Shown in pieces: positions 1 through 64,000 of a DNA stretch of 64,000 bases; within the stretch, counting starts at the first letter, position 1; the number at the start of each line of letters is the position of its first letter. Under the pieces are notes generated by a model. It was not told where the DNA came from. It saw only the letters and a list, made by a program, of their open reading frames with translations, and did no database searches. The translations under genes were made by a program, and so were the position numbers. The DNA comes from Aliamphritea spongicola (GTDB lineage: Bacteria > Pseudomonadota > Gammaproteobacteria > Pseudomonadales > Balneatricaceae): positions 4,712,001-4,776,000 of the forward strand of contig AP025283.1 in assembly GCA_024347235.1 (NCBI GenBank). The letters run 5' to 3'.

Positions 1-237
1 CGCTTTGAGTTCCCGGAACGCCCGGGTGCACTGATGAACTTCCTCAGCAAGCTTGGCGGCCGCTGGAATATTTCCATGTTCCACTACCGTAACCACGGTG
101 CGGCATACGGCCGGGTATTAGTGGGTCTGCAGGTACCTGCTGACGAGCACGATAAAGTCTCTGAATTCCTGGATGATATTGGCTATAACTACTGGGAAGA
201 AACCGACAATCCGGCCTATAAGCTATTCCTGGGCTGA
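1..237 (+). CDS. ilvA: Threonine ammonia-lyase, C-terminal end (partial)
   Basis: The window opens inside this gene; about 78 codons up to a TGA remain. The protein end reads [15 protein letters not shown] early on and finishes NPAYKLFLG. This matches the second ACT-like regulatory domain of biosynthetic threonine deaminase, which makes 2-oxobutanoate for isoleucine synthesis and is feedback-inhibited by isoleucine through this domain. The PLP catalytic domain lies outside the window. No frameshift is seen in this part. A strong terminator follows 12 bases after the stop. Confidence 0.93.
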
Positions 238-249
238 AAAACCAGAACA

Positions 250-276
250 AAAAGGCGACCATGCGGTCGCCTTTTT
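250..276. terminator. Rho-independent terminator after ilvA
   Basis: AAAAGGCGACC, a four-base ATGC loop, then GGTCGCCTTTTT. The A-run on one side and T-run on the other let it act in both directions, serving ilvA (+) and the membrane-protein gene that converges on it (-). Confidence 0.88.
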
Positions 277-301
277 AATGTATCTAACAGACAGAAAGTC
301 T

Positions 302-800
302 TTAGGGCATTTCAGGAGAATGCCGGAACCCTTCACCAAAAATGCCTGCCAGACAAAGGCCATGATACTGACCAGCCCCCAGGCCAGACCAAATACCACA
401 CCGATATCCACAATTCCCCGCCAGGGCTGATCCAGCAGATGCACCAGTTGCACCATCACCAGAATCCCCGCCAGCAGGCAGTAGGTAACAATCATCCGGC
501 GACGACGAATATCAAAAAAGCCCATACAGAACAGCGGTGCCAGAATCAGGCGCAGTGGCGTAACGTTATCTTTGAGAAACAGCAGCCGGGCGGCTACCCG
601 TGGCGAATACGCCTGCTGGAATCCCCGGTAGCCTTCAAATACGCCCATAAAGGCAACACATGCTGCCAGCCCCAGCCAGTGATACCAGTCCAGCGGGTAG
701 GCAAAGCTTTCAAGGCCAATTGCCCCTAACCGGACAATGGCGTTTCCGAGAATAAATGTCAGCCCTAAAAGCCCCAGCAAACTGCAATGAATCCCAACAC
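302..800 (-). CDS. Integral membrane protein of unknown function
   Basis: I do not recognise the family. The reading frame gives about 165 residues with four or five hydrophobic segments (start LLGLLGLTFILGN, then a segment near WYHWLGLAACVAFMGVF, a basic loop FFDIRRRRMIV, a segment MIVTYCLLAGILVMV, and a last one VVFGLAWGLVSIMAF). The literal frame runs through the terminator to position 223, which is implausible. A one-base loss near 320 would instead end the protein at the TAA at 302-304. Likewise a one-base loss near 780 would join the frame to a GTG start at 800. It converges on ilvA and lies downstream of the amyloid operon, separated from it by a terminator, so a link to that operon is not supported. 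Confidence 0.55.
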
Positions 801-906
801 TGGCTATCTCTGCTCAAAATTGCAAAGCGGCAATTATAGAGCATCCCCTGAAGAGACGAAAGATCTGGATCAAACCGCAGACTGACAACAGTAAAAATCC
901 GTACGT

Positions 907-940
907 AAAAAGCCTGGATGACGAGGGAGACCACCCAGGC
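907..940 (-). terminator. Probable terminator of the fap operon
   Basis: Read on the minus strand, GCCTGG pairs with CCAGGC across a 17-base loop and is followed by TTTTTACG. It lies a few bases after the fapF stop codon. Confidence 0.6.
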
Positions 941-948
941 GCTCTGCA

Positions 949-2201
949 TCAGAAGCGGAATGGGAACCTCATTGACAGAGCAAAATCGGGCGCATCCGGT
1001 GTTAAACCGATACCCAGAGACGTGGACATAGACCACTTATCGCTCAACGCATAGGTCACACCCACTGAGAAGGTTGCAGCATTACCATCACTGCCGATTA
1101 CTTTCTGCTTGGAAGCACCGTCAAACTGAGTCTCACTCTCCTGACTGATTCGTTGCGATAACGCCATACTCAAACTTGTCCGTTCATTGAGCGCAAACGC
1201 CATCCCCACACCGTAATGGATTGAATCCCCAGTTTTACCTTACCGGGCTGATTACCGGCAGAAGAGCTTATATCACCAAAGCTTTCTTCAAAGTGGTGGG
1301 TATAGCCGATATTGGCAAACAGAATCGCAGGGTCGGTTGTCTTCACAAATGATAATCCGGTGGTCAGGCTGTATAAACCACTGCCGGTTGGCAACTCCGC
1401 AGGAAAGGTCAGATCATCGCCATTCGAGGCTGTTTTAGTAATCGTAGGAGTTCCGTAGGGGTCCGTACCGGTCGGAATTTTTAAACTGGTGTTCCAGACA
1501 ATATCCGGACGGGAATCTGTCTCTTTATACAATTGATACGCAGACAGTAATGTAATATCACCTAAACCCGCCTCACTGACTTCAGACTCAACACCGCCAC
1601 TCACATTCCGCTGAAAATTGGTATTTCGGTACACCCAGGGAACTGTCATCCCCACCTGCCAGCGATCCGTTACGTTGTATCGCCCGGTAATATCAAAAGT
1701 AAATATATCCGCCTTTACATCATCTACGGCTATATCACCAAGGAAAATTGCATCCAGTGCCAAGAAACCTTCGAGCACCAGGTCTTTACGGTCGTAATGG
1801 CTGTAATTAAACCCAAACTCCACAGTAAACTGATCGCCAAAGAGGACATGCTCTTCCTGCAAAACGTTTTCTACACTGGAACTTGGATCGGCGGACTTCT
1901 TAATTTCTTCTTTTTCAGCCCCGGCAGTCTGCTGTCCGGCCTGTTGATCCTGTTGTTGGGCAGGCACCGCCTGCTGACCACTTTCGAGCTGCTGAAGACG
2001 ACCTTCCATCTTTCTCAGCATATCCGCCTGATTTTTATTAATGAGCTGTAACTGTTTAATTTCAAAGCGAAGCTGGTTTGCTTCATCGGCGGTCATCGAG
2101 TCGCCATTTTCGGCAATGACACAGGTTGAAACGGTCATTCCCAGTGCAGCACATACCGCCACGGTACAACTGCTCAGACGAAAATAGACTAGCTTTTCCA
2201 T
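949..2201 (-). CDS. fapF: FapF-like outer-membrane amyloid exporter
   Basis: Last gene of the fap operon, about 417 residues, matching the size of FapF, the trimeric outer-membrane channel that secretes Fap amyloid subunits. Start ATG at 2201 follows a GAGGGA ribosome site. A signal peptide (MEKLVYFRLSS to VIAENG) is followed by a heptad-rich coiled coil at about residues 35-75 (ANQLRFEIKQLQLINK) and a Q/A-rich linker. The rest is an alternating amphipathic beta-barrel (VEFGFNYSHYDRKDL, VGMTVPWVYRNTNF) ending in phenylalanine (MRFPFRF), the usual signal for BAM insertion. The coiled coil plus barrel is the known FapF layout. One frameshift near 1235 separates the last 90 residues. Family assignment rests on layout and operon position. 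Confidence 0.8.
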
Positions 2202-2379
2202 GATGTTCCCTCTTTCTTCAGTCATGCCAGAAGAACTCTGATAGTTCCTGACAGAAAGCGAGACACTGCATGCACATACCCATCAGCAGCCTACAACCCC
2301 ATCCACAACTGCTTTCCTCACCGGCCTGAACCGGTTTCGCGGTGTTCGCCTGTTGTTATTGTTTCCTTGTTGCTTTGCA

Positions 2380-2410
2380 GGTATTGCCATGCATGTAACA
2401 CGGCAATACC
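2380..2410 (-). promoter_or_regulatory. Stem-loop in the fapE-fapF intergenic gap
   Basis: GGTATTGCC (2380-2388) and GGCAATACC (2402-2410) form a perfect 9-bp stem with a 13-base loop, in a 222-base untranslated gap of an otherwise tightly packed operon. There is no T-run on the minus strand, so an RNA processing or stability element that lowers fapF relative to the subunits is more likely than a full terminator (inference). Confidence 0.5.
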
Positions 2411-2423
2411 CACTAAGCATAGT

Positions 2424-3211
2424 TTATAACCCCTGTAAGTTGTTCAAAGCTCGCTGGAAATTTCTGGATGCCCCGGATAAATTACCGGATGGAGCTAACT
2501 GTACGTTCAAACCGATACGGTTAAATACCTGATTTAAATTACTGTTTAGCTGAGTACTTTGCAGAATATTTCCTGCTGAAAGGATTTGCCGGCGGGAGAT
2601 GCGCTGAGCGACTGTACCAACATCCGGTACATCCACCTGATAACCAACCCCTGAACCGTTTGCCTGAACCTGGGTTGTTACGCCATTATCATCAGCGAAA
2701 CTTTCGTGACCGGCACCGATCTGAATCAGATCAGGACCACGTAACTGAGGAGTTCCGGACTCGTCCGTTACTGTCCACTCCACGTTGTTGTGAACACCGT
2801 TTTCATCCCCTGCTATCTGAATGTTCTGAACTACCCCGGCAATATCGTCTAATGCACCATTATCCGACACACCACTCAGAACCTGATTACCCGCACCACT
2901 ACTGGCAACACCCAAATCACGGGTACGGTAAATCGTTATATTCGGACGGAATCCCTGAGAAAACTGATATCCATATGTAATTCCATGCTGTAATCCTGTC
3001 CTGCACGCTGCCATTCCGTAGCCATCACGACACCAAAATAACTCACGTCGCGACCATCGACAAAACGCCCCCTTACATCAGCTAAAACCGAATCAGGAAC
3101 AATTTCGCCTTCCAGGCCAAAAGGCCCGGCAACAACATTTGGAGCCAGCAACCACACACTAGTGGCAAGGGCTCCGGGTATTACTTTTGTCAACCATCTC
3201 ATACCTTTCAT
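2424..3211 (-). CDS. fapE: FapE-like secreted Fap accessory protein
   Basis: About 262 residues in the fapE slot between fapD and fapF. ATG at 3211 follows a GGAGGAGA ribosome site. The signal peptide (MKGMRWLTKVIPGALATSV to PNVVAG) is followed by VPDSVLADVRGRFVDG and YFGVVMATEWQ. The middle is polar and glycine-rich (DDIAGVVQNIQIAGDENG) and the end is asparagine/glutamine-rich (LQSTQLNSNLNQVFN, LNNLQGL). In Pseudomonas FapE is a secreted minor component of fibrils. The LADVRGR segment resembles the leader-like motif in the first gene of this operon. One frameshift near 2955. The assignment is by position and composition; sequence similarity should be tested. Confidence 0.6.
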
Positions 3212-3238
3212 GATGGTATCTCCTCCCGAAACGGGCGG

Positions 3239-3977
3239 TTAAAACAACTCCGCATGGGTAAACCCATGTTCAAGAAGTTGCGCATCACTTACAGGAGCAA
3301 ATACATTCACCAGGTTTCGTGCAGTTAAAGGTGCGGAAGGATTAGCCAATACCGATTGACGGTTATAACCTTTGCCGATAACAGCAAATACCAAACCACT
3401 CCAACTCGCTACAAACTCATCCTTAGGCAACACTTTATTGCCTAAAGCCGGGTCAGCAATATACACCAGATCCTCTACTGTCCTTTTCAGCACTACAAAA
3501 TGTTTGTAGCCTTTCAGATCAAGCAGCACAATCGTAGGTACCTGTATTTTATCAAGGTTTTCGGCATTCATTTTATAGCCTCGACCACGCATTCCCAATT
3601 GCTCCACGTAATGCTTAATGTTTAATAAAGAAAAGCCCTGTTCCCGAACTAACTCCTGATTACTCACCGCAAACAAACCGTCCAACATATCTTTTCTGTA
3701 ACATCCAGGCCGTAGGCGTAACGTAAAATTGTTGCCAGTGACGCCGCCCCACAACTAAAATCCGTCTCTTGACGGACAATATGCTCGTAGCGCTTCTCAC
3801 GCATACTGAGCACCTTCTTATGAATAGTTGTCATTTGTGGCATCGCAGCACCAAACTGCACATTGGCAGCCTGCGTACTCCTGCGAAAACAGATATCACA
3901 ATAGCCACCGATAATAGCTTTACCGTACTGCTAATATATTTTCCGGAACCGGCCAGCATCGCTTCGAAAACAGGCAT
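3239..3977 (-). CDS. fapD: FapD-like C39 family peptidase
   Basis: About 246 residues, start ATG at 3977 after GAGGAGAGGAG. An N-terminal hydrophobic segment (STVKLLSVAIVISVF) targets it to the envelope. A papain-like C39 domain follows: catalytic Cys in ETDFSCGAASLATIL, His in GYKHFVVLK and Asp in ADPALGN. The domain is the type found in double-glycine leader peptidases of bacteriocin exporters. In the Fap system FapD is required for fibre formation and is proposed to act as a periplasmic protease. It sits between the main subunit and FapE, as in Pseudomonas. Two frameshifts, near 3880 (just after the signal segment) and near 3700. Catalytic residues are all present. Confidence 0.86.
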
Positions 3978-4124
3978 ACTCCTCTCCTCAAACAGCGCTT
4001 TCACCGATCTAAACCAACATGGTTTTACAGTGAATTCGCCCAAAGAAACCAGGAACAGACATCGCCTGCTCCTGGATAGCTTTCATATAACTTTATTAAA
4101 AGTCATTCATCATAAAAGCTATTC

Positions 4125-5342
4125 TTACTCACCACCCGGACCAGTAGGGCCTTCACCGGCTGCAGGCGCATTCACCCGACTCAGAGCTAAGCTGTTGTTT
4201 TGCAGGTTATTAGAGCCAGCTGTGATGTTGACACCAATATTACCCCGTGCGCCTCGCAGCGCATCATCAGCCATGATGGAGTTGTTTTCATGACGCACAT
4301 AGTGAATCACTGTGTGTACAACTTCGCCGGTGAAAGAACCTGCCAACACCTGGAAACCAGCTTCCTGGAAACGCAGATCTCCGGTATCTTCATTCGGCGT
4401 AATGGTTCCGCTCTCATCAAAGTCGAACGTACCTTTCAGGTTACCCTGACCGTTACCGTTCTGATCATCGAAATCAAGGTGGCCCCAAAGCACAGCATTA
4501 TCACCATTCGCATGGTCACCGTCATCTCTCCAGATTTCAGGATATACACCACCGTCCTGAGTTGACTCGCCGCTGTAAGTAGAAGCAACTGTGTCATAGC
4601 TACCGCTACCTCCACCAATATAGAAACCAGCCATAGCGCCAGACAGAGTAACTTCTGTAGATGTTGTCTGTTCAGTTGTATCAGCCATGTTCGTGGTTGT
4701 GTTGTGCTCAGTTTCCTGACGGGATGAAACAGTCGCTTCACCCATTGAACCTGAAGCGACTGCACCGGCAAACGCATTCTTCTGCACGTTACCTGCACCG
4801 GTTGCAATGTTTACTGCAATATTACCGCGAGCATTCTCAAGCGCATTTCCTACAAACGCAGAACTGTTGATAACACCTTTATTATTGATGGTATTGTCAT
4901 CTGCGTTCTGATCAGTAAATACCTCGGCATCCGCAGAACCCAATAAAAATCGCATGTCAGCAGCCGCTAAAGCAGCAGAGTTACCCTGAACGTTGTTATC
5001 ACCGGAACTCATGTTAACCCCGATGTTACCTCTGGCATTTTCCAGAGCATCACCAGCCAGGCCAGAACGGTTATCAACAAAGTTGTTAGTTACTTCGTTG
5101 TGATCACTATCCTGCTCATCATTGATGACTGCCATGCCGAGAGAATCAACCTCGATAGTCCCTTTGATTTTAACCTTGCCCTTATATTTAACGTCTTTAG
5201 AAACCTTGACGTACTTTTTCAGCGTGGCGCCATCACCACCTCTGTGACCGCCATAGCCATCCCCGCTTGCAGCAGCTGTTCCGGTAAAACTCAGTGCAGC
5301 AACGGCCAATGCCAGTGGTGCAATTTTGAATACCTGTTTCAT
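4125..5342 (-). CDS. fapC: FapC-like major amyloid subunit
   Basis: 405 residues in one unbroken frame. ATG at 5342 follows AAGGAG; signal peptide MKQVFKIAPLALAVAALS to GTAAASG. Three imperfect amyloid repeats carry the core ARGNIGVN or ARGNIAVN, followed by a GDNN/GAGN/GSNN turn and N..N. The first runs on as NSAALAAADMRFLLGSADA, strikingly like the same segment of Pseudomonas FapC. Repeats 1 and 2 are close together. A roughly 180-residue linker rich in D, G, T and S (DDQNGNGQGNLKG) separates repeat 3, again as in FapC. The C-terminus (APAAGEGPTGPGGE) lacks the Cys-X-X-Cys motif usual in FapC. The product should be exported, cross the outer membrane through FapF and form biofilm fibres. Confidence 0.9.
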   Translation of the reverse strand: MKQVFKIAPLALAVAALSFTGTAAASGDGYGGHRGGDGATLKKYVKVSKDVKYKGKVKIKGTIEVDSLGMAVINDEQDSDHNEVTNNFVDNRSGLAGDALENARGNIGVNMSSGDNNVQGNSAALAAADMRFLLGSADAEVFTDQNADDNTINNKGVINSSAFVGNALENARGNIAVNIATGAGNVQKNAFAGAVASGSMGEATVSSRQETEHNTTTNMADTTEQTTSTEVTLSGAMAGFYIGGGSGSYDTVASTYSGESTQDGGVYPEIWRDDGDHANGDNAVLWGHLDFDDQNGNGQGNLKGTFDFDESGTITPNEDTGDLRFQEAGFQVLAGSFTGEVVHTVIHYVRHENNSIMADDALRGARGNIGVNITAGSNNLQNNSLALSRVNAPAAGEGPTGPGGE

Positions 5343-5385
5343 TGTCTTTCTCCTTATTTTCCCCTGAGTACGGGCTTCTGCCCGA

Positions 5386-6014
5386 TCATTGCTCGGCCCC
5401 AACCGAAACGGTCAGGCCAAAACTATTACTCGTTGCGTTTCCGGAACCCGCTAACTGATTGATCTGTACCACACCACTTGCGCCTTCAAATGCTGAACCA
5501 CTGATGGAGGCTTCCCGATGTTGCTGTATCTGCTCCTGGTTCGACAGGCCGCCGGGTTGGCCGGTGACCGTGAGACTTAGCTCACTTTCGGTCACCGCAA
5601 CCCCGCCAATGGCGAAACCGATTGCGATATCATTAACCTGTGCGTTTGCTACGCCGCTGGCATGGTTGACGGAGATCATTCCAGAGGCATTCGAAAATGC
5701 ACTCCCCTGGATCAGACTCACCGCAGAATCCGGTGCGTCACCCGGCACCTGAACCCGTTGCGCCGCATGTACTGAAGCGCTGGCAACTCCTGACCAACAC
5801 TGAATGCCAGTGCTCTGGCGTTCAGCTGGGCATTGGAATCACCGGAGGCAATATTGACGCCAATTACGCCACTACTGCCCTCCAGGGCCATATCCTGAAT
5901 TACTGCCTGGGTGGAATATTGCTGCACCTGAGGTACCGGATCAGCGATAACCTGCATCGCCGTACAACCCATTAACCCCAAAAGCAGACTTGCCTTAATC
6001 TTTAAGGGTGTCAT
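5386..6014 (-). CDS. fapB: FapB-like minor amyloid subunit / nucleator
   Basis: About 210 residues upstream of fapC, 43 bases apart. Signal peptide with a Cys (MTPLKIKASLLLGLMGCTA to VIADP). Three short repeats follow: LEGSSGVIGVNIASGDSN, FSNASGMISVNHASGVAN and FEGASGVVQINQLAGSGN. They are the same repeat type as FapC but with short linkers, the pattern of FapB, which nucleates FapC polymerisation. There is no Cys-X-X-Cys at the end (LTVSVGAEQ). The start overlaps the end of the preceding gene by 20 bases, implying coupled translation. One frameshift near 5780 inside the first linker. Confidence 0.82.
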
Positions 6015-6361
6015 GATCAGCGACCCCCAGATTTACTTTGATTGTTATTACCTGGTTGCCCTGTTGTACTGAGCGACTTCCCCGTCCCTTATCAGATGAA
6101 TCCTCATCCCAGAGGATGATTTCATTCCGCTGTACTGCAGCAACCAATGCTTCACTTCCCTGTCCACGCATACCTGCGAGATGCTCATCGGATAACAATT
6201 GACTCTCAAAAGAGTTACTTCAGACAGATCAAACAAAAATCTGCATCGGCCTCCAATGCCGCAGGCTGAGCGACAACACTGTTATGCCAACCGCCAACCA
6301 GCAGTGCTAATGCAGCTGCAGCCCGGGTAAGCGTTTTAGTGTTGAAATGAAAACTGCTCAT
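5995..6361 (-). CDS. Small secreted protein in the fapA position
   Basis: First gene of the operon, about 122 residues if one frameshift near 6220 is repaired. ATG at 6361 gives a clear signal peptide (RAAAALALLVGGWHNSVVA, then QPAALE). The mature part contains LLSDEHLAGMRGQG, EIILWDEDSSDKGRG and ends VADHDTLKD. In Pseudomonas the first gene encodes FapA, a small periplasmic factor; this gene occupies that slot, but I cannot confirm homology from sequence alone. LSDEHLAGMRGQG has the look of a double-glycine-type leader (LS-x-E-L-x-x-hydrophobic-x-G). It is worth noting next to a C39 peptidase. Confidence 0.6.
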
Positions 6362-6400
6362 TTTTCATACCTGCCTATCGTGTTATCTCGGGACAGGTAT

Positions 6401-6416
6401 TGCGAAAACGGGGCCA
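6401..6416 (-). promoter_or_regulatory. Sigma54-type promoter of the fap operon
   Basis: On the minus strand TGGCCCCGTTTTCGCA has GG and GC separated by exactly 10 bases and differs from the TGGCAC-N5-TTGCA consensus at two positions. It lies 40 bases upstream of the first fap gene. The enhancer-binding activator gene next door makes a sigma54 promoter expected. Confidence 0.68.
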
Positions 6417-6497
6417 GTTTTTATAACTATCTGTATTTAAAAGAATAAAATTCACAGAAAGGAATTCAGGCTCTGAAAAAGCCGTCAATCAGGTCGG

Positions 6498-6640
6498 AAA
6501 GTGTTACATTTGCCTAACACTCAACTTGTGTATGAATATTGAAATTCATATAAAACAGTCAGTTACAATCAAATAAAGATCTGTAACCAAAGTGTTACAG
6601 CAGTGATATACCCCATGCCTGTTGTTCTGAAAGTGTTACA
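6498..6640. promoter_or_regulatory. Three AAAGTGTTACA elements, likely activator-binding sites
   Basis: The 11-mer AAAGTGTTACA occurs exactly at 6498-6508, 6589-6599 and 6630-6640, all in the same orientation. The first faces a TAACACT half-site at 6515-6521. The second forms CTGTAAC-N6-GTTACAG (6581-6600). They lie roughly 80 to 240 bases upstream of the sigma54-type promoter, the usual place for enhancer sites. The VpsR-like regulator is the obvious candidate to bind (inference). Confidence 0.65.
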
Positions 6641-6685
6641 TATCTGAAACGCGCATATATCAAAAATCACATTAACTGCTTGATA

Positions 6686-6713
6686 AAGAAAAAGCCCGCA
6701 TTATGCGGGCTTT
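6686..6713 (-). terminator. Terminator of the VpsR-like regulator gene
   Basis: AAAGCCCGCA and TGCGGGCTTT form a 10-bp stem with a TTA loop. On the minus strand it runs into TTTTTCTTTATC. It isolates the regulator gene from the fap promoter. Confidence 0.85.
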
Positions 6714-6739
6714 AGTAGCAGATGTATCAGCTGAAACGG

Positions 6740-8120
6740 TCAGCTCACCATACTGCTGTCATCAAAACCGATTTCGTATTTCGCCAGTAACCGGTACAGC
6801 GTCACTCTGGACACACCTAAGGTCTTTGCTGCCTTGCTCATGTTAAAACGGCAATGCTGCAAAGCATTTTCAATGGCCTGGCGCTCCGCAACATTCCTGG
6901 CATCCGCCAACGACATCACATCCTTGGCGACAAAACCATCCACCAGTCCCAAGTCCATCGGACATACCAGCCGGCCCTCACACATCACCACCGCTCGCCG
7001 GATCCGGTTAATCATCTCCCGGACATTACCGGGCCAATCGTAGGCAGTCATTGCCTGCAACGCCTGCTTCGAAAAGCCTTTAATCTTGCCATGCCCTTCA
7101 CCGCGAAAATGCTGAAAGAAAACCGGGCCAGTAATTCAATATCATCATCCCGGTCCCGTAAAGCCGGTGGGCGAAGCTGCAAAACATTCAACCGATAGAG
7201 TAAGTCCTCACGGAATTTCTGTGCCTGAACCGCCTCATCGAGATCCACATGGGTTGCCGCCAGTACCCGGACATCCACCTTGATATCCCTGGTTGAGCCA
7301 ACCCGCTGGATCACCTGCTCCTGCAGAAATCGTAATAAATTCACCTGCAGCGGCATCGCCAGGTCACCGATTTCATCCAGAAACAAGGTGCCGCCATCGG
7401 CGGCTTCAATCCGGCCGATCTGTTTCTGAACCGCACCGGTAAAAGCGCCTTTCTCGTGGCCAAACAGTTCTGACTGAATCAGATGCTCAGGTAAAGCACC
7501 GCAGTTCACCGTGATAAAGGTTTACCGGCCCGGCTGGACCGTTCATGTACTGCACGGGCGATCAGTTCCTTGCCGGTTCCGCTTTCGCCGCGTATCAGCA
7601 CCGGTGCATCCACCGCCGCCACTTTGCGAATTCCACTGAATAATTTCAGCATCGACTGACTGGTACCTACCATGTGGTAGTCGTCGTAATGCCCTTCGGT
7701 CAGCTGCTTAGACAGGCTCGCCATTCCATAAGCATGTCCCAGCGTCGTGACCAGACTGGACACACCACCATCATCTAACGGCAGCGTGTAATAATCGTAA
7801 CAGGCGTGATGAATTAACTGGCAAAGGTCACTTTCATCCAGGCAACGGTGCCGGGTCAATAACAGCCACTCAGTGTTTTTATTACGCGCAAACAGATCAT
7901 CCGCGGCAAGCAGATCAGCCGTTTCAACCTGTTCAAGATGGACAATACCTACCCGGTAATCCTTAGGTCTGGCCTGTTGATGGGCCTGTTGAAATGTATC
8001 AACGCGGTCAACCCGCCACCCGTGTTCAGCAATTATTTCACTTAACTGTGTTGATCGGGACCCGGTCGTATCGACATAAAGTAATGGCCGCTCCTGATCA
8101 GAAACCAGCGAAGTATCCAT
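6740..8120 (-). CDS. VpsR-like sigma54-dependent transcriptional activator
   Basis: About 460 residues in three domains. Residues 1-140 resemble the degenerate receiver-like domain of Vibrio VpsR ([35 protein letters not shown]); VpsR binds c-di-GMP and controls biofilm genes. The AAA+ domain has Walker A GESGTGKE, the sigma54-contact loop GAFTGA intact, Walker [13 protein letters not shown] and [10 protein letters not shown] Fis-type helix-turn-helix ends the protein ([19 protein letters not shown]). An intact GAFTGA fits action at a sigma54 promoter. The gene lies directly upstream of the fap promoter region in the same orientation but with its own terminator. Frameshifts near 7510 and 7080. 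Confidence 0.85.
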
Positions 8121-8275
8121 AGAAATCCCCGTTTAAGCTCCCTGCCCTTCATCCCTGATTATTATTATTTGAGTAACCCTTTTTTATGTGTAGCAAGATT
8201 GAGGATAGTTAAGAAAACAGCCAAGCATAGGAAAAAATTTATTGTACCCATTTATAGGTGATTATTTCTCACACA

Positions 8276-8298
8276 AAAAGGCCGCATAATGCGGCCTT
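8276..8298 (-). terminator. Terminator after dctM
   Basis: AAGGCCGC and GCGGCCTT form a stem with an ATAAT loop. On the minus strand it is followed by TTTTGTGTG. It ends the TRAP operon just before the regulator's promoter region (8121-8275), in which no clear promoter is seen. Confidence 0.8.
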
Positions 8299-8317
8299 AA
8301 ACAAAAGTTTGTTTGGC

Positions 8318-9710
8318 TTAGTAGCCCCGTAGCTCGTCTATATATTCCGGCAAGAATAGTGATATTTGCGGAATATACGTGATCAGAACTAAGAAGAATA
8401 AAAGTAAACATAACCACGGCAGACATGCCTTGATCACCCAGACCATATTCTTGCCGGTTATCCCGGCGGTGACGAACAGGTTGAGCCCTACCGGCGGTGT
8501 CAGCATACCGATTTCCATGTTAACCACCATGATGATCCCCAGGTGAATCGGATCAATACCCAGCTGGGTAGCAATCGGAAACAGGATCGGTGCCATGATC
8601 AGAATGATCGCCGATGGCTCCATAAAGTTACCGGCAATCAGTAACAGAATGTTCACCACAATCAGGAAACCCCAGGCCGGCAGGCCCCAGGTAATGATTG
8701 TTTCAGCAATCGCATGGGGATACGTTCAGTGGTCAGTACATGGGCGAACAGCATCGCATTGGCAATGATGAAAAGCAGCATCAGGAAACCTTGGCGGCAT
8801 CCATAATAACCTTACGCACATCAGGATGGCGAACTGACTGAGGCAGCGCCCACAGCATCTGCAGACAGTTACGGCCAATGGCCCGTACCAGCGCTTCCCT
8901 TCGTTGCGCCAGGCAATGCCCTTCATCGGACCGATATCCCGGTACCCCATCACCGAGACCAGATAGGCATATACCGCCGCCACAGCCGCCGCTTCCGTCG
9001 GGCTGGCAATACCGCCATAAATAGACCCCAGTACGATAAAGATCAGCATCAGGCCGCCAAGGGCGATGAAGAACGACTTAGCCAGTGCACCAAAGCCCGG
9101 AAACTTCTCGGACGGCAGCTTCATGATCCGTGCGGCAATATAAATCGCCAGCATCAGAATACCGCCCATCATCAGACCCGGAATAAAACCGGCCATGAAC
9201 ATCCGCGAAGCAGACACTTCCGTCGCCGCGGCATACACCAGCATTACAATGGATGGCGGGATCAGAATCCCCAGGGTACCGGCGTTTGCGATTACCCCTG
9301 CCGCAAAAGACTCCGGATATCCGGAACGCACCATACCGGCGATAACAATGGTACCGATGGCTGCCACCGTTGCCGGAGAAGAACCGGAAACCGCTGCAAA
9401 CAGCATACACGCCATTACCGACGCCATGGCCAGACCACCACGGATATGACCAACACTGTCGATGGCAAAACTGATCAGACGCTTTGCCACACCACCGGTG
9501 GACAGGAACGCAGAGGACAAAATGAAAAACGGAATCGCCAGCAAGGTGTAATGCTCTGATGTTGCCTCAAAAACTTCAGTGCAACGGATGCCAGAGAATC
9601 GTTCGAGAACAGCAGAATGGTTGCCACGCTGGACAAACCCAGCGCAATGGCGATTGGCATACCAATAAAAATGCAGCCAAACAGCAGTATAAAAGTACAG
9701 CAGTGGTCAT
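8318..9710 (-). CDS. dctM: TRAP C4-dicarboxylate transporter, large permease
   Basis: About 464 residues, the DctM family of 12-helix subunits that carry C4-dicarboxylates (succinate, fumarate, malate) with sodium. Visible family signatures are LLAIPFFILSSAFLSTGG, AVSGSSPATVAAIG, GTLGILIPPSIVMLVY, GIASPTEAAAVAAVYA and MLTPPVGLNLFVTAG. The likely start is ATG at 9710. At least five frameshifts (near 9700, 9550, 8895, 8790 and 8715) break the frame, yet the residues on both sides align with one DctM. It is the last gene of dctPQM, followed by a terminator. Confidence 0.88.
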
Positions 9711-9721
9711 GACCGGTCCCC

Positions 9722-10302
9722 TTATGCTGATCCTGTTGCGGGTCCTGTCCGTCTGACGCACGCTGACTCTCCTCAGCCTGTAATTCTTTGGCAATTTCCA
9801 TACTTTCTTCAGCTTCATCAGTGAAATGGAAGCCATTGATTTCGCCTTTAATAATCCTGAAGCCCAGCTGCAAGAGACGAACAATCAGCATGACAAAACC
9901 GATCACCAGAATGCTCATCACCGTCCACTTCGGAATCGGTAAATCTTCCAGCTCAATGCCGATCATTTTCATCTTGCTGAGGTAAACCCATGAACCGTAC
10001 AGCAACAGCCCTGCATAAGTCAGACACAGGCCCAGCGCGATAATTGTCAACGCCCGGTGAATCTTGTTTGGCAACAGTTTTACAAATACATCCACACCGA
10101 TATGAACACCGGCTTTAATGCCGTAAGACGCCCCATACAGAACGAACCAGGCAGCAATCAGCAGGGTAACTTCCTGCGCCCAGTGAATACCGGCATTGAA
10201 ACCAAAGCGCATCACCACTTCGGCAAATACCAACAGGGTCATGCTGACCAACAACAGAGACAGAAACGTTTCTTCCAGCTCTGTAACAACTTTACGAACC
10301 AT
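9722..10302 (-). CDS. dctQ: TRAP transporter, small permease
   Basis: About 194 residues with four transmembrane segments (LLLVSMTLLVFAEVVMRFG, VTLLIAAWFVLYGASYGI, LTIIALGLCLTYAGLLLY, WTVMSILVIGFVMLIVRLL), typical of DctQ, which pairs with DctM. ATG at 10302. The cytoplasmic tail is acidic (EEAEESQRASDGQDP). The frame as read continues into dctM; a one-base loss near 9745 would end it at the TAA at 9722-9724, 12 bases before the dctM start, which I prefer. Confidence 0.85.
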
Positions 10303-10487
10303 ATGGCCCCCTGCACGGGTGATTCCCGTTATTCTTATGATATTTCCGGCACTGCGAAGTCAGTAAGCGATTACTTACTTCACGAATTCACATGCCGGAA
10401 AAGCAAATACTTTGCAGATATCCGTCGGACCTGTCCGGTACATACCGGCTGACCCATCTGCAAAATATCCGCTATATGAAAGGTGCC

Positions 10488-10513
10488 CCGACCGGCCCTA
10501 TACACCGGCCGGA
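10488..10513 (-). promoter_or_regulatory. Stem-loop between dctP and dctQ
   Basis: ACCGGCC and GGCCGG(A) repeat in inverted order around CTATAC in the 237-base dctP-dctQ gap, with no T-run after it. TRAP and ABC binding-protein genes are often followed by such hairpins, which protect the binding-protein mRNA and give it higher yield than the permease (inference here). Confidence 0.4.
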
Positions 10514-10539
10514 GCGATACAACTCAGCGGATCAACGTC

Positions 10540-11522
10540 TTAGTTGTTAGACTGTGCAGCCGCATCAATCAGGTCAGCACCGATCTCGTCAGCAAACTGG
10601 TTCCATACTGGCTTCATTGCGCTTACCCACTGAGCACGCTCAGCATCGGAAATTTCCAGTACTTCAGAACGCTTGGAATCAATGATCGCCTGCTTGTCGC
10701 TCTGTGCTTTTTCAGCCGCTACCTGGTTACCGAAAGCAATGGCTTCATCCAGGGCTTTCTTCACTTCAACACGGATATCGTCATCCAGGCTGTTCCAGAA
10801 CTCAGCGGAGCTCACAACCATGTAGTCCAGAACACCGTGGTTAGATTCGGTGATGTATGGCTGAACTTCGAAGAACTTCTTGGAGTAGATGTTAGACCAG
10901 GTGTTTTCCTGACCATCGATCGCTTTGGTTTGCAGCAGGGTAAATACTTCAGAGAAAGGCTTCTTCAGAGGCACCGCTTCAACCGCTTCAAACTGTGCCT
11001 GCAGCACGTCAGAGGTCATGATGCGGAATTTCTTACCGGATGCATCTCCAGGTACACGCAGCGGCTCGCTGGCAGACAGCTGCTTCAGACCGTTATGCAG
11101 GTAACCCAGACCTACCAGGCCTTTGGACTCAACAGAAGACAGAATCTTCTGACCGGCTTCACTCTGTTGGAAACGCTCTACAGCCGCCATATCCTTGAAC
11201 AGGAACGGCAGGTCAAATAACTGCAGCTGCTTGGTGTATTTCTGGAACTTGGACAGAGACGGTGCCGCCATCTGAACATCACCCAGCAACATTGCTTCCA
11301 GTACTTTGTTATCGCCGAATAACTGCGAGCTTGGGAATACTTTTACTTCCACCTTACCCGGCAGACGCTCAGCAACCAGCTCAGCAAACTTGTTAGCCAT
11401 CTGACCTTTAGGGTGTTTTCTGCCACCACGTGGGAAAATTTAATTTCAATTGGCGCGGCCGTTGCGGCAGTCGCACCAAACATTAAAGCCATTGAAGTAA
11501 CAGCTGCAGTCAATAAACGCAT
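10540..11522 (-). CDS. dctP: TRAP C4-dicarboxylate-binding protein
   Basis: About 327 residues. ATG at 11522, signal peptide MRLLTAAVTSMALMFGATAATA then APIEIKFSHVV. Family motifs include VFPSSQLFGDNKVLEAMLLG, FDLPFLF, LGYLHNGLKQL, the arginine-containing FRIMTSD that binds the substrate carboxylate, and DGQENTWSNIYSKKF. DctP delivers C4-dicarboxylate to the DctQM permease from the periplasm. First gene of the operon and under a sigma54-type promoter. The dctBD genes that usually control it are a few kb away. One frameshift near 11403 (homopolymer C in NTPKGQM). Confidence 0.92.
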
Positions 11523-11610
11523 AACGCTCTCCTGTTGTAATTATTCGCGTTGTCATTGAGCTCACCGGCCCAAGGATCATGATTCTCGTGATTGAGATGC
11601 GTATATCCTT

Positions 11611-11626
11611 TGCAGAGGTCGTGCCA
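11611..11626 (-). promoter_or_regulatory. Sigma54 promoter of dctPQM
   Basis: On the minus strand TGGCACGACCTCTGCA matches the -24 box TGGCAC perfectly and the -12 box TTGCA at four of five bases, with the required 10-base GG-to-GC spacing. It is 89 bases upstream of the dctP start. DctD-type activators work at exactly this kind of promoter. Confidence 0.85.
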
Positions 11627-11640
11627 GATAATAAAAAACA

Positions 11641-11970
11641 CTTAAAATTAAAAATAAAATATATAATATTCAATCAGTTAAAAGATCATTAGAAAAATTC
11701 ACCCAAACAATAACTGATTAATTTTTGGGTGGTTTCCCACCCATTTACAGCCTTCTACACCGGGGATATTCACCCATTACGAGTGAGAAACCACACCGGA
11801 CAAGCACAGATAATTTATGCAAATCTGCCAATAACTTGCGCTGGATCAAGTGATTTTTGTCTCTTATCAGCGACTACCCAATTTAGTTACTCCCTGTATA
11901 GAAACCCTTTAAAAGGGATGGTTATATGAACATTAACTGAACAGTTACCTTCTTCTCAGGCCTGAAAATC
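11641..11970. promoter_or_regulatory. Low-GC control region between dctP and the chemoreceptor gene
   Basis: No gene fits here. The stretch is AT-rich near 11640-11730 and contains the inverted repeat GGGTGG-TTTC-CCACCC (11727-11742), about 100 bases upstream of the dctP sigma54 promoter. This is a candidate DctD enhancer site. It must also hold the promoter of the plus-strand chemoreceptor gene, which I could not locate. Confidence 0.4.
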
Positions 11971-13565
11971 ATGACGATCCAAAGCAAAGTAAACCTCAGC
12001 CTCGCGGCTGTTTTTCTGCTGGTATTGCTCACTTCAATTACAACGGTTTATCAAAGTGAAACATCACTGGCGCTGACGGTTGCCGAACACAATACCCAAA
12101 CCACCGCCGACAACTATTTCGACAGCATCAATATCATGATGCTCAGCGGCGCAATGGCTAACCGTAAGGCCCTGCAGGACAAAATCCTCAGCAACCCGGA
12201 ATTAACCGAAGCCCGTATCATCCGGGCTGAACCGGTCAGTAAAGTCTTCGGCCCGGGCCTGCCCGATGCCGTGGTCATTGACGAACTGGACCGTCGCGCC
12301 ATGGCCGGTGAAGAAATCAGTGAAGAAATGAATGATGAGCAGGGCCACCGCCTGACCGTGGTTAAGCCGATCCTTGCCAGTTCTTCCTACAAGGGTACCA
12401 ACTGCCTGACCTGCCACCAGGTGGAAGAAGGCACCATTCTTGGCGCCGTGCGGGTGACTTACTCTTTGAAAGCCTCGACGCCTCCATCATGAGCAATGTT
12501 ACCCGGGTGGCACTGCTGGAACTGGGCATGTTCATTGTTGCTCTGTTTGTGATCGGTACATTACTGCACCGGATCGTGGTGAAACCCCTGCGCCGGATGA
12601 GCAAAACCATCCATGAGATCGAGCAGAACTCAGACCTGACTCAACAGCTGGATATCCAGAATAACGATGAGATCGGCCAGACCGCAGCCTCGTTCAACAG
12701 CATGCTGCAGACATTTCGTGGCAACATCCAGCACGTAGTGACCTCCATTGATTTGCTCAGCAACAGCAGCCAGCGCATTTCAGACATTACCGTACAGGCC
12801 AGCAGCTCATCCCAGAACCAGATGCAGCTCGCCAGTGAAGTATCAGACGCCATGGCCACCATGAGTGAAGCCACCCAGAGTGTCTCCAGCAGCGCTGATG
12901 CCACCGTATCCGCCTCCGGCCAGGCACTGGCTGAAAGTAACAAAGGGGCACAGGTTTCCGCCCAGACCCAGCAGATTATCGAACAGCTGCAGGGCAAGAT
13001 TCTGCAGGCCGCTGAAGTGATTCAGAAGCTGGAACAGGAAAGTCACGAAGTAGATACAACCCTCAGTGTGATTCAGGGCATCGCCGAGCAGACTAACTTA
13101 CTGGCCCTGAACGCCGCCATTGAAGCCGCCCGTGCAGGCGAACAGGGACGGGGCTTTGCGGTGGTTGCCGATGAGGTCCGCTCTCTGTCGCAGCGCACCC
13201 AGACAGCGACCATTGAGATCAACACCATGATCGACTCGTTCAAGAACAATGCGCAGCATGCGGTGAATGTGATGCAGGAAGCCAGTAACAGTACCGAACA
13301 GAGCGTTGAACAGGTTCAGAGCACGGTTACCTCACTGACCAATATCACCACTGAAATGGAGGCCATTGCCAACACCAACAACGCCATCAGCGACGCCGTG
13401 CACCAGCACAGCGATGCTACCGTGCGGGTTGAAGAAAGCATTGCCACCATTAACCGCGGCACTGAAAGCGCCATCAGCCGGGTAGAACAGCTCAGCGAAG
13501 TATCCCAGCAGATCACCAATCTGGCTGAAGAGCTGGAACAACGGGCACAGCAATTCAAAGTGTAA
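11971..13565 (+). CDS. Methyl-accepting chemotaxis protein with periplasmic c-type haem domain
   Basis: About 532 residues. TM1 ([19 protein letters not shown]), then a periplasmic domain of about 150 residues with [15 protein letters not shown] and a haem-attachment motif CLTCHQ (Cys-X-X-Cys-His), the pattern of Tll0287-like/DUF3365 sensor domains. TM2 ([17 protein letters not shown]), HAMP ([15 protein letters not shown]), and a cytoplasmic signalling coiled coil with the hairpin tip [34 protein letters not shown] (tip residues 381-414 approximately). It probably senses redox state or a gas and signals to CheA/CheW. One frameshift near 12478 before TM2. Between dctP and dctD, so dicarboxylate taxis is also possible. 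Confidence 0.88.
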
Positions 13566-13582
13566 GCCTGAATCACAGGCAC

Positions 13583-13611
13583 AAAAAGGCTGCCAACCGG
13601 CAGCCTTTTTA
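13583..13611. terminator. Bidirectional terminator between chemoreceptor and dctD
   Basis: AAAAAGGCTGCC, loop AACC, GGCAGCCTTTTT. It serves both converging genes. Confidence 0.9.
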
Positions 13612-13620
13612 TACGCACAC

Positions 13621-14966
13621 TCAGTGCTTGAATTCGCTTTTATCCAGCCCGTACTTTTTCATTTTGTCATACAGGGTTTTACGGGGCAGCCCCAGTTCTG
13701 TCTGGGTATCCTTGATCGAGCCCTGACAGCGGCCCAGCGCTTTCTGCAGAATCAGCCTCTCAAACTGTTCCACCTGCTCCGGCAATGTCAGCCCGGTTTT
13801 GGCAGCACCGTCCTGCTCGTCGAAATCAAAGGTATAGGCCTCACCCAGCAGTACATAACCTTCTGCAACATTGCGCAGCTCCCGGACATTCCCCGGCCAG
13901 TTATGGGCCATCAGTAACGCCAGCTTGTCACTGCTCAACTGTGGTACCTCCCGGTGATACTGGGCCGAAGCGATCAGCGCGAAATGCTGAAACAACATGG
14001 GGATATCTTCCCTGCGTTCCCGTAACGGCGGAATCGGCAGCTGCAGAACATTCAGACGGTAATACAGATCCTGCCGGTACTCCCCTTCTTCACTAAGCTG
14101 TTTCAGATCCACCTTGGTGGCGGCAATCACCCGCAAATCCAGCGGAATCTGCTGGTTTGAACCCAGCCGTTCAATGCTGCGCTCCTCCAGCACCCGCAAC
14201 AGTTTCACCTGCAGTGCCAGGGGCATACTTTCAATTTCATCCAGAAACAGGGTACCGCCGTTAGCATGCTCAAACTTGCCGATCCGGCGCTGTTTGGCAT
14301 CGGTAAAGGCACCCTTTCGTGACCGAACAACTCACTTTCAATGAGGTTTTCAGGCACCGCACCGCAGTTAATGGCAACGAAGTTTTTATCCCGGCGGTTA
14401 CTGTGCTCGTGGATATAGCGGGCCACCAGATCCTTACCGGAACCGGTTTCGGCGTGTAACAGAATATCCGCCGGTGTATCCGCCACATGCTGAATCATGT
14501 TCCGTAACTGCTGAATGCTCGGCGACTCACCGATAATCCGTGGCCCTATCCCTCCCTGAGCCTGCAATGCTTTACGCAGGTTACGGTTTTCCAGGGTGAG
14601 ATTGCGCTTCTCCTGTGCCCGGCGGATCACATCCACCAGCAACTCAGAAGAGAAGGGTTTTTCAATGAAGTCATAAGCGCCGTCGCGCATGGCCTGAACG
14701 GCCATCGAGATATCACCGTGGCCGGTGATCAGAATCACTGGCAGGTCGGCATCCAGCCGGCGAACCCGCTCCAGCAGGCCCAGCCCGCCCATGCCCGGCA
14801 TGCTGATGTCAGTGACCACAATGCCCGGCCACTCGCTGTTCAGATGGGTTAATGCCTCTTCAGCGGCTTCACAGGCAGTTACGTCATAACCGGCCAGCTC
14901 AAGGGTTTGCCCCACCGCCACCCGGATATGCTTCTCGTCATCTACGAGCATGATTGAATTTGGCAT
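13621..14966 (-). CDS. dctD: C4-dicarboxylate response regulator DctD
   Basis: About 448 residues. Receiver domain with acidic pocket (MLVDDEKH), phospho-acceptor Asp in VTDISMPGMGG and Lys in EKPFSSE. AAA+ domain with Walker A AETGSGKD, sigma54-contact loop read as GAFTDA after repairing a frameshift near 14320, Walker [13 protein letters not shown], and HNWPGNVREL. Fis-type helix-turn-helix at the end (KDTQTELGLPRKTLYDKMKKYGL). The EIESMPLALQVKLLRVLEE region is typical of DctD. It activates sigma54 transcription of dicarboxylate transport genes when phosphorylated by DctB. 47 bases downstream of dctB, so one operon. Confidence 0.92.
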
Positions 14967-15013
14967 CTGCTATTCCCGTCCGCGCCTGAGCCCCGATATC
15001 TGCCCGGATAGTA

Positions 15014-17245
15014 TCACGCCTGAACGGAGGAAGGCACAGCCGGCAGCAGCACCGTAAACACAGCGCCGCCTTCCGGATGGTTAGTCACCGTCAGCTGGCC
15101 GCCCATGCTGAGAATAATCCGGTGGGAAATCGACAGCCCCAGACCCAGCCCCTGCTTATCAAGCTTGGTGGTATAAAAGGTTCGAAGACCTTTTCCAGAT
15201 CCGACTCAGGTACCCCTGGGCCAAAGTCCCTTACCGCAATGCTCATCATACTGTCCTGCCGGCCCGCGGAGATTTCAATCCGGGAGCAGTCTGCCCTTCC
15301 ATCGCCTGCATCGCATTACTGATCAGATTAACCAGCACCTGCTCCAGCCGGAGCATATCCCCAGCATATAAATATCCGCCGCATCCTGCGGCCAGATAAT
15401 ATCCACTTTGGCTTTGGCCAGCTGCCCGTACATGATCGCCATCGCCCCGTCTTCAGCGGCCTGCAGGCTGATTGGCGACAACTGCCCGGTGGTTTTACGG
15501 GAGAACTCCTTTAAAGGGCCGATAATCTTGGCCATGCGTTCGGTCAGTAAACCGATCTCACTGAGGTTATCCTTTGCCGGTTCAGGCTTATCCATTTCCA
15601 GAAAGGAACGGGCGTTATCGGCATAGCTGCGAATCGCCGTCAGCGGTTGGTTCAGCTCATGATTAATCCCCGCCGACATCTGCCCCAGCACCGCCAGTTT
15701 GGCCGCCTGTATCAGCTCGTTCTGGGTATTCTTATGCTGTTCCATTTCGGTCAGTAACCGGGCATTGGCTCTGGACAGATCTTCCGTCCGTTCATCCACC
15801 CGGTGCTCCAGCATATCCCGGGCTTTACGCAGCTTCTGTTCATACTGCTTACGCTCGGTCATATCGTGCACGGTGACGATAAAATAGCGGTCCCCTTCAC
15901 GGGTCATCCGACCGATCACCAGCTCCACCGGAATCTGTGATTCATCCGCCCGACACCCCAGTGCTTCAATCATCAGCTCGGTATCATCATCGGTACTGGT
16001 GGTGATGTGCTGCCAGCAAACCGCCCGGTCCTGCTGCGCCAGCAAGTGGCTGAAATACTTGCCCTGTACCTCTTCCGCCGGATAGCCAAACAGCTTTTCC
16101 GCCGTCGGATTAAAGGATTCAATGCGCCCCAGATGATCCAGTGTAATTAAACCCGCATGGGTATTATCAATGATCGCCCGTACCCGGGCTTCGCTGCTCT
16201 CCAGTGCCTGCTGTTCCTGACGCTTGAACTCCTCCCGCTGATCCGCCACCCGCCGGCGGGTAAACAGGAACAACAACAGGAACACCAGCGCCCCGTAACT
16301 GAAGCTGGCCAGCAATACATTGGTAAATACCTGCCGCTCCACCGCTTTGATATTAGCCAGAATAGAGACATTAAAACCGGCATCTTCAACCTGCCGGGTC
16401 TGCTGCAGATACTGGCGGGTCTTCACACCGTCCAGCGACTCACTGGACGCCCAGTCACCGTCCACCAGGGTCACAACCTCGGTGCCATCCCCGGTCTTTC
16501 CGCCGGATAACATTCAGCGCTTCCAGTGCTTCTTCACCGTAACGCAGGCTGCTGAGAATTCGCTGTAAATCCGCCTGTGACAACGGCGCCAGGGTACGGA
16601 ATTTCCACTCCGGCCGGGTGCTGAGGAAAATCACGCCATCCTCATCGGTCACCAGAATATCCGTCAGCGGATCATTCCAGTCATTCTCAATATCGTTGAT
16701 GTCGATCTTAACGACGATCACCCCCAGGGTTTTACCCCGGTAATGCACCGGATAAGAAAAGAAATAGCCCCGTTTCTTGGAGGTGGTGCCTAACGCAAAA
16801 TAGCGGCCTGCCTTGCCGCTGAGGCCGTCTTTAAAGTAAGGCCGGAAGGCAAAATTACGCCCCACGAAGGTTTTTCTTTATCCCAGTTACTGGCAGCCAC
16901 CGTCAGGCCTTCGGTATTCATCAGATAGGCATCCGATGCGCCGATGGTTTCGTTCACCTTTTCCAGATAAAGGCTGGCACGGGCTTCCGCATCGCTGCCG
17001 GGATGTAACAGGGGATTGAGTAATTCAGAGTGGGTACTGATCAGCTTGGGAATGTCTTTGTAGCGGTCCAGTTCCTGTTGCAGGCTCAGGGAATACCGGC
17101 CCAGATCCGCCGCTGTGCGGTGCTGTAAATCCGCCAGCGCCCGCTCGCGACTGATAGTAGCGGTCTGATACACCACCAGAATAAGCACTGCTATTAAACA
17201 CAAAGCCAGGAAAGGCCTGGATGTTAATCGTTCCTGAGTTGCCAC
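15014..17245 (-). CDS. dctB: C4-dicarboxylate sensor histidine kinase DctB
   Basis: About 745 residues. TM1 (FLALCLIAVLILVVYQ), a periplasmic double-Cache/PAS sensor typical of DctB (LNPLLHPGSDAEA, YLMNTEGLTVAASNWD, GRYFALGTTSKKRGYFFS), TM2 (LASFSYGALVFLLLFLF), then a cytoplasmic PAS domain (RAIIDNTHAGLITLDHLG) not present in all DctB proteins. A HisKA domain follows with phospho-His in SAGINHELNQPL, then a HATPase domain with N-box LVNLISNAMQ, ending TVLLPAVPSSVQA. It phosphorylates DctD when dicarboxylate is sensed. At least five frameshifts (near 16860, 16505, 15360, 15290, 15180). Confidence 0.9.
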
Positions 17246-17569
17246 TGTTCAGCCTTAGAAATCATCGTCATTCTTATTATTTTTTCAGGCTAAGGAAGTG
17301 TCGCGCACGTGTTCGCCGGTTCCAGAAGCAGCCTTGCCGGGATGACCGGCAGTATTTTCACTCTCACACCCTACCTGTGAAAGCTTGTCGTTGAAAAAGT
17401 GTCAGCATCCCGTTAGACATAAGTCGACTACAGCCGTGCGCGCATAACAACCTTTTAGCCACCAATCCGACTAAAGTCTAACAGGATTTTCCTGCATCCG
17501 GTGACTACTGCTCTTTCTGGCCGACAGGTATGATAAGCCTTTAACTGTTCTGAGTTACCCAGGTTTCCG
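17246..17569. other. Divergent dctB-tex intergenic region
   Basis: 324 bases with no supported gene. It must contain the promoters of dctBD (-) and tex (+). I see no convincing sigma54 site or terminator here. Confidence 0.5.
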
Positions 17570-19718
17570 ATGACTTCACTTGCCCAAGACCTTGCCACCG
17601 ATCTGAACATCCGAGCTCAACAGGCTGAAGCGGTTATCCGCCTGCTGGATGAAGGCGCCACGGTTCCGTTCATTGCCCGCTACCGTAAAGAAGCCACCCA
17701 GGGCCTGGATGACGCTCAGCTGCGCCAGTTGGCTAAACGGCTGGAACAGCGACGGGAACTCAACGCCCGCCGGGACACCATCCTGCAAAGTATCCGCCAG
17801 CAGGACAAACTCACCCCTGAACTGCAGGCCGCCCTGCAGGCCGCCGATACCAAAAGTCGGTTAGAAGATCTCTACCTGCCCTATAAACCCAAACGCCAGA
17901 ACAAAGCCGAACTGGCCCGGACCGCCGGTTTACAGCCGTTAGCTGACACCCTCAGCCGGCTGCAGGGCACCCCGGAAAAACTGGCCACCCGTTACCTGAA
18001 TCCGAATAAGGGCATCAACACCACAGAAGACGCACTGGAAGGGGCCCGGCAAATCCTCACCGAACAGATCGCCGAACACGCCGATCTGCAAAGCCAGCTG
18101 CGCCAGTGGCTGTGGAACCGCGGCGAACTGAGCAGTAAAGTCATCAAAGATAAACAGCAGGAAGGGGCTAAATTTGCTGATTACTTCGACTTCAGCCAAA
18201 ACATTAGCAAGCTACCCTCCCACCGGGCGCTGGCAATCCTGCGGGCCCAGCAGGCTGGCATTGTCCGCTATAAACTGCGCCCCACCGACGCCGATGCGGA
18301 CCGGCCCGCTGAGCTGATCAGCCGCTTTACCGGCTGGCGCTGTGACAACAGCCCGGCCGGGCGCTGGCTGGCCACCTGTATTCAGCAGGCCTGGCAGAAA
18401 AAGCTGCTGCCATCGCTGGAAAATCAGCTAATCAAACAGCTGAAGCAGGACGCGGATGCAGAAGCGATCAGCGTCTTCAGCCGTAATCTTAAAGATCTTT
18501 TGCTGGCCGCCCCCGCCGGCCTGAAAGCCAGCCTCGGGCTGGATCCGGGCCTGCGTACCGGGGTCAAAGTTGCGGTGCTGGATAACACCGGTAAAGTGCT
18601 GGATCACACCACGGTTTATCCCCATGCCCCACAGAAACAGTGGCAGGCCGCACAGGGCACCCTGGCCAAACTCTGTCAGAAATATAGTGTAAATCTGATT
18701 GCCATCGGCAACGGCACCGCCTCACGGGAAACCGAACAGCTGGTCAAAGACCTGCTGAAACACCATCCGGATATTCAGGCCGTGCCCGTGGTCGTCAGCG
18801 AAGCCGGCGCTTCGGTATATTCCGCCTCAGAACTGGCCAGTGAAGAGCTGCCAGAGCTGGATGTTTCCATCCGCGGAGCCGTATCCATTGCCCGCCGTCT
18901 GCAGGACCCGCTGGCCGAACTGGTGAAAATCGAACCGAAAGCCATCGGCGTGGGCCAGTATCAGCACGATGTGGATCAGAACGCCCTGAATCAGTCGCTG
19001 GAAGACACTGTGGAAGACTGTGTTAATCACGTCGGCGCAGACCTGAACACCGCCTCTGCCCAGCTACTCAGTCAGGTGGCCGGGCTGAACATGACCACCG
19101 CACAGAATATTGTCGCCTATCGGGATCAGCACGGGGTCTTCACCAGCCGGAAACAACTGCTAAAAGTCCCCGCCTGGGGCCAAAAGCCTTCGAACAGTGT
19201 GCCGGCTTCCTCAAGATCAGTAACGGAAAGAACCCACTGGACGGTTCAGCGGTGCATCCTGAGGCCTACGCTGTGGTCGAGCGCATCGCCAAAGCACAGG
19301 GTTGCAAAGTCAGCGAGCTGATCGGCCAGCAACAACGGCTGCAACAGCTGCGTTTAGAGGACTACTGCGACGCCCAGTTTGGCCTCTATACCCTGCGGGA
19401 TATCATCCGTGAACTGGAAAAACCCGGCCGGGACCCGCGCCCGGAATTCCGCACCGCCAGTTTTCAGGAGGGCGTAGAAACCCTGGCAGATCTGCACCCG
19501 GGCATGCAGCTTGAAGGTTGCGTGACCAACGTCACCAACTTCGGTGCCTTCGTGGATATCGGCGTACATCAGGACGGACTGGTACACATATCCCAACTGG
19601 CGGACCGCTTTGTGAAAGACCCACACAGCATTGTAAAACCGGCGATATCGTCAGTGTACGGGTGCTGGAAGTGGATCAGCCACGTAAACGGATCTCTCTG
19701 TCGATGAAAGCAGGCTAA
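17570..19718 (+). CDS. tex: Tex family RNA-binding transcription accessory protein
   Basis: About 716 residues after repair. The N-terminal helical part starts [21 protein letters not shown], with the Tex signature [21 protein letters not shown] YqgF/RNase-H-like core has [17 protein letters not shown] and [12 protein letters not shown]. The helix-hairpin-helix region contains [17 protein letters not shown] and [17 protein letters not shown]. An S1 RNA-binding domain closes the protein ([29 protein letters not shown]). Tex binds nucleic acid and influences transcription and stress survival. Two frameshifts: near 19190 (run GGGGCC, restoring [12 protein letters not shown]) and near 19640 (restoring [13 protein letters not shown]). 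Both hit invariant family motifs, a clear case of base loss in the sequence. Confidence 0.95.
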
Positions 19719-19871
19719 GCCGGCACAGAATGTCGGATTTTTAGCAGAACCGGCATGATTCGTCGTACAGAGTCAATTCTGAACGCAACAAACTTGTCCT
19801 CAAACAGTATTATGTTGCTTTATCAGTAGGCTATAATGGCCGTTCTTTTTACCTGCGAAGGAAGCTGTATT

Positions 19872-21434
19872 TTGTCTGCGGCACTGGAAAAAATCTGCAA
19901 CGCCTGACCGAAAGTGGTCTGGCATCAAGCCTGAAAGGCATGCTTCACGGCATCGAGAAAGAAGGCTTACGGGTCGACGCTGAAGGCATTATCAGCCAGA
20001 CAGGTCACCCGGCTACTTTAGGCTCTACCCTGACCCACGGCCACATTACCACCGACTACTCTGAAGCCCTGATGGAATTCATCACCCCGGTATTCAGCGA
20101 GTCCGGTGACGCCTTACAGTTCCTGCAGGACCTGCACCACTTCAGCTTCCAGAAGCTCAACAGTGAAGAACTGTGGGCATCCAGCATGCCGTGCCGTATC
20201 GACGGCGACGCCATGATCCCGATTGCCCGTTACGGCAGCTCCAACGTGGGCCAGATGAAATACACCTACCGTGTGGGTCTGGAACACCGCTATGGTAAAA
20301 TGATGCAGGCCATTGCCGGCATCCATTACAATTTCTCCCTGCCGGATGGCCTGTGGGAAAACCTGCAAAAACTGCAGGACAACAAAGACAGCCTGCAGAC
20401 TTTCCGGTCCGACAGCTACTTTGCCCTGATCCGCAACTTCCGCCGCTATTCATGGCTGCTGCTGTATCTGTTCGGTGCCTCACCGGCGCTGTCCGCCAGC
20501 TTCATGGCCGGCCGCGAACACGACCTGGAAAGCTGGGACGAAAACACCCTCTACCGCCCGTATGCAACGTCACTGCGTATGAGCGACCTGGGCTACTCCA
20601 ACAAAGCTCAGGCAGACCTGAACATCTGCTTTAACCATCTGGATACCTATACCAGCTCCCTGCAGAAAGCCATTCAGACCCCGTATGCCCCTTACGCAGA
20701 AATGGGCATTAAGGTTGATGGCCAGTACAAGCAGCTGAACAGCAATGTGCTGCAGATTGAAAATGAATATTACAGCGACATCCGTCCCAAGCGGGTTGCC
20801 CAGAGCGGTGAAAAGCCAATCCACGCCCTGCAGGAACGCGGTGTTGAATACATCGAAGTACGTAATACGGATATCAACCCTTTACTGCCACTGGGCATCG
20901 ACCAGAGCCAGTCTGACTTCCTCGATGCTTTCCTGGTGACCTGTCTGCTATCCAACCCGGCGGAAATTCCGGAGCAGGAATGCAAACGCATCGGTGAAAA
21001 CAACGATCTGGTGGTCAACCGTGGCCGTGAACCGGGTCTGACCCTGAACAACAACGGCACCCAGATGACCGTTGCCCAGTGGGGACAGGAAATCCTTGCA
21101 GATATCCACAAAACCGCAGCCCTGCTGGACGAAGTCTACGGTTCTCAGCGCTTCAGCACCGCCGTTAGCCAGCAACAGGAAAAACTGGATAATCCGGCAC
21201 TGACGCCATCAGCACAGGTGCTGGCAGGTATGAAAGCCAGCGGCCAGGGCTATGAAGCCTTCGCACTGGAAAAAGCCGCGAGCACCGGGCGACCATCAGC
21301 CAGAAAGCCATCAGCGCCGAACAGCAGGCGTATCTTGAAAAGCTCAGCAGTGAATCCCTGCAGGAGCAAAAGAGATCGAGCTGGCGGACAACATCGACTT
21401 CGACCAGTACCTGGCTGACTACATGGCCAAGTAA
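19872..21434 (+). CDS. gshA: Glutamate-cysteine ligase
   Basis: About 521 residues, first step of glutathione synthesis (ATP-dependent coupling of Glu gamma-carboxyl to Cys). It belongs to the proteobacterial GshA type: GIEKEGLRVDAEG, TTDYSEALMEFITP, GSSNVGQMKYTYRVGLEHRYG, IAGIHYNFSLP, LRMSDLGYSN, ERGVEYIEVRNTDINP. The start is probably TTG at 19872 behind GAAGGA, because the only frame that continues needs one more base in the A-run near 19893. Further frameshifts lie near 21285 and 21372, after which the frame ends FDQYLADYMAK. Followed by a terminator. Confidence 0.94.
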
Positions 21435-21448
21435 ATACACACTGAACA

Positions 21449-21474
21449 AAAACCGCTGCCAACAGCGGTTTTTA
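21449..21474 (+). terminator. Terminator after gshA
   Basis: AAAAACCGCTG, loop CCAA, CAGCGGTTTTTA, 15 bases after the gshA stop. Confidence 0.92.
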
Positions 21475-21501
21475 TACCTGAAGAAACCGGCAGGAAGCAC
21501 C

Positions 21502-21792
21502 ATGTTCATCGTATCCATCAGTTATCAGCGCCCGCTCAGCGAAATCGAAATCTACCTTGAAGAGCATATCGCCTTTCTGAACCATCATTATGCCAACGGT
21601 ACCTTTCTGGCATCCGGGCCAAAACAGCCCCGCACCGGCGGTGTGATTCTGGCGACCGCACCGACCAGAGAAGCACTGGAAGCGATTCTTGAGGAAGATC
21701 CGTTCAAGCGTGAACAGCTGGCCGCTTACGAAATTACCGCATGGCTGGCCAACCGAAGCGCACCGGGGCTGGAATTGTTACTGAACGCATAA
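21502..21792 (+). CDS. YciI family protein
   Basis: 96 residues in an unbroken frame, ATG after CAGGAAG. The fold family is that of YciI/YCII ferredoxin-like small proteins: MFIVSISYQRPL, RPLSEIEIYLEEHIAFL with the conserved His of the active-site pair, GTFLASGPKQPRTGGVILA and EEDPFKREQLAAYEITAW. The family includes small dehydrochlorinase-like and muconolactone isomerase-like enzymes; the specific substrate is unknown. It sits after the gshA terminator and probably has its own promoter. Confidence 0.85.
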   Translation: MFIVSISYQRPLSEIEIYLEEHIAFLNHHYANGTFLASGPKQPRTGGVILATAPTREALEAILEEDPFKREQLAAYEITAWLANRSAPGLELLLNA

Positions 21793-21798
21793 ATCATT

Positions 21799-22092
21799 TC
21801 ACCAATGAGTCACCCAGCGCCCCAGGCGAATAATCTTGCGCCAGCAATAGCCCATCAGCCCCGGGAATAACCGGGGAAAACAAACACCGACAAACACTAA
21901 CGCCCCCAGTAATATCCAGAAGCCACTGCCTGTCAGGTATAAGCCGCCGGCAGTGGCATCCGGATTCTCCAACGCCCAGTCACGGTTCAGACCGAACCAC
22001 AACAACAGTGCCGTGGGTACCGAAAACACCACGCTGGCGAACAAATTCATAATAAAACCGATAACCGGCCCTTCTTCCCTGTTCCCTGCCAT
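21799..22092 (-). CDS. Small integral membrane protein
   Basis: 97 residues, unbroken, not recognised beyond being a two-helix membrane protein: IGFIMNLFASVVFSVPTALLLWF and GSGFWILLGALVFVGVCFPRLFPGL, with a basic end CWRKIIRLGRWVTHW. ATG at 22092 follows GGAGAGGGTA. It converges tail-to-tail with the yciI gene with only 6 bases between stops. Confidence 0.65.
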   Translation of the reverse strand: MAGNREEGPVIGFIMNLFASVVFSVPTALLLWFGLNRDWALENPDATAGGLYLTGSGFWILLGALVFVGVCFPRLFPGLMGYCWRKIIRLGRWVTHW

Positions 22093-22126
22093 TACCCTCT
22101 CCTGACTACTCTGTTTCAGCTACAGC

Positions 22127-22997
22127 TTAGCTCACCTCTTCCAGTAACCAGTCTTTAAACACTTTGGCTGCTTTACTCAGCGGGCTGTCCTGCCGGTGGG
22201 TCAGGTAATAACTTTCGGTACTGCCCACGTAATCCTCCAGCGGTGCCACTAGCTGCCCGGCGGCTACCTGTGGGGCAACGATCTCGTCATAACTCAGACA
22301 GATGCCACAGTCCGCTACCGCCATTGCAACAGTGGTCGCGGCACTGTCCATTTTATGAATCAGGGGCTGCTCTTCATGCTGTAAACCGTACTGTGCCAGC
22401 CAGGCATGCCAGTTCTGCTGATTACCGATGACATTCAGCAGCGGCCAGTTCAGTACATCCGCTGTCTGATTAATTTCAGCGGCCATCTGCGGGCTGCAAT
22501 ACGGCCGCAGGCGGGGCATGATCAACCGGGTAAAATCCAGCTCCGGCCAGTCGCCGGTACCATGACGTAAAGACAGCTCTGCTGTACCGGCGGTAAACTC
22601 GCTGTCCCAGTTGGCATTAATAATTCTCAGGCTTAAACCGGGATATTCATCAGTAAATTTTTAATGCGCGGCGCCAGCCAGAGAATGCCAAAGGCGGTAT
22701 TGACCTCGATGGTGACTTCACCGTCTTTCAGCGGCGAGAAGATATCCGAGGTCCCCGCTGCAACTCCTGCAGGGCTCCCTGTACCACCGGCAGATAGGCC
22801 CGGCCCCGTTTGGTCAGGCTGATCTGCCGGGGCATACGGTTAAACAGCGGCTCCCAGATTATCTTCCAGCAGACGGATCTGCTGACTGACCGCCGACTGG
22901 GTCATATTCAGCTCCCGGGCTGCCACGGTAAAGTTCAGCTCCCGGGCGGCAACTTCGAAGGTTCTCAACCAGTTCAAAGGGGTAATTTAACCGGCAT
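22127..22997 (-). CDS. LysR family regulator (GcvA-like)
   Basis: About 290 residues. The DNA-binding domain reads LNWLRTFEVAAREL, NFTVAARELNMTQSAVSQQIRLLE, then PLFNRMPRQISLTKRG. This wording (LRTFEVAAR, MTQSAVSQQIR) is typical of the GcvA-like LysR group. The effector domain ends with LPLLNVIGNQQNWHAWL (partly) and GICLSYDEIVAPQVAAGQLV. Divergent from the gamma-butyrobetaine hydroxylase gene 204 bases away, so it is likely its regulator. Badly broken: frameshifts near 22980, 22850, 22760, 22660 and 22530. Start ATG at 22997 is inferred. Confidence 0.8.
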
Positions 22998-23201
22998 ATC
23001 TGTCTCTGTATTCGGCTCTGTGGCACAGTTATTTTGCGTTGTTTAAGGGTACCATTAGCTGGGCTTATGGTGACCCCCATATTCATCGTTTGTCGTTTTT
23101 CAGCAGCCCATTATCATTTGCAGCCTGTCGCTCACAATGTACATACCAGACGCATTTGAGCCAGTTTTCGGATTTGCATAATAATATACGGGCACACTTC
23201 T

Positions 23202-24356
23202 ATGTTAGACGGTACACCAACAGCCGGCGGGGCAACCGACAGCCGCATCGCCAATATCACCCAGCAACCACGCAGCCTGAACATTGAATGGGATGACGGC
23301 CGGCACGCCAGTTTCCACTTCCTCTGGTTACGGGATAACTGCCCAAGCGGCTTCCACGCTGATACTCAGGAACGTACCTTTGATCAGTTGTCTGTCACGG
23401 CTGACATTCATCCGCTGGCCATCGATTACGATGCCGACACCCTGAACATCGACTGGTCTGAAGGCGAGCACCGCAGCACTTTCTGCCAACAGTGGCTACG
23501 CAGCCACGCCTACTCCGGTAACCTTCGCCAGCGTCAGAGCTCTACATACCAGAGCTGGAACAACAGCTTCATTAATAACATTCCGGAAGCCGACAACGGC
23601 GACATCATGCAGGACGACAAAGCCCTGTTTGACTGGATGACCGCCCTGGACCGTGACGGCCTGGCCATTGTCCGCAACATGCCGATCACCGACGAAGCGG
23701 TAGTAGATGTAGCCCAGCGCATCGATTACCTGCGCCGCACCAACTTCGGGGTGACCTTCAATGTGATCTCGGTACCGAACCCGATTAACCTGGCGTACAC
23801 CTCCATCGCCCTGCCACTGCACACCGACCTGGCCAACCAGGAAGTCCCGCCGGGCTACCAGTTCCTGCACTGCCTGGCGAACGACAGTGAAGGCGGCGCA
23901 TCCGTTTTTGTTGACGGACTGCGGGTGCTGGAAGACCTGCGCGGCGAATGCCCGGAAGATTTCCGCCTGCTGGCAGAACATGCCATCCCGTTCCGTTTCC
24001 ACGATGAAGGCCACGACATCCGCCAGCATCATCCGGTGATCAACCTGAACACCTTTGGCGAAATTGTTGAGATTAAATACAACGCTCACCTGGCGGATAT
24101 TTTCGACCTGCCGGAAGAGATCATGCATGAATACTACCTGGCCTACCGTAACCTGATGGGCCGTCTGCGCGATCCCCGTTACACCATCAAACTGATGCTC
24201 AACGGCGGCGACATGGTAGTCTTCGATAACCGTCGGGTCATGCACGGCCGTGATGAGTTTGATCCGAGCACCGGCACCCGCCACCTGCGCGGCTGCTACG
24301 TAGACCGGTCTGAATTCCAGAGCCGCCTGCGGGTACTGGGCCAGAAATACGCCTGA
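23202..24356 (+). CDS. Gamma-butyrobetaine hydroxylase (dioxygenase)
   Basis: 384 residues, unbroken. The N-terminal DUF971-type zinc-binding domain (LNIEWDDGRHASFHFLWLRDNCPS) is followed by a TauD/TfdA Fe(II)/2-oxoglutarate dioxygenase domain. The iron facial triad is visible: His-X-Asp in ALPLHTDLANQE and the distal His in RRVMHGRDEFD, with Arg of TRHLRGCYVD for 2-oxoglutarate. NFGVTFNVISVPNPINLAYT is typical of gamma-butyrobetaine dioxygenase. It hydroxylates gamma-butyrobetaine to L-carnitine. A LysR gene is divergent upstream, and a BCCT transporter 10 kb away could supply substrate. A related trimethyllysine-type activity cannot be excluded. Confidence 0.88.
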   Translation: MLDGTPTAGGATDSRIANITQQPRSLNIEWDDGRHASFHFLWLRDNCPSGFHADTQERTFDQLSVTADIHPLAIDYDADTLNIDWSEGEHRSTFCQQWLRSHAYSGNLRQRQSSTYQSWNNSFINNIPEADNGDIMQDDKALFDWMTALDRDGLAIVRNMPITDEAVVDVAQRIDYLRRTNFGVTFNVISVPNPINLAYTSIALPLHTDLANQEVPPGYQFLHCLANDSEGGASVFVDGLRVLEDLRGECPEDFRLLAEHAIPFRFHDEGHDIRQHHPVINLNTFGEIVEIKYNAHLADIFDLPEEIMHEYYLAYRNLMGRLRDPRYTIKLMLNGGDMVVFDNRRVMHGRDEFDPSTGTRHLRGCYVDRSEFQSRLRVLGQKYA

Positions 24357-24380
24357 TACCACCGCTGAGCAACGCTGAAT

Positions 24381-24417
24381 AACGCCGCGTCAGGGTTTTC
24401 CTGCCGCGGCGTTTTTA
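24381..24417 (+). terminator. Terminator after gamma-butyrobetaine hydroxylase
   Basis: AACGCCGCG and CGCGGCGTT pair around a 15-base loop, followed by TTTT. Confidence 0.85.
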
Positions 24418-24536
24418 CGTCACAGACACTCTGAATCACCCTCTGGCACAAAAATTCCCTGTTTTTCTGATTCTGCGGTAACCTAACGCCGCTGTAAGAG
24501 TCATACCTGCATATCTGAAGCTTTCAAGGAATTGTT

Positions 24537-25219
24537 ATGTTCTCCCGATACACCTCCGCCTTTATTCTGGGCAGTATGGCCCTGCTACTGAGTGCCTGCA
24601 GCAGCCAGCCGGATATCAGTAACACGCCACAACCACTGGACGGCAGCTGTGACTATGACCGCCGTACCCTGCTGGCACAGTTACCGGCGCTGGCCATCGA
24701 GGTAAACGGTGAAACCGAACTGCAGAGCGCGAACAATGAATATATCAGCGTGCCGGCCGGACAACTGAAAGCCTACCCGAAAGCCCGTTACTTTGAACTG
24801 GACGTCAGCACCCGTATTGGCGGTGACTGCCAGCCCACCCGGGTCCACAGCATCGCCCCGCTGCAGATCGACAACCTGGACATTGCCCCCAGCGACAGCC
24901 GGCTCTACCAGAGCAGTGCGGTGCTGAAAGCCGCCAAAGCCTGCCTGGCGGAGTACTCCCTGAGCTTCTGTCGGGAAAACGGCCTGATCAGCACCGAAGA
25001 TCAGGAGCAGGCCAGCCTGATACGCCAGAGTCAGCCAAGACTACTGCGTCAATGCTCGGTGGATACCCTCACAACCCTCCGGTCTGAGTTAACCACCGCA
25101 GCCGGCGATGCCGGCTACCTGATCTGCTCACCGGGGCTGGACAGCGACGAAATTGCTATCCAGATCAAAGCCTCCGGCGTGCCTCCGGCAGCGTCTACAG
25201 AGCCCTGGAAGCCCGCTGA
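24537..25219 (+). CDS. Putative lipoprotein
   Basis: About 227 residues, family not recognised. ATG after AAGGA. Lipobox MALLLSACSS, so it should be lipid-anchored at the Cys near residue 21. Then a secreted domain with four further Cys (GSCDYDRRTLLAQLPAL, KACLAEYSLSFCRENG, LRQCSVDTL, YLICSPG) that may form disulphides. The literal frame runs past 25219. Losing one base near 25185 explains this: the alternative frame gives GSVYRALEAR and a TGA at 25217-25219. Followed by an MFS transporter gene about 140 bases on. Confidence 0.7.
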
Positions 25220-25357
25220 TATCAGCCCTTCAAAAACACATCGAATTTCCTGCGGTCAGCCATCGAATTTATTGATAGCTGGCCAGCGGGATTTGATTGA
25301 CAGAACAAAAGCTTAGGGCATAAAGTCGCGGAAAAACGCCCTAAGGAATTGCACTCA

Positions 25358-27261
25358 ATGACGGCGACGCTGATCTCCCTGATATCCCTCTTTCTGAGCG
25401 GATTTATCATGAATCTGGGTCACGGCCTGAATAACATTCTGGTCCCTACCCGCCTCAGCTCTGAAGGTATCAGTGCCGACAGTATCGGTCTGGTCATGGC
25501 CATGTTTTCGGTCGGCCTGCTGCTGGGTGGACTGTATGCCAGACGGCTGTTAATCCGGGTGGGTCATATCCGCCTTTATGCCGCCAGTGCCGCCCTCGGC
25601 GCCATGAGTATTCTGGTTTGTTTCCTGTGGCTCAACGAATGGGTCTGGGGCGCGATGCGCATCATCATCGGCTTCAGCATCGCCGCTACCAACATCGTAG
25701 CGGATGGCTGGCTGAGCGAACGGGCCACCAGTAAAACCCGCTCGCGGATTCTGGCCACCAACCAGACCGTGGTGCTGTCTGCCATGTTCCTCGGCTCCTT
25801 CCTGATCAACTTTGGCGAAGTGAATCAGGCAGAACTGTATATCATTGCCGGCCTGCTGTTCTGCGGCGGCCTGCTGCCTATCGCCATGAGCCGGGTATCC
25901 GCCCCGGAAGTGGATGACACCCCACGGATGCCACTGTTTGATCTGAGCAAAACCTCCCCGGTGGGCGTTATGTCCGTACTGATGTGCGGCCTGTTGCTGG
26001 GCTCCATGCTCAGCATGCTCGCGGTATACGCAGAGAGTAAAGGCATCAGCGGCGTTAATCTGTCGATGCTGATCGGCTCCGCCATCATGGGCGGCTTTGC
26101 CCTGCAGTTCCCGGTGGGCTACCTGGCAGACCGTTTTGACCGCCGCTCAGTGATGCTGCTGATCGTGCTGGTCTCCATGGTACTGATTGCGCTGGTGCCG
26201 TTCAGTGTGGAACTGGACCTGTTTATCGCCACCCTCATTTTAGTGGGCCTGAGCAGCGGCATCATGGCGGCCCTCTACCCGCTGGGGGTCTCTGAAACCT
26301 TCGACCGCCTGCAGCAAAATCAGATGACCGCTGCCATGGGCACCATGATGATTATCTACGCCATTGGCGGAACACTGGGGCCAACCGCCGCCGGTTTTAT
26401 CATGGAAAATGCCGGCGATAACTACTTCTTTGCCATGCTGGCGATTCTGCACGCGGTCTTCGCCCTGTTTATTTTCTACCGTTCCAAAGTACGGCCATCC
26501 ATTCCTGTCGATCAGCAGGAAGCATTCGTGCCACAGGGGCAACCGGTATGGTCAGTGCCGATCTCGATCCCCGGACCGAATACACCGACACCGCACCGGA
26601 AATCAGCCCCGCTGCTCAAACCGCGATGGATATGGCCACCCACCATCCGGAACTGGCCATCGACATGGTTATGCTGATCGCCAAAGCCAATCCGGAACAG
26701 GTCAACGAAGTGGCCGGTGCAGTCGCAACGGTAGAGGGTATCGACGTCACAGAACTGTATAACCGCCTCAACGAACTGACTCCCGAACAGGATACCGAAC
26801 TGGCGCAAAGCATCATCGCCGCCTCCACCGAAGCCCCTGCTGAGCTGGTCAGTGCAGTATTTGAAGAAGCAGAATCAGAAGACATACCGGAACTGGCCGC
26901 CTCCATGGCAGAAGCCGCACCGGAACAGACAATGGAAATCATCGAAGCGGCCACCGAAGCCGTACTGGAAGACGACAATCCGGAAGCCGTGGTGGAAATT
27001 GCCGAAGCCTACCTGAGCAACGTCTCCGACAGTCTTGAAGACATGCGCTACGCCGACCGTCTGGCGGATGAAAGTGAGCAGAACGTCACCGACATGGTCT
27101 CAATGATCGCTGAGAAAGCCCCGGAACAGGCCATGGATGTGGCCACCGCTGCGGTGGAAGCCGTCCCGGAAAGTGCCTCAGACGTGGTGGAAGTGCTCCA
27201 TGAACATGACGCCATTGATGACCTGGTATCTGATCTGAAAGACCGGCCGGAACCGTCATAA
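25358..27261 (+). CDS. MFS transporter with long acidic C-terminal helical-repeat tail
   Basis: About 634 residues if one frameshift near 26540 is repaired. Residues 1-390 are a 12-helix MFS permease of the YcaD-like group (LGHGLNNILVPTRLSSEGIS, MFSVGLLLGGLYARRLL, VADGWLSERATSKTRSRILA, PVGYLADRFDRRSVML). Residues 400-634 are an unusual cytoplasmic tail of about 235 residues, rich in Glu/Ala, with repeating units such as HPELAIDMVMLIAKANPEQ, AAPEQTMEIIEAATEAV and KAPEQAMDVATAAVEAVPE. An internal ATG at 26548 has no ribosome site, so a fused protein is more likely than two genes. Start ATG at 25358 follows AAGGA. Substrate unknown. Confidence 0.8.
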
Positions 27262-27293
27262 CAAGCTATTAGCCGGGCAGATCAGCTGTCCGG

Positions 27294-28148
27294 TTAGTCC
27301 TGAATACAGTCGAAAAACGCCGCCACATGCGGATTCTGGCGGCCGTTTTTCAGGCAGACCACCTCATCCCAGTTAACCGCCTCCATACCGGCCACCGGCA
27401 CCGCACGGACCCGCGGGTCCTGATTCACCTCACGGTTATACAGAAACCCCACACCCATCTTGCGCACCACCGCTTCAAATACCGCCTCCCGGCTACCCAT
27501 CACCAGCCCGGGCTGAACACTCAGCCCACGCTCCGCCAGAGCTGACGCCAGTTTTTGCTGAGTATTCGAACCCTGTTCGCGAAAAATCAGCACCTCTTCA
27601 CACAACTGCTCCAGCGTCAGTGACGCCGCACCGACAAGAGGATGATCCGCCGGTAACAGCGCCATCAGGCTCTGCCTGGCGGCCAGTTGCTTATGCACCC
27701 GCTGATGCGCCGGCGACCCCGCCAGCACCGCCACATCTACCTGTAAATTCAGCAAATTCAGCCAGGTCTGTTCCGCATTGGAAAACAGGGTTTCCACCTT
27801 AATCTGCGGGTATCTGCTGCGAAATTCGGCGATCAGGTCCAGTGCCACATGAGGGCCATCGGCACCGATCACCAAACTGCCCGTATGCCGGCTGTCCGGC
27901 GACAGCAACTGCCGGGCCTCCGCCTCCGCCCGAAACATCTGCCGGGTGACAGCAAACAGTTCCTGCCCCTGTGCAGACAACTCCAGCCGGTGACCGGCTT
28001 TGCGGAACAGCACCTTGCCGCTGTCCGCCTCCAGCGCCTTAAGCTGCACACTCACCGCCGGCTGGGTCAGGCTGAGACGCTCCGCCGCATCCTGAACGGA
28101 TCCCGTCAGGGCCACTGCGTGGAAGGCTTTAAGCTGCGCATGGGTCAT
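27294..28148 (-). CDS. LysR family transcriptional regulator
   Basis: 284 residues, unbroken. N-terminal helix-turn-helix (LKAFHAVALTGSVQDAAERLSLTQPAVSVQLKALE), then a periplasmic-binding-like effector domain (GSLVIGADGPHVALDLIAEF, DVAVLAGSP, LLPADHPL, EVLIFREQGSNTQQ, VGFLYNREV). Start chosen at the ATG at 28148, giving the usual MTHAQLKAFHAVA opening. Divergent from the ureidoglycolate lyase-like gene with 144 bases between starts, so it probably controls that gene. The effector is unknown. Confidence 0.9.
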   Translation of the reverse strand: MTHAQLKAFHAVALTGSVQDAAERLSLTQPAVSVQLKALEADSGKVLFRKAGHRLELSAQGQELFAVTRQMFRAEAEARQLLSPDSRHTGSLVIGADGPHVALDLIAEFRSRYPQIKVETLFSNAEQTWLNLLNLQVDVAVLAGSPAHQRVHKQLAARQSLMALLPADHPLVGAASLTLEQLCEEVLIFREQGSNTQQKLASALAERGLSVQPGLVMGSREAVFEAVVRKMGVGFLYNREVNQDPRVRAVPVAGMEAVNWDEVVCLKNGRQNPHVAAFFDCIQD

Positions 28149-28292
28149 TCCGTCACCTGGCTGTAAAAATAAATTTATAAATTTGTTAACGGCATTGTTT
28201 TGACCACCGCCGCCGGCCTGCGGCATAAATACCCCGTGACTTATCGCAACCGGCCAACACCACAATAAAAGACCGACGAGAGCAGCCCAACA

Positions 28293-28951
28293 ATGAACGA
28301 TACTTCAGCCCCAAACTATATCTTTGAAGCCAGTGAGAAACCAACCCGCCCGCTGCATCAGGTGCCCCTGATTGTTGCCACGGAAGAATCCGTTAAAGGC
28401 TACGGCTGTCTGGTGGATGATCCGGATAATTTTGAAATCGAAATCGTCCGCTGGCCGGCACAGGGCTGGCGCCCGGTGGATGAAGGCACCGGCGACGAAG
28501 CCGGCTGGGTAGAAGGTGTCTTCCACGGCGAATGGCGCGGCGACATCCTCCACGGCAGCAATGAAGCGGTGAACGGTGAATATGTGCTGGGCTGGTCCTG
28601 CGACCCGCAACAGGCCCAGAGTGATGTCGCCAGCGTCCCCGGGATCAGGTGCTGCTCTGGCACATGAATTATCACCCGGACGGCGGGCAGATGTTCTATC
28701 CATTGGATAACAAGCCGTTTGTAGTGCCGGTGGCATTACCCGGCGATGATCTCACCCCGGATAAGGTGGTAGCGTTCTGGTGTGATGGCAGCCGTGGGTT
28801 GTATATCCATCCAAATATCTGGCACGAGGGTATTTTCCCGGCTGAAGATAAACAGCGTTTTCAGGACCGCCAGGGACGGGTTCATGCGCGGGTGAGTTGT
28901 GACATAGGGGAGGAGTTTGGGGTTTATCTATCAGTTCCTCTGAAACTGTGA
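28293..28951 (+). CDS. Ureidoglycolate lyase-like (AllA family) protein
   Basis: About 220 residues after repair of a frameshift near 28645 (CCCGGG run). It has the cupin-like beta layout of the AllA/ureidoglycolate hydrolase family: GYGCLVDDPDNFEIEIVRWPAQGWRPVDEG, VEGVFHGEWRGD, VNGEYVLGW, LLWHMNYHPDGGQMFYPLD, VVPVALPGDDL and the His-containing LYIHPNIWHEGIF near the end. AllA releases urea from ureidoglycolate to give glyoxylate. No other allantoin-pathway gene is in the window, and this longer type may act on a different substrate. Divergent LysR regulator upstream. Confidence 0.65.
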
Positions 28952-29039
28952 TCAGTTAATTCCTCTTTTGATACTGCTAGGGGTATTTGCTGGGGCAAAT
29001 ACCCTGCTAATTCGACGTTTAGTGCTTATCGTTGTTAGT

Positions 29040-29285
29040 GTGCTGATTTTTTATTTCAGATAATCTTTTCGCTTACGCGACTCAAGACCTTTAAACGGCT
29101 AAAGGTCTTAAGAATCTAAAGGCCGCCCCACTACTCGCCTGGCTTCGCCAGGTTCCTGCGTGTTTCGCGAGCAACAGGCCTCCTGAAAACTCGACCGCTT
29201 CGCGCTCTCAAACAATTCATCCGGCTTATCTGTTACTCGCTGCAATACTCGGCTTCGCAGAAGGGGATCATCAGCCCGTGCCAAC
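29040..29285 (-). repeat. Structured interspersed repeat, copy 1
   Basis: About 246 nt, read on the minus strand from GTTGGCAC to AATCAGCAC. It shares the exact block GGGGCGGCCTTTAGATTC and TTAAGACCTTTAGCCG with copy 2. Hairpins seen in order: a long outer stem GCGAGTAACAG / CTGTTGCTCGC; CCTGGC-GAAG-CCAGG; AAGACCTTTA / TAAAGGTCTT; TCGC-GTAA-GCGA. It sits 88 bases beyond the stop of the ureidoglycolate lyase-like gene, facing it. No conserved reading frame is shared between copies. Confidence 0.82.
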
Positions 29286-29441
29286 GGAGAGGATTGATGT
29301 ATATCTATGGATTTCAAAGGTTTCGCTACGTATAGTCGATAGCAGATAACAGCATTAATTACCCACTCAATGCTTTCTCATCACCTAATCTAATGCGCCA
29401 AATAGCGCTACGGCTTTAACCATTTAAACTAAGGAAAGTTA

Positions 29442-30044
29442 ATGAAAGCTATTTACGCAATTGTATCCATACTCACCCTATCAGGCTGCGTTGCTACTCC
29501 ATCATTATCACCCAAAGTAGAATGGATTTCAAAAACGAATATTGATGAATTTACTGATAAACAAACATGCTCAGTAACGGTTGGTAGCCTCTATAGTCAA
29601 AACTCAGTTTACACGTACAACAATCACTATTATCCGTATATTGATGTTGTAAACGGTAAAGCTCGAGTTGGAATAAGAAGCGGGGAAAATTAAAATTCCT
29701 GTAGGCGATGTCCAAATAAGAATTGATAGCAACAAAGCCTGGACGATTAGCTCAAGCGAAACACCTTTAGATTACGTTCCTGAAGGAACAATGAGCTCTA
29801 TTGATGCATACGCAAAGAATCTACCTAAGCAGAATCAAGCACTTTTGAAAGATACGTATAAAACTACTATGGAAACTGCTGTCAAAGCGATGTCTCCTTT
29901 ACAGCTACAACAGGAAATAAAGCCAAAAACATTCTCCGTGAAATGCTCACTGGGGAAGTCATTAAATATCGGACGATTGGTCTTAACCAAGCAGCCTCAT
30001 CAACAGGTGAGTATAAACTAGGGAATCACTCAAAACTGCTCTGA
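29442..30044 (+). CDS. Putative lipoprotein in low-GC patch
   Basis: About 201 residues after repair of frameshifts near 29685 (GGGG run; restores RSGGKIKIPVGD) and 29905 (restores TGNKAKNILREMLTGEV). ATG after AAGGAAAG. Short lipoprotein signal with lipobox LTLSGCVA. The rest contains YTYNNHYYPYIDVVNGK, VQIRIDSNKAWTISSSE and an ending EYKLGNHSKLL. The family is not recognised. The base composition is clearly more AT-rich than the neighbours, and the gene lies between two inverted copies of the structured repeat, which suggests transfer as a unit. Confidence 0.6.
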
Positions 30045-30145
30045 AGCAGTGTGGAGTAGATATAGACCAAGAAGCCTAATCTTTCATTTATCTTAAGATC
30101 TAACATGGGGTAGCTCTTTCCTTTTTCCTAAACGCCCCACCTGCA

Positions 30146-30387
30146 GTTGGCACCCGCTTCCCCTTATGCGCAGCTGAGCAATGCAGGCATTGAATGATCA
30201 GCAGCGCAAACTGTTTGAAGGAGCGGAGCGACTGAGTTTTGTGCTGCCATTCAATGGCGAAACGCGCAGGGCACCCGGCGTAGCCGGGCAAGCATTGGGG
30301 CGGCCTTTAGATTCTTAAGACCTTTAGCCGTTTAAAGGTCTTGAGTCGACGAAGTCGAAAAGATTATCTGAATTAATAATTCAGCAC
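30146..30387 (+). repeat. Structured interspersed repeat, copy 2
   Basis: About 242 nt, GTTGGCAC to ATTCAGCAC, plus orientation, so inverted relative to copy 1. Hairpins: outer stem CATTGAATG / CATTCAATG (different sequence from copy 1 but still paired); CCCGGC-GTAG-CCGGG; AAGACCTTTA / TAAAGGTCTT; TCGAC-GAA-GTCGA; and CTGAATTA / TAATTCAG at the very end. The 3' end faces the stop codon of the diguanylate cyclase gene, 39 bases away. Confidence 0.82.
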
Positions 30388-30426
30388 TGAAACAGAGAAA
30401 AACTTACGACAAGAAATACAAAACCA

Positions 30427-32570
30427 TCAGAGTTGAACCTCAACTCGGTTCCGGCCACCCTCTTTGGCCCGATAAAGCGCCTCATCCGCTCTGGCAATAA
30501 TCGCCTCTATAGAATCGCCACTCTGCGACAGAGTAAAACCAAAACTGGCACTCACACTGCCCACGTCCTCAAACCCCTCACCGGCAATCTTCACCCGCAA
30601 CGCCTCCAGCAAAACAGTCACCACCTCAAGATTCGACTCAGGGAAAATAATAATAAACTCCTCCCTCCATAGCGGCCCACATAATCCGTTTTACGTAAAC
30701 TGCTCACCAGCAGCTCAGACACCGCGACCAGCACACTGTCACCCGTCTGGTGCCCGAAGGTATCATTCACCTGCTTAAAGTGATCGATATCGAGAATAGA
30801 CAGACAGAAATCCCGCTCAAACCGCTCTTTCCGGTCCAACTCGATTTGCAGTAGCTCTTCCAGCTTACGGCGGTTAAACAGACCGGTCAGGTTATCCGTC
30901 TGCGCGAGCCTCTCCAGTGCCTTATTCTTATCCTCAATATCCCTCTGCGCCTGCTTCAGCAGCTTATTGGCTTTGGTCACTTTGGTGTTCCAGTACATCA
31001 GCAGCAACACAATCAGCAACGCCACCAGAACCACTTCCCAGATCAGCTTATAATCGATGCCCTTCTCATATTTGATCGGAATCCACTTATTCAGAATCTT
31101 ACGGTGCAGCTCATTGGTAATGTTATTCACCGCCTTCTGCAGCACCGCCAGAAGCGTCTCATCATCGTTACGTACTGCAATAGAAAGCTTAAGCTTTTCA
31201 TTGATCTTGCCGGCAATCTTCAACTCACCGAAATACTGACTCTGGAACTCATAGCCAATGCTGGCCAGGGTATCGATAAAGCCAAACAGCTGACCATCTT
31301 TCACTTTATCCAGCCCCTCGTAGATATCATCTACCTCCACAAGCTCGAGCGAGGGATAGCGGCTTCGCAAGATATTCACAAAGGCGTCACCGCGGATAAT
31401 GCCAACCTTCTCCCCTTCCAGATCCAGAATGTGATTGATGAAAGGCACATCCACCCGGGTCGCCACCACCAGAGGCACTTCCAGATAGCTGCTGGTGAAG
31501 TTGAGATAACTTTTTCGCTCCGGGGTTTCCATGCCCAACGCCAGCATGTCACAGCGCCGCTGCTTTATATATTCCAGCGACTGGTTCCAGCTGTTAGTAC
31601 TGACCAGCTCAAATTTCGCAGACAGCATCTGGCTAAACAGCTGGTAATAATCCGCACTCATCCCTATGTGTTCGCCTTTCTCATTCAGCCCTTCGAAAGG
31701 CAGGCCCTTAGGGTTAATGCAGTATTTAATCCGGTTGGTATTTACGTACGCAATTTCATTCTTATTGAGCAGAATATGGCCGCCCACGTATTCTTTAATC
31801 GAGCCGATCCATTTATCACTTAATGCCGCTTTTTCCTGCTTCATCATGGCACTGAGCGTCTTCTGAACGATCGAGCTTAACAATGGCAGTTCAGGCTGAA
31901 TGCCAAAGCGCAGATCTTCCCGCTTAGTATTAGGCAGCGAAAGCTCGCTGGCCAGGGTGATATTCGTGTAAAGGTACTTCTTAATCAGATGGTTAATATT
32001 CGGCAGATTCTGCATCAGCGCATCTATCTTGCCGAAGACTAAATCTTTAGTAAGGGCATCATAGCTGTCGTAATACACCAGATTCAGATTACCTACTTTT
32101 TCAGTTCTTCGATATAGAACACATCTTTCAGCACCCCGACTTTCTTACCTTCCAGGCTTTGCAGACCTTTGTATTCACCAAAGTTATCTTTCACAAAGAT
32201 CATGATCGGAATGTTGTAATAGGGGCTGGTGAACAGGGTAAAAGGCTCGCGGTATTCCTTGTAGGAAATACTGCTGATCATATCCACTTCTTTGTTTTTA
32301 AAAGCGTTATAGATTGTGGTCCACTTATCGGTGCGGATTTCAAAGCGCAACCCGGTTTTCTCTGATATCAGCGCCAGCAGGTCATGTTCAAAACCCACCA
32401 GCCCGGCACCGGACTTATAAGAAAACGGCGTAAAGTCCGGCATCATCGCAACTTTGATCACCGGATGACTGGCAATGAAGGCCTGCTCTTCTTCAGTCAG
32501 CACAACCTCACTGGCCAGCGTACTGAACGAAAGGCACAGCATAAGAAACAATCGGGAAAAAGACCTTCAT
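30427..32570 (-). CDS. Diguanylate cyclase with two periplasmic solute-binding domains
   Basis: About 715 residues. ATG at 32570 and a signal segment (LFLMLCLSFSTLASEVV). Two tandem family-3 solute-binding domains follow: residues 25-250 (FTPFSYKSGAGLVGFEHDLL, KEVDMISSISYKEYREPF) and 265-490 (GMSADYYQLFSQMLS, LGMETPERKSYLNFTSSYL). Next a transmembrane helix (WEVVLVALLIVLLLMYW), a coiled coil, and a GGDEF domain (LTGLFNRRKLEELL, LDIDHFKQVNDTFGH). Repairing a frameshift near 30662 gives RYGGEEF, an active site, with an RKTD inhibitory site just before it. It should make c-di-GMP in response to an amino-acid-like ligand. Other frameshifts near 32555 and 32085. It may feed the VpsR-like amyloid regulator (inference). 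Confidence 0.88.
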
Positions 32571-32829
32571 TACAATCCTTGGTATATCACTATTTAAAGG
32601 CCAACAGACAACACGAACAGAAGAAATCCGCTCACCGTGCAGGCAGCATTAAATTTACCATTTAGTAAAGTAATTATCCCTACCCCGGCACTCACTCTGA
32701 TCAGTAAAAGCCCGACAACTGCTATACCACCAACCATGTACTATAAGTTCTTATAGTTCGAACCAGCCCTCAAAGTCACTGCCACTGCAGCCCCAGATAA
32801 ATAACGAAAGGAATCAGGTAGCTTGAAAC

Positions 32830-33066
32830 ATGATGGAATATTTAAAGAAATATGGATGGATAGCACTCACAGCAGTAATGGCCGATTTTGTTGCTTTCAT
32901 ATATTGGCAAAGCTATCTATCCACAGGATCAATTCATGACTCTAAACATAACTTCACATTTACCGGCGAAGCGGCACACTCTCTGCTTGCCATCATGACC
33001 CTGTTCGCAACTGTATGTACGTATTACTTTATAAAATCACTGATACTCTTCCACCGTAACCGCTAA
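32830..33066 (+). CDS. Small two-helix membrane protein
   Basis: 78 residues, unbroken, no recognised family. Two hydrophobic segments: WIALTAVMADFVAFIYWQSYL and LLAIMTLFATVCTYYFIKSLI, with basic ends (YLKKYG, FHRNR). A weak AGGTAGC site precedes the ATG. AT-rich like the surrounding patch and followed directly by repeat copy 3. The gene call rests on membrane character only. Confidence 0.5.
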   Translation: MMEYLKKYGWIALTAVMADFVAFIYWQSYLSTGSIHDSKHNFTFTGEAAHSLLAIMTLFATVCTYYFIKSLILFHRNR

Positions 33067-33128
33067 AGCAAAACAGAAATAAAGGAAAAAGAACTCTCTG
33101 TTTGCCTCTTCAGAACACCTCACCCACA

Positions 33129-33392
33129 GTTGGCACCCTGCTTCCCCTTATGCGCAGCCGAGCATCGCAGTTTTAAAATGGAGTAATGCGAGGACTGTCT
33201 GAGCGAAGCGGCCATCTGTTTTAAGGAGAGTGCAGCATCCATTTTAAAATGAGAAGCACAGAGCACACGGCGAAGCCGGGCAAGCATTGGGGCGGCCTTT
33301 AGATTCTTAAGAACTCTTTTGACAAGCTTTGGCCGTTACAAAAGTCTTGAGTCGCGTAAGCGAAAAGATCATCCGAAATAAAAATTCAGCAC
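33129..33392 (+). repeat. Structured interspersed repeat, copy 3
   Basis: About 264 nt, GTTGGCAC to ATTCAGCAC. It shares the 5' block CTTCCCCTTATGCGCAGC and the core GCATTGGGGCGGCCTTTAG with copy 2. The outer stem is now TTTTAAAATGGA / TCCATTTTAAAA. The later hairpin has become CTCTTTTG / CAAAAG around a longer loop that keeps GGCCGTT, and the last hairpin is TCGC-GTAA-GCGA. Its 3' end faces the phhB stop codon 90 bases away. Confidence 0.82.
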
Positions 33393-33482
33393 AACAATAG
33401 CGACACCAGCCAAACAATCAGCCCACTCAACCCCGAATACACATCTGCATGAAAGCGCTGAGTAACAGTCAAAAGAACAGAA

Positions 33483-33788
33483 TCAAACCAACAACTTCTC
33501 AACTGAAGTAGCCAGCTTAAAATCCCGCTCACTCAAGCCACCCACATCATGGGAAGTAAGCGTAATATCCACCGTGTTATAGCAATTAAACCACTCCGGA
33601 TGATGATTCTGCTTATCACAGATAATCGCCACCGAACTCATAAACCCAAATGCCCGCACAAAACTGCGAAACGTAAACTGCTTAAAAATGGTATCGCCCC
33701 GCCGTTCCCACGGGGTTTCCAGTCCGTCGTTCAGGGTGGCCAGTGCAGCTTCAATCTGTGCTTCACTATAGGCTTCCGACAATGCCAT
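33483..33788 (-). CDS. phhB: Pterin-4a-carbinolamine dehydratase
   Basis: 101 residues, unbroken, the usual length. Motifs of the family: [20 protein letters not shown], the His pair in [21 protein letters not shown], and [11 protein letters not shown]. The enzyme regenerates tetrahydropterin after aromatic hydroxylation (phenylalanine hydroxylase), removing water from 4a-hydroxytetrahydropterin. No phenylalanine hydroxylase gene lies in the window. Confidence 0.93.
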
Positions 33789-33911
33789 GATCCGTCTCCT
33801 GTATTGATATATCTGTTAGCTTAGTCAGCCTCAGCCCGGCTTTCACCCGGAGGCAGGTATATTCATTCAGTTTGCCATTGCAGCCACAGAAAGCCCACCG
33901 GCGTCAGGCAT

Positions 33912-33939
33912 AAAAAGGAGCATCAGTGATGCTCCTTCT
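33912..33939. terminator. Terminator after the BCCT transporter gene
   Basis: AAGGAGCATCA and TGATGCTCCTT form an 11-bp stem with a GTT-like small loop; an A-run precedes it, giving a T-run on the minus strand. Confidence 0.82.
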
Positions 33940-33963
33940 TAGTGTTTAACAGACGGTCAGCGA

Positions 33964-35622
33964 TCAGTTTTCCTGAGAAATCGCCTCTCCCTCACCAGTC
34001 TGCTTTTTCTCCATGAACAGGGACTTCAGTACTCCCAGTGTCATCAGAATGATCACCACACTGAGCGGCAGTGCCGCAGCAATATTGGCGGTTTGCAAGG
34101 CACTGAGGCCGCCGGCCACCAGCAGGGCTGCCGCCACAAAGCCAATAATGATGCCCCAGAACACCCGGAAGGTTTTGGTGGATGCTCGTTACCGAAGGAC
34201 AGAATCGTAGTCAGTACCAGGGTACTGGAGTCTGAAGAGGTCACGAACCAGCTCAGCAGCAGGAAGACCATCATGGCAGACAGAATCCAGCCCATCGCGC
34301 CGGTACCGGCGATGCCATCAGAGCTGGCAAACAGTGCCGCCGGCAGGTTCCAGGCCATTACCAGATCAATGATCCCGGCGGTGCCCACACCGGCTTCCGC
34401 GTACAGTTCCTGATACAGGGCGGTGCCGCCGAAAATACCCAGCCAGACGAAGATGATGATGGTCGGCACCAGCAATACACCGATAACGAATTCACGCAGG
34501 GTACGGCCTTTGGAGATACGGGCAATGAACAAACCGATGAACGGCGCCCACGCCAGCCACCAGCCCCAGTAGAATACGGTCCAGCCGTTTTGCCACTTAG
34601 CCGGGCCTTCCTCTTCCGGGAACCACAGACCCATCTGTACAAAGCTGCCCAGATAATCCGCAATGGAGTCGCCGAAAATGCCCAGTAACCAGGCGGTCGG
34701 GCCGCCAAACAGGAAGAAGGCGACCACCAGAATCGACACCAGAATATTCAGCTCAGAAATGATCTTGATGCCCTTATTTACGCCGGAAAGGGCCGACAGA
34801 ATCGACACCACGGAGATCATAAAGATCAGGATCAGCTGGGTCATGGTACCCGGATCAACGCCGATCAGGCGTTCCAGCCCTACCGACATCTGGCTGACAC
34901 CCAGACCCAGCGAGGTGGCCACACCGAACACACAGCCCAGTACACCGAAGATATCCACCGCATGGCCAATCGGCCCGTAGATACGCTCACCGATGAACGG
35001 ATACAGGGAAGAACGCAGCGCCAGTGGCAGTTTTTACGGTAAGCAAAGTACGCCAGTGACATACCCACAATCACGTAGACCGCCCAGCCGTGGAAGCCCC
35101 AGTGGAAGAAGGTTACCCGCAGAGCATCCACCGCCCGGTCGTAGCCCAGCGCCGTGGCGCCGGCCATGTCCGCATAGGGATTATTCGGGTAGCCGAAGCC
35201 ACCGCTGTTATCCAGATAGAAGATCGGTTCCGCGACCCCGAAGAACAGGATACCGATACCGATACCGGCGGAGAACAGCATTGAGAACCAGGCGAAATTG
35301 CTGAATTCCGGCCGACTGTCATCGTCCCCAGCCGCACCTTACCGAACGGGCTAACCACAATGTAAAAACACACGGCGATCAGGAAAACCACGGTCACCAG
35401 GTAGTACCAGCCAAAGGTGGATTCAATCCAGCTGCGGGCGCTGCCAAATACTGTGCCAGCCAGATCGGTATTCGACCCGGTGAACAGTACAAACAGCAAT
35501 ACCAGTGCCGCTGAAGTGATGGTCATTCCCTTGTGCATATCTTTGAACAGCCCGGTCTGGGCCAGCATATCTGCCCGAAACACCGTACTTTCCGGTGCCG
35601 GACTGCGAGAGTCTTGCGACAT
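33964..35622 (-). CDS. BCCT family betaine/carnitine/choline transporter
   Basis: About 553 residues, 12 transmembrane helices, BCCT family. Visible: WYYLVTVVFLIAVCFYIV, the glycine-rich FSAGIGIGILFFGVAEP, FHWGFHGWAVYVIVGMSLAYF, the aromatic substrate box FYWGWWLAWAPFIGLFIARIS, KGRTLREFVIGVLLVPTI, and FVTSSDSSTLVLTTI. These sodium- or proton-coupled carriers import glycine betaine, choline, carnitine or DMSP. The cytoplasmic ends are short, as expected for a catabolic rather than osmosensing carrier. Frameshifts near 35325, 35035 and 34175. Upstream SDR and GlxA-type regulator genes on the same strand suggest uptake for catabolism. Confidence 0.9.
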
Positions 35623-35777
35623 AACGCATCCTCCATCTTGTTATTTTTGTAGATGAATTAACCTTCCGGTCGGAAGGCAGGAAAGGAAAAGGCCGGCTTG
35701 CGCCGGCAAACTCGCTGATCCGCCAACATCAGGCGAACGGATCAGGCAGGCATTTTCCGAAACGGTTTAACTGTGGT

Positions 35778-36552
35778 TTACGCCAGTGTGTGGGTATCAC
35801 CGTCGACGCTGATCACCTGACCAGAGACTCTTCGGCCTCCCTCAGACGCCAGGAACACCGCCATAGCGGCAATGTCTTCAGGGTCCACAAAGTCTGCATC
35901 GAGCACTGGCTCACATAGGCAGCGCGTACTTCGGCTTCTGAGGTGTCGCGGGCGCGGGCTTCGTTGGCAATCACCCGGTCCATCCGCTCGCCTGAGACCG
36001 CCCCGGGGCAAATCGCATTCACCCGGATATTGTCGGTACCGCACTCCATCGCCAGAGACTTGGTCAGCCCGGTCACTGCCCATTTGGCAGCCGCATAAGG
36101 AGTACGCAGGGGATAGCCCATGATTCCGGCGGTGGAAGATAAATTGATAATGGCGCCGGACTGCTGTTCTTTCATCAGCGGCAGGGCCTGCTTACAGGCG
36201 TAGAAGGTGGCATTAAGGTTTATCTGTACGGTTTGCTGCCATGCATCAGAATCCAGTGATTCCAGCACCCCGGCCGGGCCGCCGATACCGGCGTTATTCA
36301 CCAGCACATCAATGCCGCCCAGTTGCTCAAGACCTTCACGGAAGAAGGCTTCGACCTGAGCTTCATCCCCACATCTGTCAGGCTGCAGCTGATCTGATCA
36401 GACTCCGCCGCCATGGCATTCAGGGCATCCTGATCAATATCACAAATGTGTACCCGGGCACCGGCAGCGACAAAAGCCCGGGCAATTCCCCGGCCAATAC
36501 CCTGCGCCGCTGCTGTTATAAATACCCGTTGTTGCTGTGACTGCCCGCTCAT
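35778..36552 (-). CDS. SDR family oxidoreductase
   Basis: About 258 residues, classical short-chain dehydrogenase. NAD(P)-binding motif ITAAAQGIGRGIARAF, then VHICDIDQ with an Asp that favours NAD. Structural motif NNAGIGG, catalytic Ser in IINLSSTAGIMG and Tyr-X-X-X-Lys in YAAAKWAV, then NAICPGAVSGERMD, and a C-terminal VSGQVISVDGD. The start is MSGQSQQQRVF at 36552. Frameshifts near 36370 and 35900. Located between a GlxA-type regulator and a BCCT carrier, so the substrate may be a hydroxylated quaternary amine or a breakdown product (inference). A small hairpin (GCCGGC-TTGC-GCCGGC, 35691-35708) separates it from the BCCT gene. Confidence 0.85.
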
Positions 36553-36724
36553 GAACACCTCCGCCAGCGGCAACTGTCAGTGAAGGCCTCACCTGTCTGT
36601 CAGCTGCACGCTTATTGTTATTATCTGCCTGCTAAAGTACCGAAGGCAGCGGCTGAGGTTTTCAGAAAAACGACTATCTGTTGATAAAAATCGAATATAA
36701 CCGGACAAAATCGTCAATCTGCGC

Positions 36725-37677
36725 CTAACGTTCGTGACTGGGTTTGATATTGAAATAGCGCTGATAGCAGCGGCTGAAGTGCGCCACGGAGCTGAAACCG
36801 CAGGCAACGGCCACATCGGTCACGCTGTGGCTGGTCTGCTGTAGCATCCAGCGTGCCTGATTGAGCCGTAGGGTACGGTAATAAGTGCCGGGGTCTGCTG
36901 CAGGTAATGTTTGAAAAGCCGTTCCAGCTCCCGGTTAGACACCCCCAGATGCACGGCAATCTCCCCCATGCTGAGGGTTCTTCAATGTTGTTTTCCATCA
37001 GCTGTACCGCATCCGCCAGACGGGGATTACGGCTGTCGAGCCGTTTCTGCAGCGAGGCCCGCTGGGGATCAGAATGGTGTCTTTCATGGGTGACTATCAG
37101 TTCATCCGCCACCGTCACTGCCAACCCGTTACCGTGCTGGGTACGGATCAGGTGCAGCATCATCTCCAGCCCCGACAGTGCACCGCTGCAGGAAAACCGT
37201 TTTCCGTCCACCACCAGCAGCTCCTGCACCCAGCTCACTCGGGGTAAACCGCCATCGCAGCAGGCAGATTTTCCCAGTGCATGGTGGTGCGGTAACCGTC
37301 CAGTACTCCGGCTGCGGCAACGATATAGGCTGCGGTATCCTGGCTGCCGATCTCGGCACCGTGGCTGGCCTGCTGACGAACAAAACTCAGTAATCCGGGG
37401 TAATGTTCTGTTCCGGGTTATCACCGGCACAGACAATCAGCATCTGCACTTTCCCGACATCCCGGAGGCTGTGCTGGCTCATAATTTCAATGCCGTCACT
37501 GCTGCTGATCAGCCCGCCCTGCTCACTGATCAGCCGCCAGCGATACAATTCGCGCTCACTGGTGCGGTTAGCATGACGCAGAGGGTCCAGCATGGAGGTT
37601 AAGCCAAACAGGGAAAACCCGGGGACGAGCAGAAAATCTATCTGCTGGGGAAAACTCACCGGCCGATCACCGAACAT
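36725..37677 (-). CDS. GlxA/CdhR-type AraC family regulator
   Basis: About 318 residues. The N-terminal DJ-1/PfpI-like domain (FLLVPGFSLFGLTSMLDPLRHANR, MLIVCAGDNPE) is joined to a C-terminal AraC helix-turn-helix (GVSNRELERLFKHYL, TDVAVACGFSSVAHFSRCYQRYF, ending NIKPSHER). This architecture is that of GbdR and CdhR, which sense glycine betaine and carnitine-derived compounds. Start ATG at 37677 behind AGGAGG. The frame is broken at four or more places (near 37400, 37250, 36975 and 36880). Directly upstream of the SDR and BCCT genes on the same strand, so it likely controls quaternary amine uptake and use. Confidence 0.82.
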
Positions 37678-37912
37678 AATGCACCTCCTGCTCAGGCGTA
37701 AATAAACCCACGTGTTTCAGGCCCCGCCTGTCACCGGTATAGCACAGTCTGCCTGGACGATTCCGACAAAACCGCCCAGACAAAACAAGCCTACTAAGAT
37801 ACTGACAAAAACCGACGATCTTTATCTATATACGAATAAAAACATAACACAAGCGAATATATCGACACGATTCCTGCAGAATAAACAGCACTGGCACCGG
37901 TACTACAGGCAC

Positions 37913-37937
37913 AAAAACCCCGCGTGCGGGGTTTTCT
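37913..37937 (-). terminator. Terminator of the hydroxylase gene
   Basis: AAAACCCCGC-GT-GCGGGGTTTT; on the minus strand it follows the stop at 37951 with a TTTTTG run. Between it and 37677 no gene is supported; the stretch is the promoter region of the GlxA-type regulator. Confidence 0.88.
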
Positions 37938-37950
37938 TCAAAACAGACCT

Positions 37951-39113
37951 TCAGCCCTGCTGCCGGTCTCTTTCAGCCCGGGCACGGAACTTGGCTTTCA
38001 CCATCCGGGTCACCGACTGAAACGGAAACAGTTGCTGCCGGAACATACCCACCGGCACGTAATCTCCCACCACACCATAGGCATCCGGCCATTCTTTCTG
38101 GCCACGCACAGCCGTGCCAAACAGGTAATCCAGAAAGGCAAAGTGGGCGGCATAATTACGGTCAATGGCCGCATCATCAGATGAATGATGCCAATGATGG
38201 AATTGCGGCGTCACAATGATGTATTTCAGCCAGCCAAACTTCACATTCACATTGGCGTGGTTAAACACCGCCTGCAGACCCACAATGATCACATATATAT
38301 CAATCACTTCCTTTGAGAACCCGAGCACGAAAATAGGCGTCAGCACCAGACAGCGGGTAGCGATCAGCTCGAGAATATGCTGCCGGGAACCCGCCAGCCA
38401 GTCCATGTGCTTGGCACTGTGGTGCACCGCATGAAAGCGCCACAGCACCGGCACTTCATGATAAGCCCGATGGGCACTGTACTGCACCAGATCCGCCGCC
38501 AGCACGATCAGGAATATCTGCACCGCCAGCGGCAGCCCGGCAATAAAATCCTGCACTTCAGAAAACACCGCCCAGCCAAACGCCTTGTGAACAAACAGAT
38601 TGGTCACCAGCAACACAAAGCCGACAATCAGGTGATTCACAAAGAAGTGGTTCAGATCCCCTGCCATTCCGGCCGTAAAACAGCCTGCTGACGGTTATGG
38701 GGGATCAGTTTTTCAATGAAAATAAACACCAGGGTAGAGCCCAGCAAATCCAGAATGAACCAGTCCATCCCCAGATACAGCGTAGGTGTGGTGAATTCCC
38801 CACCTCAACCTGATGGCCCCCAGCATGATTGTCAGAATCAGAAACACCCAGGCAAAAGCCCCCATCCGTTTTTGCCGGTTGCGGACAAAGTTAAGCAAGC
38901 CAAGGCTGCCCGCCAGCACCATTGACCAGAACATCAGCTGGCGCAGAAACTCCACATCATAGGCCTGCCGCAGTTCGGGGTAGTGAGGTATTGGGGAAAA
39001 TGAAATGCCAACACCCCTAAAAATGACAGTACCGCCAGTAAACAGGCGATGTAGCCACTGATATTGCCGGCACCAAACTGAAAGGTATCGTCCTTAAAAA
39101 TCCTGCTAAGCAT
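37951..39113 (-). CDS. Fatty acid hydroxylase / sterol desaturase superfamily membrane protein
   Basis: About 388 residues. The N-terminal third is four hydrophobic segments (YIACLLAVLSFLGVLAF, MFWSMVLAGSLGLLNFV, FAWVFLILTIMLGAIRL). The rest is the diiron hydroxylase domain with the three histidine boxes HRAYH, HAVHHSAKH and HHWHHS. A fourth His occurs in FNHANVNVKFG. Members hydroxylate or desaturate lipids in the membrane using oxygen; the lipid substrate here is unknown. ATG at 39113. Frameshifts near 38985, 38800 and 38665. Confidence 0.85.
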
Positions 39114-39171
39114 GAGAAATCCCTGTGCTTCATAAGTATCAGCCGGATACTTTACCGGAATTATCCGCTAA

Positions 39172-39206
39172 AACGAAAACAGGCAGCCTCAAGGGCTGCC
39201 TGTCAT
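39172..39206 (-). terminator. Terminator after the SagB-type gene
   Basis: CAGGCAGCC, loop of about five bases, GGCTGCCTG, then TTTTCGTTTT on the minus strand. Confidence 0.87.
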
Positions 39207-39240
39207 AAACGGCGCGCACTGTGCAGACCGCTAAAAATAC

Positions 39241-39869
39241 CTATGCTCTGGGGCCTACACAAAGCAGTGCTGTGGGCTCCAGCAAACCGGACTGTGGCAA
39301 TAACTGACATACGGCCACATCATCGAAGCCTCCGACTAAAGTCATGCCCAGCCCCAGCGCGGTAGCCTGCAAATGAATGTTCTGGCTGACGGCACCGGTT
39401 TCCATATACACATAGCGTTCACCGCGCCAGCCCCGGGGGCCTGTTCGGCAAATGCCTGGCGCATACTCTGAATATCCGCCAGCACTACAATCACCGCGGC
39501 GGCATCCGCCAGCCAGGGCTGATCACCGATTGCCGCTGCGGCGAATCCCGCACTGCGCTCACCTTCATCCAGAAAATTCAGGCTGTGGCTCGCACCGTTA
39601 TAACCGTAAACACCGGGAATCAGCCCCGCACATGGCGGACATACACCTGCAACGACAGCGGGCACAGGCCATTGGCGGAAGGCGCCATGCGTTTCCGTTA
39701 GACGTACCGCCCCGGGTTTTGCGTTCCCCTGACCGGCCCATAGCAATGCCGATAACTGCTCCAGATTGAGCCCCTGTTCAACGTTAAACGAACGGACTGT
39801 CTCACGTTCTTTGAGCACCATCTGCAGGTCACATGGCGGTAATTGCAGTTCCGGTAACGGCTTAATCAT
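39241..39869 (-). CDS. SagB-type nitroreductase-family oxidoreductase
   Basis: About 209 residues. Begins PLPELQLPPCDLQMVLKERETVRSF, then LEQLSALLWAGQG, GLIPGVYGYNGASHSLNFL and YMETGAVSQNIHLQATALGLG, typical of SagB-like FMN oxidoreductases. SagB proteins oxidise azoline rings in peptide natural products, but stand-alone members are common and their role is unknown; no cyclodehydratase gene is near. Start chosen at the ATG at 39869, whose ATGATTAA overlaps the TAA of the methyltransferase gene, implying coupled translation. Frameshifts near 39690, 39640 and 39425. Confidence 0.78.
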
Positions 39870-40679
39870 CACATTCCCCTGTTTGCTCATGCTTCTGCCA
39901 GCTCGCCACAAACCCTAACGGCGGATTCGCCGGTACATGCTGTAACTCAGCACAATAATTACCAATGTTTTCGGCGACTTCCTCAAACCAGCATAACTGT
40001 AACTGTTGCCCCAGCGCCGCCTGTAAAATGTCTGCCAGGGTATGCTGAAACCAGTAATTGGGCGTTGCCTCATAGGCTTCGCCGGTAAAGTAATCCAGCC
40101 CGGAGGTATCCTCAAAAGGTGCCCGGTTAAAATATGAATACTGCAACAATGGGCCGGCTTCAGTTTCATCGTACATATTCAGCAGCGGGTGAATATCCTC
40201 AATGAACAGCTTGCCACCGGATTTAAGAAAGCGATGGCATACAGCCATGAAGCCCGGTAAATCCGGCATCCAGTTAAGTACACCCACTGTCACGATCAGA
40301 AAATCAAACCGCTGCGTCAGGGTTTCCGGAATGGCATACACGTTATAGCAGTAAAACTGCATATCCGGATGCCCGGCCAGTGCCGCCAGTTCCTGCGCCT
40401 GCTCAACAAAGTTTGCCGCACCGTCAATGCCGGTACACTGCCCCGCGCCCATCTTTTTCACCGACAGCAGATCAATGCCATTATTGCAGCACAGCTGCAA
40501 AACCGACTTCCCTCCAGCGCTTCTTTTTGCAGCAAAGCATGCAAACCGGCATTCAGATTATTAAAGCCGGGCCGCTGAACCTGCTGCCGTAATTCGGCAT
40601 TCACTCTGGCATGCACCGGCGCTGCCTCATTCCAGGAAGCCAGGGTGCTGCGAATCAAATCCTGATGTTTAGTATCCAT
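39862..40679 (-). CDS. Class I SAM-dependent methyltransferase
   Basis: About 273 residues. Starts MDTKHQDLIRSTLASWNEAAPVH. The SAM-binding motif I after repair of a frameshift near 40500 is LQLCCNNGIDLLSVKKMGA with GIDGAANFVEQAQEL next. Motif II/III is FDFLIVTVGVLNWMPDLPGF, then FLKSGGKLFIEDIHPLLNMY. The substrate is not known. Overlaps the SagB-type gene by 8 bases. The two may act in one pathway. Confidence 0.85.
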
Positions 40680-40815
40680 ACCTACTTCTTTTTACAGGGT
40701 TACGGGGCATCTGATAACGACTTTTGCCCCCATTGTGGTTTTCCTGTGCTTCAGAACTAACTGAAAGAACTGCTTTTATCCTATCCGGCGTTAACAAATC
40801 CTGACTCAAAGCTCT

Positions 40816-41309
40816 TTAATAAAGCTCTTTAATAAAGGTCACTTCCGCCAGCCGGTAGCCCTGCCGGGTATAGCTGTCACGGGCCAGATGGTTGTCTGCC
40901 AGCGCCGTCACCAGAATCCGGGCCAGCCCCATATCCCGGCAATGGGCCTCAGCCGCTGCCATCAGCCGGGTCGCAATGCCTTTACCCCGGCATTCCGCAG
41001 CCACACAGAGATCTGTCACCAACCCCAGGTTTTATATTCCGGATACAAATGCAGATCATCCACATGCTCCGACTCAGTGATCACCACCAGAAAACCGCAC
41101 ACCTCTTGCCCCTGCAGTGCCACAAACACCTGACCACCGGACGCTTCACAGGCCCGGCGCAGATAACGGAAATGGCCGGCAGCAACTTCATTACCCGGTG
41201 GCCGGTCGCTGCTGAGCTCCCGCTCATAGTCCTGCAGCACGGCCATCAGAGCGACAACACCGTCATGATGTTCCGCGCCGTAAGCCTGAATTTCAGTTGT
41301 CACTGCCAT
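40816..41309 (-). CDS. GNAT family N-acetyltransferase
   Basis: About 165 residues. Acetyl-CoA fold with beta4 VTDLCVAAECRGKGIATRLMAAAE containing the R-G-K-G-I-A pyrophosphate loop (Q/R-X-X-G-X-G/A), followed by ILVTALADNHLARDSYTRQGY. N-terminal part MAVTTEIQAYGAEHHDGVVALM and GQVFVALQGQEVCGFLVV. Substrate unknown. Frameshift near 41020. Its start overlaps the stop of the DUF3179 gene by 17 bases, so the pair is co-transcribed. Confidence 0.87.
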
Positions 41310-42278
41310 TAAAAACCTCTCCCTGTGGATGAAATGTGTACCAGGCGAACCAGAAACTGTTCACCACGGGTAATTCCTGTTCTGTCCCGGCCAGCCAGAT
41401 CCGGCCGCTGCGCTGTTCCGCATCATAGCGAATGAGCAGTTGCTGTCCGGCAAACGTGTCCCGAACCTCCCCTGAGGCGCCAGCTTTAGCCAGCTCCGCA
41501 AACGGATAGGCCTTGAACTGACCGTTCAGTTCCAGCCCCAGCACCCGCTCTTTCGGGTGATAAGCCTGGCTGAGAAATTCCACCGGGAAATACAGATTCG
41601 TCGACGTATCATAGTCGCCATAAGGTGAACGGTCATAATTTCGGTTAAAGCCGGTCTCCCGGGATAACACCTGCGTTTCAGGATACTGGGCCAGCCAGCT
41701 TTGCCAGGTGGTGTACCAGGACGGCACCATCTGCAGCGCCTGCCCTTTGTACTCCCCGTTACCGCCCGGTTCTGCAGCTGCGACCAGAGTGACTCGGTCT
41801 GGCGGTCATAGAGCAGCACATCACTGTTATAGAGCAAACCGGACACACCGAATGACAACGCGTTTCCCGCAGGGGCCGCCTGATACACAACGCCGGTGCC
41901 GCACAGCGGGCAGTAAGTAATCACCAGTGCATTAACCTGCCCTGAGCCAAAACGGTCATTGACGATTTCATGCCAGTCAAGAATCGCAATGGGGTAGGCT
42001 TTGGCGATGCCGTTATGCACCACGCCCATTACCCGGGCATCCGGGGCCAGCCATCCGGCCGCATCGGCCTGAGTGAAACGGGGATTATCAATGGAGGGAA
42101 TACCGTCCCGGGGTGGGCCTCCGGAGAGAATTTTCCGGCTATCCAGCAGGCTGTCACTAAGGTCAAAACCGTTCAGGGTGCGGGCCTGTAACGGCATGCA
42201 CAAACTGCCGAACAGCACTCCTGTCAGCAAGATCCTGAACCAGAAAAAGCGGTAAAGCGAAGAGATAAATAACGGCAT
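41293..42278 (-). CDS. DUF3179 domain secreted protein
   Basis: About 329 residues. Signal peptide (FFWFRILLTGVLFGSLCMPLQARTL), then the DUF3179 family domain: SGGPPRDGIPSIDNPRF, RVMGVVHNGIAKAYPIAILDWHEIVND, LVITYCPLCGTGVVY with the conserved Cys-Pro-Leu-Cys-Gly, SGLLYNSDVLLYDRQTESLWSQL and RNYDRSPYGDYD. The CPLCGT motif suggests a metal or redox role, but function is not established for the family. One frameshift near 41755. Confidence 0.86.
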
Positions 42279-42343
42279 AGGCTGATCCTCCTCCAGGATC
42301 ATCATATACCGGGCTGCGGCACATGAGTACCGCAGGCAACTGA

Positions 42344-43537
42344 CTACCCGGCTGCGACAGCCCCATCCGGCTGCGGCAGGCGTTCCAGCCACTTCAGCCA
42401 TACCAGCAGCACAGCTCCCAGCAACATCATTCCTGCCGCCAGATAAAGCCCCTGTGCATAACTGCCACTGCCCGCCGCTAACCAGCCGGTAACCGCCGGT
42501 GCAACTATCTGAGCAATCCCGTAAGAAATGGTCATCCGGCCCATCATTTTGGCCGGGCGGGTCGGGTAATAACGGCCGGCCATGGCAAGCACCAGGCTGA
42601 CCATGCCCACAAAGGTGGCACCGAACAGAGCGGCACCGCAGAGGGCAAACCACAGGCTGCTGCCCAGCAGCGGCAGTACAATTCCTACAATCTGCAACAG
42701 ACAGGCCAGCAGCAGGGCATACACATCACCGGTGACCCTGGCGACCCGGTCCCAGATAAAACAGGCCGGCATGGCCCCAATGCCCACCAGCATAAAGGTA
42801 ATACTGCCCTGCCCCTGCATGCCCGGCAGCGCTTCCACGATAGCGCTGATAAAGGTGGCACTCACCGCATAGCCAATACCGGCACAAAAATACGCGGCCA
42901 TAAACACCCAGATGAACAACCGGCCCGGCGGATTATCCGGCATGGGCTGCCCGGTGGTGGTCATACCGCTGGTATCCGGTGCTGGCATCCAGCGCCAGGC
43001 CAGCACAGTTAACACCAGCGCTAGAAGAGTGAGCAGATACCACTGCTGCTGCCAGTCAGCCACACGTACCGTAACCTCCACCAAAATGGCACAACAGGCG
43101 ATGCCCAGCCCGATACCACCAAAGTGAATGCCCAGCTCACCCCGCTGCCCGTTGCGCATCAGCCAGTTGAGCACCAGCCCGGAGCCCAGCAGCATCCCGG
43201 CGGCACTGCTCAGCCCGGCAAAAATCGCGACACAGCCCAGAGCCACAGATTATCCGTCATCCCCATCATCAGGGTGGTCACCACCGCCACCAGCAGGCCA
43301 ATGCGGAACAGCCGGTCTTTCAGCTGCAAGTCACTAATCAGCGAAGCGATCACCGCACCACTGAGATAACCCACATAGTTCAGTGCGGCCAGCCAGCCCC
43401 TGCAGCCAGGCTCAGGTCCGTATGCTGCTGCATAATGCCCAGCAACGGGGTGTAGGCAAACCGTGCCACCCCATGGTAATCACCAGCCCTAACACCCCGG
43501 CAGCCAGTACCCGAAACTTTTCTGAAAACTGCAACAC
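42344..43537 (-). CDS. YbfB/YjiJ family MFS transporter
   Basis: About 398 residues, 12 transmembrane segments in the YbfB/YjiJ style: FRVLAAGVLGLVITMGWHGFAYTPLLGIMQ, LAALNYVGYLSGAVIASLI, IFAGLSSAAGMLLGSGLVLNWL and FVGMVSLVLAMAGRYYPTRPAKMMGRMTISYGIAQIV. Substrate unknown. Start taken as GTG at 43537, seven bases after AGGAG. Frameshifts near 43465, 43400 and 43245. Divergent LysR gene 153 bases away is its likely regulator. Confidence 0.87.
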
Positions 43538-43689
43538 TGACCCACTCCTGTAAAGCCATTCAGCACCGGCAGGATTTGCCCATGCGCGGCATACGGTACA
43601 TAATGCCAACCATCTCAACAAGCGAATCATTTTGATATAAACATTCTGTCTAACAGATATATTGATAATCGAGTAACGAAAAACCGACT

Positions 43690-44559
43690 ATGGACCTGCC
43701 TGCCCTTCATACCTTTATCAGCGTCATTGAACAGGGCGGCATTCTGGCCGCGTCCCGTCATCTCAATACGGTACAGTCCAACGTCACCTCACGGATTAAA
43801 CGGCTCGAAGAAACACTGGATACCCAGCTGTTTTACCGTCAGGGCCGGGGGCTGGTGCTGTCCCCTTCAGGGCAGGTACTGGAAAGCTATGCCCGGCGCA
43901 TGCTGCAACTGGAAATTCAGGCCACCCAGGCGGTCCGGCAGGCGGGCAATCAGAGTGGCGAGCTGCGCATCGGCACCATGGAATCCTTTGCGGCGTTGCG
44001 TCTTTCACCGATTTTGCAGCAACTGCGCCATGACCATCCAGGCCTGCAGCTACAGATCAGCACCAACACCACCGCCGATCTGATACAGGATGTGCTGCAA
44101 CATAAGCTCGACTGCGCCTTTGTGGGTGGTCCGGTAGAGCACCCGGATATTCAGGTCAGTCAGGTAATCGAAGAAGAACTGGTACTGGTAAGCAGTAATC
44201 AGTCCGGCACGCCGGCAATTTCCCAGTTACCGCTGATCCTGTTCAGAGACGGCTGCGCTTACCGTACCCGGGCACTGAACTGGCAACGGCACAGTGGTAA
44301 TCACACACAGCAATTAATGGAAATGGGCAGTCTGGATGGCATTCTCAGTTGCGTCGCTGCCGGCCTTGGTTGCACCCTGCTGCCGGCGGCAGTGGTTGCG
44401 GCCAGCAGTCATCATCCGGCGCTGCACACGGAACAGCTTCCCACCGAACTGGGACGCGTACCGACACTGATGATTCAGCATAAAGATGCGCTACCACTGC
44501 CCGCCCTGAAGGACTTAAGTGTGCAGGTCAGCCAACTGCTATCTGAACAGGCTGTCTGA
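43690..44559 (+). CDS. LysR family transcriptional regulator
   Basis: 289 residues, unbroken. N-terminal winged helix-turn-helix (LHTFISVIEQGGILAASRHLNTVQSNVTSRIKRLEETL, FYRQGRGLVLSPSGQ), then an effector domain (GELRIGTMESFAALRLSPIL, LDCAFVGGPVEHPDI, LILFRDGCAYRTR, GCTLLPAAVV). It resembles regulators found next to YbfB-type exporters. Divergently arranged with that transporter gene. Confidence 0.92.
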   Translation: MDLPALHTFISVIEQGGILAASRHLNTVQSNVTSRIKRLEETLDTQLFYRQGRGLVLSPSGQVLESYARRMLQLEIQATQAVRQAGNQSGELRIGTMESFAALRLSPILQQLRHDHPGLQLQISTNTTADLIQDVLQHKLDCAFVGGPVEHPDIQVSQVIEEELVLVSSNQSGTPAISQLPLILFRDGCAYRTRALNWQRHSGNHTQQLMEMGSLDGILSCVAAGLGCTLLPAAVVAASSHHPALHTEQLPTELGRVPTLMIQHKDALPLPALKDLSVQVSQLLSEQAV

Positions 44560-44583
44560 GTCAGACCGGCAAACCACACCGGC

Positions 44584-45653
44584 TCAGGCCAGTACCGCCA
44601 CACTCTTGATCTGAGCATATACCTGGCTACCCGGATGCAGGTTCAGCTCAGCTGCTGATTTGCGGGTAATCCTCGCCAGAATCAAATCATTCCCTATCCG
44701 TAACCGCACCGTTACCTGCGCGGTACTGGTTTCCGCCAGCGCTTCCACCTGCGCAGGGAAGATGTTCAGAATACTGGTATCACTCTGCCGGTTCAGGGTC
44801 AGGCTGACATCCCGGGCCTGAATCTGCAGACGGGCCCGCTGGCCCTGTGGCATGCGCTCCCCGGCTACTGCAAAACGGCCACCGGAAAACACCAAATAGC
44901 TCAGGTCGTAAGCACCGTCCCGGCCTGCCACCACCGCCTCAATGACAGTTTCCGCATCCGGCCCCTGAGCCAGCGGCATATCCAGGCTGGTAAATACCGT
45001 TTCCAGCGGGCCTTCAGCAACCGCACGGCCGGCCTGCATCATCACCAGATGGTCCGCCAGACGGGCCACTTCATCCCGGAGTGACTCACGTACAGTAAAG
45101 GAATATCCAGCTGCTGATGGAGGTTTTCCAGATAGGGCAGAATTTCCTGCTTACGGGCATCATCCAGCGCCGCCATGGGTTCATCCAGTAACAGCACCTG
45201 CGGGCTTACCGCCAGTGCCCGGGCAATGGCCACCCGCTGCTGCTCACCGCCGGATAACTGATAAGGCTGACGTTTCAGCAGATGACCGATCCCCAGCAGC
45301 TCAACAGCCGCATCCAGCGAAATGGTTTTATCACCGTCAGGCTTACTGCGCTTCAGGCCAAATTCGATATTCTTCTGCACACTCAGGTGCTCAAACAGGC
45401 TGGGTTCCTGAAACACATAGCCGATCGGCCGTTTGTGCACCGCCAGCCGGGTACGGCTGTCCTGCCAGACCTGATCATTCACCCGCAGCTCACCCTGTGC
45501 CTGCGGCTCCAGCCCGGCGACTGCCCGTAACAAAGTTGTTTTACCGCAACCTGAAGGCCCGAAAATGGCCGTAACGCCTTTGGCAGGTAGCTGCAGATCC
45601 ACATCCAGATCAAACTCACCGCGGCTCAGCTGAAAACGCGCCTGAATACTCAT
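44584..45653 (-). CDS. modC: Molybdate ABC transporter ATP-binding protein
   Basis: About 357 residues. ABC domain with Walker [15 protein letters not shown]-loop YVFQEPSLF, signature [16 protein letters not shown] and Walker [13 protein letters not shown]. After repair of a frameshift near 45075 ([19 protein letters not shown]), a C-terminal MOP/TOBE molybdate-binding domain follows ([42 protein letters not shown]). The MOP domain separates ModC from other ABC ATPases. Its ATG overlaps the modB stop by 4 bases. Confidence 0.93.
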
Positions 45654-46330
45654 AAGCGCACCACCATAAAACGACGGTTCAAGGCATACACGGCCATCAG
45701 CATGACAAATGACAGGGCCAGCAAACCACCGGACAACCAGTGGGCCTGACCGTACTCCAGCGCTTCAACATGGTCATAAATAGCGATAGAAACCACCTGG
45801 GTTTCGCCGGGAATATTACCGCCAATCATCAGCACCACACCGAACTCACCCAGAGTATGGGCAAAGCCAAGCACTGCGGCGGTCAGAAACCCCGGCCGTG
45901 CCAGCGGTACTGCCACACTAAAGAAGCGGTCCAGCGGCGCCGCCCGTAAGGTAGCTGCCACTTCCATCGGCCGGCAACCAATGGCCCGGAAGGCGTTCTG
46001 CAGTGGCTGCACCACAAAGGGCAGGGAATAAAATACCGAACCGATCACCAGCCCGGTAAAGCTGAAAGGTAGCGGATCACCTCCCATGGATTTCACCAGA
46101 CTGCCCACCGGACCATCCGGGGCCAGCGCCAGCAACAGATAAAAACCCAGTACGGTGGGCGGTAATACCAGCGGCAGGGCGACAACCGCTTCTATGAGGA
46201 ATTTGTAACGCCAGCGGCTGCGGGCCAGCCACCAGGCAAAAGGCGTTCCGACCAACAGCAGAATCAGGGTGGTCACCCCCGCCAGCTGTAAGGTAATCAG
46301 TAACGCATCAAGGTCTTGTTGAGTCAGCAT
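45650..46330 (-). CDS. modB: Molybdate ABC transporter permease
   Basis: 226 residues, unbroken. Five or six transmembrane helices with the ABC permease EAA-like loop [22 protein letters not shown]. Also [34 protein letters not shown] and [21 protein letters not shown], all typical of ModB. It couples to ModA outside and ModC inside. Starts at the ATG that overlaps the modA TAA by one base (TAATG). Confidence 0.95.
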
Positions 46331-47090
46331 TATTGGCCATCATCTGTGGCACTGTCATAACCGAAACGGCTGATGATCTCAGTGCCTGCCGGGCTTTGCA
46401 CAAACTGCATAAACTGCTGTGCGGCCGGCGTATCTTTATAATACCGCCTGCTGGCGGATCGGTGTATAGCTGTTCTGGTCCGGTAACCACTGGGAGCCGC
46501 CGGCATCCGGTAAGGCTTTCAGCTGTGAATAGGCAACAAACCCCAGCTGGGCATTACCACTGCGGACAAACTGAAACGTCTGGCCGATGTTCTCCCCCGC
46601 ACTGCACGGCTTCGCAACCCGGGCCATACCCCCGCCTGCTCCATCACCTCCTGTGCTGCACGGCCATAAGGCGCCAGCTTAGGGTTGGCCATCGCCAGAT
46701 GACGAAATGCTTCGGATTGCAGCACCTGTCCCTGTGGATCAATCAGGCTGGCATCCGGGCTCCACAGCACCAGCTTGCCGGTAGCATAGGTAAAACGGCT
46801 GCCAGGCACCGCAATACCTTCTTTCTCGAGCAGTTGCGGCCGCTTGGTATCCGCCGCAAAAACACATCAAAAGGCGCGCCGTGTTTAATCTGCGCGTAGT
46901 GTTTACCGGTGGAACCGAAAATCAGCTTGGTGCTATGACCACTGTCCGCCGTAAAGCGTTCCGCCAATGCTTCCATTGCAGCAATAAAATTACTCGCCAC
47001 AGCAATACGGACTTCCGCCGCGCCGGCATTTGCCGCCAGCAGCAGACTGCATCCCAGAAACACACTTCGCAGCAGCACTTTCATTGTCAT
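46330..47090 (-). CDS. modA: Molybdate-binding protein
   Basis: About 253 residues. Signal peptide ([19 protein letters not shown]). Mature start [17 protein letters not shown], then [26 protein letters not shown], in which the ligand serine/threonine loops of ModA are visible, plus [51 protein letters not shown]. Frameshifts near 46860, 46615 and 46435. First gene of modABC. An inverted repeat CGTCAT-N9-ATGACG upstream may be the operator. Confidence 0.92.
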
Positions 47091-47113
47091 TCACGCCTAT
47101 TTGAACAGATATC

Positions 47114-47134
47114 CGTCATCTTACAGTTATGACG
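47114..47134 (-). promoter_or_regulatory. Inverted repeat upstream of modA
   Basis: CGTCAT (47114-47119) and ATGACG (47129-47134) separated by 9 bases, 24 bases before the modA start. A site of ModE-like control is possible, but the sequence does not match the classical ModE box closely. Confidence 0.4.
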
Positions 47135-47222
47135 ATTTTATAGCAGATCGGGCCAGCCAGTGGCAGCAGAATTGCCCCGCAACCGGGGCACATTGATAAC
47201 TCAGATCAGATTTACCGCAAAA

Positions 47223-47763
47223 TCAGAACGACGGCGGTGTGTGAGCACTGACAATCCGGCACTGTTTATTGGTTTTATTACGGAAACGGTGGGGAATTTT
47301 TGTCTGGAAGTTATAGCTGTCACCCTGCTCCAGATTGAAGACTTCACCGCCAACGGTCAGCTCAATCTTCCCTTCAATCACCGTACCGGCTTCTTCGCCT
47401 TCATGCTCCATCAGTTCAGTACCGGTATCCGCACCCGGCTCGTAACATTCGATGAAGAATGCCAGGGTCCGTTTGTTATCCGGATTACCCACCAGCTTCC
47501 AGTGGATATCATCGGTGCCCATATCGATCAGTTCATCAGGGCGATAAACCACCTGCCGTTTGGCTTCAATATCGGCGGTAAAAACTCAGTGACCGTCATC
47601 GGAATGCCGCTGAGAATTTTCTTCAGCGAGGCCACAGACGGGCTGACCGCATTACGCTCGATCATCGAAATAGTGCTGTTAGTTAAGCCAACACGTTTCG
47701 CCAGCTCGCGCTGGGAAAGCCCATAAATCTGGCGGATTTTTTTAACCGGTCACCTACTTCCAC
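47223..47763 (-). CDS. HTH-XRE/cupin transcriptional regulator (PuuR-like)
   Basis: About 181 residues. N-terminal XRE helix-turn-helix (VGDRLKKIRQIYGLSQRELAKRVGLTNSTISMIERN) and C-terminal cupin domain (MEHEGEEAGTVIEGKIELTVGGEVFNLEQGDSYNF, IPHRFRNKT). This is the architecture of PuuR, repressor of putrescine use. GTG at 47763 is taken as start because the nearby ATG at 47767 is out of frame. Two frameshifts: near 47740 in a seven-T run and near 47580. It lies beside the putrescine oxidase gene, and TGATCA sites in front of puuA are likely targets. Confidence 0.87.
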
Positions 47764-47863
47764 GCATTTACCTTTCGTTGACAGCTCGTTTGAGCAGCAT
47801 TGTATCAGCAGACGGCACACGAATGCAGACCCACATACGCCGTGCCGTCCCAAAGCATGACGC

Positions 47864-49149
47864 TTAACGCAGCTTTTCCAGCATGCCGTAGTACCACATC
47901 CCTGCGGCCATCATCTGGCCACTGACCCATTCACCAAATGGCAAACGGATATGGCTGATGTCGGCAAAGACATCAAACTTCTCCATGGATCCGGCAACCG
48001 CATCCCCCATAATTTCCGCAATGATGTGGGTTAGGCCGATGCCGTGGCCGGAATATCCTTGCGCGTAATAGACGTTATCCGACAGCTTACCCAGCTGCGG
48101 AATCCGGTTGACCACAATGCCCATCATGCCACTCCAGGCATATTCGATCTCCACACCTTTTAAGCGGGGAAGGTCTTTTCAATGCCTGGGCGCAGCTCCG
48201 CACGGATATCCCGGGACTCCCGGCCGGAATAGTTTGCGCCGCCGCCGAACATCAGCCGCTTGTCGGCGGTCAGGCGGTAATAATCCAGCACGAAACGGCA
48301 GTCATACACCGCCAAATCTTTCGGGTTTATCTGGCTGGCGACCTCGTCCCCCAAGGGTTTGGTCACCACGTTGCCACCGCAGGCTGGAATGATCATGCCT
48401 TTCATCTTCATTCCCCGAGACGGTGGTAGGCATTGCCCGCCAGAATCACCGACTTGGCGGTCACCTTACCCTGTTCCGTAATCACCGCCGGCGTTGCACC
48501 GTGCTGAATATCCAGCACCTTTGAATTTTCAAAAATCAGCGCCCCCATAGACTCGGCCGCCCGGGCCTCGCCGATACACAGGTTCAGGGAATGCAGGTGC
48601 ATATTGCGAGTATTCAGCACCCCGCCGTGGTAAATATCGGTTTCCAGATAGTCAGGAATCTGTGCGGCTGACAGCAGGGTGACATCATCCCCATGCCCCG
48701 CTCCACCGCTTCGTTATAACTTTCTTCCAGTTCCTGCATATGAGAAGGCTTATAGGCAGTGTGCAGATGCCCGTGCTTAAGGTCACACTGGATACCGTAT
48801 TTTTCCACCCGGGACTTAATGATTTCATGGCCCCGCCAGCGCAGGTTCCAGACAAAGTCTTCCCCGCCTTACCCATTTTCGGTACCAGTTGTTTCAGCAA
48901 AGCTTTGTCACCGGACAGCGACCCGGTGACCTGACCACCGTTGCGGCCGGTTGCTCCCCAGCCAATTTTATTCGCTTCAATAATGGCCACTTTGTAGCCT
49001 TTTTCCGCCAGCTCAACCGCGGTTGCCACACCGGTAAATCCGCCTCCGACGATCGCCACATCCACCTGATGCTCACCTTCCAACCGGGGATAGTCGGTGG
49101 TCCCGTTCAGGGAATTCGCGTAGTAATTATCACAGTATTGCGCCTGCAT
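47864..49149 (-). CDS. puuB: FAD-dependent oxidoreductase (gamma-glutamylputrescine oxidase-like)
   Basis: About 429 residues. N-terminal FAD-binding Rossmann motif (VDVAIVGGGFTGVATAVELAEKGY) and ANKIGWGATGRNGGQ, the DAO-family pattern. Later GGVLNTRNMHLHSLNLCIG, FGGGANYSGRESRDI, and the C-terminal flavin loop YAQGYSGHGIGLTHIIAEI. This fits PuuB, which oxidises gamma-glutamylputrescine. The substrate is assigned by context: next to puuA, a PuuR-like regulator and potFGHI. Frameshifts near 48860, 48690, 48410 and 48165. Confidence 0.85.
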
Positions 49150-49346
49150 CTGCTCTCTCCGAAGTAACGTGTTATAGCCGGCTGAAGTGAATTTTGCACA
49201 ATCTTCTGCCCGGCACGCCATGAACAGAAAACAACAAAAAGGCCTATTTAAGCCCTGCAAAAACAGTGATCTATCTAAAAACTTACTAACACATTGATTA
49301 AATTAAGATTTACAGAAAAATCACCTTTAAAAACAGCCACACCAAG

Positions 49347-49479
49347 TGATCATTTTTTGATCATATTATGGATATAAAGGCCTTTAGACAATAGTATTGT
49401 AAAAAATATGATCAATTTTCTCTTGACTCATACCCACCAAAAACCTAATTTAATACCCAGTTGAACATTATATTGATCA
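49347..49479 (+). promoter_or_regulatory. puuA control region with four TGATCA sites
   Basis: TGATCA occurs at 49347-49352, 49358-49363, 49409-49414 and 49474-49479. The first two sit five bases apart, and AAGTGATCA at the left is mirrored by TGATCACTT at the right. They flank a sigma70-type promoter with -35 TTGACT (49423-49428), a 17-base spacer and -10 TAATTT (49446-49451). The layout suggests repression by the neighbouring cupin-HTH regulator (inference). The 49150-49548 region holds no gene and also has to carry the puuB promoter. Confidence 0.68.
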
Positions 49480-49548
49480 CTTGCATAAAACCCGACGCAC
49501 TTAATAACAGGTTTCCGGGCCACGCAGTACAAAAACAAAAGGCATCCC

Positions 49549-50935
49549 ATGTCCGAGCAATCACAGAATCACAGTCACCAACACCCTGCCACCGCCGCCC
49601 TGCTGGATAAGCACCCTGAAATTAAAGCTGTGGATTTACTCATCAGCGATCTGAACGGCGTCACCCGGGGCAAGCGCATTGAATGCAGTGCACTGGACCA
49701 TGCAATGGAAGACGGCGTTAGTCTGCCGGCCTCCCTGTTTTCACTGGATATCACCGGTAAAACGGTAGAAGACTGTGGGCTGGGCCTGCATATCGGCGAA
49801 CCGGACAGGCTGTGCCTGCTCAACCCTGAGAGCCTGACACTGGCACCCTGGCAGCGCCGCCCGACCGCTCAGGCACTGATGAGCATGTACGAGCCGGATG
49901 GCCAGCCTTACTTTGCCGACCCCGCCACGTGCTGAGCAACATCACCAAACGCCTGACGGATATGGGGCTGACCCCGGTGGTTGCAGTAGAGCTGGAGTTT
50001 TATCTGGTTGATCCCAAGCGTGATAGCAAGGGCTTCCCCTGCCACCGATCTCTCCCCGTACCGGCCAGCGTGAAGAACACACCCAGGTGTACTCAGTAAA
50101 CATTCTTGATGAATACAGCGAATTCCTTGAAGACATCGCCAACTACACCGCCGCGCAGAATATTCCGGCGGATACCGCCGTGGCCGAATATGCGCCGGGC
50201 CAGTTCGAAATCAACCTCAAGCATCAGGATGATCCGCTGGCAGCCTGCGATAACGCCATCCTGCTCAAGCGGGTGATTAAAGCCGTCGCCGAAAAACACG
50301 GTATGGAAGCTTCATTCATGGCCAAGCCATACGAAGAGGAAGCCGGCAGCGGCACCCATATTCACGTCAGTCTGGTGGATGAAGCGGGTAACAATGTACT
50401 GGCCGAAGAAGGCCGAGAGTACAGCCAGACAATGGAACATGCCATCGCCGGCCTGCTGGAATTCATGCCAGCCTCCATGGCGTTTTTCTGTCCGAACGTA
50501 AACTCCTACCGCCGCATGCGCCCGGAATATTACGTGCCAATGGCCCCTAACTGGGGTGTGGATAACCGCACCACATCACTGCGGATTCCTGCCAGCGGCA
50601 ACAGCGCCAAACGGATTGAGCACCGGGTTTCCGGCGCGGATGCCAACCCTTATCTGGTCATGGCATCCATTCTGGCCGGTATTCACTACGGCGTGAGCCA
50701 GGCTCAGGCGCCGGCGAAACCGCGCATCGAAGGCAACGCCTTTGCTCAGGACGGTGTCGGCCTGCCAACCCGGATGCATGACGCCCTGCAACAGATGCAG
50801 GACAGCAACCTGCTACGCGAATACTTCACCCCGGAATTTCTGGATTTATACATTGTTTGCAAACGCGAAGAATTGTCTGAGTTTGAGCGTCATGTCACGG
50901 CGCTCGAAAGCCAGTGGTTTCTGACCACGGTGTAA
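49549..50935 (+). CDS. puuA: Gamma-glutamylputrescine synthetase (glutamine synthetase family)
   Basis: About 463 residues. Begins with a His-rich leader (SQNHSHQHPATAALL), then the glutamine synthetase fold: VDLLISDLNGVTRGKRI, VVAVELEFYLVDP with metal-binding Glu residues, YAPGQFEINLKHQDDPLAACD, FMAKPYEEEAGSGTHIHVSL with the catalytic His, NSYRRMRPEYYVPMAPNWGVDNR, and RIEHRVSGADANPYLVMAS. This matches PuuA, which ligates glutamate to putrescine with ATP. Followed by potF, so import and first step are encoded together. Frameshifts near 49930 and 50040. Confidence 0.92.
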
Positions 50936-50982
50936 TTACCTTAACCGGCCCGCGGTACCTCACCGCGGCAACCGGATGTTAA

Positions 50983-52127
<1,145 letters not shown>

Positions 52128-52136
52128 TCACCGTCG

Positions 52137-52221
52137 GTCACCGGCAGTACTGCTGCCGGTGACACCCGATGGATAAACCTTTGTCATGACCGTCATCGGC
52201 AGACATAACAAAGGTTTATCC
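52137..52221 (+). promoter_or_regulatory. Two stem-loops between potF and potG
   Basis: First, GTCACCGGCAG / CTGCCGGTGAC with a 5-base loop (52137-52163). Second, a perfect 14-bp stem GGATAAACCTTTGT (52171-52184) / ACAAAGGTTTATCC (52208-52221) with a 23-base loop. Neither has a T-run, so they likely act in mRNA processing or stability, giving more PotF than PotGHI. The outer arms GGATAAACC/GGTTTATCC also occur in the hairpin at 57281. Confidence 0.6.
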
Positions 52222-52310
52222 ATTAACCGTGAGAAGCTGGTACCGCGCAGGCCCAGAGCCCGCCGTGCCATTGTCATCAATAATTATAAGACGTCATCGG
52301 AGGCCTCCCC

Positions 52311-53488
52311 ATGACACACGCGCAACGCATCGATACCGACGGCACTGAACAGCCGAATATCGCCCCTGTGGACCAGATACCTGCCTGGAAACAGGACGGC
52401 GCCCAGCCATTCCTGCGGATTGAAAACATCACCAAGAAGTTTGGTGACTTTACCGCCGTGGACAACATCTCGCTGGATATCTACAAGAACGAACTGTTCT
52501 GTCTGCTGGGCGGCTCCGGTTCCGGTAAGAGTACCCTGTTGCGCATGCTGGCCGGTTTTGAGACACCTACCTCCGGTAAGATCATCATCGACGGCGTGGA
52601 CATGTCCGGCATTCAGCCGTGGAAGCGGCCAGTGAATATGATGTTTCAGTCTTACGCGCTGTTCCCGCACCTGAGCGTGGAAGAGAACGTGGCCTTTGGT
52701 CTGAAGCGTGAAGGGGTGCCCCGTGCAGAAGTGCGCGAGCGGGTTGCTCAGATGCTGGAACTGGTACAGATGGGCCACCTGAACAAGCGTAAACCGCATC
52801 AGCTATCCGGCGGTCAGCGTCAGCGGATCGCCCTGGCCCGTTCCTGATCAAACAGCCAAAACTGTTATTGCTGGATGAGCCTCTGGGTGCGCTGGATAAA
52901 AAGCTCCGGGAAGAGACCCAGTTTGAGCTGATTAATATTCAGGAAAAACTCGGCGTAACTTTCGTGGTGGTGACCCACGACCAGGAAGAGGCCATGACCC
53001 TGTCGACCCGCATCGGCGTTATGGATCAGGGCAAGATCGTCCAGACCGCTGAACCTCACGACGTGTACGAATACCCGAACAGCCGCTTCGTGGCAGAGTT
53101 CATCGGTTCGGTGAACATGTTCGAAGGCAAGGTCATCGAAGATGAGCCGGACAGTGTGCGAATTCACTCCAAAGAAGCCGGCGGCGAGCTGTACGTGGAT
53201 CACGGCATTAGCTGTGCGCCGAACCAGAAAGTCTTTGTGGCCCTGCGCCCGGAGAAGATCAAGGTCAGCCGCCGTAAGCCGGACCAGGACGTTAACTGCA
53301 TTGTCGGCACCATCGAAGAAATCGCCTACATGGGCAGCATGTCCGTATTCCGCATTCGCCTGCCGAGCGGCAAAGAAGTGCGGGTTACCCAGCCAAACTT
53401 CTCCCGCAACATGGGCGAACGCTTCACCTGGGAAGATCAGGTCTACCTGTCCTGGAACGCTGACAGCAGCGTGGTACTGACCTCATGA
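52311..53488 (+). CDS. potG: Putrescine ABC transporter ATP-binding protein
   Basis: About 392 residues. Walker A LLGGSGSGKSTLLRMLAG, Q-loop MMFQSYALFPHLSV, signature QLSGGQRQRIALARS, Walker B KLLLLDEPLGALD, His switch VVVTHDQEEAMTLS, and a C-terminal TOBE-type regulatory domain (VFVALRPEKIKVSRR, GTIEEIAYMGSMSVFRIRLP). It energises putrescine import. Frameshift near 52847, within the signature-to-Walker B stretch. Its stop overlaps the potH start (GTGGTACTGACCTCATGAAC), implying coupled translation. Confidence 0.94.
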
Positions 53489-54445
53489 ACGCCCCGGTTT
53501 CCCTGAATATTCCCGGCCAGAAGCCGGCGTCAGGCATGGGGCGCCTGATTTATGCATTACGCCACCTGAGCATTGGCCGCTGGACGGTCATCTCCCTGCC
53601 AAGCCTGTGGCTGGCAATCTTCTTCTTTGTGCCGTTTCTGGTGGTGTTCAAAATCTCCTGGCGGAACCGACCATTTCGATCCCGCCGTACAGCTCCCTGC
53701 TGGAGTGGGACCCGGAAGAGTCTTTCGCCACCCTGAAGCTGAACCTGGGCAACTACCTGTACCTGTTTGAAGATGCCTTCTATCTGGAGGCCTATTTAAG
53801 CTCGATCCGCATTGCGGCGGTGTCCACCTTCTTTACCCTGTTAGTGGCCTTCCCGATGGCGTACCTGATTGCCCGCAGCAAATCCACCACCCGGATTTTA
53901 CTGCTGTCGCTGGTGATCCTGCCGTTCTGGACCTCCTTCCTGCTGCGGGTATACGCCTGGATGGGCTTCCTGAAAAAGAACGGTCTGATCAACGAATTCC
54001 TGATGACCTTCGGTCTGGTGGATCAGCCGCTGACCATGCTGCAGACCGACTTTGCGGTCTACATCGGCATTGTTTACACCTACCTGCCGTTCATGGTGTT
54101 GCCGCTCTATACCACGCTGGAAAAATGGACCTGACGCTGCTGGAAGCGGCAGAAGATCTGGGTGGCCGCCCGCTGCAGAACTTCTTCCTCATTACCCTGC
54201 CACAGGCGATACCAGGCATCATCGCCGGCTGCTTACTGGTATTCATACCGGCGGTGGGTGAGTACGTGATACCGGCCCTGCTGGGCGGCTCCGACACCCT
54301 GATGATCGGTAAAGTGCTGTGGGACGAGTTCTTCCTCAACCGTGACTGGCCAATGGCGTCTGCCGTCGCGACTGTGATGCTGATCGTGCTGGTACTGCCG
54401 ATCATGCTGATCCGAAACACTAATTCCGGGAAGGAGCTTGCCTGA
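53485..54445 (+). CDS. potH: Putrescine ABC transporter permease
   Basis: About 320 residues, six transmembrane helices. Visible: LPSLWLAIFFFVPFLVVFKIS, SIRIAAVSTFFTLLVAFPMAYLIARS, LLLSLVILPFWTSFLLRVYAWMGFL and the EAA loop TLLEAAEDLGGRPLQNFFLITLPQAIPG. One of two PotHI permeases. Frameshifts near 53660 and 54120. The stop TGA overlaps the potI ATG (TGATG). Confidence 0.92.
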
Positions 54446-55262
54446 TGCAACAACGTAAATCGCTGTTCCTGAACACCAGCGCGACACTGGGCTTTATCTT
54501 CCTGTACGCACCGATCATTGCGCTGATCGTCTACAGTTTCAACAAATCCAAGCTGGTGACCGTGTGGGGCGGCTGGTCCCTGAAATGGTACACCGCGCTG
54601 TTCAGCAATGAACAGATCATGACCGCCGCCTGGCTGAGTCTGAAAGTCGCTTTCTTCAGTGCCACCATTGCGGTGGTGCTGGGCACCCTGGCGGGTTTCG
54701 TGCTGTCACGGATGGGCCGTTTCCCGGGCAAGCTGATTCTCTCCGGGTGGATCACCGCGCCGCTGGTGATGCCGGAAGTAATCACCGGTCTGTCCCTGTT
54801 GCTGCTGTTCGTGGCGATGGAAGGGGCCTTTGGCTGGCCGTCCGGCCGGGGCATCGGCACCATCATCATTGCCCACAGTACCTTCTGTCTGGCCTATGTA
54901 GCAGTGATCGTGCAGTCACGCTTATCGGCCATGGACGAATCGCTGGAAGAAGCGGCAATGGACCTGGGCGCCAAGCCCTTCAGCCTGTTCTTCCTGGTAA
55001 CGCTGCCGCTAATCTCCCCAGCGATCATCTCCGGCTGGCTGCTGTCATTCACCCTGTCGCTGGATGATCTGGTCATCGCCAGCTTCGTTTCCGGCCCGGG
55101 TAACAGCACCCTGCCAATGGTGATCTTCTCAAGGTACGTTTAGGGGTAACGCCGGAAGTGAATGCACTTGCCACCATCATGATCGGCATTGTGGCGATCG
55201 GTGTGATCGGTGCCATCTGGCAGATGCGCCGCCAGAACCGGATGCTGAACCGGATTGATTAA
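54445..55262 (+). CDS. potI: Putrescine ABC transporter permease
   Basis: About 273 residues, six transmembrane helices. LGFIFLYAPIIALIVYSFNKS, WITAPLVMPEVITGLSLLLLFVAME, the EAA loop SLEEAAMDLGAKPFSLFFLVTLPLISP, and SLDDLVIASFVSGPGNSTLPMVIFS, all typical of PotI/PotC. Frameshift near 55130, after which the protein finishes RRQNRMLNRID. Last gene of the potFGHI operon. The 167-base gap to the next gene has no clear terminator. Confidence 0.93.
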
Positions 55263-55429
55263 TACAGTTAGCCGCCATTCCGGTCATCGCCGGACGGCGG
55301 CTAAAACAGATCAGCGGTGGGGATAACACTGTTAACCCTTCCGCACTGATTATAAAATAACCACCATTATCAGGTGCGCTGAACACCGCACCGGAACAAT
55401 TTGCAGTTAACTCTTCAGTAAAGGCTTTT

Positions 55430-56159
55430 ATGAAAGTTGGTATTCTCGCCGCCGGCATCACACCGGAGGAATTACAGGCTCAGTTCGGCACCTACGCCGA
55501 TATGTTCGTTCAGCTGTTCAACACCGCTGAATATGACTTTGAGTATGATATTTATGACGTTCGCGAAGACGTATTCCCTGTCGGCCCGGAAGTGTGCGAC
55601 AGCTGGATCATTACCGGCTCTAAATCCGGCGTCTACGAAAATCAGCAATGGATGCAGCGCCTGAAAACCCTGATCATGGAGATTCACCAACAGCAAAAAC
55701 CGTTACTGGGCATCTGCTTTGGTCATCAGATTATTGCGGAAGCGTTTGGCGGCAAAGTCATTAAATATAACGGAGAATGGGGCCTGGGCCTGCAAACCTA
55801 TCAACTGGTCAGCGACAGCCCGTATATTCCAGCAGAAGTAGCCGGTAAGCCGTTTACCATCAACGCAGTTCATCAGGATCAGGTGGTGGAGAAACCGGCC
55901 AGCGCCGAGGTGTTTGCCAGCTCTGATTTCTGCCAGTATGCCGGCCTGCTGTACGGTGACCGCATCATGACCTTCCAGGGCCACCCGGAATTCACCATGG
56001 AATTTGAAGATGCCCTGCTGCAGTTCCGTGACGGAGCTGGCATCCCCACGAGCATGCACAAAAGGACTGGAGTCACTGGCCGCTGAAAACGCCCGTATCG
56101 ACTCTGCCGAAGTGTCCCACTGGATGGCCAACGTCCTGTTACAGCGCCCGGCAAACTGA
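55430..56159 (+). CDS. Class I glutamine amidotransferase-like protein
   Basis: About 243 residues. Catalytic triad visible: Cys in LLGICFGHQIIAEAFGG, then His and Glu in MTFQGHPEFTMEF. MKVGILAAGITPEELQAQFGTYADMF starts the fold. It resembles stand-alone GMP-synthase-like GATases (YfeJ-like) more than classical PuuD. By context after potFGHI it could cleave gamma-glutamyl-GABA in the putrescine pathway or another gamma-glutamyl compound (inference). Frameshifts near 56035 and 56065. Followed by a terminator. Confidence 0.82.
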
Positions 56160-56176
56160 GCCGGCCAGCCTCTCTG

Positions 56177-56211
56177 AAAAAAAAGCCCGTGCAGTGCACG
56201 GGCTTTTCTTT
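56177..56211. terminator. Bidirectional terminator after the amidotransferase gene
   Basis: AAAAAAAAGCCCGTGCA and TGCACGGGCTTTT with almost no loop (GTGCAC centre). Ends both converging units. Confidence 0.9.
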
Positions 56212-56226
56212 ATGCCTGACAGCCGG

Positions 56227-57221
56227 TTATTCAGACAGTGCAGCAATCTTATCCAGCAGTTCCTGCGGAACTTCCACGCCGTCACGTTCATGCTGTTCAC
56301 GCAGAGACTGGCGGCGCTCGCCCGGGATACGGACATCGTTGTCATCAGTCAGCGCCGTAAACATGGTTTCCAGATGCTGCAGATAGCCTTCGCTGTAGAA
56401 GTCAGGGTTAAATGCAATGATGGTCTGGCCAACGTTTGGTGGGCCGCCGTCATTGGTAGAGAACATGGATGCTTCATAGGAGCAGTTACTGCCGGTCAGG
56501 GCACCGCCCAGCAGATCCACGATTAAGCCAATGCCAAACCCTTTCGGACCGCCTACCGGTAACTGAGCACCTTTCAGTGCGGCAGCTGCATCGGTGGTTG
56601 GATTACCATCAGCATCAATGGCATGTCCCAGTTCGATCGGTTCACCGGCATTGGCGGCTTTCACAATGTTCACCCGGGCAGTAGAGGCCGTCGCCATGTC
56701 CACGATCACCGGAGAGTGACCATCCCTTGAGAACCAAAGGCAAACGGGTTGGTACCGAAGAAAGGTACCTTACCGCCGTGAGCGGCAACCGCTTTGGAGG
56801 AGTTAGCAAACATCAGAGAGACCAGGCCACGCTGTGCCAGACGTCGCACGAACCAGCCCAGTACACCGGCAGAGTATGACTGCTGGATTGCCAGCATACC
56901 TACACCCTCACGCAGGGTCGCTTCGATCAGCGCTTCTTCAGCATGCAGATACGCCGTATGACAGAAGCCATGACGGGCATTCACCAGCGTCGCTGCAGCA
57001 CTCTGACGTACGATTTCAGGCTTGGCATCGCCGACTACCTTGCCGCATTTCAGATGATTCAGGTAGAGATGGATATACCCCAGACCCACGTTACGGATTC
57101 CTTCGGCTTCCGCATCCATCAGTTCAAGTGCCACCGCAGTAGCGTGTTTTTCGTTGGCACCACAACGGCGCAGTGCGTCATAACTCAGCTGACGAATCTC
57201 TTCCAGTGATAAAACCGGCAT
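56227..57221 (-). CDS. Ldh family (malate/L-lactate dehydrogenase type) oxidoreductase with altered catalytic motif
   Basis: About 331 residues. NAD(P)-dependent Ldh-family fold: KVPFFGTNPFAFG, VDMATASTARVNIVKAANAGEP, DADGNPTTDAAAALKGAQLPVGG, KGFGIGLIVDLLGGALTG. In this family a Ser-His-Gly in the segment D/E-x-x-G-x-x-S-H-G supplies the catalytic His. Here the matching segment reads EAEGIRNVGLGYIHLY, so SHG has become NVG. The frame is clean at that point. Either the nearby His of GYIHLY takes over or the protein works differently. Frameshift near 56725. Downstream of the DUF3726-like gene in the same orientation. Confidence 0.82.
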
Positions 57222-57280
57222 ATATCTTCTCTCCTGTCATTCAATTCCGGGGCTCTGCATGTACCGGTACCCTGAACACA

Positions 57281-57313
57281 CGGGATAAACCGGCTTAGCG
57301 CCGGTTTATCCCG
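57281..57313 (-). promoter_or_regulatory. Long intercistronic stem-loop
   Basis: CGGGATAAACCGGC (57281-57294) and GCCGGTTTATCCCG (57300-57313) form a perfect 14-bp stem around TTAGC, between the DUF3726-like gene and the Ldh-family gene. A short T-run is absent. It shares GGATAAACC/GGTTTATCC arms with the hairpin after potF. Confidence 0.65.
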
Positions 57314-57359
57314 TTGAATTCAGATACTCAGTGACCTGCAGAGAACATAATTTATACGC

Positions 57360-58112
57360 TTATTCTCCTGCTCCCTGACGTGAGCTTTCGCTGTTTTCAA
57401 CCAGTACCGCATTGCCAATATCATTGATACTGGCCCACAGCTGAGCATCAATATGGATACCCTGATCCAGTGAGATCCGGCCGTTTTCTTCCAGCTGTTG
57501 CGGACTCAGTTCCAGCAGGCCTTTCCCCTGGCGCTGATTACGCAGGGATGAGGTCAGGTTCAGCTGGCGGGTGCAGAGTAATGTCAGGCTCTGATGCTCC
57601 ACCGCTTCTCCCTGTGCTTCAGGGGACAGCTCTACCCGGGCATAATTCGGATAGCTGTCGCCGGCTCTGATGGCCGCAGTATGTTCGGTAATAACATCCG
57701 AACCATTCTGCCAGTAAGCCACCGCACTCAAGCCTCTGCGACCACAGTCCGCCAATGCTTTCATCACAAACATACGGTTGTGGCAGTTATGCAGTGTCAG
57801 GGTGGCAATACCCGCATGGCGGGCTTTAACCTGTACCAGATCCACAGCGGCAGCGACACAATTCAGGGCGCTGCGACCGGTACATTCCAGTACCAGGGAA
57901 GAAGCATCTTCATAGCTGATCTGGCTGCCGGGTTTTACCTGATCGGTTTCCAGAAACGGCAGTGAGCGGTACAGCTCATCCAGCCCTTTGCAGCCATGCT
58001 GTTCCAGCCAGACAATGGCATTGGCGGCATCTTCATACTGGCCAACGCTGTAACCGTTTGCTTCAAAGCAACGGCGCAACGCGGCACTCAGTTCATTCAG
58101 TGATACGTACAT
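57360..58112 (-). CDS. DUF3726-like protein
   Basis: 250 residues, unbroken. The opening MYVSLNELSAALRRCFEANGYSVGQYEDAANAIVWLEQHGCKGL resembles the DUF3726 family start. The rest contains SYEDASSLVLECTGRSALN, LTLHNCHNRMFVMKALADCGRRGLSAV and SPEAQGEAVEHQSLTLL. No catalytic motif is known for the family. It begins nine bases after the stop of the roughly 580-residue gene, in one operon with it and probably with the Ldh-family gene. A role in assembling or assisting that oxidoreductase is speculative. Confidence 0.65.
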   Translation of the reverse strand: MYVSLNELSAALRRCFEANGYSVGQYEDAANAIVWLEQHGCKGLDELYRSLPFLETDQVKPGSQISYEDASSLVLECTGRSALNCVAAAVDLVQVKARHAGIATLTLHNCHNRMFVMKALADCGRRGLSAVAYWQNGSDVITEHTAAIRAGDSYPNYARVELSPEAQGEAVEHQSLTLLCTRQLNLTSSLRNQRQGKGLLELSPQQLEENGRISLDQGIHIDAQLWASINDIGNAVLVENSESSRQGAGE

Positions 58113-58121
58113 GGCAGCGTC

Positions 58122-59866
58122 CTAACGGTCAGTCTGTGGATTGGATTGCGGATTCAGCGGCATGAACCAGTCATCAGCAAACGGCTTGCCAATGTCTTCC
58201 AGTAACGGCGCGCCCTGGAACATGGTGTTTCGCACCCATAGCTTAGAACGGGGATCAAACTTACTGACCCCGAAGAATGCCAGCTTGGCCCGCAGCAGGT
58301 GCATTGGCAGCACTTCTTTATCCAGCAGGTTGGCGCGGATTTCTCCAAACAGTGTCTGACTCATCGCCTGAATACGGCGGACAATGCCGCGGGACTGCGG
58401 CTGCTGCAGTAAGAACTCTGCACAGGTTGCCTGTTCGTTATCAGCAAATGCCTGCAACTGGTCATAACACTGACGGACCAGATAACCGATCCCCAGAGGC
58501 ATCTGCTTATCGGCACCGGGCTCCAGTGAACAGTCGCCTAACCGGGGTTCCATTTTCTCTTCAGAGCGGTACCAGAAGGTTTGCTTCGCTTCCGATTGTG
58601 AGAAGTCGATATCCAGCGCCCAGTCATAATGGGTTTCAATCAGTGACTTCAGCTCAGCAAGTGTCATTTGCGGATCCAGGTCCATACCTTCATTGGCACA
58701 GCAGTGGTTTTCCAGCTCATCGACCAGGGTCGGATACAGCTCAAGCAGTACAGATACCAGAAGCTCCTGTCCCTGCAGAGAGCAGTTTTCAGTACTCCAT
58801 TGCAGCAGACTGTTCCAGTCAGTAATACCTTCCAGCATTTGCTGCTTCAGACGCTGCAGGTCATCCAGTAGCATCCGGTTATTATTTTCCTGCCATTCGT
58901 CTTCACAGAACACTTCACGGGTGTGCTGATCACAACGCTGCAGCAACGCACCAAAGCGGTCACGGACACTGCTGTCCGGCTCAGCCATGGCACAGATCCG
59001 GGCCAGCGCCAGTTCGCGCATTTCAACCCAGCGGTTAATCAGTAACGGATGGTTAATCAGGTACGGCGCCATCCCCAGGCCGGTAGAGTTACCGATACCG
59101 AAGTAGCGTTTGAGCCCCAACTCCATTGGTGTAAAGGTGTCCGGGCTGCGGGTTTTGGCAATGTGCTCCGCCTGTAACAGGCTGAAATTACGTAGCATGA
59201 AACAGACAAACATTTCAGCGCTGAACGGCCGGGCAAAGTCCAGCCAGTGGCTCTGCACTTTTGCCAGTCAGCCATGCCCAGCTTGCCGCTGCCATACACA
59301 GCAGTGGTGCGGTAAAGGTAGCCAACTTTGGCAATTTTTGCGGCGTCCGGCTGTTCGCCACGGGCCAGCTGTTCAACCACATAGTCGAAGTTACGGGCAC
59401 TGCGGTTCGCACGGGACAGCACAAATACCCGGCTGTCGACCCGGCCGGCTTCCTGTTTTGGCACGTTGTCACGCAGTTTCTGCAGGTAGCTTTCATCACC
59501 TGCTGCCACTTCAGCAGCCAGATCGCCGGCAACCAGTGCCATGGTCAGGTCCCACTTCGTGGCAATTACCCGGTCATTACGGTCTTCAGGGGATAAATAA
59601 TCAGAGAAGAGTACGAAGCTGTAGCACCCCTGTGGTGCCTGGATACGGTAGATAACCCGGCCATAGCCCTGATCATCCAGCTCCATCAGCGCCGGTGTGA
59701 TTTGCCAGCGTTCGCGCATAATGCGACGCACCAGCGAGCGCATAAAACTCAGCCGGCTCTGGTGCATTGCACCCAGACGCTCAAGTTGCATAACCTGCCC
59801 GGCGGGCCGGAGTGGCAGTGCATGGCTGCCGTATAGTGATGCCTGAATTGCTGCAGACCCTGTCAT
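58122..59866 (-). CDS. Large conserved-looking protein of unknown family
   Basis: About 582 residues after repair of one frameshift near 59262. Family not recognised. No signal peptide or transmembrane segment. Features: MQLERLGAMHQSRLSFMRSLVRRIMRERWQ, an evident fold with SFVLFSDYLSPEDRNDRVIATKWDLTMAL, SRVFVLSRANRSARNFDYVVEQLARGEQPD, GYLYRTTAVYGSGKLGMADW, RSPDTFTPMELGLKRYFGIGNSTGLGMAPYLINHPLL and an ending FADDWFMPLNPQ. Its charged, evenly mixed composition suggests a soluble enzyme. ATG at 59866 follows GAGG at a good distance. First gene of the operon with the DUF3726-like and Ldh-family genes. Confidence 0.7.
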
Positions 59867-60004
59867 TGTCTTAACCTCATGGAACACCTCAGTCTCGTGG
59901 TTAGAGAACCTGCGAACCGACTTATACACACGTGTATACGGAAAAGACGGAGGCGCAGATCCTCAGAGCAGCATAGAAAATTATGGTGCAGTACCCGGAC
60001 CGGG

Positions 60005-60090
60005 CCGCTGATTATTATAGTTAGGGCCAGACATAATCACCGCGCATCGCTGGCATTATCCGAAGCTCCCTTACAAACCATAATCAGCGG
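60005..60090. promoter_or_regulatory. Operator-like inverted repeats upstream of the unknown-family operon
   Basis: CCGCTGATTAT (60005-60015) and its exact reverse complement ATAATCAGCGG (60080-60090) are 64 bases apart, with a third related site ATAATCACCG (60033-60042) between. They lie 140-225 bases before the start at 59866, in a 408-base gap with no gene. A LysR-type regulator encoded next door is the natural candidate (inference). Confidence 0.5.
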
Positions 60091-60274
60091 ATTTGGCTGC
60101 AGCATCAAATCAAAAGGTTATATCAAGCGATAAGCAAAACTTACTAAATTACCGAATATATTATTTTTACTAAGGATTTACAGGCTTCAGGGGCTACCCG
60201 GTATGTCTGAGAAAAACAGCACCGGATACCATTTCCGGCCAGAATATACTTCGGCAGCTACTGAAATTCAGCCC

Positions 60275-61212
60275 TCACGGCAAACATTCGGCCTTAATGA
60301 TTGCCGGGTTCACCTTCCTGATCGCTGCAACATTGCTGCAGTATAAATTTATAAAAGGCTTCGGCCGGGGCGACAGTGAGCGGTTCGTCTGCTGCACCAC
60401 CCCGATCCGGCGAATCACCTGCGGGGAATGCAGCGGTACAAAACTCAGGTCCGGATTGTTTTCAGGAAACGCATAGCGCGGCAGCGTGGTGATACCAAAG
60501 CCGGCATCCAGCATGGCCAGCAGGAAATCATATTGGAGACATACAGCGGCGACTTATCCAGCAGGCCAGCGGCATCTGTGCCTTCCAGCAGCCGGGAGGT
60601 ACCGTTGCCGATTAACCGGTAATTCTTCAGCACTTTCCAGTCGATACTTTCTTCACCGGCCAGCGGATGCCCTGCCGGACACACCACGCCCACTTCATCC
60701 TGCCAGATAGGGGTAAAGGTCAGGTTGGTGTACTGATCCGGTTTTAACAGGTTGGTCAGGCCAAAATCCACCTGCTGGTTTTCGATCATCCGGATCACTG
60801 CATCGGAGTTATCGTCAAAACAGCTGATGTGCAGATCAGGGGCCTGCGTCACAAAATCCTGCAACAGCGCCGGCAATACCCGGCTGGCGATTGAAGGCAC
60901 CGATGCCAGCCGCAAATGTCCGGTGCGGTGCTTGGCCAGCAGCTCCATATCTTCGGCAACACGGTCATGATGACTGATCAGTTCTTTGGCCTTAGGCAGG
61001 AAATAATGCCCGAACGGTGTCAGTTCAGTCTTATTGGTCTTGGAATGATGCTTCTCAAACAGTGCTTCGCCAAGCTTATTTTCCAGATCGCGGATCGATA
61101 AGGAGATCGCCGGCTGGGTACGGTGCGCCCGCTCTGCAGCGGCATGAAAGCCTTTGAGTTCAGCCACCCAGATGAAGTGACGCAGCTGCGCAATCTTCAG
61201 ATCTGCCAACAT
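60275..61212 (-). CDS. LysR family transcriptional regulator
   Basis: About 313 residues. Winged helix-turn-helix (QLRHFIWVAELKGFHAAAERAHRTQPAISLSIRDLE, FEKHHSKTNKTELTPFG), effector domain (HLRLASVPSIASRVLPALL, VDFGLTNLLKPD, VVCPAGHPLAGEESIDWK, GFGITTLPRYAFPE). Divergent from the aldehyde dehydrogenase gene (161 bases between starts) and upstream of the operon starting at 59866, so it may control both. One frameshift near 60530. Confidence 0.9.
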
Positions 61213-61372
61213 AATAAGAACTCCTTATCACAAAATATTATTTATTAATTTTTATTATTACAGCACGAGACCTATTATGGTTCCAACAGATTTTTATATT
61301 GCGCCCCTTATCTAACAGTTAAGCACAAGCAGTTAAGGACAGGCGCCACATCCCGATAGTCAGGAGATCAAT

Positions 61373-62833
61373 ATGTCAGATCAGGTATTCAACAACTACA
61401 TCGCCGGTGAATGGCAGCCAGGCAACAACGGCAGCATTGCTAACATCAGCCCGGCAGATACCCGTGACGTTATTGGTCAGTACGCTCAGGCTGACAGCGC
61501 ACAGACTGAAGCGGCTATCCAGGCGGCGATTGCCGGTCAGGAAGAGTGGGCTAAAAGCGGTCTGGAACAGCGTTACTCTGTACTGATGGCTATCGGTGAC
61601 GAACTGATCGCCCGTAAAGACGAGCTGGGCAACATTCTGGCCCGTGAAGAGGGTAAAACCCTGGCTGAAGGTGCCGGTGAAGTTTACCGTTCCGGTCAGT
61701 TCTTCCATTACTACGCCGCTGAAGTGCTGCGCCAGATGGGTGAAACCGCAGAGTCCGTTCGTCCGGGCATTGAAATTGAAACCCGCCGCGAGCCGGTCGG
61801 TGTTGTCGGTATCATCACGCCATGGAACTTCCCAACAGCGACCGGTGCCTGGAAAATCGCTCCAGCACTGGCATTCGGTAACGCGGTTGTATGGAAACCT
61901 GCTAACCAGGTACCTGCATCTGCTTGGGCGCTGACTGAAATCATTTCCCGTCAGGGTCTGCCTGCCGGTACGTTCAACCTGGTCATGGGTCCGGGCAGCC
62001 AGGTCGGTGATGTCCTGATCAACTCCCGCGATGTAAACGCACTGACGTTCACCGGTTCTCTGGAAACTGGCCGTAAAGTTGCGTCTGCCACTGCCGGTAA
62101 CCTGGTTAAGTGCCAGCTGGAAATGGGCAGCAAGAACGCCCTGATCGTTCTGGACGACGCTGATCTGGATAACGCGGTTGAATGTGCTGTAGGTGGTGCG
62201 TTCGGCGGTACCGGTCAGAAATGTACAGCCTCTTCCCGTCTGATCGTTACCGAAGGCATTCACGACCGTTTCGTAGAAGCGATGCAGGCCCGTATGGCTA
62301 AGCTGGTTGTGGGTCACCCGCTGAAGGAAGGCGTACACATCGGTGCAGTTGCGGATGCCCGTCAGCTGGAACAGAACGTTGAATATCTGGAGCTGGCCAA
62401 GAAAGAAGGCGCGACTCTGGTTTGCGGCGGTGAAGTATTCACTGAAACCTTCAACGGCGAAGAAGTTGAAGGTTATTACATGCAGCCTGCGCTGTTCACC
62501 AACACCACCAATGACATGACCATCAACCGTGAAGAAGCGTTCGCGCCACTGGCCTGTGTCATTAAGGTTAAAGATTACGAAGAAGCACTGGCGACCCTGA
62601 ACGATACCAACTTCGGCCTGACCGGCGGTATCTGCACCCAGTCTCTGCAGTACGCAACGCACTTCAAGCGTAATGCCAAGACCGGTTGCGTAATGGTTAA
62701 CCTGCCAACTGCCGGTACCGATTACCACGTACCGTTCGGTGGCCGTAAGGATTCAAGCTTTGGCCCGCGTGAGCAGGGTACCTATGCGAAAGAATTCTAC
62801 ACCGTGGTTAAAACCAGCTACATCCGCGCCTGA
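61373..62833 (+). CDS. NAD(P)-dependent aldehyde dehydrogenase
   Basis: 486 residues, unbroken. Aldehyde dehydrogenase superfamily: NAD site PWNFPTATGAWKIAPALAFGN and WKPANQVPASAW, FTGSLETGRKVA, catalytic Glu in QLEMGSKNALIVL, catalytic Cys in GTGQKCTASSRLI, and the C-terminal FGGRKDSSFGPREQG. It resembles 2-oxoglutarate semialdehyde and succinate-semialdehyde type enzymes, but the substrate is not settled. It starts the plus-strand unit with the M19 dipeptidase and is probably controlled by the divergent LysR. Confidence 0.9.
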   Translation: MSDQVFNNYIAGEWQPGNNGSIANISPADTRDVIGQYAQADSAQTEAAIQAAIAGQEEWAKSGLEQRYSVLMAIGDELIARKDELGNILAREEGKTLAEGAGEVYRSGQFFHYYAAEVLRQMGETAESVRPGIEIETRREPVGVVGIITPWNFPTATGAWKIAPALAFGNAVVWKPANQVPASAWALTEIISRQGLPAGTFNLVMGPGSQVGDVLINSRDVNALTFTGSLETGRKVASATAGNLVKCQLEMGSKNALIVLDDADLDNAVECAVGGAFGGTGQKCTASSRLIVTEGIHDRFVEAMQARMAKLVVGHPLKEGVHIGAVADARQLEQNVEYLELAKKEGATLVCGGEVFTETFNGEEVEGYYMQPALFTNTTNDMTINREEAFAPLACVIKVKDYEEALATLNDTNFGLTGGICTQSLQYATHFKRNAKTGCVMVNLPTAGTDYHVPFGGRKDSSFGPREQGTYAKEFYTVVKTSYIRA

Positions 62834-62871
62834 AGTCAGCCGCCTTTAATCAGTCATCAGGAGAGCTAAAC

Positions 62872-63858
62872 ATGCATCTGGATATACATCGCCAACAGAT
62901 CGTCATCGATGGCCTGCAGTACTCCAACTGGAGCCGTGAGATTTTCGAACAGCTGCAAGCCGGCGGTGTCACTATGGTTCACGCCACCATCGTCTATCAC
63001 GAACAGATTCGCGAAACCCTGTTACGAATCGGCGAATGGAACCGTATGTTCGAGCAGCACGGCGATCTGATTATGCCGGTTAAATCCGCTGACGATATCC
63101 GTCTGGCGAAACAGCTGGGGAAAGTCGGCATCATGTTCGGCGCGCAGAACTGCTCGCCGATCGAAGATGACATCAACATGGTTGCCATTATGCGTGAGCT
63201 GAATCTGATGATTATGCAGCTCACCTATAACAACCAGAGCCTGCTGGCCTGCGGTTGCTACGAAGCTGAAGACAGCGGTGTCACCCGCTTTGGCCGTCAG
63301 GTTATCGCGGAGATGAACCGGGTCGGCATGATCGTGGACATGAGCCACAGTGCTGAGCGCAGCACCCTGGAAGCCATTGAGATTTCCAGCCGACCAATCG
63401 TGATCTCCCACGCTAACCCGAACAGCTTCCATCCGGCTAAGCGGAATAAATCCGATACCGTTCTGAAAGCACTGGGTGAGTCCGGCGGCCTGCTGGGCTT
63501 CAGCCTGTACCCATTCCACCTGAAGAACGGTCCGGACTGCACACTGGAAGAATTCTGCGACATGGTTGCCCGTACCGCTGATCTGATGGGTGTCGATCAG
63601 ATCGGTATCGGTACTGACCTTTGCCAGCAGCAGCCACTGGAAGTACTTGAGTGGATGCGTAACGGCCGCTGGTCCAAAGAAATGGATTACGGCGAAGGCT
63701 CAAAGAGCAATGCTGACTGGCCCCGTCCGCTGGAATGGTTCAAAGACAGCCGCGATTTCCCGAACCTGACAAAAGGCCTGTTAGACCGTGGCTTCAGCGA
63801 GCAGGACGTTGCCAAAGTAATGGGCCTGAACTGGTTAAACTTTTTGATGAGGCACTGA
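62872..63858 (+). CDS. Membrane dipeptidase family (M19) hydrolase
   Basis: 328 residues, unbroken. M19/renal dipeptidase TIM barrel. GKVGIMFGAQNCSPIEDD, LMIMQLTYNNQSLLACGCYE, GLTRFGRQV-like VTRFGRQVIAEMNRVGMIVDMSHSAERSTLEAIE with the metal-site His, PIVISHANPNSFHPAKRNKSD with a second, and DQIGIGTDLC. It cleaves dipeptides or amide/D-amino acid derivatives using zinc. No signal peptide, so cytoplasmic. It follows the aldehyde dehydrogenase by 38 bases with GGAGAG before the ATG. Its role in this catabolic group is not known. Confidence 0.87.
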   Translation: MHLDIHRQQIVIDGLQYSNWSREIFEQLQAGGVTMVHATIVYHEQIRETLLRIGEWNRMFEQHGDLIMPVKSADDIRLAKQLGKVGIMFGAQNCSPIEDDINMVAIMRELNLMIMQLTYNNQSLLACGCYEAEDSGVTRFGRQVIAEMNRVGMIVDMSHSAERSTLEAIEISSRPIVISHANPNSFHPAKRNKSDTVLKALGESGGLLGFSLYPFHLKNGPDCTLEEFCDMVARTADLMGVDQIGIGTDLCQQQPLEVLEWMRNGRWSKEMDYGEGSKSNADWPRPLEWFKDSRDFPNLTKGLLDRGFSEQDVAKVMGLNWLNFLMRH

Positions 63859-64000
63859 AACCCGCATAATAATTATTGAATGTTATGCATGTTTTTTAAA
63901 TGAATATTTAATTAAAAACTGACAGAAATAATATTTTTGCCTGTATGTAAAATTGCTAATTATTTTCGCTTTTATGATATAGGCATTAAATAAACGCTGT
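63859..64000. other. AT-rich tail of the window
   Basis: Low-GC sequence with no supported gene or terminator; it probably leads into the next promoter region outside the window. Confidence 0.4.

Follow-up and report, generated by a model that had tools for sequence, protein, structure and literature searches.

Folded repeats bordering variable genes in Aliamphritea spongicola and other Gammaproteobacteria: possible arms of an exchangeable gene cassette

Three stretches of a 64,000-nucleotide window of Aliamphritea spongicola DNA (contig AP025283.1, positions 4,712,001 to 4,776,000) share their ends and a core but carry stems that differ in sequence while still pairing, which raises the question of what keeps this fold and what the repeats do at the locus. 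The copies at 29040-29285 on the minus strand and at 30146-30387 and 33129-33392 on the plus strand are all present, as are the stems quoted for them in a preliminary description. By covariance model the same genome holds 17 copies, two of them partial, and a DNA search finds another copy with an E value of 2e-79, which is far above chance. The covariance model of the repeat, R1, has 217 positions, and the repeats themselves, here called arms, measure ~240-290 bases. TCAGCAC, which the preliminary description took for one end of the copies, is present, but the 3' end common to the family continues for ~25-30 bases beyond it (by eye), and alignments across relatives show that the inner flanks preceding GTTGGCAC are common to family copies as well.

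On the strand that reads 5' CCCC...GGGG...CTCG... the arm forms an outer stem, P1, around a long hairpin in two parts, P2-P3, which is capped by P4, and around the small hairpin P5; P6 and P7 come next. The alignment A2 comprises 53 of the 67 copies that passed length and score cuts, copies below 120 bits and L098-L103 having been excluded earlier. In it 90.8% of the cells are paired as against 71.4% in shuffled and 33-47% in slid controls, covariation is 0.528 as against 0.182 shuffled and 0.08-0.10 slid, and two-sided changes occur in 42 of the 52 pairs, which bears out the initial claim of a structured family with compensating stem changes. Across the class, 72 distinct rows are 93.1% paired and all 52 pairs have two-sided changes, in an alignment that was fitted to the model. 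Outside helix P3, cells with G.T exceed those with A.C by 125 to 16, or 83 to 16 when one fixed T.G pair is omitted, and the class-wide figures are 142 and 35; P3 shows the reverse, with 53 A.C and 34 G.T, probably as a result of its poor alignment. Selection in favour of the fold of one strand is supported.

The tips of the hairpins suggest which molecule folds. A C-GNA-G loop is found at P4 in 43 and at P5 in 44 of the 53 copies, and of the triloop hairpins 74 of 124 and 48 of 118 have a GNA loop, where the shuffle means are 3.75 and 5.7 and the complement gives 5 and 8, although these counts are not independent because the copies are related. Most of the small loops are GNA or GNNA, an enrichment confined to one strand, and loops of these kinds are described as extra-stable DNA minihairpins (PMC4686876). 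From the presence of tight loops of this kind we infer that the folded form under selection is single-stranded DNA. RNA accepts G.U pairs and can form GNA triloops too, so that the folded molecule may also be RNA.

The arms have a preferred order. Among 360 copies in 31 genomes, neighbours within 5 kb are arranged head to head in 65 cases, tail to tail in one and in tandem in 28, and the excess of head-to-head over tail-to-tail order has a binomial probability of 2e-18 when the pairs are treated as independent. The interior of these head-to-head pairs is a short linker of 34-344 bp in 38 of the 65 and a segment of 0.66-4.9 kb, mostly cargo genes, in the other 27. All 13 pairs of G205 combine two arm types, A and B (by eye). 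Many copies of the family are single, and G047, with 47 copies, has just three head-to-head neighbours within 5 kb.

In the window, the first two copies are the two arms of one head-to-head pair around a cargo and the third is a single copy. The left arm, of A type, occupies 29012..29285 on the minus strand, with its R1 core at 29059-29272 and the common 3' end reaching ~29012 (by eye). Its inner flank, 29286..29337, is common to the orthologous arms in G001, G002 and G012, where local alignments end at 29337, 29337 and 29339, respectively. The cargo segment, 29338..30111 on the plus strand, is occupied by other genes in the relatives and here contains ORFs at 29442-29693 and 29791-30021, which are probably one frameshifted small lipoprotein-like gene. 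It is followed by the inner flank of the B arm, 30112..30145, with alignments to the orthologous arms that start at 30116 (G001), 30108 (G002) and 30112 (G012), and by the right arm itself, of B type, at 30146..30416 on the plus strand (R1 core 30154-30368; common 3' end to ~30416, by eye). The single copy lies at 33129..33420 on the plus strand, with an R1 match at the same place and an end near CGACACCAGCCAAAC (by eye), and adjoins a 78-aa ORF at 32830..33066 on the plus strand, a place where G001 has other ORFs. Its P6 hairpin carries an apical extension that is common to its orthologue (L071 8625), and it looks partly decayed; its fold is weak (z -0.26 as DNA and -1.1 as RNA) compared with the other two window copies (-2.4 to -4.5). 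The window contains no tRNA that could serve as a target. The preliminary description has neither the head-to-head pairs with their cargo nor the distinction between A and B arms, nor the module swapping treated below.

With this arrangement in hand, it may be asked whether the arms are elements of RNA, transcribed outward and acting for instance as a terminator, insulator or stabiliser around foreign genes, with the variation in cargo marking no more than tolerant sites. This rival, which takes up the small RNA proposed at the outset, is judged unlikely. The covariation, the tolerance of G.U on one strand and the conserved unpaired motifs do fit a structured RNA, and some single arms of G205 directly precede terminator-like hairpins (by eye); yet the triloops are GNA with any N, the GNNA tetraloops lack the purine bias of GNRA at position 3 (12/19 and 9/18), UNCG is absent, and two divergent transcripts would need to start inside linkers of ~39 bp. 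Nor is there an Rfam relative, as Rfam 15 gives no match in the window at the gathering score and, at E<=10, none over an arm in five loci. The repeat family is apparently unnamed, as first supposed, and in open-access PMC papers, at the level of title and abstract, no account was found of paired structured arms with cargo, although a description elsewhere is possible.

The family extends well beyond the genus. R1 was run on other genomes, as the preliminary description had suggested, and matches at least 28 of the 143 Gammaproteobacteria that were sampled, this genome being one of the 28. Copies were listed at E<=1e-5 from up to 150 scored candidates per genome, whereas the class scan scored 16 candidates per genome and the phylum-wide scan nine, so that absences in these scans are weak evidence. 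Three queries gave no DNA match in phages, and one arm pair is carried by an IMG/VR contig. DNA searches of plasmids gave no match to an arm; in a further one 12 records matched over ~45-60 bases only, at the P6 hairpin, and among the four of these that were run against R1 there was one match, in a 4.9-Mb record of Aeromonas caviae.

What lies between the arms differs in composition from its surroundings and varies between species. The 859-bp interior in the window has a GC content of 38.8%, and 12 interiors range from 33.0 to 41.9% with a mean of 38.2%, compared with 53.3% for the window. Across 480 bases the window cargo shares 66% DNA identity with a hypothetical gene on the Alteromonas macleodii plasmid pMIT1002. 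At the window locus three cargoes occur between kept arms in four closely related species, and at the his locus each of four species has a distinct interior between homologous arms, the main flank alignments being 81-92% identical and shorter pieces down to 70%. The cargo kinds comprise toxin-antitoxin, HNH, RT-protease and DUF proteins. The RT in the cargo of L202 was considered as a sign of a retron-like origin, which was rejected, since its match is to the defence-type protein RT-Protease XI and it was seen at a single locus. A Pfam search of 30 proteins, 28 of them from interiors, and of the window ORF found no recombinase or transposase, and hence no mover is in sight among the proteins searched. 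Single arms can differ in presence too: the orthologous sites of G001 and G002 lack the single copy that G000 has as L037, and its comparison with these two empty sites, whose flanks have diverged, shows no target-site duplication by eye.

At the window locus the alignments end within two bases of each other on the left and eight on the right in three comparisons, but a paralogous copy in G001 ceases to match at 30113, and the coincidence may therefore merely mark the end of the conserved flank of the arm. At the his locus the inner edge common to the species is variable and measures between 8 and 156 bases on the left side and between 0 and 39 on the right. At tdh, G000 and G012 have ~270 bases of interior in common. 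These observations are also compatible with ordinary homologous recombination.

Parts of the arms are exchanged between copies. The P2-P3 module of the left arm at 29040 is near-identical (score 0.98) to one found elsewhere in this genome, whereas the orthologues of this arm in three relatives hold a different one. The reading of the stem differences as compensation stands in so far as stepwise compensatory changes are seen, but part of them is replacement of the whole P2-P3 module. Of 43 arms, 37 could be tested because they have a partner at their own locus in another species; such a partner is the nearest neighbour of the 3' half of the arm in 12 tests and of P2-P3 in 16. These low counts favour an explanation in which the repeats are passive and dispersed, descended from a REPIN-like miniature element that has lost its mobiliser, in which RecA-type recombination between the many copies swaps the cargo and converts the modules and the fold is a relic of earlier mobility. 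Head-to-head doublets are the order reported for REPINs (PMC3116915), and the Y1, integrase and cargo Pfam searches revealed no enzyme. A relic would lose its fold, however, and here two-sided changes preserve it, both in the 53 copies and, in the model-fitted alignment, class-wide; the close ends of the window-locus alignments likewise speak against passivity, though perhaps they are just the arm end. On balance, passive repeats are considered somewhat unlikely.

The explanation preferred here is that the repeats may well be the borders of a non-autonomous, exchangeable gene cassette, arms that fold as single strands and are moved by an enzyme in trans or by host recombination. A complete cassette of this kind would consist of two head-to-head arms, their 3' ends pointing away from each other, that enclose either a short linker or one or a few foreign genes. 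The enclosed gene would be inserted, removed or swapped by an enzyme acting in trans, or by strand exchange and annealing on the part of the host, with the folded arms or their common inner edges as substrate.

One candidate enzyme would be a Y1 transposase, with the arms as Y1/HUH element ends (IS200-IS605 or REP/RAYT) mobilised in trans, and a mobile-element end of the IS200/REP kind had indeed been put forward at the outset. That suggestion is supported in part, in that the copies border variable foreign genes and L037 is absent from two relatives, and hairpin-rich ends and inverted doublets do resemble REPINs, but a link to a Y1 transposase is not supported. Y1_Tnp (PF01797) has no match in the copy-rich genomes G000, G001, G002, G012 and G007, nor in G165 (32 copies), G173, G187 and G119, while the same-genus genomes G005, G006, G008, G010 and G014 have a Y1_Tnp match and no R1 match. 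Matches are present in the copy-bearing relatives G003, G004, G013 and G015 and, elsewhere in the class, in 14 of another 18 genomes with copies; within these 14, a transposase gene stands less than 1 kb from an arm in G150 only (positions by eye), where one of two such genes is a 258-aa ORF ~0.3 kb outside the arm and the other, of 147 aa, looks like a separate IS200 insertion. As the presence of Y1/RAYT does not track the repeat, its role as the present mobiliser in the genus is largely refuted, and Y1/HUH ends are a very improbable explanation overall. The integron integrase was rejected as a driver on the same grounds: TIGR02249 exceeds its cut-off in nine genomes out of 18, the copy-bearing G002 and G007 included, but in neither G000 nor G001.

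If the cassette reading is true, many Gammaproteobacteria have, besides integrons, a second and dispersed platform for taking up single foreign genes. R1 makes its borders and cargo findable, and the stretches between the arms could then be mined for small defence and toxin genes whose function is unknown. The arms would, moreover, be a clear example from nature of evolution keeping a single-stranded DNA fold, with loops familiar to chemists as very stable DNA minihairpins. Only tentatively may this be extended to a class-wide form of cassette exchange apart from integrons, in which opposed, differently typed single-stranded DNA arms would turn many chromosomal loci into docking sites and an enzyme or host pathway that reads DNA structure would swap accessory genes, often for defence or toxin-antitoxin systems.

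Several known systems share features with the arms. Mobile insertion cassettes are transposase-less elements with inverted ends that at times move a gene. MITEs are described in similar terms, as short or transposase-less, with inverted ends and at times moving a gene (PMC10969869). Unlike these, the arms have a conserved complex fold in place of plain terminal inverted repeats, one insertion, between diverged flanks, shows no target duplication by eye, and neither a parent transposon, in a search that was not exhaustive, nor a transposase among the searched cargo proteins was found. The intergenic repeats of Pseudomonas fluorescens, such as R26 (352 bp, 20 copies) and R200 (320 bp, 47 copies in SBW25), are similar in length and copy number, but their account, compared here by description, does not feature paired arms with cargo in the parts consulted (PMC2718517). 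REPINs and REP sequences with RAYTs are likewise dispersed extragenic hairpin repeats, non-autonomous, occurring as inverted doublets with a spacer and predicted to fold in single-stranded DNA or mRNA (PMC3116915; PMC6006769), and the arms resemble them in their inverted doublets (65 head to head against one tail to tail within 5 kb) next to many singles. In contrast to REPINs, the arms are several-fold longer, keep a fold of many helices, come in two types and have genes between them, and five copy-rich genomes of the genus are without a Y1 gene; REP sequences have tens of bases and a 5' GT[AG]G foot, whereas the ~240-290 bases of the arms show no invariant GTAG foot before the fold (A2, by eye). 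Integron cassettes are reported to carry small, mostly unknown genes, toxin-antitoxin and phage-related genes next to attC, a recombination site in which the folded strand counts for more than the sequence (PMC8618304). The arms are like attC in standing next to genes of such kinds and in that the fold of one strand is conserved over sequence, with DNA presumably the folded molecule. They differ in that two head-to-head arms enclose the cargo, where integrons line up their cassettes in tandem, each with a single attC, and in being longer sites at many dispersed loci; of the neighbours within 5 kb, 28 are in tandem and 65 head to head.

The repeats are a real, widespread and structured family that borders variable gene cassettes. 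The coordinates and quoted stems of the three copies in the preliminary description, a pair at 29040-29285 (minus strand) and 30146-30387 (plus) and a single copy at 33129-33392 (plus), were all confirmed in the window (G000:C1:4712001-4776000), and across the 4.99 Mb genome R1, a covariance model of the family, finds 17 copies, two of them partial. Rfam holds no family that matches the repeats. With the window's own genome counted, a plain DNA search gave matches in 14 of 95 genomes, and R1 found copies in 28 of 143 genomes sampled across the class and, in a shallow search of the phylum, in 6 of 249, all six belonging to the same class; among genus and family members 10 of 15 carry copies. 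The most R1 matches per genome are 47 (genome G047) and 37 (G205), and an uncultured Oceanospirillaceae MAG has the core motif in two of its contigs. DNA searches gave no match for a window arm, as one unit of the family is termed, in E. coli genomes, nor for three queries in phage records. A G205 unit matches 12 records of a plasmid collection, at the P6 hairpin only; four of these 12 were put to R1, which was negative for one each of Pseudoalteromonas, Burkholderia and Pasteurella and positive (E 4e-12) for an Aeromonas caviae record that is probably chromosome-sized, judging from its 4.9 Mb.

To assess the fold, 53 copies out of 67 selected, representing two genera within a single family, were aligned, and helices were derived from single-sequence folds. 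Helix P1 (CCCC..CTGC / GCAG.GGGG) encloses P2-P3-P4 and P5, and is followed by P6 and P7, the latter being left out of the pair counts because its lengths differ. Paired cells make up 90.8% of 2712, the weakest helix being P3 (72%), and two-sided changes occur at 42 of 52 pairs. The covariation score of 0.528 compares with 0.182 in shuffles, none of 500 reaching the observed value, and with 0.08-0.10 when partners are slid, a control biased in favour of the structure because this was derived from the same alignment. An R1 alignment that draws on 45 loci with 81 matches, of which 72 rows are distinct, and that was itself fitted to the model, has 93.1% of cells paired and two-sided changes at 52/52 pairs. 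By eye, different copies have in apical P3 a recurrent insert some two dozen bases long (the G001 left arm at the his locus, L075; the G012 right arm at the tdh locus, L078; L097 3254), and in the window's genome two extra copies of the arm's initial ~75 bases (L038 3312-3387 and 3452-3529) precede a full arm as a ~140-bp tandem.

In each of six comparisons, folding relative to shuffles is better for the arm strand than for the complementary one, although that of the second copy also folds well (z -2.9 and -3.2), and mismatches are strand-biased, G.T outnumbering A.C by 125 to 16 outside P3 and by 142 to 35 class-wide, with the bias reversed inside P3 (34 vs 53). The folding molecule is therefore probably the arm's own strand. 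GNA triloops closed by C-G cap P4 in 43 and P5 in 44 of the 53 copies; GNA loops are enriched over shuffles about twenty-fold in the family and eight-fold in the class, and their number on the complement is close to that in shuffles. In GNNA tetraloops, position 3 shows no bias towards purines, and UNCG loops are absent. According to PMC4686876, DNA minihairpins with GNA or GNNA loops are of extraordinary stability, and these loop types are moderate evidence, short of proof, for single-stranded DNA as the folded form.

A set of 31 genomes yields 360 R1 matches (258 from 19 genomes, 102 from the other 12). Neighbours within 5 kb are head-to-head, with their 3' ends outward, in 65 cases, tandem in 28 and tail-to-tail in one; the head-to-head pairs are partly non-independent, as 13 come from G205 and some loci are common to G000 (the window's genome) and its close relatives G001, G002 and G012. 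Of the 65 head-to-head pairs, 38 have gaps of 34-344 bp and the other 27 have gaps of 663-4918 bp; the window pair has a 0.86 kb interior. As judged by eye, all 13 G205 pairs combine one CCCTTCTATGCGG-like and one CCCCTTTTGCGCAGC-like arm in either order, and in 12 the linker is 38-45 bp long and has ends in common. An IMG/VR contig of putative viral nature carries a head-to-head pair with a gap of 36 bases (L235 884-1312). Unpaired single arms are also common; those of G205 L184-L189 form by eye a separate subfamily (P6 GTCTATTTTTGATGC..TCAAAAATAGAC), several directly preceding terminator-like hairpins.

The interiors were read for ORFs, and 30 proteins (28 interior, two beside single arms) and the window ORF were searched against Pfam. 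No family was found for the window ORF or, above cut-off, for 15 of the 30, and none of the 30 is a recombinase or transposase. Families above cut-off are BRCT, HNH, DUF1493, DUF6119, YefM, YoeB, DKNYY, DUF4760, T5orf172, ion channel, methyltransferase, M24 peptidase, pentapeptide repeats and DUF4145, the last in a protein that is weakly PD-T7-4-like in PADLOC, to which 20 of the 30 were submitted. Pfam's RT and trypsin families were also above cut-off, in a reverse transcriptase-trypsin fusion between two arms of G047 (L202 2055-3932, minus strand), which PADLOC identified as RT-Protease XI (E 8e-188). The GC content of 12 genus interiors is 33.0-41.9% vs 53.3% for the window, and over 480 bases the window cargo is 66% identical at the DNA level to a hypothetical plasmid gene of Alteromonas macleodii.

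At the window locus arms and outer genes are homologous in G000, G001, G002 and G012, and the cargo comprises lipoprotein-like ORFs in G000, a BRCT gene in G001 and G012 and an HNH gene in G002. Aligned with its orthologous arms in the three relatives, G000 matches as far as 29337, 29337 and 29339 on the left and again from 30116, 30108 and 30112 on the right; the match to a paralogous G001 arm ends at 30113, and these junctions may therefore mark the end of the arm and not a crossover. Short gene-start remnants, seen by eye beside the type A arm, point to replacement of a former cargo. The his locus has four interiors in four species between homologous arms, with inner edges of 8-156 (left) and 0-39 bases (right) in common. 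The tdh locus is mixed: about 270 interior bases are common to G000 and G012, and a toxin-antitoxin stretch is common to G002 and G012 in arrays built differently. When arm segments were matched (n=37), the best match came from the same locus of a different species for 27 inner flanks, 22 5' ends, 16 P2-P3 segments, 12 3' halves and 20 outer flanks. The arms exchange parts among themselves, and the stem contrasts first read as compensating changes are thus in part module swaps.

A single copy in G000 (L037) has a stop codon on one side and a terminator-like hairpin on the other, and is missing from the corresponding site in G001 and G002, while in G012 the flanks lie 89 bases apart, too close to hold a copy; no duplication was seen at this insertion, though the flanks are diverged. 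In the window a solute-binding/GGDEF protein is broken into two frames (30618-32078 and 32093-32551, minus strand), its counterpart in G001 being an intact 715-aa ORF (L071 5567-7714); several window genes are apparently frameshifted, consistent with a genome completeness of 78%. Adjoining the orthologue of the third copy in G001 are two small ORFs (L071 7925-8576, minus strand) that by eye resemble a toxin-antitoxin pair of the RelB/DinJ-YafQ kind; the corresponding place in the window is occupied by a 78-aa ORF.

No match to the Y1 family PF01797 was obtained in G000, G001, G002, G012 and G007 or in four of 18 further copy-bearing genomes; other copy-bearing relatives do have one. In G150 a 258-aa Y1 transposase-like ORF lies ~0.3 kb outside an arm (L149 ~6300-7322; C11:114300-115321). 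No integron integrase was found above cut-off in G000 and G001; the copy-bearing G002 and G007 have one. In how it works the family resembles a cross of REPINs and integron cassettes, and it fails defining tests for each.
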